In this document: positions 1 to 37,751 of the stretch, one piece after another
How the letters are laid out: every line of letters starts with the position of its first letter
Position numbering within the stretch: position 1 is the stretch's first letter
Source: Deltaproteobacteria bacterium
GTDB lineage: Bacteria > Desulfobacterota > Syntrophia > Syntrophales > Smithellaceae
Length of the DNA: 37,751 nucleotides
Direction: 5' to 3'
Assembly (NCBI GenBank): GCA_025361065.1
Contig: JANYAY010000008.1
Span: forward strand, 1-37,751
Translations under genes and position numbers: made by a program
The notes under the pieces: generated by a model
Told to the model about the DNA's origin: nothing
The model's input: the letters and a program-made list of their open reading frames with translations, nothing else
Database searches by the model: none

Positions 1-135
1 ATGGCCTAAGTTTGCCTGAAATCTTCCGACAAACATTATCGCTATGTCAAATGGCTCTTGCTTTTACTCCCGAACCAAATCCTATCTCTCTTTTCATTTA
101 TCCGTGCTAGTTTTCATAAAACTTTTGACACTACC
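1..135 (+). mobile_element. IS element end, left contig copy (partial)
   Basis: Positions 1-135 are the exact reverse complement of 37615-37749, and similarity stops abruptly at 135. The outer end reads CTACC after TTTTGACACTA, which suits an IS terminal inverted repeat. A short open frame (3-110) runs in from the contig edge and stops 25 bases before the IR end, as the tail of a transposase gene might. I cannot assign a family from 36 codons. The rest of the element lies outside the window. Confidence 0.7.
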
Positions 136-370
136 ATTTCTTGGGTTAATAAAGAAATCAAAAACCGGACTTTATGGCGGCATATTGTTATTCTTTTTCG
201 GTCAAGGAGCTTCTCCTTTATACTGCATGATTTCAAGAACTGCAATGGTTCTCTTGATTGCATGACATGGTGCAATGATTTCTTCGCCGGCGCCCGGCAA
301 TGGGGTATTCCGGGATACTTTCCAATTATATTTTCCACTCAGGAATGATTATTTATCGGGAAAAACAAGG
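136..370. other. intergenic leader, no gene seen
   Basis: Between the IS end and the promoter of the first thi operon I find no convincing gene. The short frames on both strands lack ribosome binding sites and recognisable motifs. It could be the remains of a region disrupted by the IS. Confidence 0.5.
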
Positions 371-399
371 TTGACAGCTTAATTATTTGCTGATAAACG
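371..399 (+). promoter_or_regulatory. predicted promoter of thiM operon
   Basis: A perfect -35 TTGACA (371-376) lies just upstream of the TPP riboswitch. A weak -10 follows, either GATAAA at 392-397 (15-base spacer) or TAAACG at 394-399 (17-base spacer). The -35 is convincing and the -10 is not. The position immediately before the riboswitch supports it. Confidence 0.5.
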
Positions 400-405
400 G
401 GAATC

Positions 406-492
406 GCAAATCGGGGGTGGCTTCTTTTTTTGAGGTCTGAGAATATACCCTTTGAACCTGATACGGGTAATGCCGGCGTAGGGAGAAAGAGA
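406..492 (+). promoter_or_regulatory. TPP riboswitch (THI element) 1
   Basis: All conserved TPP aptamer parts are present: the P2 strand GGGGGT paired with ATACCC, a P3 hairpin with T-rich loop, the invariant CTGAGA, the core CCTTTGAACCTGAT, GGGTAATGCCGGCGTAGGGA for P4/P5. It sits upstream of thiM with an intrinsic terminator in between, so TPP binding probably causes premature termination. The run ACCCTTTGAACC could also pair with the right arm of the terminator, which would give an antiterminator; that is inference. Confidence 0.96.
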
Positions 493-504
493 TAAACATT
501 AATC

Positions 505-543
505 AACCCTTTCGGCCCGTCAGCAGGCAGGAAGGGTTTTTTA
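505..543 (+). terminator. intrinsic terminator of TPP riboswitch 1
   Basis: AACCCTT (505-511) pairs with AAGGGTT (532-538) and runs straight into a T tract. It lies between the aptamer and thiM, the expected expression platform for transcription-attenuating TPP control. Confidence 0.85.
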
Positions 544-613
544 TTTGCCGGGAAAAGTAATTGATAATTGCAGTTTATTGGCGTTAGATGAAATGTGAGG
601 AGAGCAGGAAATC

Positions 614-1417
614 ATGAAAAACAATGCAGCGGAAATCTACAGATCAATTGAAGCGATCAGGTTCAAAGCGCCGGTTGTTCATAACATTACCAATTATGTA
701 GTAATGAATAATACAGCCAATGCTCTCCTGGCCATTGGCGCCTCGCCGGTTATGGCCCATGCTCCGGAAGAAATGGAAGAAATGGTGAATATCGCTTCCG
801 CTCTGGTTATTAATATCGGGACACTAAGTGAACGCTGGATTTATTCGATGTTTAAGGCGGCAGCACAGGCCCGGAAAAATGGTATTCCGGTCATTTTTGA
901 TCCTGTCGGCGCCGGGGCGACAAGCTACCGCACTAAAACAGCCAGGGAACTGGTTGCCCAGGAACCGCCGGCGATTATCCGTGGTAACGCTTCGGAAATT
1001 ATGGCGCTGTTCGATGACCAAACCAAAACGAAAGGTGTGGACAGCGCTGCATTATCGGATGACGCTGTTGCCACTGCCCAAAAGCTGAGTGAAACATACA
1101 ACTGCGTTGTTTGCGTCAGCGGGGCTACTGATTACATTGTGGAAGGCAAACAAATCATTCAGGTCATGAATGGTCATCCTCTGATGACCAGAGTTACCGG
1201 CCTGGGTTGCACGGCTTCCGCTCTTTGCGGAGCTTTTGCCGCAGTGGAAAAATCTTTCCTTTCCGCAACGGTCAAAGCTATGGCTGTTATGGGCATTGCC
1301 GGAGAAATGGCTGCAAAAAAAGCGGCAGGACCGGGCAGCCTGCAAATGCATTTTCTGGATAATCTTTATTGCCTGTCTGAAGATGACATAAGAAAGCGGC
1401 TGAAAGTTGAGGAGTAA
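614..1417 (+). CDS. thiM: hydroxyethylthiazole kinase ThiM
   Basis: ThiM phosphorylates 4-methyl-5-(2-hydroxyethyl)thiazole with ATP, which lets the cell salvage the thiazole half of thiamine. At 267 residues it has normal family length. The N-terminal HNITNYVVMNNTAN segment, the FDPVGAGATSYR stretch, the RGNASEI motif and the C-terminal VTGLGCTASAL anion-hole region with its cysteine are all typical. The ATG is preceded by a GAGGAGAG-type ribosome binding site. It is the first gene after TPP riboswitch 1 and its terminator, and thiE follows after two bases. No thiazole synthesis genes (thiG, thiH, thiS, thiF) are visible in the window, so here thiazole may come from salvage, or those genes lie elsewhere. 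Confidence 0.95.
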   Translation: MKNNAAEIYRSIEAIRFKAPVVHNITNYVVMNNTANALLAIGASPVMAHAPEEMEEMVNIASALVINIGTLSERWIYSMFKAAAQARKNGIPVIFDPVGAGATSYRTKTARELVAQEPPAIIRGNASEIMALFDDQTKTKGVDSAALSDDAVATAQKLSETYNCVVCVSGATDYIVEGKQIIQVMNGHPLMTRVTGLGCTASALCGAFAAVEKSFLSATVKAMAVMGIAGEMAAKKAAGPGSLQMHFLDNLYCLSEDDIRKRLKVEE

Positions 1418-1419
1418 TC

Positions 1420-2049
1420 ATGAGAGGGCTTTATCTGGTGACCGACCGCAGTTTGTGCGGGCGGAAGTGTTTGGAAGATGTTGTTTCGCAGGCAGTAAAG
1501 GGTGGTGTATCCTGTGTGCAATTACGGGAAAAAGATATCTCCACGCGCTTGTTTGTGAGGGAGGCGCAATCAATTATGAAGCTTTTAGAGCCATTCAAGA
1601 TTCCGCTGATTATCAATGACCGCATTGACGTTGCCCTGGCCTGTGGAGCCGCTGGAGTGCATATCGGTCAGGATGATATGCCGTATGCAATCGCCCGGAA
1701 TCTTCTGGGACCAAAAGCAATCATCGGTTTATCTGTGGAAGCCTGGGACGATGTCGAAGAAAGCCAGAAGCTGGATGTTGATTATATCGGTGTCAGTCCC
1801 GTTTTTGCTACGCCAACCAAGACCGATACTAAGGGCGTCTGGGGACTTGACGGACTCAAAAAGATAAAAGCATTCAGCCGTCATCCGGTAGTGGCAATCG
1901 GTGGTCTCAATGAGTCCAATGTCGGGGAAACCATTGCCGCCGGCGCCGATTGTGTCGCCATAGTCTCGGCGATCTGCGCCGCTCCTGATCCGGAGGCGGC
2001 GGCATGCAAACTAAGTGGTATCATCGAGGCGGCGATGGTACTCAGGTGA
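1420..2049 (+). CDS. thiE: thiamine-phosphate synthase ThiE
   Basis: ThiE joins HMP-PP and thiazole phosphate to form thiamine monophosphate (TMP). The 209-residue TIM barrel shows the expected motifs in order: YLVTDRS at the N-terminus, CVQLREKD, the NDRIDVALACGAAGVHIGQ segment with pyrophosphate-binding residues, GVSPVFATPTKTD, and VAIGGLN near the C-terminus. Its ATG lies two bases after the thiM stop, with GAGGAG in the thiM tail as ribosome binding site, so translation is probably coupled. It shares control by TPP riboswitch 1. A palindromic repeat follows it before the HAD gene. Confidence 0.95.
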   Translation: MRGLYLVTDRSLCGRKCLEDVVSQAVKGGVSCVQLREKDISTRLFVREAQSIMKLLEPFKIPLIINDRIDVALACGAAGVHIGQDDMPYAIARNLLGPKAIIGLSVEAWDDVEESQKLDVDYIGVSPVFATPTKTDTKGVWGLDGLKKIKAFSRHPVVAIGGLNESNVGETIAAGADCVAIVSAICAAPDPEAAACKLSGIIEAAMVLR

Positions 2050-2066
2050 AAATTGTTTTACAATGA

Positions 2067-2154
2067 TGTCATTGCGATGAGCCCGAAGGGTGAAGAAGCA
2101 ATCGCGCAGTTCGTCAAGATTGCCACGGTTCCTGAGAGTCGCCTCGCAATGACA
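2067..2154. repeat. palindromic dispersed repeat (type C)
   Basis: Ends are a perfect 11-base inverted repeat, TGTCATTGCGA and TCGCAATGACA, with GC-rich partly palindromic sequence between. This layout is typical of short REP/MITE-like intergenic repeats. It fills almost the whole gap between thiE and the HAD gene without breaking co-direction. Confidence 0.75.
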
Positions 2155-2172
2155 GTGCGGAGGAAATAGCCT

Positions 2173-2970
2173 TTGCCAAATAAGCTGATCATTTTTGATT
2201 ATTCCGGAACTCTCAGTATTGAGGCGGCCGCATTTTCCCGTCCTGATAACCTGATGCGGTATTTGCAAAGAAGCGGGTTATTTGCCTTGGGCGTGGATAG
2301 TGCAGCTTTGTTCTGGTCAATAGTTGATGCAACCTGGTCAAAAGGCAGTACCACCCGCCTGGGATACAAGACCGTACTGCAGGAGCGCATCGGAGAATTG
2401 TTTCCGGAGCAGGCCGTTGTCCACCAGCCGGAAATCTCCCGGAGCGTTGCGAATTTTGTTGATGCCTATCTTGATCATTCCGGAATTGATGAACATTGGC
2501 GGCCGATTTTGAAAAAACTATCTCGGGATAAATCGGTAGAAGTAATTATCGCCACCGACCATTATGCCGAAGCGACTGCGGCAATTATTAAATATCTCGG
2601 GGAATGGGATATTCCGGCAATGCCGCTTAATGCTCCCGGAGAGAACAATATTGCTGTGGTCAATTCTGCCGACATCGGCCTGCATAAAGTTTCGCAACAA
2701 TTCTGGCAGACGGTGAAAAATGCTTTGCGGCAAAATTATCAGCGCGTTTTACTGATAGATGATTTCGGGCAAAATGAACAGCAAGGTGATGCCTATAGTG
2801 ATCCCATGAAAATCAATGAACGCAGTCAGATGACCGTCAAGATGCTGCACACGGTATTTGAGGCTGATGTGGAAAGCATTTCCTTTGTCGTCCAAGATGA
2901 ACACGCAGGCGGGTTGATTGCCGAAACGTCGGCGATAATAAATCAATTTTTATTAAGCGGGGGTACATAG
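2173..2970 (+). CDS. HAD-superfamily hydrolase, candidate TMP phosphatase
   Basis: 265 residues starting at TTG, chosen because GGAGG lies nine bases upstream at 2159-2163. Haloacid dehalogenase motifs are visible: motif I FDYSGTLS near residue 8 (nucleophile Asp; the usual second Asp is Ser), a motif II-like IIATDH around residue 125, and motif IV LIDDFGQN near residue 195. A Ser in place of the acid/base Asp is unusual for a phosphatase and leaves catalysis open. The gene follows thiE in the riboswitch-controlled direction. Because the second thi block carries thiN, which uses free thiamine, a phosphatase that makes thiamine from TMP is needed, and HAD proteins do this in plants (TH2). That role is inference. 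The 3' end overlaps the convergent TPR gene by 28 bases. Confidence 0.7.
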   Translation: MPNKLIIFDYSGTLSIEAAAFSRPDNLMRYLQRSGLFALGVDSAALFWSIVDATWSKGSTTRLGYKTVLQERIGELFPEQAVVHQPEISRSVANFVDAYLDHSGIDEHWRPILKKLSRDKSVEVIIATDHYAEATAAIIKYLGEWDIPAMPLNAPGENNIAVVNSADIGLHKVSQQFWQTVKNALRQNYQRVLLIDDFGQNEQQGDAYSDPMKINERSQMTVKMLHTVFEADVESISFVVQDEHAGGLIAETSAIINQFLLSGGT

Positions 2971-4136
2971 GGAGTTTCCAGATATTTCTTGGCCTCAATC
3001 TGGGCGGTTCCTCCTCCTTCCTTAACATCCAGTGCTTTGGAATAGTACTCTTCGGCTTTTTTCCGCTCTTTTCGCGAATCACTGATCATTCCCAGTCGGA
3101 GATACGCCCACGCCCGTACCCGGGCATTATAAGGATTTGTATCTTTGAGTGCCTTTTGCAGGGATTCTTCAGCTTTGGCATAATCGCCCTGAGTAAAAAA
3201 TATTCTTCCCATGAGCAGATCGTAACGCGGTTGGAGTTGAGGGGCAAAAGGAGGGAGACCTGCCCGGATATTTTTTTCAATCTCCCGGGCCATGTTAAAA
3301 GCATCGTCAAATTTGCCCAGATCGGAAAGAGCGTTAGCCTGCGCAAAGAGCAAATTATAATTATTGGGGAACGATTCCTTTAATTTCCGAATAATGATCA
3401 GCGCCCGTGCCGGTTGCTTTTCAAAATTCAAATAATCGGCAGAGAGTTCCGACAGCGCCAGTTGTTTGAGGAGATCGCCTTTTTGTGCGGCCAGCTCCAG
3501 TTCTTGCAGTCCTTTTTGCCTGTCTCCGGAAGTAACTATCAGCGAAGATATGAAGCGGGTCAGGCCGGGGAGATGGTCAATATGATAACGAAATGAGCCC
3601 ATAAGAAAATAGATGTCGTAATTTTGCGGGTCATGCTCTTTGGCTTTTTCCAGATATTCCCAGATGGCCGAGGCTTCACGGGCCATGCTGAAATATTGTT
3701 TGTGATGGCTGTACCAGTTAAATTTGGCGATTTTGGCCATAGCTACAGCCATGTAAGCCTTACTGTCTTTGGGATTTTTCCCGATTCTCTTTTCTCCCCG
3801 GGCAATGGTCTCGTCAACATAGCGCAACATCGAATCCTGGTAATTCTTGCGGACATTTTCGTCAAAGCTCATTTCATAAGCGAATAAATTAATTGTGGCC
3901 AGATAGGCATAGCCCTCGGGATTTTCCGGCTCCAGCTGCACGGCATTTTTTAAATAATTATTTGCATTAAGGAATTCCATGTTGAAAGCTTTTTCGATAC
4001 CCAGTTTGAGCAGAGAATGGAATTGGTTTGGCTGTGGTTGGGCCAATGCCATCTTTGCACCGTTCAGGGAAATAAAAAAAATTGTGCAAAGGACAGAAAT
4101 AAGAATTGCTAAATACTGTCTTCTCATAAAGTACAT
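2943..4136 (-). CDS. secreted or periplasmic TPR-repeat protein
   Basis: 397 residues with an N-terminal signal sequence: basic MRRQ, then a hydrophobic stretch ending near MALAQ. The rest is helical and rich in tetratricopeptide-like units: AFNMEFLNANNYLKNAVQ near residue 50, further units in the middle, and clear C-terminal units such as GDYAKAEESLQKAL and RKKAEEYYSKALDV. Such proteins are usually scaffolds. No catalytic motif is seen and the partner is unknown. Neither ATG candidate (4136 or 4127) has a good ribosome binding site; the second gives a more typical signal peptide. It is monocistronic on the minus strand and its 3' end overlaps the HAD gene. Confidence 0.8.
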   Translation of the reverse strand: MYFMRRQYLAILISVLCTIFFISLNGAKMALAQPQPNQFHSLLKLGIEKAFNMEFLNANNYLKNAVQLEPENPEGYAYLATINLFAYEMSFDENVRKNYQDSMLRYVDETIARGEKRIGKNPKDSKAYMAVAMAKIAKFNWYSHHKQYFSMAREASAIWEYLEKAKEHDPQNYDIYFLMGSFRYHIDHLPGLTRFISSLIVTSGDRQKGLQELELAAQKGDLLKQLALSELSADYLNFEKQPARALIIIRKLKESFPNNYNLLFAQANALSDLGKFDDAFNMAREIEKNIRAGLPPFAPQLQPRYDLLMGRIFFTQGDYAKAEESLQKALKDTNPYNARVRAWAYLRLGMISDSRKERKKAEEYYSKALDVKEGGGTAQIEAKKYLETPYVPPLNKN

Positions 4137-4531
4137 CCAGGGAAAAGGTAATATAATTATCTTCCACTAATAATATTTTGTATAGTGCCGGATCAATTTC
4201 CCGGCACAACGGCAAGGGCAATATTTAATTATCAGAGTTTCTTCATATAATCAACCACCTCGCAGCATGCTGTCGAGACATGAAATGAAAGTCATTATAT
4301 CGCGAGCTCGCTCACGAGAATGAACGCTCGTCCCGCGTGAGCGGGATTCAATCTCAACAGACACGCTTTGTTTTCCAGCACAGACATGTTATATAAAAAA
4401 TGATATGAAATTGTAATCAGGGATGTGGTAAAAGCAATTTACTTTTGCAATGTTCCGAGTCATATTCGCGACCATTTATGGATGCTCCGCTATTGGCAGC
4501 GGTAATTTTCGGTGGTCTTTGGGAGGTAGCC
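4137..4531. other. intergenic region with repeat A1
   Basis: This divergent gap holds repeat A1 (4249-4348) and otherwise A+T-rich sequence. The upstream part of the open frame entering the YhcH gene (4445-4531) is not taken as coding, since the ribosome binding site supports the 4532 start. Confidence 0.5.
4249..4348 (+). repeat. dispersed palindromic repeat A, copy 1
   Basis: A 100-base element that starts AATCAACCACCTCGCAGCA and ends CCGCGTGAGCGGGATT. The reverse complement of 7522-7622 is clearly homologous over the full length, and 9482-9540 is a shorter copy lacking the middle. It contains several short hairpins, for example CCCGC-GTGA-GCGGG. Confidence 0.85.
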
Positions 4532-5011
4532 ATGATTGTTGATGAAATTCGTAATTGGAAAATTCATTTTAAAAATCCTGTTTGGGAATTAGTTTTTGCC
4601 GAGATCAAATCCTTGAATAATCGCACACCGGATAGGGAAAAGAAAATTCAAAATGATGATATTATTCTCAAGGTTTTCAGCTACGAAACTGTTGCCCCGA
4701 CAGACCCGGCTGCTGAATTGGAAACGCATAGAACATATATTGACATCCACACTACTATTACCGGAAGTGAAAGAATTGACTGGTATCCGGCTTCATTGCT
4801 TACAGCCAAAGGTTTTTATAATGAAGAGGAAGATGCGATATATTATGAAAGGGAAGAACCGTCGATCGGGGCCGCTGTTAAAATGTATCCGGGAATATTT
4901 GCCGCTTTTTGGCCCGATGATGCTCATATGCCGCGAATAATGACCGGGGGGAAAGCCGAACTGATCAAAAAAGCTGTCTTCAAGATAAAACTTGATCTCA
5001 TTACATTTTAA
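4532..5011 (+). CDS. YhcH/YjgK/YiaL (DUF386) family protein
   Basis: 159 residues from the ATG at 4532, selected for the GGGAGGT ribosome binding site four bases upstream; the frame is open 29 codons further but without support. Family features are ETHRTYIDIHTTITG near the middle with conserved acidic/His metal-binding residues, DWYPA, and the C-terminal FAAFWPDDAHMPRI segment with conserved His and KAVFKIKL. This cupin-like beta-barrel family includes YiaL and the sialic-acid anomerase YhcH. The substrate here cannot be told: no sugar-acid genes are adjacent. Repeat B1 begins immediately after its stop. Confidence 0.85.
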   Translation: MIVDEIRNWKIHFKNPVWELVFAEIKSLNNRTPDREKKIQNDDIILKVFSYETVAPTDPAAELETHRTYIDIHTTITGSERIDWYPASLLTAKGFYNEEEDAIYYEREEPSIGAAVKMYPGIFAAFWPDDAHMPRIMTGGKAELIKKAVFKIKLDLITF

Positions 5012-5012
5012 A

Positions 5013-5109
5013 TCAATGACACTCGCTGAAAACAAGCGAAGTGCAGTTTGAAGCATTAGTGGAATTGATCCCGAAAGCGAAGTTCAGCAGGCGGAGCTAT
5101 TCGGGATCC
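5013..5109 (+). repeat. dispersed repeat B, copy 1
   Basis: Starts TCAATGACACTCGCTGAAAAC and ends TATTCGGGATC; strongly similar over about 100 bases to 8568-8670. Two hairpins are visible: CACTCGCT with AGCGAAGTG, and GATCCCGAA with TTCGGGATC. It starts one base after the YhcH stop codon. Confidence 0.85.
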
Positions 5110-5259
5110 AGAGGGTTATATTCCCCGCCCCTTGGGGTGAATAGATTGAGGCATAATCAGTATGATACACCGCTGCTTGCGGCGGGCAGCCGTCCGCTGT
5201 ATAACTGCTGATATCCGGAGAAAGCCGACGAGCCGGTATGCCCGATGTGTACGGGGTGG
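5110..5259. other. intergenic, repeat-like hairpin sequence
   Basis: Between repeat B1 and the CBM9-like gene lies GC-rich sequence including the hairpin CCGCTGCTTGCGGCGG near 5170. It looks like degenerate repeat rather than a gene. Confidence 0.4.
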
Positions 5260-5934
5260 TCATTGTGGTGCAAAATGAATCTCTCCAAAATTTTCCGGCA
5301 GGTGAAAATTCAATTCGCGAAGCGGTGACCATGATCCCCAATGCGGTAGGGAAGTATCGTTGCCACATTTGTAAAAATTAGCCCGCCAGACTTGCCCGCT
5401 CACAGCGTCCAGTGTTCCGGCATATTTTCCCAGGATGGCAAAAGGAATAGAAAATCCCAGAAACCAGACAATTGGCCCGGTGATCTCCGGTTCAACAATC
5501 CGGGGTAAATTATGATAGCGCTTTATCTGCAGATCGTCTTCCGGCGTGAGCGCGATAAATTCCCTGACCTTGCCGGCAATGCGCGTCGGGTCTGTAATGT
5601 ATGAAGCGAGCAGCGCCCCGCCGCAATTAAATTCAAAATTGAAATAACCGCCTGTAGCTTTAGGCTGCACAAAAAATTCCACGCAACTGTCTTTAAATAC
5701 TTCAGACTGGAATCCGGTATGGACAGAGCGCACATGCTGATCGTTAACGCGGAAGATTCCGTAAATACATTCGCGGTCATAAAGCAATTTTGCCTGAGTC
5801 TCCGGACGATGCAGACCGCTTTCCGGCCGGTAACAGGAAATATCCAGCGCCGGCATATTCTTCCATACCGCACCATCCCACAGGCTGTCCATTTCCGGCG
5901 GCTGCTTGGCAAAAATGACTTTGTATTTTTTCAT
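5260..5934 (-). CDS. CBM9-like carbohydrate-binding domain protein
   Basis: 224 residues from ATG at 5934; a GTG six bases upstream is an alternative, and neither has a strong ribosome binding site. The whole protein matches a single family-9 carbohydrate-binding (DOMON-like) beta-sandwich: LWDGAVWKNMPALDIS near the start, KLLYDRECIYGIFRV, the FKDSCVEFFVQP strand, YFNFEFNCGGALLASY, WRANFYKCG and the terminal NFGEIHF. There is no signal peptide and no fused enzyme domain, so it is a stand-alone domain of unknown ligand. It stands alone on the minus strand between repeats and the SpoIIAA-like gene. Confidence 0.8.
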   Translation of the reverse strand: MKKYKVIFAKQPPEMDSLWDGAVWKNMPALDISCYRPESGLHRPETQAKLLYDRECIYGIFRVNDQHVRSVHTGFQSEVFKDSCVEFFVQPKATGGYFNFEFNCGGALLASYITDPTRIAGKVREFIALTPEDDLQIKRYHNLPRIVEPEITGPIVWFLGFSIPFAILGKYAGTLDAVSGQVWRANFYKCGNDTSLPHWGSWSPLRELNFHLPENFGEIHFAPQ

Positions 5935-6245
5935 ATTCACATCGATTAGTACCGTTTTTATTTGCCAAGACTCATTGCCGGATCAAATTTGCCTGCTAAC
6001 GTGTTATCCTTTGAAAGCGAATTGGTATGTCCTATACTTAGCTTGACAGACATTGTCCATTGACGTTCTGTCTTATTGTTAACACCTATAAAGAAACAAG
6101 CATGTTGAACATATATTTTAATGAGTGGCGTTTGAAATGTTTGATTAATCGCTACAGTTAAGCTGCGGGCATTCAGGAATTGACCAAAGCGAACCCTCAA
6201 CTTCAACAGTGTGTTAGACCAGCTTAGAAGAATACTTCATCATTC
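5935..6245. other. intergenic region, no gene supported
   Basis: Contains an open minus frame (5958-6206) with no ribosome binding site or recognisable motif, which I do not call. An inverted repeat GACAGA/TCTGTC is visible near 6050-6080. Nothing else stands out. Confidence 0.4.
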
Positions 6246-6614
6246 TCATTTGTCAATCTTAAGCCAATTTAGTGCTGCATCCTTGTCAGCGTATTCAAAG
6301 TGCCTTGCTTCGGCCTGTATAAAATGATTGGCAACCTGCGGCATGATCGATAGAAAAGTGCCGTCTGTTACGGCCGAAATCTTCTTAATTTTCTGATGAT
6401 GGTTCTTGACAAATTTTATATGGGAAAGGAAGGCTGCAAAACTATCCCATCCTGGGAAGGATTTGGCATAAATCATCAAGCCATTAAGTTTGCCTTTTTC
6501 TTTGATATAGGGATCAACTTCTTGGACTAATTTTTCGAAATCTGCTGATTCCAAGGGGCCACTAGGCATAATAATCAATATGCTCTCCGTGCGATTTAAT
6601 TCATATTTAAGCAT
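6246..6614 (-). CDS. SpoIIAA-like (STAS-fold) protein
   Basis: 122 residues starting at the ATG of MLKYEL, chosen because GGAG lies about seven bases upstream on the minus strand; the frame extends 23 codons further without support. The pattern fits the SpoIIAA-like family (PF11964): an N-terminal beta strand ending IIMPSGPLESADFEKL, then GLMIYAKSFPGWDSFAAFLSHIKFVKNHHQKIKKIS, then a strand-helix VTDGTF...MPQVANHFI and terminal AALNWL. Members adopt the STAS/anti-sigma-antagonist fold and some bind lipids. No partner kinase or phosphatase is adjacent. It follows the small membrane protein gene in the same direction after 92 bases and may be co-transcribed. Confidence 0.82.
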   Translation of the reverse strand: MLKYELNRTESILIIMPSGPLESADFEKLVQEVDPYIKEKGKLNGLMIYAKSFPGWDSFAAFLSHIKFVKNHHQKIKKISAVTDGTFLSIMPQVANHFIQAEARHFEYADKDAALNWLKIDK

Positions 6615-6706
6615 TGGCACTCTCCAGTCTTTAATAGGTCTAATACCGTTTGGGACTTTACGGCAGCCCCCCATACCGGCCACTCTTTCTCTTCAACCTT
6701 CCAGCT

Positions 6707-6988
6707 CTATTTTTTTGTCAGTTGTCTTGTCCAAAGTGTCAGCCAGATGACGACAAATAGAATCATTCCGAAGCCAAGTTTAGATGCCACCATTGCCCAC
6801 AGCCAGATAGTACGAATTTCCGACCAGTTAACTCCTTCACCAAAGAAGCAACGTATTCCTGCCGGTTGCTTGGTAATAATCAGCAAATAAGCAGGCCATT
6901 GAATCAGCAGGATACAAGAGGCGATTAGTAAAGTCCACCATCCAGCCACTGCCGCAGCCCGCACTTTTTTTGTAAATATTTCATCCAT
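6707..6988 (-). CDS. small two-helix membrane protein, function unknown
   Basis: 93 residues with an AGGAG ribosome binding site seven to eight bases before the ATG. Two hydrophobic segments are clear: GWWTLLIASCILLIQWPAYL (about residues 16-35) and a second around MVASKLGFGMILFVVIWLTLW (about residues 66-86), with a short loop containing GVNWSEI between. Charged termini suggest both ends face the cytoplasm. I do not recognise a family. It is upstream of, and co-directional with, the SpoIIAA-like gene, so the two may work together at the membrane. Confidence 0.7.
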   Translation of the reverse strand: MDEIFTKKVRAAAVAGWWTLLIASCILLIQWPAYLLIITKQPAGIRCFFGEGVNWSEIRTIWLWAMVASKLGFGMILFVVIWLTLWTRQLTKK

Positions 6989-7360
6989 GCTTATCTCCTA
7001 TATATTTTTTGTAATTTATTCATTCATATAATTAAAAGGATCATATAAATAGTAACAGCAAATAGTAGACCAATAGCTGAAGGGGAATCAGAAGTTTGGA
7101 TTCATCCTTTAATGACAGTTAGTTGGGCTAACAGGAGCGAACCTGAGAAAAGGATTAAATGACCCGTTTGGCCTCAATATTTGGTAGAACCTCAGCATAT
7201 GAAGGGATGCTTTGATAGTATGAGAATAGTTCGGCGGATGTTTGACGTCTGGTAAGAATTGTGTTTATTACAGGAAGTTATTCATAGTGGTTGTTTTACA
7301 CTTGTAGCCTAATAAACTTGGTTTTCTGATATTATTTGCCAAATTAAACAAATTGCTTTT
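6989..7360. other. intergenic region, no gene seen
   Basis: A+T-rich sequence between the small membrane protein gene and the promoter of riboswitch 2. I find no open frame with a ribosome binding site and no clear structure. Confidence 0.45.
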
Positions 7361-7387
7361 TTGACAGTATTGTAATAAATATATAAC
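7361..7387 (+). promoter_or_regulatory. predicted promoter of thiN operon
   Basis: A perfect -35 TTGACA (7361-7366) and a -10 TATAAC (7382-7387) with a 15-base spacer, directly ahead of TPP riboswitch 2. The spacer is short, but the position is right and matches the arrangement at riboswitch 1. Confidence 0.6.
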
Positions 7388-7468
7388 CACAGGGGTGCCT
7401 GATGGGGCTGAGATTATACCCTTTGAACCTGACCCGGGTAATGCCGGCGTAGGGATTGGCAGTTGTGA
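7385..7468 (+). promoter_or_regulatory. TPP riboswitch (THI element) 2
   Basis: Contains P2 GGGGT/TACCC, a short P3 hairpin GCC-TGAT-GGGGC, invariant GCTGAGA, CCCTTTGAACCTGA, and the P4/P5 block GGGTAATGCCGGCGTAGGGA. The core from TACCC onward is nearly identical to riboswitch 1. It is followed ten bases later by an intrinsic terminator, so it should switch off thiN-thiD-thiC when TPP is abundant. Confidence 0.96.
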
Positions 7469-7477
7469 AAATAATTT

Positions 7478-7519
7478 AAGCCATATCCTTAGGAGGGTCA
7501 AAAGGGTGTGGCTTTTTTA
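7478..7519 (+). terminator. intrinsic terminator of TPP riboswitch 2
   Basis: AAGCCATATCCTT (7478-7490) pairs with AAGGGTGTGGCTT (7500-7512) and is followed by a run of T. It is the likely expression platform of the riboswitch. The loop holds an AGGAGG run that is not followed by a start codon. Confidence 0.85.
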
Positions 7520-7521
7520 TT

Positions 7522-7622
7522 TAATCCCGCTCACGCGGGACGAGAGTTAATTCTCCGCAGTGAGCTTGCGATATAATGACGTTCATTTCATACCTCGACA
7601 GCTTGCTGCGAGGACGTTGATT
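7522..7622 (-). repeat. dispersed palindromic repeat A, copy 2
   Basis: 101 bases, homologous to repeat A1 (4249-4348) in inverted orientation. It begins AATCCCGCTCACGCGGGACG on the plus strand and ends GCTGCGAGGACGTTGATT. It lies between the riboswitch 2 terminator and thiN, so it is transcribed within the operon leader. Confidence 0.85.
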
Positions 7623-7700
7623 GGAAAAGATAGGGGAAAAACAAGAACTGGATTGCCGGATCAAGAGACTGTGTCTTAATAGCAGATAAAACCATTAACC

Positions 7701-7809
7701 CCGTCATGCCGGTGAAAACCGGCATCCAGAACATATTGGAAATACTGGATTTCCCCGTATCGATCACGGGGCAGGCTCTTCGTCGCGCTTCGCTTGCACG
7801 GAATGACGA
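7701..7809. repeat. palindromic repeat (type D) in thiN leader
   Basis: Flanks read CGTCATGCC and GGAATGACG. Inside are the hairpins GCCGGT-GAAA-ACCGGC and CCCCGT-ATCGATC-ACGGGG and the stretch TCGTCGCGCTTCGCTTGCACG. This is the architecture of the common GTCATtCCCG-type intergenic repeats of bacterial genomes. No protein is encoded. Confidence 0.7.
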
Positions 7810-7876
7810 AACGGTAATTACGACACAGACTCCAAGTCCGGCAATGACAAAGGAGCATGTTGGCAGATAAATAATT

Positions 7877-8548
7877 ATGACTCAAAAAATAATCATAATA
7901 AGCGGCGGAAGATTGGGTGATCCCGTTTTTTTTCAGAAGCGGCTGGCAGACATGGACAGCTTCCTGACTATTTGCTGTGACGGCGGCATTCGTTATTTAG
8001 CGAACTTGAAAATTCCGCCTGATGTGATTATCGGCGATATGGATTCAGCCAACGCCAGCGAGTTGGAAGCTTATGCGGCTCGCGGAGTGAGAATTTTAAA
8101 ATACCCGTCGGACAAAGATGCTACCGATACCCAACTTGCCCTGGAACATGCATTGGGGCTTGAGCCGGAGGCAATTGAAATATGGGGCGCGTTGGGTGGG
8201 AGAATTGATCATGCATTGGCCAATTTATTTTTGCTAAACATGGGTCAAAAAGCCGGAATAAAAATCAGGTTGATTGATGAATTCTGTGAAACTTTTATCA
8301 TGGAAAGGGAAACCACTTTTGCGGATGCTATCGGACAAACAGTTTCTCTATTTGCGTTGAGTTTCAAAACAGAAGGTGTAACCCTGCAGGGTTTTCAATA
8401 TTCCCTGGATAACGAGGCGCTGGAAATGAGTAATCCGCGTGGCATCAGCAATATCATTGTCAGCTCTCCGGCGATAATTTATAGCAGTTCCGGCAGTCTT
8501 CTGGTAGTCCGGTACTGGAAGAAAGATTTTTTCCCGGGGGCTGATTGA
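7877..8548 (+). CDS. thiN: thiamine pyrophosphokinase ThiN
   Basis: Transfers pyrophosphate from ATP to free thiamine, giving the cofactor TPP. At 223 residues the length is normal. Diagnostic segments are ICCDGGIRYL near residue 35, PPDVIIGDMDS near residue 55 (metal-binding acids), YPSDKDATDTQLALEHAL near residue 80 and WGALGGRIDHALANL near residue 110. The C-terminal thiamine-binding beta barrel ends with SNPRGISNII and a late SLLVVRYW strand. The ribosome binding site is poor. It is first in the riboswitch 2 operon, about 350 bases after the terminator because repeats fill the leader. Because ThiN needs free thiamine, its presence suggests salvage or a TMP phosphatase rather than the ThiL route. 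Confidence 0.95.
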   Translation: MTQKIIIISGGRLGDPVFFQKRLADMDSFLTICCDGGIRYLANLKIPPDVIIGDMDSANASELEAYAARGVRILKYPSDKDATDTQLALEHALGLEPEAIEIWGALGGRIDHALANLFLLNMGQKAGIKIRLIDEFCETFIMERETTFADAIGQTVSLFALSFKTEGVTLQGFQYSLDNEALEMSNPRGISNIIVSSPAIIYSSSGSLLVVRYWKKDFFPGAD

Positions 8549-8567
8549 AAAATGAAACCTGTTAAAG

Positions 8568-8670
8568 TCAATGACACTCGCTGAAAACGAGCGGAGTGAA
8601 GTTTGAAGCGCTAGTGGAATTGATCCCGAAAGCGAAGCCCTGCGGCTGCAGGGCGAAGCTATTCGGGATC
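8568..8670 (+). repeat. dispersed repeat B, copy 2, at the thiD start
   Basis: Homologous to 5013-5109. It carries the hairpins CACTCGCT/AGCGGAGTG and GATCCCGAA/TTCGGGATC, plus an inner CCCTGCGGCTGCAGGG. It lies between a vestigial ATGAAACCTGTTAAAGT (8552-8568) and the real thiD start ATGAAACCAGTCAAAGT (8688-8704), so its insertion appears to have split and duplicated the gene start. Confidence 0.88.
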
Positions 8671-8687
8671 TCTGAGGTCAGATTATT

Positions 8688-9542
8688 ATGAAACCAGTCA
8701 AAGTATTGTGCATCGGTGGATCGGATTCCAGTGGCGGCGCCGGTATTCAGGCCGATTTGAAGGCCGTGACCGCCTGCGGTTGCTACGGACTGAGTGTGAT
8801 TACAGCGGTAACAGCGCAGAATACTTTTGGCGTACAGGATATATTGGAGATTGCTCCGGAATTTGTCGCCAGACAAATTGACGTCGTATTGAATGACATT
8901 GGGGCGGATGCAGTAAAAACCGGCATGTTGCTGACGGCGGGTATAGTCCTTGCTGTTGCCGGGAAGATCAGGGAACATAATATTGAAAAATTAGTTGTCG
9001 ATCCGGTAATGCTGGCGAAAGGCGGAAGGAATCTAATGCTGGCGGCAGCCAGGGAGTCATTGGTGAAAAAACTGCTTCCTCTGGCTCTGGTTGTTACTCC
9101 CAATATTCCCGAAGCGGAGAAATTAGCCGGGATGGAAATCAAGTCTGTTGCCGCGATGAAGAAGGCAGCGGTTATTATCCACAAGTTTGGTATGCAAAGT
9201 GTTTTGATTAAGGGCGGCCATCTTCAGAGCAACAAGCAAAAAGAAGTTATTGATGTTCTTTTTAATGGGAAAAATTATCAGGAATATTCTTCGTCGCGCA
9301 TAGATCTTGCCGACTCTCATGGTACTGGTTGTACCTATGCTTCAGCTCTGGCGGCGGGACTTGCCTTGGGGAAAGACGTTGCAACTGCGGCCGGGTTGGC
9401 GAAAAAGCTGGTTACTTCAGCTATCATTAATTCTGTAGACTTGGGGGCGGGACACGGCTCAGTCGATGCTTTGGCCGGAAAAATCAACCACCTCGCAGCA
9501 AGCTGCGGAGAATTGACGCTCGTCACGCGTGAGCGGGATTGA
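8688..9542 (+). CDS. thiD: hydroxymethylpyrimidine (phosphate) kinase ThiD
   Basis: Phosphorylates HMP and HMP-P to HMP-PP, the pyrimidine donor for ThiE. Ribokinase-fold signatures are all present: IGGSDSSGGAGIQADLKA at residues 8-25, AVTAQNTFGV, the VVDPVMLAKGG loop, VTPNIPEAEKL, VLIKGGH and the DSHGTGCTYASALAAGLALG anion hole with catalytic Asp region near residue 205. The start is set by GAGG ten bases upstream and by the normal MKPVKVLCIGG opening. Two oddities: MKPVKV is encoded a second time at 8552, before repeat B2, and the last 20 residues (from about residue 265) are encoded by repeat A3. The 284-residue length is a little above the usual 260-270. It is in the thiN-thiD-thiC riboswitch 2 operon. 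Confidence 0.95.
   Translation: MKPVKVLCIGGSDSSGGAGIQADLKAVTACGCYGLSVITAVTAQNTFGVQDILEIAPEFVARQIDVVLNDIGADAVKTGMLLTAGIVLAVAGKIREHNIEKLVVDPVMLAKGGRNLMLAAARESLVKKLLPLALVVTPNIPEAEKLAGMEIKSVAAMKKAAVIIHKFGMQSVLIKGGHLQSNKQKEVIDVLFNGKNYQEYSSSRIDLADSHGTGCTYASALAAGLALGKDVATAAGLAKKLVTSAIINSVDLGAGHGSVDALAGKINHLAASCGELTLVTRERD
9482..9540 (+). repeat. dispersed repeat A, copy 3, inside thiD 3' end
   Basis: 59 bases matching the two ends of repeats A1 and A2 but lacking about 42 internal bases; the junction lies at the repeated GCAAGCT. It begins AATCAACCACCTCGCAGCAAG and ends GTGAGCGGGATT, whose final T starts the thiD stop codon TGA. The repeat is therefore translated as the ThiD C-terminal tail. Confidence 0.88.
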
Positions 9543-9628
9543 AAAAGTAAGCAAAGCTGGTATTACGAAGTACAAAGATTGGAAAATAATTAAACGTCTT
9601 GATAAAGGCGAAGTATTTGGAGGGTAAA

Positions 9629-10900
9629 ATGACACAACTGGAAATGGCCCGCAAAGGGATGATCTCGGAAGAAATGAAAGTCTGTGCAAAGGCCGAGGAT
9701 GTATCACCGGAGTTTATCCGGCAGGGAATAGAAAAAGGAACAATAGTGGTCTGCCGTAATAGTAATCACATCGGCATTGAACCTCTGGCGATCGGTGAAG
9801 GATTGCGCACAAAGGTTAATGCTAATATTGGAACTTCCAAAGACCATGTCGATTTAAACGTGGAATTAGAAAAGCTCAAAATTGCCACGGACGCAGGGGC
9901 TGATGCTGTGATGGATCTTTCCACCGGAGGTGATTTAGCGGCCATCAGAAAAGCCATCATGGATAAGGCAAAAGTAGCCATTGGTACAGTGCCTATTTAT
10001 CAGGCTGCCTGTAAAATTATTGCCCAAAAGAAAGCCATTTCGGAGATGACGGCCGATGATATGTTTGCTGTGATTGAAGAAAACGGGCGTGATGGAGTTG
10101 ATTTCATTACCGTTCACTGCGGGGTAACAAGACTGAGTGTGGCGGCGATAGAAAAGCAGGGCCGGGTTTTGGGTATCGTCAGCAGGGGCGGCGCCATGAC
10201 GGCCAGCTGGATGGCCTGCAATGATCAGGAAAATCCTTTATACGAACAATATGATCGTTTGGTGGAGATTGCGCGGCAATATGATATGGTTTTGAGTCTC
10301 GGAGACGGTTTACGTCCCGGGGCTAATGCCGATGCCACTGATCGCGGGCAATTGCAGGAATTGATTATTTTAGGTGAACTCGCATCACGGGCGCGGGCGG
10401 CAGGAGTCCAGGTAATGATTGAAGGACCAGGCCATGTTCCCATACGGGATATTGAAGCGAATATCAGATTGCAGAAAAAAATATGCCAGGGCGCTCCGTT
10501 TTATGTTTTGGGGCCGCTGCCCACTGATATTGCACCGGGTTATGATCATATTACATCAGCCATCGGCGGTGCAATCGCCGGAGCAGCCGGTGCCGATTTC
10601 CTTTGCTATGTCACTCCCGCGGAGCATTTACGCCTGCCGACGCTTGATGATGTCCGGGAAGGCGTTATTGCCGCGCGCATTGCCGCTCATATTGCCGATA
10701 TCGCCAAAGGTCTGCCCGGGGCCCGGGAGCGGGATCGAAAAATGTCCGAATGCCGTAAAAACTTTGATTGGCAGGGGCAGGTGGATTTATCCATTGATCC
10801 CCAAAAAGCAGAAGCGCTTTTAGAGAAAAGTAAAAGCGCCGAGGATGAAGGCTGTACAATGTGCGGCGAGCTCTGCGCGATCAGGTTAGGCAAGAAATGA
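9629..10900 (+). CDS. thiC: phosphomethylpyrimidine synthase ThiC
   Basis: ThiC is a radical SAM enzyme that converts aminoimidazole ribotide to HMP-P, the pyrimidine precursor of thiamine. The start is the ATG at 9629, five bases after GGAGGG; an upstream TTG at 9599 lacks such a site. The 423-residue protein is the short form without the N-terminal extension of the enterobacterial enzyme. Visible signatures are NSNHIGIEPLAIG, NANIGTSKDHVD, DLSTGGDL, DFITVHCGV, SRGGAM, LSLGDGLRPG, EGPGHVP and GPLPTDIAPGYDHIT. The C-terminal cluster motif is CTMCGELC, spaced C-X2-C-X3-C, compared with C-X2-C-X4-C in the long form. It is the third gene of the riboswitch 2 operon. Confidence 0.96.
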   Translation: MTQLEMARKGMISEEMKVCAKAEDVSPEFIRQGIEKGTIVVCRNSNHIGIEPLAIGEGLRTKVNANIGTSKDHVDLNVELEKLKIATDAGADAVMDLSTGGDLAAIRKAIMDKAKVAIGTVPIYQAACKIIAQKKAISEMTADDMFAVIEENGRDGVDFITVHCGVTRLSVAAIEKQGRVLGIVSRGGAMTASWMACNDQENPLYEQYDRLVEIARQYDMVLSLGDGLRPGANADATDRGQLQELIILGELASRARAAGVQVMIEGPGHVPIRDIEANIRLQKKICQGAPFYVLGPLPTDIAPGYDHITSAIGGAIAGAAGADFLCYVTPAEHLRLPTLDDVREGVIAARIAAHIADIAKGLPGARERDRKMSECRKNFDWQGQVDLSIDPQKAEALLEKSKSAEDEGCTMCGELCAIRLGKK

Positions 10901-10983
10901 AGGATTAATAAAAAGCCCCATATTTAATGAATTGTGACTTTGTGATATCGTGAGCAAGGAAAATATTCAAAAGGAGGGAAGCC

Positions 10984-11292
10984 ATGATTTGTGTAATAGC
11001 CACAGTGAATATAAAAGAAGGTAAAAGAGATGATTACTTGGCGGAGTTGCGGAAAATTATTCCCGACGTACGCCGGGAGATCGGCAATATTGAATATGCT
11101 CCCTATATCGATTTTCCTTCCGGGTTTCCTGTGCAGCCGCCCATCAGGCGGGATACAGTTACAATTGTTGAAAAATGGGAAAGCATGGATGCGCTGAAGA
11201 AACACATGACCGCACCACACATGGGACCCTATCGCCTGGCAACAAAAGAAATTGTACAAGCAATGCAGGTGCAGGTTCTCAGTCAGGCCTAG
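10984..11292 (+). CDS. ABM-domain (putative quinol monooxygenase) protein
   Basis: 102 residues with an excellent AGGAGG ribosome binding site. It fits the dimeric ferredoxin-like ABM fold: an N-terminal strand MICVIATVNIKEGKRDDYLAEL, a helix around LRKIIPDVRREIGNIEYAPY, and the typical VTIVEKWESMDALKKHMTAPHM segment containing the conserved Trp and His. Family members include quinol monooxygenase YgiN and heme-degrading enzymes, but many have no known substrate. The gene follows thiC in the same direction after 83 bases with no visible terminator, so it could be co-transcribed with the thi operon. A direct role in thiamine metabolism is not established. Confidence 0.82.
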   Translation: MICVIATVNIKEGKRDDYLAELRKIIPDVRREIGNIEYAPYIDFPSGFPVQPPIRRDTVTIVEKWESMDALKKHMTAPHMGPYRLATKEIVQAMQVQVLSQA

Positions 11293-11303
11293 AATAGACT
11301 GAA

Positions 11304-11338
11304 GGCTGATGGCCGAGGGCCGAGGGCCGAGGGCTGAA
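11304..11338. repeat. 7-base tandem repeat (GGCCGAG)n
   Basis: Five consecutive heptamers read GGCTGAT, GGCCGAG, GGCCGAG, GGCCGAG, GGCTGAA. They lie between the ABM gene and cca. Slippage could make this variable in copy number. Confidence 0.85.
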
Positions 11339-11382
11339 GGAACAGCGGAATGCAATGACAAAAATAGAAGGCAGAGAATAAC

Positions 11383-12711
11383 TTGGAAAACAGCATCTAC
11401 AATCATGCTGTAGAAATTGTTCGTAAGCTGAAGCGCGAAGGCTTTGAGGCCTATTTTGTCGGCGGTTGTGTGCGCGACTTTATCCGCAACGTTCCACCTG
11501 ATGACTATGATATAGTTACCTCTGCTCATCCCGGACAGGTGATGGCAATCTTTCCCCATACAGTCGCTGTAGGCGCAAAGTTTGGTGTTGTTGCCGTTAT
11601 TATCGAAAGTCATCCTTATGAAGTAGCGACGTTTCGCAGTGACGATGCCTATATAGATGGTCGCAGACCTTCCAGCATACATTTCTCTACCTCCTTTGAA
11701 GATGTATTCCGCCGCGATTTTACCATTAACGGCCTGCTGATGAATCCGGAGACGGAAGAGATCATTGATCATGTCGGAGGCCGAGACGATATTGAGAAAA
11801 AAATAATCCGGACCATAGGCGATCCGGATCGCCGCTTCAGCGAAGACTATCTGCGGATGCTGCGGGCAATTCGTTTTGCCGCTAATCTGCATTATGAGAT
11901 TGATCCTCCCACAAATGATTCCATAGCGAAGTATGCTGCAAAAATTACACAAATCAGTGCTGAACGACTCCGGGAAGAGCTAGGTAAAATACTTACCCGT
12001 GCCGGAGCCCGTCGTGGTTTTGAAATTATGGCCAAAACAAAATTATTGCGGGAAATTTTGCCGGAAGTGGACAGGCTGCAGGGAGTTAGGCAACCGCCGC
12101 AGTTCCATCCGGAAGGAGACGTCTGGCAGCATACCTTAATAATGCTGGATCTGCTGCCGCGAAAGAGTAAGCTGGCGAATAATCGTCACTTGGCCTGGGC
12201 TGTGCTTTTGCACGACGCCGGTAAAGCCGTGACTCGAACTGAAGATGAAAAGGGAGTCCATTTTTATGGCCATGTGCAGGCGGGAGAAGAAATTGCCGCC
12301 GCCATTATGCAACGGCTGAGATTTTCGCGTACCGACCAGGAAGTGATAACAAGCCTGATTCACTATCATATGGTGTTTATGAATGTCCAAAAAATGCGGA
12401 AAGGACGGCTGAAACGATTTCTGCGTATGCCTGATTTTGATTTGCATCTGGAGTTGCATAGGCTGGATTGCCGGGCCAGCCACGATATGCTGGATAATTA
12501 TGAATTTTGCCGAAACCAGCTGGAGCATCTGGAAAAAGAAGATTTGCACCCGCCGCGCCTGCTGACCGGTAATGATTTGATGGCTCTGGGCTTTGCTCCC
12601 GGGAAAATTATGGGGGAAATACTGCGCGCTCTGGAAGACAGGCAATTGGAGGGCACGATTGCCACTCGTCAGGAAGCGGAAAATTTTGTTCGAAGTAAAT
12701 GGAACAAGTGA
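11383..12711 (+). CDS. cca: CCA tRNA nucleotidyltransferase / poly(A) polymerase family, HD domain
   Basis: Class II nucleotidyltransferase that adds or repairs the tRNA 3' CCA end. 442 residues from a TTG start with a weak GAAGG ribosome binding site. The head domain shows YFVGGCVRDFIRN at residues 24-36 and the catalytic DDYDIV shortly after. RRDFTINGLLMN, the RFSEDYLRMLRAIRFAA motif and SAERLREEL follow. A C-terminal HD phosphohydrolase domain has HPEGDVWQHT and VLLHDAGK. The HD domain suggests repair with phosphatase/phosphodiesterase activity as in the E. coli enzyme. Some deltaproteobacteria divide the work between separate CC- and A-adding enzymes, which cannot be ruled out. Its stop overlaps the next gene's ATG. 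Confidence 0.93.
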   Translation: MENSIYNHAVEIVRKLKREGFEAYFVGGCVRDFIRNVPPDDYDIVTSAHPGQVMAIFPHTVAVGAKFGVVAVIIESHPYEVATFRSDDAYIDGRRPSSIHFSTSFEDVFRRDFTINGLLMNPETEEIIDHVGGRDDIEKKIIRTIGDPDRRFSEDYLRMLRAIRFAANLHYEIDPPTNDSIAKYAAKITQISAERLREELGKILTRAGARRGFEIMAKTKLLREILPEVDRLQGVRQPPQFHPEGDVWQHTLIMLDLLPRKSKLANNRHLAWAVLLHDAGKAVTRTEDEKGVHFYGHVQAGEEIAAAIMQRLRFSRTDQEVITSLIHYHMVFMNVQKMRKGRLKRFLRMPDFDLHLELHRLDCRASHDMLDNYEFCRNQLEHLEKEDLHPPRLLTGNDLMALGFAPGKIMGEILRALEDRQLEGTIATRQEAENFVRSKWNK

Positions 12712-13478
12712 TGAAAAATAATTGGCGAAAAACAGCAATTTTAATATTTGTTTCTCTATTGATTATCTCTTGTCATAGTAAGGCAGCGCGCATGGAATCG
12801 GTGTCGCCGCATCCTACTGCAAAATCGCTGGAGCTGATGGGCTTTACAATTCAGGCCGGAGCTTTTGCCAAAGTGGAAAACGCGGCACGCTTGGCGGAAG
12901 TACTTAAGGATCGCGGATTGGATGCCACCTACTTTGTTGCCGCTGATGGACTTTTTAAAGTTCGCTTCGGTAATTTCTCTACAAAAGAAATGGCCAGGCA
13001 AAGAGCGCAAAGATTGAGAGATGCCGGTGTCATCGAAGAATTTTATATTGTTCAACCCGATGACTACGCTGTTGCCCGGAGAAAACAATATGGAACAAGT
13101 TATTTTCGCGAAGCACTGGTAAAGACAGCTCGTGATTTTATTGGAGTCCCCTATCTCTGGGGTGGGACATCATCTGATACAGGCTTCGATTGCAGTGGCT
13201 TGACGATGACGATTTATCAATTGAACGGGTTGAATTTACCGCGGCATTCGGGGCATCAATTTGAAGCCGGCAATCCTGTGGACAGAGACCAACTGCAAAA
13301 AGGCGATTTAATATTTTTTGTCACAAAGGGTAAAGGCAATAAAGTATCACATGTCGGCATATATATCGGAGATGGCCGGTTTATCCATGCTCCCTCACGT
13401 GGTAAAAATATCCGCATTGATTCTCTCTTTGGTAGTTATTTCGCCGGGCGGTTCGTCGGCGGAAGGACTTATCTCTGA
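12711..13478 (+). CDS. SPOR and NlpC/P60 domain lipoprotein (peptidoglycan endopeptidase)
   Basis: 255 residues starting at the ATG that overlaps the cca stop (TGATG), which implies coupled translation. The N-terminus is a lipoprotein-type signal ending IISC, with lipid cysteine at residue 21. Next comes a SPOR domain (about residues 43-115; GFTIQAGAFAKVENAARLAEVL, FKVRFGNFSTKEMARQRAQRL), which binds denuded septal glycan. The C-terminal NlpC/P60 domain (about 125-255) has Cys161 in FDCSGL, His214 in SHVGIYIG and His226 in FIHAPS as the catalytic triad. It probably cuts stem peptides in the periplasm during growth or division. No partner division genes are adjacent. Confidence 0.92.
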   Translation: MKNNWRKTAILIFVSLLIISCHSKAARMESVSPHPTAKSLELMGFTIQAGAFAKVENAARLAEVLKDRGLDATYFVAADGLFKVRFGNFSTKEMARQRAQRLRDAGVIEEFYIVQPDDYAVARRKQYGTSYFREALVKTARDFIGVPYLWGGTSSDTGFDCSGLTMTIYQLNGLNLPRHSGHQFEAGNPVDRDQLQKGDLIFFVTKGKGNKVSHVGIYIGDGRFIHAPSRGKNIRIDSLFGSYFAGRFVGGRTYL

Positions 13479-13778
13479 AATTGATTTCAATAACTATGAA
13501 ATATGCAGGTAGCACGTCAGTCGGGATTGAAAATTCAATTCGATCATTCTTTCCTGATTATTCATTTTTATTTGCGGCAAAGGACGCTGCGATATGAGCT
13601 TCATTTTTTTCTGATAACTGTTAAAGCCTTGCCAATAAAGGATTACAGCGGTTAGATCAAAATGGTAATGATATCTTGTGAACTTCTAAGATAGAACGAT
13701 TGGTAAAAGTTTGAATGAGGAAGTGATCTGTCAGAAGGAAGAAAAATAAAAAAAGTTTATTTTATTTTGTAGTTTTTG
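13479..13778. other. intergenic region, no gene seen
   Basis: Three hundred bases of A+T-rich sequence between the NlpC/P60 gene and the promoter of the H1-like gene. Both strands show only short frames without ribosome binding sites. A small RNA here cannot be ruled out but nothing supports one. Confidence 0.4.
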
Positions 13779-13807
13779 TTGACCGCAGATAAAAAATAAA
13801 GTAAAAT
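13779..13807 (+). promoter_or_regulatory. strong predicted promoter of H1-like gene
   Basis: TTGACC (13779-13784) and TAAAAT (13802-13807) are separated by exactly 17 bases, with A/T-rich sequence upstream of the -35 that may act as an UP element. Each box has a single mismatch to the sigma-70 consensus. Confidence 0.75.
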
Positions 13808-13884
13808 CAAACCACAAGAATGCATGAGGATGCATTTGCGGTAAATAATTTAAAAAGCAATTTAACAAAAGGAGGCTTTACCTG

Positions 13885-14082
13885 ATGACAGCAACAGCAA
13901 AGAAAGTCGTGAAGAAGGCTGCAAAACCGGCAGCAAAGAAAGCAGTAGCAAAGAAAGTCGTGAAGAAAGCCGTAGCAAAAAAAGCTGTGGCCAAGAAAGT
14001 AGTAGCCAAGAAAGTAGCAGCAAAGAAAGTTGTGAAGAAGGCTGCTCCCAAATCAGTCAAGAAGGCAGCAACAAAAAAATAA
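13885..14082 (+). CDS. histone H1-like Lys/Ala-rich DNA-binding protein
   Basis: 65 residues, of which 26 are lysine and nearly all the rest alanine or valine, arranged as AKKVV, AKKAV and VKKAA units with a few prolines. This is the composition of the C-terminal tails of eukaryotic H1 and of bacterial H1-like proteins such as Hc1 and AlgP-type tails. It should bind DNA non-specifically and compact the nucleoid. No globular domain is present. The start is firm: GGAGG lies nine bases upstream, and a near-consensus promoter sits 77 bases before the ATG. The gene contains internal direct repeats (GCAAAGAAAGT at 13897, 13948 and 14020), so length may vary among strains. A hairpin follows the stop directly. 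Confidence 0.85.
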   Translation: MTATAKKVVKKAAKPAAKKAVAKKVVKKAVAKKAVAKKVVAKKVAAKKVVKKAAPKSVKKAATKK

Positions 14083-14105
14083 GCAAAGAGTAATAAACTT
14101 TTTGC
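14083..14105 (+). other. hairpin directly after H1-like gene
   Basis: GCAAAGAGT and ACTTTTTGC form a nine-pair stem (one G-U) with loop AATAA, starting at the base after the stop codon. There is no long T run after it, so it may be a weak terminator or an mRNA-stabilising 3' structure. Confidence 0.5.
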
Positions 14106-14630
14106 AGTTGCAACTTTTAAGTGATTAAGTTCGCTTAATGGTTAGTTATGCCTTTTAAAAACTTTACTTTCCGCTGGATGTGGTAAAGTATTGTCCTTTA
14201 TCGGACCGGATATCAATTGTTGATCCGGAAGTAAAGGATTGACTGGTGGTGATTAAATAAGCCTGAAAATGCTGGAAGCATTGGAGGGCATTCTTTTCTT
14301 TAAAACAGGCCGCCTATAGTTCAACTATTCATGCAGCTGGCCCGACCGGGTTATTTCGTCGTGGAGCAAGGTGAATAGATACTGTGGATTGCTCAATGGC
14401 GCGTACGTGCCATTTCAAAAGGGCATAAAAAAATATTGCCACGCGTTAAATCACATCCTGGTATTTGCCGCTGCCTTTCAATTTAATATATTATTCACCT
14501 TATTAATAATGCTTGACCTGAAGTGTGGTATGGAAGGAAAAAAAGCTTCTATAATATTTTTCATACGACGATTGGCCACTGGTCCGGTTGAAACTGCAAA
14601 GTAAAAGCGAAAGGATTATTAATCCGCAAA
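14106..14630. other. intergenic region with imperfect hairpins
   Basis: Includes the hairpin CCGGAT...ATCCGG at 14206-14228 nested in a larger one formed by CTTTACTTTCCG (near 14162) and CGGAAGTAAAGG (near 14226). A 77-codon GTG frame (14371-14604) with a hydrophobic stretch is open, but I do not call it. GGATTATTAATCC, a 13-base palindrome, lies just before the kinase start and could be an operator. Confidence 0.45.
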
Positions 14631-16193
14631 ATGTTTAAAGATCACATCCTGTCTATTGACAACGGTACGCAATCAGTGCGGGCATTAATTTTTGATTTAC
14701 GTGGTAATCTTGTTTACAAGACACAAATTCCTTTAGAACCTTATTATTCTCGCGAACCGGGCTGGGCCGAGCAGGATGCCGATTATTACTGGAAATCATT
14801 ATGCCGGGCTTGCCAGAAGCTCTGGCAGGAATCTCCTGTGTCTAAAGAGGCGATTGCCGGAGTTACTATTACCACTCAGCGCGCCACAATGATCAACGTA
14901 GATAGAAACGGTAAGCCGTTGCGACCCGCGATTGTCTGGTTGGATCAGAGGCGCACCAAAGGTTTGAAGCCCATTGGCGGGTTATGGGGGCTTGCCTTTA
15001 AAGCATCCCGCATGGCAGAGACTATATCTTACCTGCAGGCTGAAGCGGAATCTAATTGGATCAAACTCAATCAACCGGAAATCTGGAGCAGAACCTATAA
15101 GTATCTTTTCCTTTCCGGCTATTTAACTTATTGTCTGACCGGCAGGTTTGTCGATTCTGTGGGCTGTCAGGTAGGTTATGTCCCTTTTGATTATAAAAAG
15201 AAACGCTGGGCAGCTTCCTGGAATTGGAAATGGGAGATGACGCAGGTAGAACCGGAAATGTTGCCGGAATTAGTTGAACCCGCAGCAATCATGGGGCAGA
15301 TTACGCACAAGGCGGCGGAAGAAACAGGGATACCGGAGGGCCTGCCGGTAATTGCCGCGGCGGCGGATAAAGCATGCGAAGTTATCGGCGCCGGCTGCCT
15401 CGAACCGCATATCGGTTGTTTGAGTTATGGTACCACGGCGACAATCAACACAACTCATTATAAGTATATAGAAGCTATTCCACTGATACCTCCTTACCCT
15501 TCGGCAATACCCAATGCATATTCCCTGGAAATTCAGATTTATCGGGGGTACTGGATGGTAAGCTGGTTTAAGGATCAGTTTGCCCCTTTTGAAAAACAAC
15601 TGGCGGCAGAGAACGGTGTGGAGGCGGAAACACTCATTGAAGAACTACTGCACCAGGTTCCGCCTGGAGCCATGGGGCTTATCTTGCAGCCTTACTGGTC
15701 TCCGGGGATAAAAGTGCCCGGGCCGGAAGCGAAAGGAGCGATCATCGGCTTCGGCGATGTGCATAATCGGGCGCACCTTTACCGGGCAATCTTGGAAGGT
15801 CTGGCTTATGCGTTGCGCGAAGGCAAAGAGCGTGAGGAAAAGCGCAGCGGGGTTAAAATAACGGAGTTGCGCGTTTCCGGCGGCGGTTCCCAAAGCGATG
15901 CGGCAATGCAAATTACAGCCGATATTTTTGGTTTACCCACTGCCAGACCCCATATCTATGAAACATCGGGCTTAGGTGCGGCAATCGACGCAGCGGTGGG
16001 ATTGAAAATGCATCCCGATTTTAAAACGGCTGTGGAAGAGATGACACGTATCGGCCGGTTCTTCGAACCTGACCGTGATACGCATAAAATTTACGATCAG
16101 CTTTATAAACGCGTTTACAGGCAGATGTATGATCGTTTAAAACCTCTTTATGAAGAAATCCGTTCCATCACCGGTTATCCGAGCAGGTTATGA
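14631..16193 (+). CDS. FGGY-family carbohydrate kinase
   Basis: 520 residues, full length for the family. The N-terminal phosphate-1 loop is [15 protein letters not shown] (residues 8-22). [27 protein letters not shown] and the [10 protein letters not shown] substrate-side segment follow. The C-terminal half has [21 protein letters not shown] (phosphate-2), and [22 protein letters not shown] with AIDAAVG is the adenosine/FGGY signature region. The substrate is a polyol or sugar, but I cannot choose between glycerol, xylulose, ribulose or others from the sequence, and no sugar-pathway gene is adjacent. No good ribosome binding site is seen; a 13-base palindrome overlaps its usual place. It converges on the AcuB-like gene with a 14-base gap. 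Confidence 0.88.
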
Positions 16194-16207
16194 TAAAAAA
16201 GAGATAA

Positions 16208-16858
16208 TCAGGTTGGGCGAAGCACATTCAGCACAATGTGTCCGGAACTCCAGAGTTCGTCCAGCATGCTGTCCACCGCCCCACCGGTGATCCTGACGAC
16301 GCACAATTTCCTGTCGCCCTGTTCCACCGACATCAAGCTGACAATATGTACATCCCACTTGAGGGCAACCGGAGCGAGAAACCCGAATATATTTTCTTCC
16401 TTGGCAATTTCGAAGGTAATGCGCACACCGCCCGGTCGGGAATCTAGTATGCCGACAAAAGCACGGAATATGTCTGATTCGGTAATCAGCCCGACAAGTT
16501 TCATTTTTTGAACTACCAGTAACGTGCTGAGCTTCTCATTCCTCATGATTCTGGCGGCTTCCTCAATTGGCGTTTCGGGAGTGACGGTTTGCAGGGAGCG
16601 GCTCATGATTTCCGCGGCTCTGATATGAGTCTGTTGAAGAGCGGAGACACCAATAGCAAAAGGATTTACATGGGGAGGGTAGGCGTGAAGGATATCTGTG
16701 GCGGTGATGATGCCCACCGGGTGAGGGTTATTGGCGTGCTTTTCTATGACGGGCAGACGGCGGATGTGTCGCTCGGCCATAATTGCCGCTGCTTCGGTAA
16801 TGGGTGTATCAGGCTCAATCGTCACGAGGTCCCGAGTCATCCACATACTTACGATCAT
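16208..16858 (-). CDS. tandem CBS-domain protein, AcuB-like
   Basis: 216 residues. Two CBS domains form a Bateman module: the first opens MWMTRDLVTIEPDTPITEAAAIMAERHIRRLPVIE (residues 5-39) and contains GIITATDIL; the second has IMSRSLQTVTPETPIEEAARIM and GLITESDIFRAF (about 85-140). The C-terminal 70 residues (GGVRITFEIAKEENIFGFL to the end) resemble an ACT-like ligand-binding domain, the arrangement of Bacillus AcuB. Bateman modules sense adenine nucleotides and ACT domains small ligands such as amino acids. What it regulates is unknown. It is single on the minus strand; AGAGG lies ten bases before its ATG. Confidence 0.85.
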   Translation of the reverse strand: MIVSMWMTRDLVTIEPDTPITEAAAIMAERHIRRLPVIEKHANNPHPVGIITATDILHAYPPHVNPFAIGVSALQQTHIRAAEIMSRSLQTVTPETPIEEAARIMRNEKLSTLLVVQKMKLVGLITESDIFRAFVGILDSRPGGVRITFEIAKEENIFGFLAPVALKWDVHIVSLMSVEQGDRKLCVVRITGGAVDSMLDELWSSGHIVLNVLRPT

Positions 16859-16941
16859 TGGTTTCTTGCCTCTTCTTTACAGGTTGGGACTAATTTACTA
16901 ACTGGTGTATGGACATCTTTTTTGTAAGTCATGCAGGCGCA

Positions 16942-18231
16942 TCAATCTCTGTAAAATCGTATATTGTCAATCCAGATAGTCCCTTCGGTGGTTGGATTAC
17001 TCGGACTGAAAACACCGATTTCCACTGCTTCGACACGATGCAGACGCATGACTTGATCGCCGGGTAATGCCCCATATCTTGCTGCTCCCTGTTTAATCCA
17101 TTGCCGGGCCAATACCATTTTGTCGAAGGGAATACGGCATCTTTCCCATTTAGTATCGATTTCAAAAGTGCCAAACCAATTATCAATTTTGTTTATGTCT
17201 TCCGGACTTGATGTCAGAAGATTAACCTGACCGTATAATTTTCCCGATCCCCTGACGGACAATTCGACTCCACTATATAATGTGAGATTGCGCTTCTTGC
17301 TGTTTTCGACAAAGGCATAAAAAGGGAGGTCACTGTTAGTGAACTTAAAGTCAATGCGTAATGATTTTTTCGAATCATCGGTTCCTGACTGCCGATCAAT
17401 ACCGCTGCGAGCATATTCGCCTGTTTGATTCCGTTTTTTGAAGCCGAGTTTCCATGAAGGATCAGCGGATGCAGATTCAAAATCTTCGTTCCAAGGGCCT
17501 GCATCGCGTAGTTCAGAGGGTTTGAAGAGTGCCGTTTTCATGGAAACCGCAGATATCGCCTGTCCCGTTCGTACATTGACCAGACGAAGATTAATATCCC
17601 ATTCACCCATGCTTTCGGAAAGTGTTCCGGTTAAGATCAAGTCGGCTATCAGTAACTTTCCGCTGACTTTATCAGGGCTGTTTTTGGCCAGCCCGCTCAG
17701 ACTCAGTTCCAGTTCATTAATGACTGCTTTGAGTTTGGACCTTTCTAATACCGTGAATTGTCCGGAATCGATCAGCGCCGATGTCAGCCCTTCCAGAGTA
17801 ACCCTGCCAACCTCACGTTCTGTTCCTTTAATTACTTCAAAATCAACAACGGCCAGCGTCTTTTTCGGAACGGAAATACTTATTGATTTGCCTGTCTGAT
17901 AATCAGCAGCATTTTCTACTTCTATCATGGCGGTATTTCCCCGTAATTCACGGATGATTACCGGTTTGCCATTAACTTCCGTTTTCATCCCTTCCAGCAG
18001 AAGACTTTTGTGCACAATCTGCTGAGTGATTTCTCCAATGGGTGATCCTTTGGTGGATTTCGTTTCCGGCAGCTTCAGAGATACGATAAGGTTGTTACCT
18101 TTAACTTCCTGTATGGTTCCATTGATGCTGAGGAATCCAGCTGAATCATCCTTTTGTGCCGGACGTGAACCGGCGCAGGAGATGCATAAAATAATTATTG
18201 TCATAAAAAATATTATTCTGCCCAGTTTCAT
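16942..18231 (-). CDS. lipoprotein-like CsgG-type / CIA30 fusion protein
   Basis: 429 residues with an AGGAGG ribosome binding site eight bases before the ATG. The N-terminus is a lipoprotein-like signal (hydrophobic stretch then CISCAG, Cys19), although the -3 residue is not ideal. Residues about 30-110 form a small beta-rich domain of unknown kind. About 125-235 resembles the CsgG/FlgO/LpoB type: TLAVVDFEVIKGTEREVG, ALIDSGQFTVLERSKLKAVINELEL, IADLILTGTLSE and VNVRTGQAISAVS. From about 250 a galactose-binding-like CIA30 domain follows, with WKLGF, LRIDFKFTNSDLPFYAF, LSVRGSGKLYGQV, WFGTFEIDTKWERCRIPF and terminal GTIWIDNIRFYRD. I know no characterised member of this fusion. It is probably an outer-membrane or periplasmic assembly or binding protein. 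Confidence 0.75.
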   Translation of the reverse strand: MKLGRIIFFMTIIILCISCAGSRPAQKDDSAGFLSINGTIQEVKGNNLIVSLKLPETKSTKGSPIGEITQQIVHKSLLLEGMKTEVNGKPVIIRELRGNTAMIEVENAADYQTGKSISISVPKKTLAVVDFEVIKGTEREVGRVTLEGLTSALIDSGQFTVLERSKLKAVINELELSLSGLAKNSPDKVSGKLLIADLILTGTLSESMGEWDINLRLVNVRTGQAISAVSMKTALFKPSELRDAGPWNEDFESASADPSWKLGFKKRNQTGEYARSGIDRQSGTDDSKKSLRIDFKFTNSDLPFYAFVENSKKRNLTLYSGVELSVRGSGKLYGQVNLLTSSPEDINKIDNWFGTFEIDTKWERCRIPFDKMVLARQWIKQGAARYGALPGDQVMRLHRVEAVEIGVFSPSNPTTEGTIWIDNIRFYRD

Positions 18232-18379
18232 TTTTATTTCCTCCTAATATTTTTATAAATAACTTCTTTATTCAGATGAATTATCAGCTTGTCGGGAATC
18301 ATGCCTATTTTTTGATTCTCCGTCAACTAAATAAACCCGTTTTCCCTTTAAGCAGAAAAGATTTTGGAAAATATCCTTA
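18232..18379. other. divergent intergenic region
   Basis: First half of the gap between the CsgG-like lipoprotein gene (minus) and the SufC-like gene (plus). It is A+T-rich with no gene or clear repeat. Promoters for both directions should lie in this gap; only the rightward one is clear. Confidence 0.4.
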
Positions 18380-18408
18380 TTGACATCTAAAATATTCCAT
18401 CATATAGC
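18380..18408 (+). promoter_or_regulatory. predicted promoter of the SufCB-like operon
   Basis: Perfect -35 TTGACA (18380-18385), 17-base spacer, -10 TATAGC (18403-18408), about 150 bases upstream of the SufC-like start. The long leader could hold further control, but I see no recognisable IscR-type palindrome. Confidence 0.68.
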
Positions 18409-18558
18409 GACAAAATAAAATGATAATATGTATTCATGAAACTCCAATTTCAATAGCAAAGTGAATTGAATCTGACAAAACAGATTCCGTTCAGGGCGGC
18501 TGGAGAATACAATTTCCCTCTGATGTTTATATCCTTGATTAAGAAGGTAGGTTATTAC

Positions 18559-19317
18559 ATGCTCGAATTAAAAAATTTATATTTTACTGTGCCGGACGGC
18601 AGCAATGGCAATGCCGGAGAACGAAATATTATCGACGGTATTAATTTCAATTTTGAAAAAGGTAAATTTTATGCCATTACCGGTCCGAACGGCAGTGGAA
18701 AAACAACTCTGGCCAAGCTGATTATGGGAATTAATTCTCTATCCCGGGGTTCTATTATTTTTGAGGGTAGAGATATCTCTGCTCTTTCCATCACTGAGCG
18801 CGCTCGGGCTGGTATCGCTTACAGCTTTCAGCAACCGGCGCGTTTTAAAGGAATCACATTTCGCGACCTGCTTTCCATTGCTACGGGTGTTATAGATGAG
18901 AAAAAGCTTCTGGAAATAATCTCGCGGGTCGGTATTTGTCCTCTGTCTTTTCTGGATAAGGAAGTCGATGCCAAACTTTCCGGCGGCGAAATTAAGAAAA
19001 TCGAACTGGCCACAACTATTGCCGCCAGTCCCAGACTGGCTATTTACGATGAACCGGATACCGGCATTGATTTATGGACCATTGGTCCGATGGTGGACTT
19101 ATTGAAAAAAGAGCTGGCCTGCCATTCTACGACAACGATTGTTGTCAGCCATAATCGCGCTTTTCTGGAAGCTGCTGATGTCATTTTAATTATCGATAAA
19201 GGGCGCTTTGTTTACACCGGTAATTTAGAAAATTCGCTGCCGCTATTATCTGATCTGAGCGTGTGCACATACCACGACAGTTGTGAAGGAGAAGAGAATG
19301 CTGGATGCCTTAGATAA
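18559..19317 (+). CDS. SufC-like Fe-S assembly ATPase (SmsC type)
   Basis: 252 residues from the ATG of MLELKNL, with AAGG 11 bases upstream; the frame is open further back but the homologous protein begins here. It is an ABC-type ATPase: Walker A GPNGSGKTT (residues 42-50), Q-loop SFQQPARFKG, signature LSGGE (140-144), Walker B LAIYDEPDTGID with Asp164 and Glu165, and H-loop VVSHNR. SufC energises Fe-S cluster assembly on its SufB/D partner. The next gene overlaps by 20 bases and is SufB-like, with no sufD, sufS, sufU or sufE beside it. That two-gene layout matches the minimal SMS (SmsCB) system known from archaea and anaerobic bacteria. No membrane partner is present, so a transporter is unlikely. 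Confidence 0.88.
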   Translation: MLELKNLYFTVPDGSNGNAGERNIIDGINFNFEKGKFYAITGPNGSGKTTLAKLIMGINSLSRGSIIFEGRDISALSITERARAGIAYSFQQPARFKGITFRDLLSIATGVIDEKKLLEIISRVGICPLSFLDKEVDAKLSGGEIKKIELATTIAASPRLAIYDEPDTGIDLWTIGPMVDLLKKELACHSTTTIVVSHNRAFLEAADVILIIDKGRFVYTGNLENSLPLLSDLSVCTYHDSCEGEENAGCLR

Positions 19318-20218
19318 GAAATTATTAAAAACAGTAGCCGATCTGGAAGAGTTGCCCAAAGGTGCTTACAATATCAGAAAAAACGGTAAACTCCTGCACC
19401 GTCAGAAGTCGGCAAATATTAATATAGAAACAAATGCGGAAGGGACAGGAATTATTGTTACCATCAAACCGGGAACGAAGAACGAGTCTGTACATATTCC
19501 GGTTATTTTGAGCCAGGCCGGGCTTTTTGATGTAGTTTACAATTCATTTATTGTCGGGGAAGGCGCAGAAGTCACGATAATTGCCGGTTGTGGCATCCAT
19601 TGCGGCGCAGCAGATCCCGAAGGCCATGCCGGCATCCACGATTTTCAAGTCGGCAAAAAAGCTAAAGTGACGTATGTAGAAAAACATTTTGCAATGGGTG
19701 AGGGAAGTGGACGGCGGACCCTCAATCCAACAACAAAAATATTTTTGGCGGAAGGCGCTGCGGCAGAAATGGAACTTACCCAGATTGGCGGTGTTGATGA
19801 GGCTAACCGGCTCAATGAAGCGACGCTTGACTCCGGCAGTCTGCTACTGATTACCGAAAGAGTCTTGACTGATGGCGAACAAAAAGCAGTATCGACGAAT
19901 AATATAGTTTTAAAAGGTGCCAATAGCCGGGCGAACATGATTTCACGGTCAGTTATGAAAGGGAATTCCAAACAAACATTTTATGCCACAATGGAGGCGC
20001 TCAATAAATGCTTCGGTCATATTGAATGCGATGCCATTATCATGGATAACGGTACCAACGAGACAATGCCGTCACTCCAAGCCAAACATCCCGATGCCGA
20101 ACTGACCCATGAAGCATCCATCGGCAAAATCGCCAGTGATCAGTTGACGAAGTTGATGAGCCTCGGATTGACGTATGATCAGGCGGTTAACAGAATAATT
20201 CAGGGCTTCCTAAAATAA
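19298..20218 (+). CDS. SufB/SufD-like Fe-S scaffold (SmsB type)
   Basis: 306 residues; the ATG at 19298 is preferred because AAGGAG lies about six bases upstream and overlaps the sufC-like 3' end. The right-handed beta-helix typical of SufB/D is suggested by the repeated short strands after residue 60. Notable residues are two Cys in AGCGIHCG, NKCFGHIECDAIIMDNGTNE, and LTHEASIGKI with His271. The segment NGTNET replaces the region that holds the scaffold cysteine (Cys405 of E. coli SufB), so cluster ligation must use other residues. At 306 residues it is shorter than SufB (about 480) and lacks the N-terminal part, as in SMS proteins. It should act as a homodimer with the SufC-like ATPase in the cytoplasm. 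Confidence 0.85.
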   Translation: MLDALDKKLLKTVADLEELPKGAYNIRKNGKLLHRQKSANINIETNAEGTGIIVTIKPGTKNESVHIPVILSQAGLFDVVYNSFIVGEGAEVTIIAGCGIHCGAADPEGHAGIHDFQVGKKAKVTYVEKHFAMGEGSGRRTLNPTTKIFLAEGAAAEMELTQIGGVDEANRLNEATLDSGSLLLITERVLTDGEQKAVSTNNIVLKGANSRANMISRSVMKGNSKQTFYATMEALNKCFGHIECDAIIMDNGTNETMPSLQAKHPDAELTHEASIGKIASDQLTKLMSLGLTYDQAVNRIIQGFLK

Positions 20219-20252
20219 ATATGTGTCTTAAATTCAATAGAAGGAATTGGCT

Positions 20253-22802
20253 ATGCATCATTTCTCTTTGAATAAACTCGTTTTAATCCTTACCATTGGT
20301 TTGCTCATTGGAATATATGGTTGCGGAGGCATGATGGGGAAAACAACATTAGCGCCGCCGGATATGTTGGTTAAAATTAAATTGCAAGGTCCGTATGATC
20401 ATGAAATACCGGAGAACTTCATAAACCAGCTCAAAGGCGCCAGTCTTGTGTCTGATTGGGCTATTCCTTACCTCTTTGTGAGTGTGGGAATGCACTTTGA
20501 GTCATCAGGCGATGAAATGCGCGCCATCCACTTTTTTGACCGGGCAATATTGGAGTTTCGCCGTCGTAAAGACACGACTGGAGAGGGTACAGCCTTAAGC
20601 CGCAAAATATTTGCCCTGTATGAGTTTGGCAAGATTCAGGATGCTTATAATACAATTAAAGAAGCAGAGAAAAACTGGCCCAATGCTCCACTCAATGCTT
20701 TTGTTTATCATAATTATGGCCATTATTATCTGATGAACGGCGATTATAACAAAGCCCTGGATTATTTCGGTAAATCATTTCAATCCAATAAAAATTTCCG
20801 TAATGATTACAATTTATTGATGTTGAGACGTGATTCCGAACTCGAATATGGCATTGCGATAATTTTAGCTGACTACTATCCGGCCCTGTCCAAAAAATAC
20901 AGCTTGCTGGATTTTGACGATGCTCTCTACAACGTCATTCGTCAGAATGTGGATGAAGGCATTGCTCATTTGCAGCAGGTCGTTATTCTCAATAAAGAAA
21001 TCAGAAAAACCAGGATCGGCAAGTTTACTCCCGAAAATGTTTTTCAGGTAATGGAAGCCAATGTCTATAATTTTCTGGGTTTGTCTTATGGAATAAAAGG
21101 TCAACTTTCCGCAGCACTTAAACATTTGGAAACTTCCCTGCAACTGGCCAGGAAAGCTAATTTCCGTATCGGCGAAATAGATAGCATTTTCTTCCGCAAT
21201 CAAATCTATCTGCTGGAGAAGAACATCACTGAGGGGCAAAAAGCTGCCCGCGAGCTAAATGAAATTGCGGATAAATATCATCTGCCTTTTTACCAGATTT
21301 GGGCTAAGTTTATCCTTTCCCGTTATTATCTGGGTTTTGGCGATTCTCCCCGCGCCATCGGTTTACTGAAGGATGCCATTACCATTATGGAGCAGCAGCG
21401 CTCTGGGCTGATTATTGATGCGCTCAAAGAAACTTATATGTTTAATCGGCAGGTGCTCTATGAATCTCTGATTGAACTTTTAGCTAAAGATGGTGACTAC
21501 AAAGGTGCTTTTGAAGCTGCCGAAAGAGCTAAATCAAGGGTATTGGTTGACCTATTGGCGGGAAGAGATATCGGCAAAAATCCCCTTGAGACCGAATTGA
21601 TCAAACAGGATAAACATTATATTGATGAAATGGCTGATGGATACAGAAAGGTGCTTTCAACAGCCGGCGGCGGTGATTTGGCCTTAAAAAAGGCGCAAGA
21701 CAAAATCGAAAAAGCCCAAGCCGACCACCGCGATGTAATTCTTAAAATTAAAGAACAAAATGAAGAACTTTATTCATTAGTTTCTGTTGTGCCAATCAAT
21801 GTCGAAGATGTCCGCCAGTTACTCGATACAAATACAACTCTGTTCAGTTATTATGTGGCTGATAAGGTTCTTTACATTTGGGCCGTAAACAAAGATCGTG
21901 TTCATTTAGAAAGAATCAAAATTACTAAAGAAGATGTATCCTCGCTTGTATCTTCATTTAATAGTGCAATTGCTGCTAAAGATAAAAAGCAGACGGCTGT
22001 GTTGTCCGAAAGAATATACGATATTTTTCTTAAGCCGGTGATTCCTTTTGTGAAAGGAGACAGGATTGGCTTCATTCCGCATGGGCCGCTTTACTATTTG
22101 CCTTTTGCCGCCATGAGCTATAAAGGGCAGTATCTCATCGATGGCTTTTCTATCTTTTACCTGCCGGGTGCCGGTGTGCTAAAATACGTGGCTCAGAAAG
22201 AGTCTTCCCACGGGCTCAGAGTTTTGGCTTTTGGTAATCCCGATTTAGGCAACAAACAACTCGATTTGCCTTATGCCGAAGCAGAAGTAGAAAATATAAA
22301 AAAGATTCTTCCCCAGACAAACGCATATTTAAGAACTGAAGCAACAAAGAATAAAGTCAGGGCAATGTTGGGTAATTATGATATAGTTCATTTTGCAACA
22401 CACGGACTTTACAGCGAAGTCACGCCAATGAATTCGGGGCTGCTGCTGGCGGCAGGGACGGAGGGCAGCGGCAGACTTACAGCATCCGAAATATTTAAAC
22501 TCCAATTTAAAGGAAGGGCAATTATCATGAGTGCCTGTAAAACGGCACTGGGGCTTTCCTCTACCGGGACGGAAATAGTGGGGCTAACCCGTGCCTTTCT
22601 TTATGCCGGTAGTCCTTCAGTGGTGGCATCTCTCTGGAATATTGATGATAAATCGACGGCAGTCTTCATGGGCATTTTTTACAAAAATATTAAGAAAAAT
22701 GAAGATATTGCCGATTCCTTAAAAAAGACCCAAGTGGAAATGATCCGCCTCGGTTATGAACCGTATGACTGGGCGGCATTTACTTTGACCGGTAAATATT
22801 AG
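20253..22802 (+). CDS. TPR-CHAT domain lipoprotein
   Basis: 849 residues from the ATG at 20253 (AAGGA seven bases upstream; a TTG six bases earlier is less likely). A lipoprotein signal ends IYGC with lipid cysteine at residue 24. The middle (about 75-400) is tetratricopeptide-like: AIHFFDRAILEFRRRK, GDYNKALDYFGKSF, QLSAALKHLETSLQLARK and GDYKGAFEAAERAKSRV. The C-terminal third (about 510-849) is a caspase-like CHAT domain with His717 in IVHFATHG and Cys762 in MSACKTALG as catalytic dyad, and terminal YDWAAFTLTG. It is thus a probable secreted, membrane-anchored cysteine protease. Cytoplasmic CHAT proteases act in defence and CRISPR signalling, but a lipoprotein form points to an envelope role. 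No defence partner is adjacent. Confidence 0.9.
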   Translation: MHHFSLNKLVLILTIGLLIGIYGCGGMMGKTTLAPPDMLVKIKLQGPYDHEIPENFINQLKGASLVSDWAIPYLFVSVGMHFESSGDEMRAIHFFDRAILEFRRRKDTTGEGTALSRKIFALYEFGKIQDAYNTIKEAEKNWPNAPLNAFVYHNYGHYYLMNGDYNKALDYFGKSFQSNKNFRNDYNLLMLRRDSELEYGIAIILADYYPALSKKYSLLDFDDALYNVIRQNVDEGIAHLQQVVILNKEIRKTRIGKFTPENVFQVMEANVYNFLGLSYGIKGQLSAALKHLETSLQLARKANFRIGEIDSIFFRNQIYLLEKNITEGQKAARELNEIADKYHLPFYQIWAKFILSRYYLGFGDSPRAIGLLKDAITIMEQQRSGLIIDALKETYMFNRQVLYESLIELLAKDGDYKGAFEAAERAKSRVLVDLLAGRDIGKNPLETELIKQDKHYIDEMADGYRKVLSTAGGGDLALKKAQDKIEKAQADHRDVILKIKEQNEELYSLVSVVPINVEDVRQLLDTNTTLFSYYVADKVLYIWAVNKDRVHLERIKITKEDVSSLVSSFNSAIAAKDKKQTAVLSERIYDIFLKPVIPFVKGDRIGFIPHGPLYYLPFAAMSYKGQYLIDGFSIFYLPGAGVLKYVAQKESSHGLRVLAFGNPDLGNKQLDLPYAEAEVENIKKILPQTNAYLRTEATKNKVRAMLGNYDIVHFATHGLYSEVTPMNSGLLLAAGTEGSGRLTASEIFKLQFKGRAIIMSACKTALGLSSTGTEIVGLTRAFLYAGSPSVVASLWNIDDKSTAVFMGIFYKNIKKNEDIADSLKKTQVEMIRLGYEPYDWAAFTLTGKY

Positions 22803-22855
22803 AAATGTAATTAAGAACAAATTGTATTTCTTGAACAAGAGAGTGAGAGTTGAAT

Positions 22856-23722
22856 ATGGAAAAAGATGAAATAATAATTCTTCTCGATATAATTGAAGAA
22901 AAAATGATTGATCAGGCAACTCTCGGTTTTTCTCCCGAAGTTCTGAGGATTCTGGATAATGTCGAAGCCAGCAATCAGGAAATAGAAATGCTCAAAGCCC
23001 GGATTAGTAATGAAATACTGATGCGGGTTTTCAATATTGCCAACTCGGCATATTATGGAAGCTTAAGAAAGGGCAGCATTTATACTTTTTATGAAGTTGT
23101 AACCCGCTTGGGGATGAACCATACCAAGGCGCTTATAATTGTTTTAGCTTTACAAATTCTGGCCCATGATGATAAGGAAATAGAAGTGGTTTTTGCCCGC
23201 AGTTTTGCTGCGTCTGTTTTAGGGAAAATTTTAGCCCAACAATTCGGCCTGCGGGAAGAAAATGCAAAAAGCGTCGAACTGGGCGGCCTTTTTTCTGAAA
23301 TAGGGAAGATGATTATTCTTCTATATAAGAAACTGCATGCTTCAGATGATGAAAGGATCGATGAAGATTTTATCAGAAAATATCACCCTTATTTGGCCGA
23401 GAGAATAATTGAAAAATTTGCTCTACCCGATTTCTTAAACCGGATGATATTTTCCGAAAGCATAGCAGTAGAAGAAAATTATATAACTGTTCCCGGTATT
23501 ACTCAGGTTGCAATCAATTTTGTTGCATCCAGCTTTCATAAATTTCATAACCACCTGGTTATTGAAGCCCTTGCACCACCTGTTTTGGGTCGTGATGAGA
23601 CAATGAGACTCGAAAACATTATCGAAAACCAATTCAATGCTGTGGGTTTGAGTAAGTACCTGCGCATAATAAAGAAAAGAGAAAGACTGTTGCCTGAATA
23701 TGAAGACAAAAAGAAAAAGTAG
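22856..23722 (+). CDS. HDOD-domain protein
   Basis: 288 residues from ATG at 22856 (GAGAG upstream; a TTG at 22850 is possible). An HDOD domain covers about residues 20-215: [75 protein letters not shown] and [14 protein letters not shown], where normal HD metal residues are absent. Such domains are non-catalytic and serve in signalling, for example in c-di-GMP or chemotaxis-linked control. The C-terminus is highly charged and its last 23 bases overlap the start of the dTDP-glucose dehydratase gene. It lies 53 bases after the CHAT gene, so the three could be one transcript; a functional link is only inferred. Confidence 0.8.
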
Positions 23723-24782
23723 ATCCGGATTTGATAATTTAATGGTAACCGGAGGTTGTGGATTTATCGGCAGTAATTTTATCCGTTATCTAATCGGGAA
23801 TTCCGATTTCTCCGGCAGAATTATTAATGTAGACAAATTAACATATGCGGGAAATCCCGAAAATCTCACTGATATTGCCCGTTCTTTTCCGGGAAGATAC
23901 ATTTTTCAGAAAATAGATATTTGTGATGCGGTTAAACTGGAAAAAGCATTTCTGGAATATGATATAGATGCTGTTTGCCATTTTGCTGCAGAATCACATG
24001 TAGATCGTTCCATAAAGGATCCGGGAAGCTTTATCCAGACAAATATTGTCGGTACTTTTAATCTCCTGGAAATAGCCAAGTCCCGGGGTGATGAATTTCA
24101 GCTTTTTCATCATGTCAGTACTGATGAGGTTTATGGTAGTCTCGGCGCCGAAGGACTTTTTCGCGAAGATACACCTTATCGTCCCAATAGTCCTTATTCC
24201 GCATCAAAAGCCGCATCCGATCATTTGGTACGCGCTTATTTACAGACGTTCGGAATGCCGGCGACAATTTCCAACTGTTCCAATAATTACGGTCCCTATC
24301 AGTTTCCGGAAAAACTTATCCCCCTGGTAATTTTAAATGCTCTGGAAGGAAAGCCAATACCCGTTTATGGTGATGGAAAAAATGTGCGTGACTGGCTCTA
24401 TGTGGAAGATCACTGCAGGGCCATCTGGACGATTATGAATAATGGAAATACAGGCGAAACTTACAATGTCGGCGGTAACGCAGAAATAGAAAATATTGTA
24501 ATTGTGCAAATGATTTGTGATATTCTCGACGAGATATCTCCTGCAACTTCCGGAAAATCACGCCGGGAGCTGATTTCCTTTGTTAAGGACCGTCCCGGCC
24601 ATGACCGCCGCTATGCCATAGATTTCACAAAACTAAAATCAGAACTGAATTGGTCTCCCCAGGAGTCGTTTCACTCCGGTTTGAGAAAAACAATCAATTG
24701 GTACCTGAAGCAAAAGAAATGGGTGGAGAATATTAAAACCGGCGACTATCAGGCCTGGATGAAAGAACAATACGGTTCATAG
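23700..24782 (+). CDS. rfbB: dTDP-glucose 4,6-dehydratase
   Basis: Converts dTDP-glucose to dTDP-4-keto-6-deoxyglucose, the second step to dTDP-rhamnose and other deoxysugars. 360 residues, normal length. The NAD-binding motif is GGCGFIGSN (residues 18-26). [28 protein letters not shown], the catalytic STDEVYG and YSASK (Tyr166, Lys170), [33 protein letters not shown] and [12 protein letters not shown] are all characteristic and make this a confident call. The start codon ATG lies within the preceding HDOD gene. No rfbA, rfbC or rfbD follows, so it is an isolated member of the rhamnose pathway here; the others must lie elsewhere or the product is used differently. Confidence 0.93.
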
Positions 24783-24885
24783 CACTAAAATTTCAGGTGA
24801 ACGTTATTCTACATAAACCTTGATTTTTTTATTTGGTGAAAATCATGAACAGTCAATTGCTTGTTGATAATTTAAGGATCTTTGA

Positions 24886-26502
24886 ATGTCTCTTGATGCA
24901 ATAATAATATCTAATTTTGATACAGAGAGTCTTTCCGGTTCCAATCCTCAGCGCTTAAGCTTAAATGGCAGAGTTGCCGATATCCAGACCATTTTAAATT
25001 ACATCCGGAATGATGGTAAAATTGTAAATCCTGTTGTTGGTTCCGATAGGGACAACTGGGCGGGAACTCCAACGCTTAATGGATTGATTCTTGCGAACTT
25101 TCTAACAAAAAAAGGATTTTCCGCTGAACTCATTAATGATTTCTACCGTGATAAAGACAAGTTCATCAATGCAGTTCATCGCAATCCGACATTGATCGCA
25201 GTATCAACATCTTTTATTTATTCTAAAGATCATCTTACTCGCGTAATTAGGGATATTAGACAACATGCCCCAGATTCTTTCATTGTTGCAGGAGGGCCTT
25301 TTGTTTATCAGTCTTATCTCATTCATAAGCGTTCTGATGAACCTCTTTATAGCTCGAAGGAAATACAACAATCGTATCTTTTTTTTGAAGATAGCAATCG
25401 ACCTTCTATAGACTTATATATAGTGAGTCATCACGGCGAAAATATTTTATGTAATTTGTTAGAGATTCTACGCAATGGACAATCACCAAAGTCTATTCCC
25501 AACACTGCTTGGTATGAAAGTAGCTCCGTCCATTTTACCAATCGAATTGATGAAAAAGTGTCTATTGAAGATTGCAGCCTCAATTTGGATGAATTTGACG
25601 ATTCACTGTTTTCGTCTAACGTCATGCCAATACAAGCAAGTAATGGTTGTCCATACCATTGTGCATTCTGTAATTTTACCAGTGATCGTCGTTTTGTGTT
25701 TTCCAAATCAATAGACGAAATTATTCTTGAACTCAAAGCAGTTGCTCGCCGAGGCATTCGTTATGTTTGGTTTGTGGATGACAATTTCATGCTTGGTTCC
25801 GGCGACCTAAATAAAAATCTTAACCGTTTGGCCAATGAAAATCTGGGTATCAAATGGATGATTTTTATACGAGCTGATGCCCTGAAAAATATCGATTTTC
25901 AGTTGTTACGCAGTGCCGGATGCGTCGAAGTCCGTTTGGGGCTAGAGTCGGCCGATCCCGGCATACTTCACAACATGCAAAAACGGGCAGATCCGGATAC
26001 TTATCGAATAGTGGTTGAAAATATTCTGAAAGTTGGGATTAATTGTTCTTGTTATTTCATCTTCGGTTTTCCTGGCGAAACCTTGGAAACTGCTCAGCGA
26101 ACGCGTGACTTTATAAAAAGCATCGAATATCCTGAACTGGAGGGCATCATGCAGTGGTCACTTTATCCATTCATGCTTGCGCCATTGAGTCCGATATTTG
26201 AGGAAGATCAAAGAAAGCGTTACGGCCTTAGGGGTACCCTTACACGTTGGTCTCATACAACCATGAATTCTGAACAGGCACAACAAGAAGTAATAAAAAC
26301 AATTCTATCCACTGAGCGGTCAGGTGCAATTTACAGAAGCGACAATATGCTGCTACTAGATACAATGACTTCTGAGCAAAAGAAAGCTTTCTTCAACGCA
26401 AGGAATATCCTTTCGAAGAAATCTATGACGGGAGAGCTCTCTAGTAGCGAAATAGTAAAGGGATTTTGTGAGGTAATACCTTCCAGCATGTGGAATGTTT
26501 AA
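24886..26502 (+). CDS. B12-binding-type radical SAM protein
   Basis: 538 residues. The N-terminal part (about 50-170) resembles a cobalamin-binding Rossmann domain as in other B12 radical SAM enzymes: GLILANFLTKKGFSAELIND, LIAVSTSFIYSKDHL and DSFIVAGGPFVYQ, but no DxHxxG base-off motif is seen, so cobalamin binding is uncertain. The radical SAM core starts with CPYHCAFC, a CX3CX2C cluster motif at Cys255, Cys259 and Cys262. IRYVWFVDDNFMLG, EVRLGLESADPGIL and YFIFGFPGET then follow, all typical of the class. The product is unknown. Neighbouring enzymes are a deoxysugar dehydratase upstream and a methyltransferase downstream, so modification of a sugar, lipid or peptide is possible. Intergenic gaps around it are A+T-rich. 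Confidence 0.87.
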   Translation: MSLDAIIISNFDTESLSGSNPQRLSLNGRVADIQTILNYIRNDGKIVNPVVGSDRDNWAGTPTLNGLILANFLTKKGFSAELINDFYRDKDKFINAVHRNPTLIAVSTSFIYSKDHLTRVIRDIRQHAPDSFIVAGGPFVYQSYLIHKRSDEPLYSSKEIQQSYLFFEDSNRPSIDLYIVSHHGENILCNLLEILRNGQSPKSIPNTAWYESSSVHFTNRIDEKVSIEDCSLNLDEFDDSLFSSNVMPIQASNGCPYHCAFCNFTSDRRFVFSKSIDEIILELKAVARRGIRYVWFVDDNFMLGSGDLNKNLNRLANENLGIKWMIFIRADALKNIDFQLLRSAGCVEVRLGLESADPGILHNMQKRADPDTYRIVVENILKVGINCSCYFIFGFPGETLETAQRTRDFIKSIEYPELEGIMQWSLYPFMLAPLSPIFEEDQRKRYGLRGTLTRWSHTTMNSEQAQQEVIKTILSTERSGAIYRSDNMLLLDTMTSEQKKAFFNARNILSKKSMTGELSSSEIVKGFCEVIPSSMWNV

Positions 26503-26841
26503 CTTCTTTACTTATTGCAAAATTAAACTTTTTTAGAAGTTTATCAGTATGCAACTTGTGCCACTAGAGAAAGTTTCCATCCTCCTGTTTGAGTTCATAG
26601 CTTAAATGAATTGTGATTTATTGTCTTCATCTGCACTCATGTATTGTCCATTGTCGCCAACATGATTTGCTTTAAACGAGGAAATAACTTATACACTATT
26701 GTCTTGAGTTTACTTTGTCAGTCTGCTAAAAGGCGCAAATTAAAGTGAACGGATATGAGTTGCAGCGACGTAATAAAAGGATCGAGGTCCGATTTACATT
26801 ATATTCCTGTCAAAGATTATATTTTATCCCTAGAGGAGAAA
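26503..26841. other. intergenic region, small inverted repeat
   Basis: A+T-rich gap between the radical SAM and methyltransferase genes. It holds the small inverted repeat TAAACTT-TTTTAG-AAGTTTA (26524-26543) with no T tract, so termination is doubtful. If the methyltransferase starts at 26755, the gap is 250 bases. Confidence 0.4.
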
Positions 26842-27687
26842 ATGGTGGCAACAAAGTCGAAGTCGAATTTGACCAATTCTCAAGACTATCTTATGGAAAA
26901 CGAAGACGAAGCGATCCGTCTTGAAGTGAAGACTGATCCGGCAGCCCTGCATAGACAGGCCCTCTGGTGTGGTTTGAAACCGGGCATGCGTGTCCTTGAT
27001 GTAGGATGTGGTGTTGGAAAAACTACGGCACTGCTTTATGAAATGATCCAACCGGAAGGAAGTATCGTTGGTATTGATTTTTCTGAGTCGAGGATATTAT
27101 ACGCCAAAGAGCATTACGGTGGCAAAAAAGGTGTTGAGTTCTGTCGTCAGGACATACACGATTCAATGACAGGATTGGGGCAGTTTGATCTTATCTGGGT
27201 CAGATTTGTACTAGAGTATTTTCGTCGGGAATCCCTGGATATTGTCAAGAAACTAAAAGATTGCCTGAAACCAGGAGGCACACTGTGCCTGATCGATTTA
27301 GATTATAATTGTTTGAATCATTATGAATTGCCATCAAAAATTGCCGAGTTATTGCCGAAAATCATGGCTCTATTGGATGAGAAATATAATGTTGATACAT
27401 TTGTGGGACGCAAACTTTATTCTTTCCTGTATGACAATAGTTTAGAAAATATTGAAGTTAATTTAGAAGCTCATCATTTAATATATGGCCCAGCAAAGGA
27501 AACCGATATATTTAATTGGACCAAAAAAGTAGAAATAGCAGCAAAAAAAGCGGATTATTTATTTAATGAATATGATGGAGGATACTCTGCATTTATTTCT
27601 GACTTTGAGCGATTTTTTCTTGATCCAAGACGTTTTACTTATACACCTCTCATTTTATGCAAGGGAACCCGGCCTTTACTCGGGTAA
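26842..27687 (+). CDS. class I SAM-dependent methyltransferase
   Basis: 281 residues from the ATG at 26842, chosen for GAGGAG just upstream (a short three-base gap); an earlier in-frame ATG at 26755 would add 29 residues but has no ribosome binding site. The Rossmann SAM site is VLDVGCGVGKTT, with acidic IVGIDFSES as the ribose-binding strand and FDLIWVRFVLEYF plus LKPGGTLCLIDLDYNC as motifs IV and V. The opening QDYLMENEDEAIRLE and GLKPGMRVLDVG fit the methyltransferase 11/25 type. The C-terminal 100 residues carry an insertion of unknown specificity. The gene follows the radical SAM gene and may modify the same product. Its 3' end overlaps the convergent kinase gene by 49 bases. Confidence 0.85.
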   Translation: MVATKSKSNLTNSQDYLMENEDEAIRLEVKTDPAALHRQALWCGLKPGMRVLDVGCGVGKTTALLYEMIQPEGSIVGIDFSESRILYAKEHYGGKKGVEFCRQDIHDSMTGLGQFDLIWVRFVLEYFRRESLDIVKKLKDCLKPGGTLCLIDLDYNCLNHYELPSKIAELLPKIMALLDEKYNVDTFVGRKLYSFLYDNSLENIEVNLEAHHLIYGPAKETDIFNWTKKVEIAAKKADYLFNEYDGGYSAFISDFERFFLDPRRFTYTPLILCKGTRPLLG

Positions 27688-30536
27688 GTAGCATTATCAA
27701 TTATTTTTCGAATATTAGACAGCAAATCATCAGGGTGATATGGCTTGCTGATAAATCCGGCAGCTCCTGTTTTGATTAATTCTTCTATCTGTTGCGAACT
27801 GGAGTACCCGCTGGTCATTAATACTTTAACACGAGGATTAATGGCTATTAAATCATTTAAACATTTCTTGCCTCCCTTGCCGGGCATAATCAAATCTAAA
27901 ATAACCAGATGAATATTTTCCTTCTGAGCTTCATAAATTTCGCTGGCCTGTTCACCATTTTCCGCGCTTATTATTGTGTAGCCATATAAACTCAAGGTGT
28001 CGCTGCTTGTATCTAAAATGCTTTTTTCATCATCAACAAGAAGGATAGTTTCCGTACCTGTTTGTATTTGTCTCGGCTGCGGTAGTTCGATCACTTCTTG
28101 AGGTCTTATGGCTGTTGAGGCCGGGAAAAGAATAGTGAAAGTTGTACCTTTCTCCAATTCACTTTCACAGTAGATAAACCCATTATGGCTTTTCACTACT
28201 CCATAGACAACAGCAAGACCAAGCCCCGTGCCTTTGCCTACTTCTTTTGTGGTAAAAAATGGTTCGAAGATATGATTTATTACCTCTTTTTCCATACCGG
28301 AACCTGTATCGGAGACAGATAGTTCAACATAATTACCGGGTGGTATATTCAAGCCGCCAGCGTAAGTATTTTTCGACAAAAAGATATTTTTTGTGGTTAT
28401 CGTTATATTTCCGCTTTCACCCATGGCGTCGCGGGCATTAATAACCAGATTCATGATTATTTGTCCGATCTGGGTAGAATCGGCATTAATGGGAAAAATG
28501 TTTTTATCGAGGTTGTTTTTAATTTCAATCATTTTGGGAATTGATTTTGAAAGTAGGTTCTGTGTACTTTCAATTTCATTATTAATGTTGACTGCCTTGG
28601 ATTGCGGTTCCACTTTTTTACTGAATAGCATCAACTGTTGAACCAGTTGCCGTGAACGCTGGATTAATTCTCCTATGTTGTTGAGATAAATCATATCTGT
28701 TTCATTGCCGGTTCTTCCCGAAATCATTAGCTGATTATATCCCATGATAGCCTGAATGATATTGTTGAAGTCGTGCGCGATTCCGCCGGTTAACGTGCCC
28801 ACGGCTTCCATCTTGGAAGCCTGCAGCAACTGGACTTCCATGTTGCGTAATTTAGTGATATCCTTTAAAGTTCCGACAATCCCAATAACCTTTCCTTCCG
28901 CATCTAAATCCGGTGCCCCGGTGAATGTTACGTAGCGAGGCAGTTCTTTTTTGTTTAAAAGAATAAAATTTTTATCTCTAACAGTTGATTTGCCCTCAAT
29001 GATTTCATGGAAAATATGGGCAAAACTGACACGATCGTCCTCACGCATAAAATCGGTCATGTTTCTACCCCAGAGATCATTCCTGCTATGGCCGAAAACT
29101 TCTTCCCATGCGGGATTAAAGTATTTAAATTTTCCTTCCTGATCCAACTGATAAATAATATCCGGCGAATTGTCGCTTAAGTTACGGAAGCGCTCTTCAC
29201 TTTCTTTGAGTTTTTTGTGAGCAAGTGCATTGTTCAAGCTGGTACCGATTTGCGGAGCGATACCCATCAGCAAACTCAAATCGCTTTGGGTGAGGGGGCT
29301 TTTTGTTTTCGTACCATCGACAGCAAGAACACCTTCTGCTTTACCTTCGTAAATTATCGGGACACAAATAAAAGCTTTAATCCCTAATTTGTTCATAAAG
29401 TTTGCACTTTTCTTGGAAAGCTTGCTTTCGATATCAGTGGTGTCATTGATCAGGAATGGTTTTATATCCCGGTAAACTAAATAAAAAATGCCTTCTGAAT
29501 TCGGATTGTCCAAAGTGAAATCAGTACTTTTTAATAAAGCTTCCTCTTCTGGTGTGTATCCATAGCCGGTAGTAAAAACCAGTTTAGTATTTTCCTGGTT
29601 GGCGAGCATTATCATGCCGCGGTTGAATTGGAGGCGCTTCTGTAGCGCATCTGTAATAAAATTTAGGAGTAGTTGCGGATCAAGAATAATGGAAGCGGCT
29701 TCACCAATCTCTTTGATCAAAGCTAATTCATTATACCTGACATCGAATTGTTTCATTAATTGATCGCCAATGCTTTGTTGGCTTTCCACTGATTTGTCTA
29801 TATCTTTTCTCTCCAGTTTTCCCGCTATTAGAAAACTGAATGTTGAAACTAATGCAAAAATTAAAGAATAAATAATCCATGATTTAATAGGCACTAAAAA
29901 AAGTAAAATTAATGACAAAGTGATGCTTATAATGGATGAATAGCCGGCAATTAATTTCCAGATCATTGCCGGTGTTATTTTCCAGGAGATAATATATTTG
30001 CAGGATGAATCACCTTTATGGACGCATTCCTGATGTTCGATTTGGGGATACTGGCCGGTAAATAATTTGGCCAGACTTTCAAACATACCGATTCTGTTTT
30101 CGCACTGGTAAGGTTTTTCTTTTACACCCTCCTGGGGAGTTGTGATCATTTCCAGCTTGTTTGCAGCGATTTGGTTTATTTGAAATATTATATGTCTTGT
30201 TAATGTGGAGGAGATTTTTCCCATCATCCAGTAAGCCATAGCAGGCGTAACAAATCCTGCCGTATATTGTCTCAAAAGTGACGATGACTCTGATGTTATG
30301 GCAAAGCGTCCTGCTTCTCTCGCTATCTGATGATTTTTGGTATTTTTAATTAAAAAATCATAAAAACGATCACTCTGATTCTGAGTGAACCAATGGCCGT
30401 GATCTTCCAGTTCATGAGGGGCAATTTGAGAATACTCCAACAGTTCATTTATGCTTACGGAAGGATAATTCTCTTTCAGTAAATCTATGTATACTAAGAG
30501 AATGACACTATTATAAAGAGGGGTATTTTCCATCAT
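27639..30536 (-). CDS. hybrid sensor histidine kinase with V4R-like, GAF, PAS and receiver domains
   Basis: 965 residues. The first 180 resemble a V4R (4-vinyl-reductase-like) ligand-sensing domain ending QECVHKGDSSCKYIISW. Two membrane helices follow (about 190-240), then a coiled linker, a GAF domain (about 275-430), and a PAS domain (about 440-560) with FRNLSDNSPDIIYQLD and the C-terminal VGTLKDIT. The HisKA site is GGIAHDFNNI with His588, and the HATPase has NLVINARDAMG, VSDTGSGM and GKGTGLGLAVVYG. A C-terminal receiver (about 830-950) has LVDDE, phosphoacceptor Asp881 in LDLIMPG, and KPY. It is thus a membrane-bound kinase with built-in receiver, needing another regulator or phosphotransfer protein. 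Its ATG overlaps the stop of the PilZ gene (TAATG). Confidence 0.92.
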   Translation of the reverse strand: MMENTPLYNSVILLVYIDLLKENYPSVSINELLEYSQIAPHELEDHGHWFTQNQSDRFYDFLIKNTKNHQIAREAGRFAITSESSSLLRQYTAGFVTPAMAYWMMGKISSTLTRHIIFQINQIAANKLEMITTPQEGVKEKPYQCENRIGMFESLAKLFTGQYPQIEHQECVHKGDSSCKYIISWKITPAMIWKLIAGYSSIISITLSLILLFLVPIKSWIIYSLIFALVSTFSFLIAGKLERKDIDKSVESQQSIGDQLMKQFDVRYNELALIKEIGEAASIILDPQLLLNFITDALQKRLQFNRGMIMLANQENTKLVFTTGYGYTPEEEALLKSTDFTLDNPNSEGIFYLVYRDIKPFLINDTTDIESKLSKKSANFMNKLGIKAFICVPIIYEGKAEGVLAVDGTKTKSPLTQSDLSLLMGIAPQIGTSLNNALAHKKLKESEERFRNLSDNSPDIIYQLDQEGKFKYFNPAWEEVFGHSRNDLWGRNMTDFMREDDRVSFAHIFHEIIEGKSTVRDKNFILLNKKELPRYVTFTGAPDLDAEGKVIGIVGTLKDITKLRNMEVQLLQASKMEAVGTLTGGIAHDFNNIIQAIMGYNQLMISGRTGNETDMIYLNNIGELIQRSRQLVQQLMLFSKKVEPQSKAVNINNEIESTQNLLSKSIPKMIEIKNNLDKNIFPINADSTQIGQIIMNLVINARDAMGESGNITITTKNIFLSKNTYAGGLNIPPGNYVELSVSDTGSGMEKEVINHIFEPFFTTKEVGKGTGLGLAVVYGVVKSHNGFIYCESELEKGTTFTILFPASTAIRPQEVIELPQPRQIQTGTETILLVDDEKSILDTSSDTLSLYGYTIISAENGEQASEIYEAQKENIHLVILDLIMPGKGGKKCLNDLIAINPRVKVLMTSGYSSSQQIEELIKTGAAGFISKPYHPDDLLSNIRKIIDNATYPSKGRVPLHKMRGV

Positions 30537-32602
30537 TACCTCACCGTATTCACTTTCAGCAAACTATCCATGTAAAGGAGAAAATCATCAGCGTATTTTG
30601 TTCTCAGTATCCATAAAGAGTACTGCTTTTCTTCCTCAATTTTTTGCGAAGTAAGATAGGTGGCAGGAAATAGAAGCAAAGGAATCCTCTCGGCGGTAAA
30701 AAAACCGGATAAATTATCTAGTGCCGCCGATAATTTGGCCCACGGAAGTTTATCCGGTTCGAGCACAAGTATTTTAATGCCGTTTAGTAAATCGGATAAA
30801 TTAAACCCCATGTCTGATTTATTAACTATAAACAAAGCCATTTGTTGACCAGCAAAAGAGAGGCAATATGTATGGCAATCTCTCTTGAACCCGGCTCTGA
30901 TAAATGATTGTTTTAGAGCTTCCGATGGAATTTCCAACCCCAGAGCGCTCATCAGGAGACCACCGGAGGTATTTTCATAAAACTCTCTTAATCTGGCTAA
31001 ATCGGAAATAACGGCTTCCTTTAATTCCCAGTCCGCGGGTAGTTTTTCTATCTCGGATTTTTTTTCGAAAAGAAGGTAGGAAAACAAATCCAGAGAACTT
31101 TTCTTGGGATCATTTAAGTGACGGGCAAAACGGCCAAAAATGCGATCAATGATTTTGTTCTCCGGCTGGTAATAGGTCATAACATGATCCATTTTCGCTG
31201 AAGGGAATCGGGAATAGCCGCTAAGGTATTGAGTGATTTGCTTTAGTACCGCTGGGCCGGGCAGACGGTTGCCCATTCGCCGGGCGGCAAAATGATGAAT
31301 TATCCAGGAAGGCCCGTAAGCATGCACCAGGGCAATATGTCCGTAAATTTTACCGTTTTTCTCATAAACAAAATGCCGCGCAATATCCGGATTGTCCTTG
31401 TATAATTTCCGATATGTTTCTTTAAAAGTTTCCCGATGAGGCTGGAGATACTCGTATTTTTCACCATAAATAAAGCCGGTGTCGAAAAAAAATTCCCAAA
31501 GAGCATCCATATCCACTTCAGTGGAAACACGGGCATTACAATCCAGATATGTGCCGAGAATATGATTGAGTTGGCTGTAGGAATAGACATCCATATCGAC
31601 AATCGCCAGACCGCATTGCACAGTGTTATTTTCCTGATCTTCCTGGCGGTAAACAACTTGAGCGGAACAATCTATTTTTAAGATACCGGCGTAAACTATG
31701 GTTATATGTGGAATAATCATTCCGGGTAAGAGAGTTTCTTCGTCAATCTTATCCCGTATGGAAAATCCCGCGGAAGAAATATCAAATATGTCGCGTTCCA
31801 ATGTCCCTTTGAAGAAAGGGTGCTCAAAACTCATGGAAAACGCGGGAACAATGTGTTGACGTAGATTGCGCATTTCTCTTTTCGGGAACAATGCCATCTG
31901 ATTGCTGAGGGGTACAAATACCATCCTGCCCTCGGGCAAATCCATATCATTGCGGATACATCTGCACAAACCGGAGAAAAGCCTAGTGCCATTTTGGGAA
32001 AGATTGATCAGAGCCGATTTTTTTTCATCGAGTCCTTTCATGTTTCTATTGCCAGTCAATTTGATTGCCAGGCCGCTGGGGGTAAAATCTATCAACAAGC
32101 CGGGTACATTAAAATCACCCTGAATCACTTTACAGGTTATGTCTGCACAGCGATAGCGTTTTGTTCTGCGCTTGGTTATGGAATAACTTTTTTCCGGAAT
32201 AGTTATTTTGATCTGATTGTCAATTTTGCTGATGATTTCGGTTGCGGCTAAAATTGTAGTATATCCATCCTCGATCATTAAATAAGCAGGGTTGCTTTTT
32301 CCCAGATCGTCAGGATCGGTCTGAATATCCAGCAGACAGATGAGCTCGTCTTTTATGCAGGGCTGGGGGTAAGCTTTGATTAAGATTTGTTCGTCTGTTA
32401 TATCGTCATTAAAAAGTATAGAAATGTGACCATCAATAAAGTTGATATGATTTAATTTATTAACCAGTTTTTTCTGGTCCCACAGCCTTTGTATACCTAA
32501 TTCATCAAATAGCTTGCCATGCTGGAAAATTCGCGAGGGGGCAAATTGAGGTGACGTGCTCTGTGTAAAAGCGTTCGTGATTTTGTAATCTTTTTCCGTC
32601 AT
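30536..32602 (-). CDS. PilZ-PilZ-GNAT-like fusion protein
   Basis: 688 residues with two PilZ-type domains. The first (about residues 140-240) opens KRRTKRYR and ends in DFTPSGLAIKL. The second (about 245-350) opens around REMRNLRQ and has DISSAGFSIRD, the D-x-S-x-x-G half of the c-di-GMP site. From about 365 a GNAT-like region appears: LWEFFFDTGFIYGEKYE, RHFVYEKNGKIYGHIALVHAYG, WIIHHFAARR and GPAVLKQITQYL; the remaining 250 residues may be a second acetyltransferase-like lobe. This would be a c-di-GMP-responsive acyltransferase or binding protein. The target is unknown. It is the first gene of a minus-strand operon with the hybrid kinase, the two overlapping by one base, which ties them functionally. 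The start ATG has only a weak ribosome binding site. Confidence 0.8.
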   Translation of the reverse strand: MTEKDYKITNAFTQSTSPQFAPSRIFQHGKLFDELGIQRLWDQKKLVNKLNHINFIDGHISILFNDDITDEQILIKAYPQPCIKDELICLLDIQTDPDDLGKSNPAYLMIEDGYTTILAATEIISKIDNQIKITIPEKSYSITKRRTKRYRCADITCKVIQGDFNVPGLLIDFTPSGLAIKLTGNRNMKGLDEKKSALINLSQNGTRLFSGLCRCIRNDMDLPEGRMVFVPLSNQMALFPKREMRNLRQHIVPAFSMSFEHPFFKGTLERDIFDISSAGFSIRDKIDEETLLPGMIIPHITIVYAGILKIDCSAQVVYRQEDQENNTVQCGLAIVDMDVYSYSQLNHILGTYLDCNARVSTEVDMDALWEFFFDTGFIYGEKYEYLQPHRETFKETYRKLYKDNPDIARHFVYEKNGKIYGHIALVHAYGPSWIIHHFAARRMGNRLPGPAVLKQITQYLSGYSRFPSAKMDHVMTYYQPENKIIDRIFGRFARHLNDPKKSSLDLFSYLLFEKKSEIEKLPADWELKEAVISDLARLREFYENTSGGLLMSALGLEIPSEALKQSFIRAGFKRDCHTYCLSFAGQQMALFIVNKSDMGFNLSDLLNGIKILVLEPDKLPWAKLSAALDNLSGFFTAERIPLLLFPATYLTSQKIEEEKQYSLWILRTKYADDFLLYMDSLLKVNTVR

Positions 32603-32952
32603 CGCATAAGCTCTTTTTTCTTTCTTTTATGAAAAAGGATGAAGCAAGAACAAACCTAATATTTATAATACATAACTTATTAAATATAACCGCGAATTCT
32701 AATAATTGTCAATGACAAATTGAAGATTATCCAGTATTGACAAAGGCAATACTGATTTCAAAAACAAAATTACTCGAAGATTGGCCTGTAACTTACGATA
32801 TAGATAATACAATCAGCTTAATGGTATCTCTGCGGCTGGATTATTACTCTTGAGCTTTTGAAACAAATTTGTAAATATACGTTCTCCAGCGATGCCGTAT
32901 TAAGACGGTTTGACAAAAGGGCAAATCACGCCCCAAACAGGTTAAAGAGCAG
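32603..32952. promoter_or_regulatory. divergent regulatory region with hairpin
   Basis: Separates the leftward PilZ/kinase operon from the rightward phosphate transporter gene. It contains a perfect palindrome CAGTATTG-ACAAAGG-CAATACTG (32732-32754), a candidate operator, and a possible rightward promoter TTGGCC (32781) with GATAAT (32803-32808). No gene is seen. Confidence 0.5.
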
Positions 32953-34581
32953 ATGAAAGAAATCTTAATAGCAACCAGCGGTGTAATCTTATTCTTAATC
33001 GGCATGTTCCGGCTTTCCTCAACAGCCCGAAAAATTATTGATATACGTATAAAACAATATATTAAATATGCAGTGGAGAAACCTCTTTACGGCCTTTTCA
33101 CCGGCATTGTTTCTACCGTTTTTTTTCAAAGTTCATCTGCTTCGATAGCCTTGACAATAGGTCTGGTGAGTGCAGGTTTGATCAGCTTTTACAGCTCACT
33201 CGCCATTATTCTGGGCGCAGATATCGGAACAACATTAAGTGTTCAATTTGTGATATGGAGATTTACTGAAATATCACCCCTCTTCATATCCGCAGGTGGA
33301 CTTCTGTGGTTAATTGGTCGCGACAAATGGAAAATTGCCGGTGAGATGATTTTCTATTTTGGCCTCATCTTTTTCGGCTTGGAACTGGTAAGTCAGGCGA
33401 CAGAACCGTTAAAAGAATCGCCGGCCTTTCTTAATTTTTTTGCCCAGGCCAAGAATCCTCTTTTCGGCATTGGTCTGGGCCTGGTTGTAACCGGGATTGT
33501 CCATGCATCAGCTATACCGATCGGCATTTTAGTTATATTGGCGCAGCAGGACGTTGTTTTATTGGAAAATGCTTTGCCTGTGATTATGGGGGCAAACATC
33601 GGCACAACCGTTACGGCGCTTATAGTTGGCACTGTCGCCACAGTAAGCGGTAAAAGAAGCGCCATATCTCATCTGGTTTTCAAATGCGCAGGCGTCCTGC
33701 TTTTCCTGATATTTATGCCGTATTTTTTGATTTTGTTGCGGGCTCTTTCTTCCAGCGTGGCCCAGCAGATTGTTTTGGGTCACTTTTTGCTGAATCTGCT
33801 CATCGTGTTTATGTTTGTCTTTTTCTTAAAACCGTTTGCCCGTTTAATGAATAAAATAATACCCGGCAAAGACCAGACTTTGCCACTCTGGCCGGAATTT
33901 CTTGATCAGAATGATTTGTCCGATACGGAAAAGGCGTTGGGCGATGTTCAAAAAGAGTTGCAGCGGGAGATGGTCATTGTGCAAAAAATGTTCACAAAAA
34001 GTATTGAATTGATCGCTTGCCCTAAAGAAGGTAAAAAGCGAGATATCTCTTATATCGAAATGGTGGTTAATAATTTACGAGCACAAATCGTCAGATTCTT
34101 ATGGCAAATATCAGCCAGGCACCTTTCCGTTAAACTATCCCAAAAACTTTTTGCGTATACGGCAATTACGGATGATATTGAAAGTATCGGCAACCATGTA
34201 ATATTGATAACAGATCTAGTTCTCCAGAAGTCCGCAAAGAAAATCAAGTTCAGCGAAAGCGGTGAGCGGGAGATAATGGAAATTATTGAATTAGTGAGCC
34301 GGAATCTTGATGACGCAATAACAATTATTGTCGAGCCGTGTGCCGAGAAAATCAGGGACATTATCAGCAGGGAAGAAGCAGTAGACATAAAAGTCAAAGA
34401 TTCACGGGAAAGGCATATCAAGCGATTTCATAACCGGCTATGTCAAGCCGAGGCCGGACCTTTTTTTGTGGAGATGCTCATTCATTTGGAACGCATATCT
34501 GATCACTGCGACAATATTGCACAATACGTTTTGGATATTGAAGAAAAGCAGCCCGAGGATGAACTGAATATAATTGATTAA
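32953..34581 (+). CDS. Na/Pi-cotransporter family protein with PhoU domain
   Basis: 542 residues. The N-terminal half is an inverted-repeat membrane transporter of the NptA/PNaS type: FFQSSSASIALTIGLVSAG and GADIGTT in repeat one, VTGIVHASAIPIGIL and GANIGTTVTALIVG in repeat two, with about eight membrane helices up to residue 300. The signature QSSSA is intact in the first repeat but reads VHASA in the second, so transport stoichiometry or substrate may differ. The C-terminal part (about 330-530) is a PhoU-like helical bundle that usually links phosphate uptake to regulation, ending LERISDHCDNIAQYV. A PhoU-type fusion is normal for YjbB-like proteins. The TRAP operon starts 18 bases after it with a good ribosome binding site. 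Confidence 0.87.
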   Translation: MKEILIATSGVILFLIGMFRLSSTARKIIDIRIKQYIKYAVEKPLYGLFTGIVSTVFFQSSSASIALTIGLVSAGLISFYSSLAIILGADIGTTLSVQFVIWRFTEISPLFISAGGLLWLIGRDKWKIAGEMIFYFGLIFFGLELVSQATEPLKESPAFLNFFAQAKNPLFGIGLGLVVTGIVHASAIPIGILVILAQQDVVLLENALPVIMGANIGTTVTALIVGTVATVSGKRSAISHLVFKCAGVLLFLIFMPYFLILLRALSSSVAQQIVLGHFLLNLLIVFMFVFFLKPFARLMNKIIPGKDQTLPLWPEFLDQNDLSDTEKALGDVQKELQREMVIVQKMFTKSIELIACPKEGKKRDISYIEMVVNNLRAQIVRFLWQISARHLSVKLSQKLFAYTAITDDIESIGNHVILITDLVLQKSAKKIKFSESGEREIMEIIELVSRNLDDAITIIVEPCAEKIRDIISREEAVDIKVKDSRERHIKRFHNRLCQAEAGPFFVEMLIHLERISDHCDNIAQYVLDIEEKQPEDELNIID

Positions 34582-34599
34582 TCAAAAAGGAGAGAGATA

Positions 34600-35625
34600 A
34601 TGGGAAAAAATATTAAGCGCTTTAGTATGCTGCTGGTGTTTGCATTTATAACATTAGCGGCATCTATGGCAAGAAGTGCTGAAACAATCGAACTGAAAAT
34701 GGCCCATTTTATGTCACCGCTGCATGTCCAGCATCAGCAGTCTTTCGTTCCGTTTGCCGAGGCAGTGGAAAAACTGACGGGCGGTAAGGTGAAAATTAAA
34801 ATATTTCCCGGTGGTGCTTTGGGCGGCGCCCCGGAACTGGCTGATTCAGTGAAGACTGGTATTGCAGATATTGCTTTTATCGTTCCCTCTTATACGACCG
34901 GTCGTTTTCCGCGGACTTCTGCTTTTGATTTGCCTTTTATGTTTGATAATGCCGTACAGGCAGCAGAAGTATTATATGGAGTTTATGACAAATATCTAGC
35001 CGAAGATTTTAAGGATTATAAAGTATTGTGGCTTTACAGTTGCGATACCGGTCAATTGCATTCAGTGGGGAGGCCTATCCGGGCGCTGGTAGATTTGCAG
35101 GGAATGAAAATGCGGGCCCCCTCTTCTTATATGAGTGAAGCATTAAGGCTTCTTGGTGCTAATCCGGTATCCATGCCGCTTTCCGATCTTTCCATGGCGC
35201 TGGATAAACATGTTATTGACGGTATGCTTTCACCCAGTACTTCATTAACTGATTTTAAATTAACAGAAATAATTAAAAACACAACACAGGTTGATTTTTA
35301 CATATCGCCAATGGCTGTGATTATGAATAAAGGAAAATACAACTCTTTACCTGATTATGCCAGAAAAGCCCTGGATCAGGCATCGGGAAAGAAGTGGGGA
35401 TTACGAGCCTCTAAGATTTATGACGATTATGCGAAATCTTCATTAAAAAATTTAAGCGACACCGGGAAAATAAAAGTCTATCGTTTAACGCCCGAAGAAA
35501 AAAAGAAGTTCAGGGAAAGAGTGAGAAAGATGGAAGCTGATTGGGTGGCAAAAAATGCGGTGAGGGGTATACCGGCTCAGGAATTGATGGATAAGATTCA
35601 TGAGTTCACAGCTAAAAGCAATTAG
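34600..35625 (+). CDS. dctP: TRAP transporter substrate-binding protein DctP
   Basis: 341 residues, ATG with AAGGAG about nine bases upstream. An N-terminal signal peptide is visible (basic GKNIKR, hydrophobic LLVFAFITLAAS, cleavage near ARSA before ETIEL), so the protein is periplasmic. The family pattern is complete: MAHFMSPLHVQHQQSFVPFAEAVEKLTGGKVKIKIFPGGALGG near the start, GIADIAFIVPSYTTGRFP, the conserved LQGMKMRAPSS with the Arg that binds the substrate carboxylate, LDKHVIDGML and DFYISPMAVIMNKGKY. The ligand is probably a carboxylic acid, which cannot be named from sequence. dctQ and dctM follow, so a complete secondary transporter is encoded. Confidence 0.94.
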   Translation: MGKNIKRFSMLLVFAFITLAASMARSAETIELKMAHFMSPLHVQHQQSFVPFAEAVEKLTGGKVKIKIFPGGALGGAPELADSVKTGIADIAFIVPSYTTGRFPRTSAFDLPFMFDNAVQAAEVLYGVYDKYLAEDFKDYKVLWLYSCDTGQLHSVGRPIRALVDLQGMKMRAPSSYMSEALRLLGANPVSMPLSDLSMALDKHVIDGMLSPSTSLTDFKLTEIIKNTTQVDFYISPMAVIMNKGKYNSLPDYARKALDQASGKKWGLRASKIYDDYAKSSLKNLSDTGKIKVYRLTPEEKKKFRERVRKMEADWVAKNAVRGIPAQELMDKIHEFTAKSN

Positions 35626-35653
35626 CAATATTTAAACCGGAGTTGTAAAAGTA

Positions 35654-36160
35654 ATGCATCAAAAACAGGAAGAAGCAAATTTGCTTTGTAAAATTGCTCA
35701 TACGCTCAATGGCATTGGCGTTGTTATAATTTTTTTACTCATGCTTTTGACAGTGGCGGATGTTGTTCTCCGGAAAATATTCAATAAAGGAATTTTGGGG
35801 ACACTGGAGATCTCCGAATTCATGATGGCTGCTATTGTATTTTTTTCACTGGCTGAAGGAGAGCTGAAAGACCGCAATGTCAGCGTTGATTTGGTGGTTA
35901 ACCGGTTATCATTGAAGAACCGCGCGCTTATTGATGCCCTTGTTAAAATTATCGGGCTTGTTCTTTATTGTTGTATTACTTTTGCCGTTTTCAGCTATGC
36001 CTTTCTTATGAAATCTTCCGGTGAAGTCTCTCTGGATTTGTGGTTGCCCAAGTACCCGCTTATTTTCATTGTTGCCGTGGCGTTGATTCTTTTTAGTGTC
36101 GTTCTCTTATTTCGAATGATTATTGCTTGGCGAGAGTTGTGGCAACTATGGATCCGATAA
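35654..36160 (+). CDS. dctQ: TRAP transporter small membrane subunit DctQ
   Basis: 168 residues with four hydrophobic segments, the usual number: about 20-40 (GIGVVIIFLLMLLTVADVVL), 50-75 (FMMAAIVFFSLAEGEL), 90-115 (IIGLVLYCCITFAVFSYAF) and 130-155 (IFIVAVALILFSVVLLF). The motif ADVVLRKIFN with conserved Arg and the DRNVSVDLVVNRL stretch are typical of the family. GGAG lies about 11 bases before the ATG. It couples DctP to the DctM channel in the inner membrane. The dctM ATG lies 13 bases inside its 3' end. Confidence 0.92.
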   Translation: MHQKQEEANLLCKIAHTLNGIGVVIIFLLMLLTVADVVLRKIFNKGILGTLEISEFMMAAIVFFSLAEGELKDRNVSVDLVVNRLSLKNRALIDALVKIIGLVLYCCITFAVFSYAFLMKSSGEVSLDLWLPKYPLIFIVAVALILFSVVLLFRMIIAWRELWQLWIR

Positions 36161-37452
36161 TTACAGGCGTTGCCGGAATTATGCTGATGGTTCTGCTCCT
36201 GCTCTTGCGCATGAATATTGGCTTCGCTATGGGAATTGTCGGTTTTGGGGGATTTGTCTTATTAACATCCTTCAGTGCCGGGATATCCATGATCGGTATG
36301 GTTGCATATAAGACGGGATCTTCTTATACATTAACCGTAATTCCACTCTTTATTTTGATGGGCCTGTTTTCTAATTCATCCCGGATGGGATATGATTTAT
36401 ATCAGGCAGTTTATCGCTGGATTGGTTTCCTGCCGGGAGGACTCGCCATGGCTACCGTTATGGCTTGTGCCGGTTTTGCCGCCATATCCGGGTCATCATT
36501 AGCCACGGCAGCAATTATGGGGATGGTAGCCTTGCCGGAGATGAAGCGCTTTAACTATGACAGCGCTCTGGCAACCGGCTGTGTCGCCGCCGGAGGTACG
36601 CTGGGTATCTTAATTCCGCCCAGCACCATAATGATTATCTACGGCATATTAACGGAACAGCCTATAGGGACGCTTTTCATCGCCGGCATTCTGCCGGGCA
36701 TTTTATTGACGTTCCTTTTTCTGGGAACAATATATCTTTTAACCAGGAATAATCCTCTTTTGGCGCCCGCCGGACCAAGTTTCCCCTGGAGGGAGAGATT
36801 TGCCGCACTTCAAAACACTGGTGGCGTTTTCTTTCTTTTTGTCCTGGTGATCGGCGGTCTGTATACAGGCTGGTTCTCGCCAACGGAAGCAGCGGGAGTG
36901 GGGGCATTCGGTGCTTTCGTAATTGCCTTAGTTAAGAAGCGTCTTAATCGAAAAAGTCTTTTTTCCGCCTTGTACGAAACCGCACTGACCACGGCAATGG
37001 TTTTCACAATTCTGATCGGCGCAAATATTCTCGGCTACTTTATGACGGTCAGCCAGATTCCGGAAAGTCTTTCTCGATTAATAGTGAGCCTGGGGCTAAA
37101 CAGATATGTGGTCATGTCGGTCATTTGCATTATTTATATTATTCTGGGCTGCCTGATGGAAGGCATGGCTATTATGGTATTGACACTGCCGGTTGTTTTT
37201 CCAATTGTTGTCCAAATGGGGTTTGATCCGATCTGGTTTGGAGTAATGGTTACACTATTTATGGAAATGGGTTTGATTACGCCACCCGTGGGCATAAATG
37301 TTTTTGTCATCAGTGGAATTGCCAAAGACGTACCGATGTACACCATTTTCCGTGGTGTCTTGCCGTTTTTTATCGCTATGGTCATTTGCCTGATTCTTTT
37401 GATCATTTTTCCGCAAATCGCTCTTATTCTGCCGCAAACAATGGGCCATTAG
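36148..37452 (+). CDS. dctM: TRAP transporter large permease subunit DctM
   Basis: 434 residues from ATG at 36148, which overlaps dctQ by 13 bases; a TTG at 36127 would extend it seven residues. It is a polytopic membrane protein of about twelve helices, the main permease of the TRAP complex, driven by sodium or proton gradients. Characteristic segments are FAAISGSSLATAAIMGMVALPEM, GTLGILIPPSTIMIIYGILTEQPIGTLFIAGILPG, GGLYTGWFSPTEAAGVGAFGAF and GLITPPVGINVFV near the C-terminus. Length and both internal repeats are complete. It is the last gene; about 160 bases later the IS end begins. Confidence 0.94.
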   Translation: MDPIITGVAGIMLMVLLLLLRMNIGFAMGIVGFGGFVLLTSFSAGISMIGMVAYKTGSSYTLTVIPLFILMGLFSNSSRMGYDLYQAVYRWIGFLPGGLAMATVMACAGFAAISGSSLATAAIMGMVALPEMKRFNYDSALATGCVAAGGTLGILIPPSTIMIIYGILTEQPIGTLFIAGILPGILLTFLFLGTIYLLTRNNPLLAPAGPSFPWRERFAALQNTGGVFFLFVLVIGGLYTGWFSPTEAAGVGAFGAFVIALVKKRLNRKSLFSALYETALTTAMVFTILIGANILGYFMTVSQIPESLSRLIVSLGLNRYVVMSVICIIYIILGCLMEGMAIMVLTLPVVFPIVVQMGFDPIWFGVMVTLFMEMGLITPPVGINVFVISGIAKDVPMYTIFRGVLPFFIAMVICLILLIIFPQIALILPQTMGH

Positions 37453-37614
37453 AAGGAGCAGAAGCTACCCATAACTATTCCGATTCACACTTGAATTATA
37501 ACTTCATCATCAGCAGTCCACCTGGCAAGACATCCCCCCACCAATCCGGCATAAAAATATATTGCTCTAATTTGCAAAATCTTTTATAATCCAATAACTT
37601 ATTAATTATAAATC
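37453..37614. other. intergenic remnant between dctM and IS end
   Basis: AAGGAG directly after the dctM stop suggests a ribosome binding site, but no start follows. The sequence may be the beginning of a next gene disrupted by the IS, or plain 3' untranslated sequence. Confidence 0.35.
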
Positions 37615-37751
37615 GGTAGTGTCAAAAGTTTTATGAAAACTAGCACGGATAAATGAAAAGAGAGATAGGATTTGGTTCGGGAGTAAAAGCAAGAGCCATT
37701 TGACATAGCGATAATGTTTGTCGGAAGATTTCAGGCAAACTTAGGCCATAA
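37615..37751 (-). mobile_element. IS element end, right contig copy (partial)
   Basis: Perfect reverse complement of 1-135 over positions 37615-37749. The outer boundary begins GGTAGTGTCAAAAG, the presumed terminal inverted repeat. As at the left end, only the last part of the element is inside the window. Having the same end at both contig termini, pointing outwards, is what assemblers leave when the IS is present in several copies. Confidence 0.7.

Follow-up and report, generated by a model that had tools for sequence, protein, structure and literature searches.

A mobile palindromic repeat in the last bases of thiD rewrites the predicted C-terminus of the enzyme

Comparison of the thiD gene of a probable Smithellaceae bacterium with its relatives indicates that a mobile palindromic repeat, here called repeat A, is inserted in the last bases of the gene and has rewritten the C-terminus of the encoded enzyme. 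The window, that is the whole stretch of 37,751 nt analysed here, is one contig (C11) of a source assembly of 3.95 Mb in 186 contigs. With a probability of roughly 0.8, we consider that repeat A would be a non-autonomous mobile palindromic element that inserts between A and YTR (A^YTR), and that the protein tails arising from it would be by-products of insertion. The gene encodes a phosphomethylpyrimidine kinase with a Phos_pyr_kin domain (PF08543, E 7.6e-89, residues 13-260). The features of the locus, several of them defined against a relative of the same genus (G003), are as follows:

8688..9542, + strand: thiD (phosphomethylpyrimidine kinase), 284 aa as now read; from the open reading frame, Pfam and a 30-row alignment with relatives
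9482..9482, + strand: left target base A, host DNA; from the G003 empty site, with A at this position in 86% of 149 copies
9483..9538, + strand: inserted short-form repeat A, 56 nt (ATCAACC...GCGGGA); absent at the orthologous site of G003, and from the family alignment
9483..9539, + strand: codons 266-284, encoding the tail INHLAASCGELTLVTRERD; the last codon, GAT, borrows one host base
9492..9510, + strand: 5' hairpin of the repeat, CTCGCAGC-AA-GCTGCGGAG
9523..9538, + strand: 3' hairpin of the repeat; consensus TCCCGC-GTGA-GCGGGA, with one stem base changed here
9539..9543, + strand: right target bases TTGAA, host DNA; from the G003 empty site, matching the family flank TTAAA
9540..9542, + strand: present stop TGA, from host TTGA in the shifted frame
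9548..9550, + strand: ancestral stop TAA, now out of frame; aligned with TAA in G003, and the joined flanks encode LKK

The ThiD of G003 is 86% identical to that of the window and ends in LAGKLKK before its stop, encoded by GGAAAA TTGAAAAAGTAAACAAAG. At the insertion site its DNA runs from GGAAAA into TTGAAAAAGTAA uninterrupted, whereas the window reads GGAAAA, the 56 nt repeat and then TTGAAAAAGTAAGCAAAG, no base being duplicated or lost relative to G003. As 56 is not a multiple of three, the insertion shifts the frame and the TGA of the host TTGA becomes the stop, and the final LKK is exchanged for 19 residues. A preliminary description of this DNA had proposed that a dispersed palindromic repeat encodes an extra ThiD tail, and the empty site in G003 bears this out. 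It had placed the tail at residues 265-284; its origin in the repeat stands, while the exact span is I266-D284 (19 aa). Two further proposals have to be corrected, since TTGAA at 9539-9543, stop included, is host DNA in the alignment with G003 and not partly the final base of the repeat, and since a 56-nt insert cannot be the in-frame insertion that was envisaged.

In agreement, the tail is found in none of the 29 best-matching relatives, out of 52 with a match at E 0.001 or better. These 29 proteins are 52-85% identical, and three longer fused ones (L040, L042 and L059) were trimmed at the match end for the 30-row alignment. The alignment thus upholds the earlier expectation that the tail is extra, and no orthologue with the tail in the absence of repeat A DNA occurs among the 29. 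The ThiD of another relative, G001 (L038), bears a different extension of its own. That the tail is ancestral and was deleted in the relatives is vanishingly improbable, being opposed both by the absence of the tail from all 29 relatives compared and by the fact that the extra sequence is a dispersed repeat; we found no point that supports it. In the AlphaFold2 model 167 of the 284 residues have a pLDDT of 90 or more, while residues 265-284 and 252-259 fall below 50. The low pLDDT of the tail, which no aligned relative shares, is weak evidence that it may be disordered.

Three copies of repeat A are present in the window. The thiD copy was called at 9482-9543 (+), a span that includes host bases at both ends, and the other two overlap no predicted gene:

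4249..4352, + strand: repeat A, long form
7519..7622, - strand: repeat A, long form, after the second TPP riboswitch

The window also holds two TPP riboswitches (403-501 and 7381-7472, both above the Rfam gathering score) and a second dispersed repeat (5007-5082 and 8562-8637, 91% identical over 76 nt), one copy of which lies shortly before the start of thiD. At 13881-14042 a coding repeat rich in lysine and alanine codons, histone-H1-like by eye, recurs in seven overlapping register copies. The contig ends carry a perfect 135-bp inverted repeat (1-135 and 37615-37749), which may stem from the assembly at a repeat boundary.

In the genome as a whole the copy number of repeat A is well over 100, far beyond chance. 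A 91-nt query around the thiD copy matched 39 other places (E 7.1e-23 to 2.3e-12) and 6 shorter pieces, at least 46 matches including itself with 40 of 156 candidates scored. A covariance model gave at least 200 matches, 150 of them itemised, which is a rough count given that 150 of 1417 first-look candidates were scored. We read 151 unique copies with their flanks (154 before duplicate removal); two had no recognised left end and two no recognised right end, so that each flank table holds 149 copies and 147 copies have both ends. By matched length 110 copies are long (97-106 nt), 34 short (56-64 nt) and 7 other, corresponding to about 96-98 nt and 56-57 nt as inserted. The short form is the long form minus the stretch between two similar hairpins, both CGCAGCAAGCTG-like, and the consensus ends are AATCAACCACCTCGC... 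and ...GCGGGATTAAA. The conserved stem is TCCCGC/GCGGGA, extended by one G-U pair in RNAalifold; the consensus folds contain the hairpins, with no base pair showing compensatory changes on both sides. The one long copy that was folded (7519-7622) is more stably folded than shuffled sequence on either strand (z -3.6 and -3.4), and the thiD copy, with its changed stem base, folds no better than shuffled (z -0.4 and -0.3). The loops and adjoining stem halves come in few block variants (e.g. GTGA, AGCA and TTAA; GCAGCAAGC and GCGAGCTCGC), which look as if they had been exchanged between copies. Two other readings of the repeat were set aside: that of an intrinsic terminator, as by eye no T run follows either stem, and that of an integron attC-like site, as the insert does not start with TT.

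The insertion point of repeat A is precise: the element enters between A and YTR, for the most part at A^TTAAA, and target bases are neither duplicated nor lost. The evidence is seven clean empty sites from two genera, each flanked by A to the left and YTR to the right, with zero duplication. When 17 copies of the own genome were searched by their joined flanks in four relatives (G001, G002, G003 and G008), 12 had aligned sister loci and 5 were unaligned. Four of the 12 were clean (L008, L077, L085 and L161, against one or another of these relatives), adding to the thiD site, and one was nearly clean (L154); the other seven (L106, L108, L066, L142, L174, L135 and L111) were not resolved to the base, one flank or the junction having diverged. 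The junctions of L085 and L161 can be placed only to within one base. The two clean sites of the second genus are L248 and L251 of G024, compared with G018, the conserved left flank of L248 being only 36 nt long. The flanks of the 149 copies tell the same rule, with A in 86% before the insert and, base by base after it, T in 95%, T in 83%, A in 81%, A in 88% and A in 81%; the 3' flank is TTAAA in 73 of the 149 and TTGAA in 11.

The absence of duplication bears on the kind of element. Size, copy number and mostly intergenic placement would suit a MITE of the DDE type, such as the Correia and ERIC elements, but the ends of repeat A are by eye not mutual inverted repeats and none of the seven clean empty sites shows the duplication of a target-duplicating MITE, while ERIC-type elements duplicate TA according to the available text of PMC2759123; we hold this reading to be very improbable.

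A fixed short target is part of the definition of IS200/IS605-type (Y1/HUH) elements. Repeat A has such a target, with no larger duplication, at the seven sites and in the 149 flanks, and the available part of PMC2817692 on the IS200/IS605 family fits this combination. Movement of repeat A by a RAYT or Y1 (HUH) transposase encoded in the same genomes would also draw on the five Y1_Tnp genes of the own genome and on a weak A-like stretch (17.9 bits) by L192. Against it, full repeat A occurs in 0 of the 45 Y1_Tnp loci examined (5 own and 40 from relatives, the latter part of the relatives' matches), and G034, a genome given as 99% complete that has 40 copies or more, yielded no Y1_Tnp match, so that the mobiliser there would be another enzyme or has been lost. 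An autonomous copy with the ends of repeat A is likewise absent from these 45 loci, which come from fragmented assemblies. Moreover three genes, L032, L034 and L196, which we take to be RAYT-like, have unrelated terminal inverted repeats of their own, and repeat A carries no GTAG tag. Taken together, a transposase of this kind from the same genomes seems to us doubtful as the mobiliser.

The stretch by L192 (1082-1149, in G008) lies some 50 nt beyond the 3' end of a gene that we likewise presume to be RAYT-like. G008 itself had no match to the repeat A model at E 0.001, and a second weak stretch, by L299, reached 6.1 bits; the L192 stretch may point towards a related mobiliser. When the long repeat was aligned locally to 11 Y1_Tnp loci, with 10 shuffles each, the score was 24 for L031 versus a shuffled maximum of 21, one point above the maximum for L185 and L032, and at or below it for the rest, which we judged to be no link. 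We also considered whether nearby pairs of copies form the ends of an autonomous element and rejected this, as the genes between them look housekeeping by eye (presumably phosphatidylserine decarboxylase-like and adenylate kinase-like, for example) and none looks transposase-like. As a separate observation, the IS200-like transposase gene L031 of the own genome (G000) and L187 of G018 are 93% identical over 378 nt while the ThiD proteins of the two genera are only 59% identical, which suggests horizontal transfer.

Repeat A is concentrated in one family of bacteria. A match at E 0.001 or better is found in 24 of 59 genomes, the own included, and best values of 1e-9 or better in 14 of 35 same-family genomes and in 0 of 24 outside, where the best is 2.3e-5. 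With 92 candidates scored per genome the counts are lower bounds: at least 97 here, 91 in G024, 64 in G018, 40 in G034, 24 in G032, 15 in G001 and 9 in G003, with 0 matches in G002 and G008. An exact 35-nt pattern, in a search that may leave out records near the window's own genome, gave 17 public-genome loci, in MAGs titled Smithellaceae, Syntrophaceae, uncultured delta proteobacteria or Deltaproteobacteria. The hosts of repeat A are probably Smithellaceae bacteria. L248 and L251 are present in G024 and absent in G018 within flanks 92-97% identical (88-99% when aligned over shorter stretches), a presence-absence pattern that suggests fairly recent movement.

Most of the 151 copies lie between genes: 75 are tandem intergenic, 36 divergent and 14 convergent, with 10 at locus edges. 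Nine touch a C-terminus, one a C-terminus and the next N-terminus, five an N-terminus, and a single one falls inside a gene, 30 nt away from a predicted start; for the N-terminal and internal copies the start may have been misplaced. The genes were called with a home-made codon-score finder, and a gene shortened by the repeat would score as a C-terminal case. Nine of the ten copies that touch a C-terminus do so on the same strand and one on the opposite strand (L081). The same-strand tails are these:

ThiD: repeat A at 9482-9543
L008: beta-ketoacyl synthase
L068: metallophosphatase / nucleotidyltransferase
L077: GTPase with KH domain
L085: HAD-like phosphatase
L103: glycerophosphodiester phosphodiesterase family
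L106: MerR family
L108: HAMP / GGDEF
L156: methyltransferase

Besides ThiD, eight more genes of this genome thus end in translated repeat A; the preliminary description had suggested that such genes be sought. We take L077 to be Era-like and the beta-ketoacyl synthase L008 to be FabF-like. The predicted tails are 6-19 residues long and use all three frames (e.g. INHLATSSRGMK, STTSQQDCEV and NQPPRSKL). Joining the flanks gives an old tail of 1-3 aa in eight of the nine genes and of 28 aa in L103, a gene that the repeat may have truncated. In the second genus 20 stretches with 23 copies were examined for each of two genomes, versus the at least 91 and 64 copies counted. G024 (genus g5) has two same-strand C-terminal cases (L248 and L251) and one N-terminal case, and G018 has 0 same-strand cases and one opposite-strand C-terminal case of low score. 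Close to the position where the own genome has repeat A at its Era-like gene, G003 (L219) and G001 (L212) each show, 3' of this gene, an insert of roughly 80 nt that is unrelated to repeat A and bears inverted repeats.

A device like the Rickettsia palindromic elements (RPEs), in which the added peptide itself is the selected product, would agree with the predicted translation of the repeat at gene ends (nine in this genome, two in G024), and with L248, where the 57 nt preserve the reading frame and leave the old end LKKE and its stop in place. Nevertheless all three frames are used, the tails of long copies stop within about 20-40 nt of the element, the 56-nt thiD copy shifts the frame, and the number of tails is roughly what target sites at gene ends would yield (see below), so that we find selection for the peptide highly improbable.

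The target itself offers an account of the tails as by-products. TTAA and TTGA hold stop codons in one or both directions, and therefore same-strand insertions extend proteins. On the opposite strand 10 of 24 genes, whose stops lie from 110 nt inside the element end to 40 nt beyond it, end exactly at the first host base. As a control we used ATTAA sites away from copies in 566 kb of stretches around copies, not the whole genome; 1070 of these 1609 sites lie deep in predicted genes and 539 elsewhere. Same-strand tails occur at 9 of 147 copies (6.1%; 8 of 147 without L103), and 29 of the 539 sites (5.4%) lie at most 15 nt from a gene end. Stricter or looser motifs give 7/197 (3.6%) for ATTAAA, 17/343 (5.0%) for ATTRAA and 27/493 (5.5%) for AYTRAA. 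Thus, with deep-gene sites set aside, same-strand tails are about as frequent as random target hits, and in this sense they look like tolerated by-products. Abutting opposite-strand stops are found at 10 of 147 copies (6.8%) versus 22 of 539 ATTAA sites (4.1%), the expectation being 5/197 (2.5%) for ATTAAA, 5/343 (1.5%) for ATTRAA and 8/493 (1.6%) for AYTRAA; this excess over random hits under the stricter motifs could reflect an extra preference or weaker removal. Within genes we found one internal copy and six at predicted 5' ends among the 151, versus 1070 of 1609 ATTAA sites, a rarity that points to purging.

The observed insertion, empty sites, target, lack of duplication and readable tails in nine genes would be explained as follows. 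Repeat A would be a short non-autonomous mobile palindromic element, transposed in trans by some enzyme, that enters A^YTR and leaves the target unduplicated; this rule would suit a Y1/HUH single-strand transposase. As a stop codon, TAA or TGA, is frequently part of the target, a copy that lands on the coding strand just upstream of a stop would let translation enter the element and continue to an internal stop or to a host stop in a new frame, the protein typically losing 1-3 residues and gaining 6-19. Insertions deep in genes would be mostly removed by selection, leaving the intergenic, stop-abutting and C-terminal copies, and the tails themselves may be near-neutral. We also put forward, tentatively, a more far-reaching version: a recently active orphan family, for which stops are common landing sites, might be adding new C-terminal peptides in three frames to core proteins (ThiD and those presumed Era-like and FabF-like), with a trans mobiliser of a transposase kind not yet tied to such repeats.

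Translated palindromic repeats at gene ends are already known from REP, ERIC and QMITE elements, and comparison with these systems helps to place repeat A. RPEs are short dispersed palindromes translated within unrelated genes (available text of PMC10969869 and PMC2229807), and repeat A shares with them that it is a short dispersed palindrome read as part of unrelated genes. They are described as in-frame fusions at variable positions along ORFs (available part of PMC3733652), whereas the tails of repeat A are C-terminal and in three frames, its thiD copy is frameshifting and its lineage is another; insertion in frame inside a coding sequence was seen only in L248 of G024. The likeness to RPEs drawn in the preliminary description thus survives for the translated repeat and fails for in-frame placement within genes, and repeat A would best be described as resembling RPEs, from which it differs in these described features. 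With the GTAG and CGTC REPs, as presented by Di Nocera et al. (2013, PMC3733652), it has in common a high-copy short palindrome, and REPs too are reported there at coding ends or supplying stop codons. However, neither end of the palindrome in repeat A shows GTAG or a similar tetranucleotide, and none of the 45 Y1_Tnp loci is a RAYT gene flanked by the same repeat. The CGTC REPs carry their tag by an 8-9 bp stem starting with AT pairs and a tail that is mostly CCA, in the same available text; repeat A has an internal CGTC, but its stem lacks AT pairs at the first and second positions and no CCA tail follows, so that it departs from this published description. A different element of the window, at 7701-7729 (ccgtcatgccggtgaaaaccggcatccag), does resemble a CGTC-tagged REP with CCA tail as described there. 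In the ERIC / RU-1 group, one ERIC copy seems to have deprived the amidase gene ECA3499 of its stop and given it a C-terminal tail (Delihas 2007, PMC2759123); unlike ERIC elements, which duplicate TA when they insert, repeat A duplicates nothing at seven sites. The QMITE1/2 copies of Coxiella burnetii overlap gene 3' ends, with a presumed 33-aa C-terminal tail on EnhC from QMITE2, and in the available text (PMC5896051) QMITE2 copies carry copy-unique direct repeats, in contrast to the fixed target and lack of duplication of repeat A.

We did not find the repeat A family in print, in a literature search that covered few subscription papers and, for RPEs, reviews, and searches for Smithella with REP, or IS200 IS605 with TTTAA, returned no papers. 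By analogy with the systems above, repeat A appears to be a new, REP/MITE-like family within a known broad kind, the short mobile palindromic repeats. To these it adds a family from bacteria that are probably Smithellaceae, for which the target is defined, target duplication is absent and none of the 45 Y1_Tnp loci links a transposase to the repeat, as well as a base-resolved example of a short mobile repeat becoming (predicted) protein. Stop codons overlap with its target motif, so that C-terminal tails appear roughly as often as target sites alone would predict, and claims that repeat-encoded peptides are functional can be tested against this simple null model.
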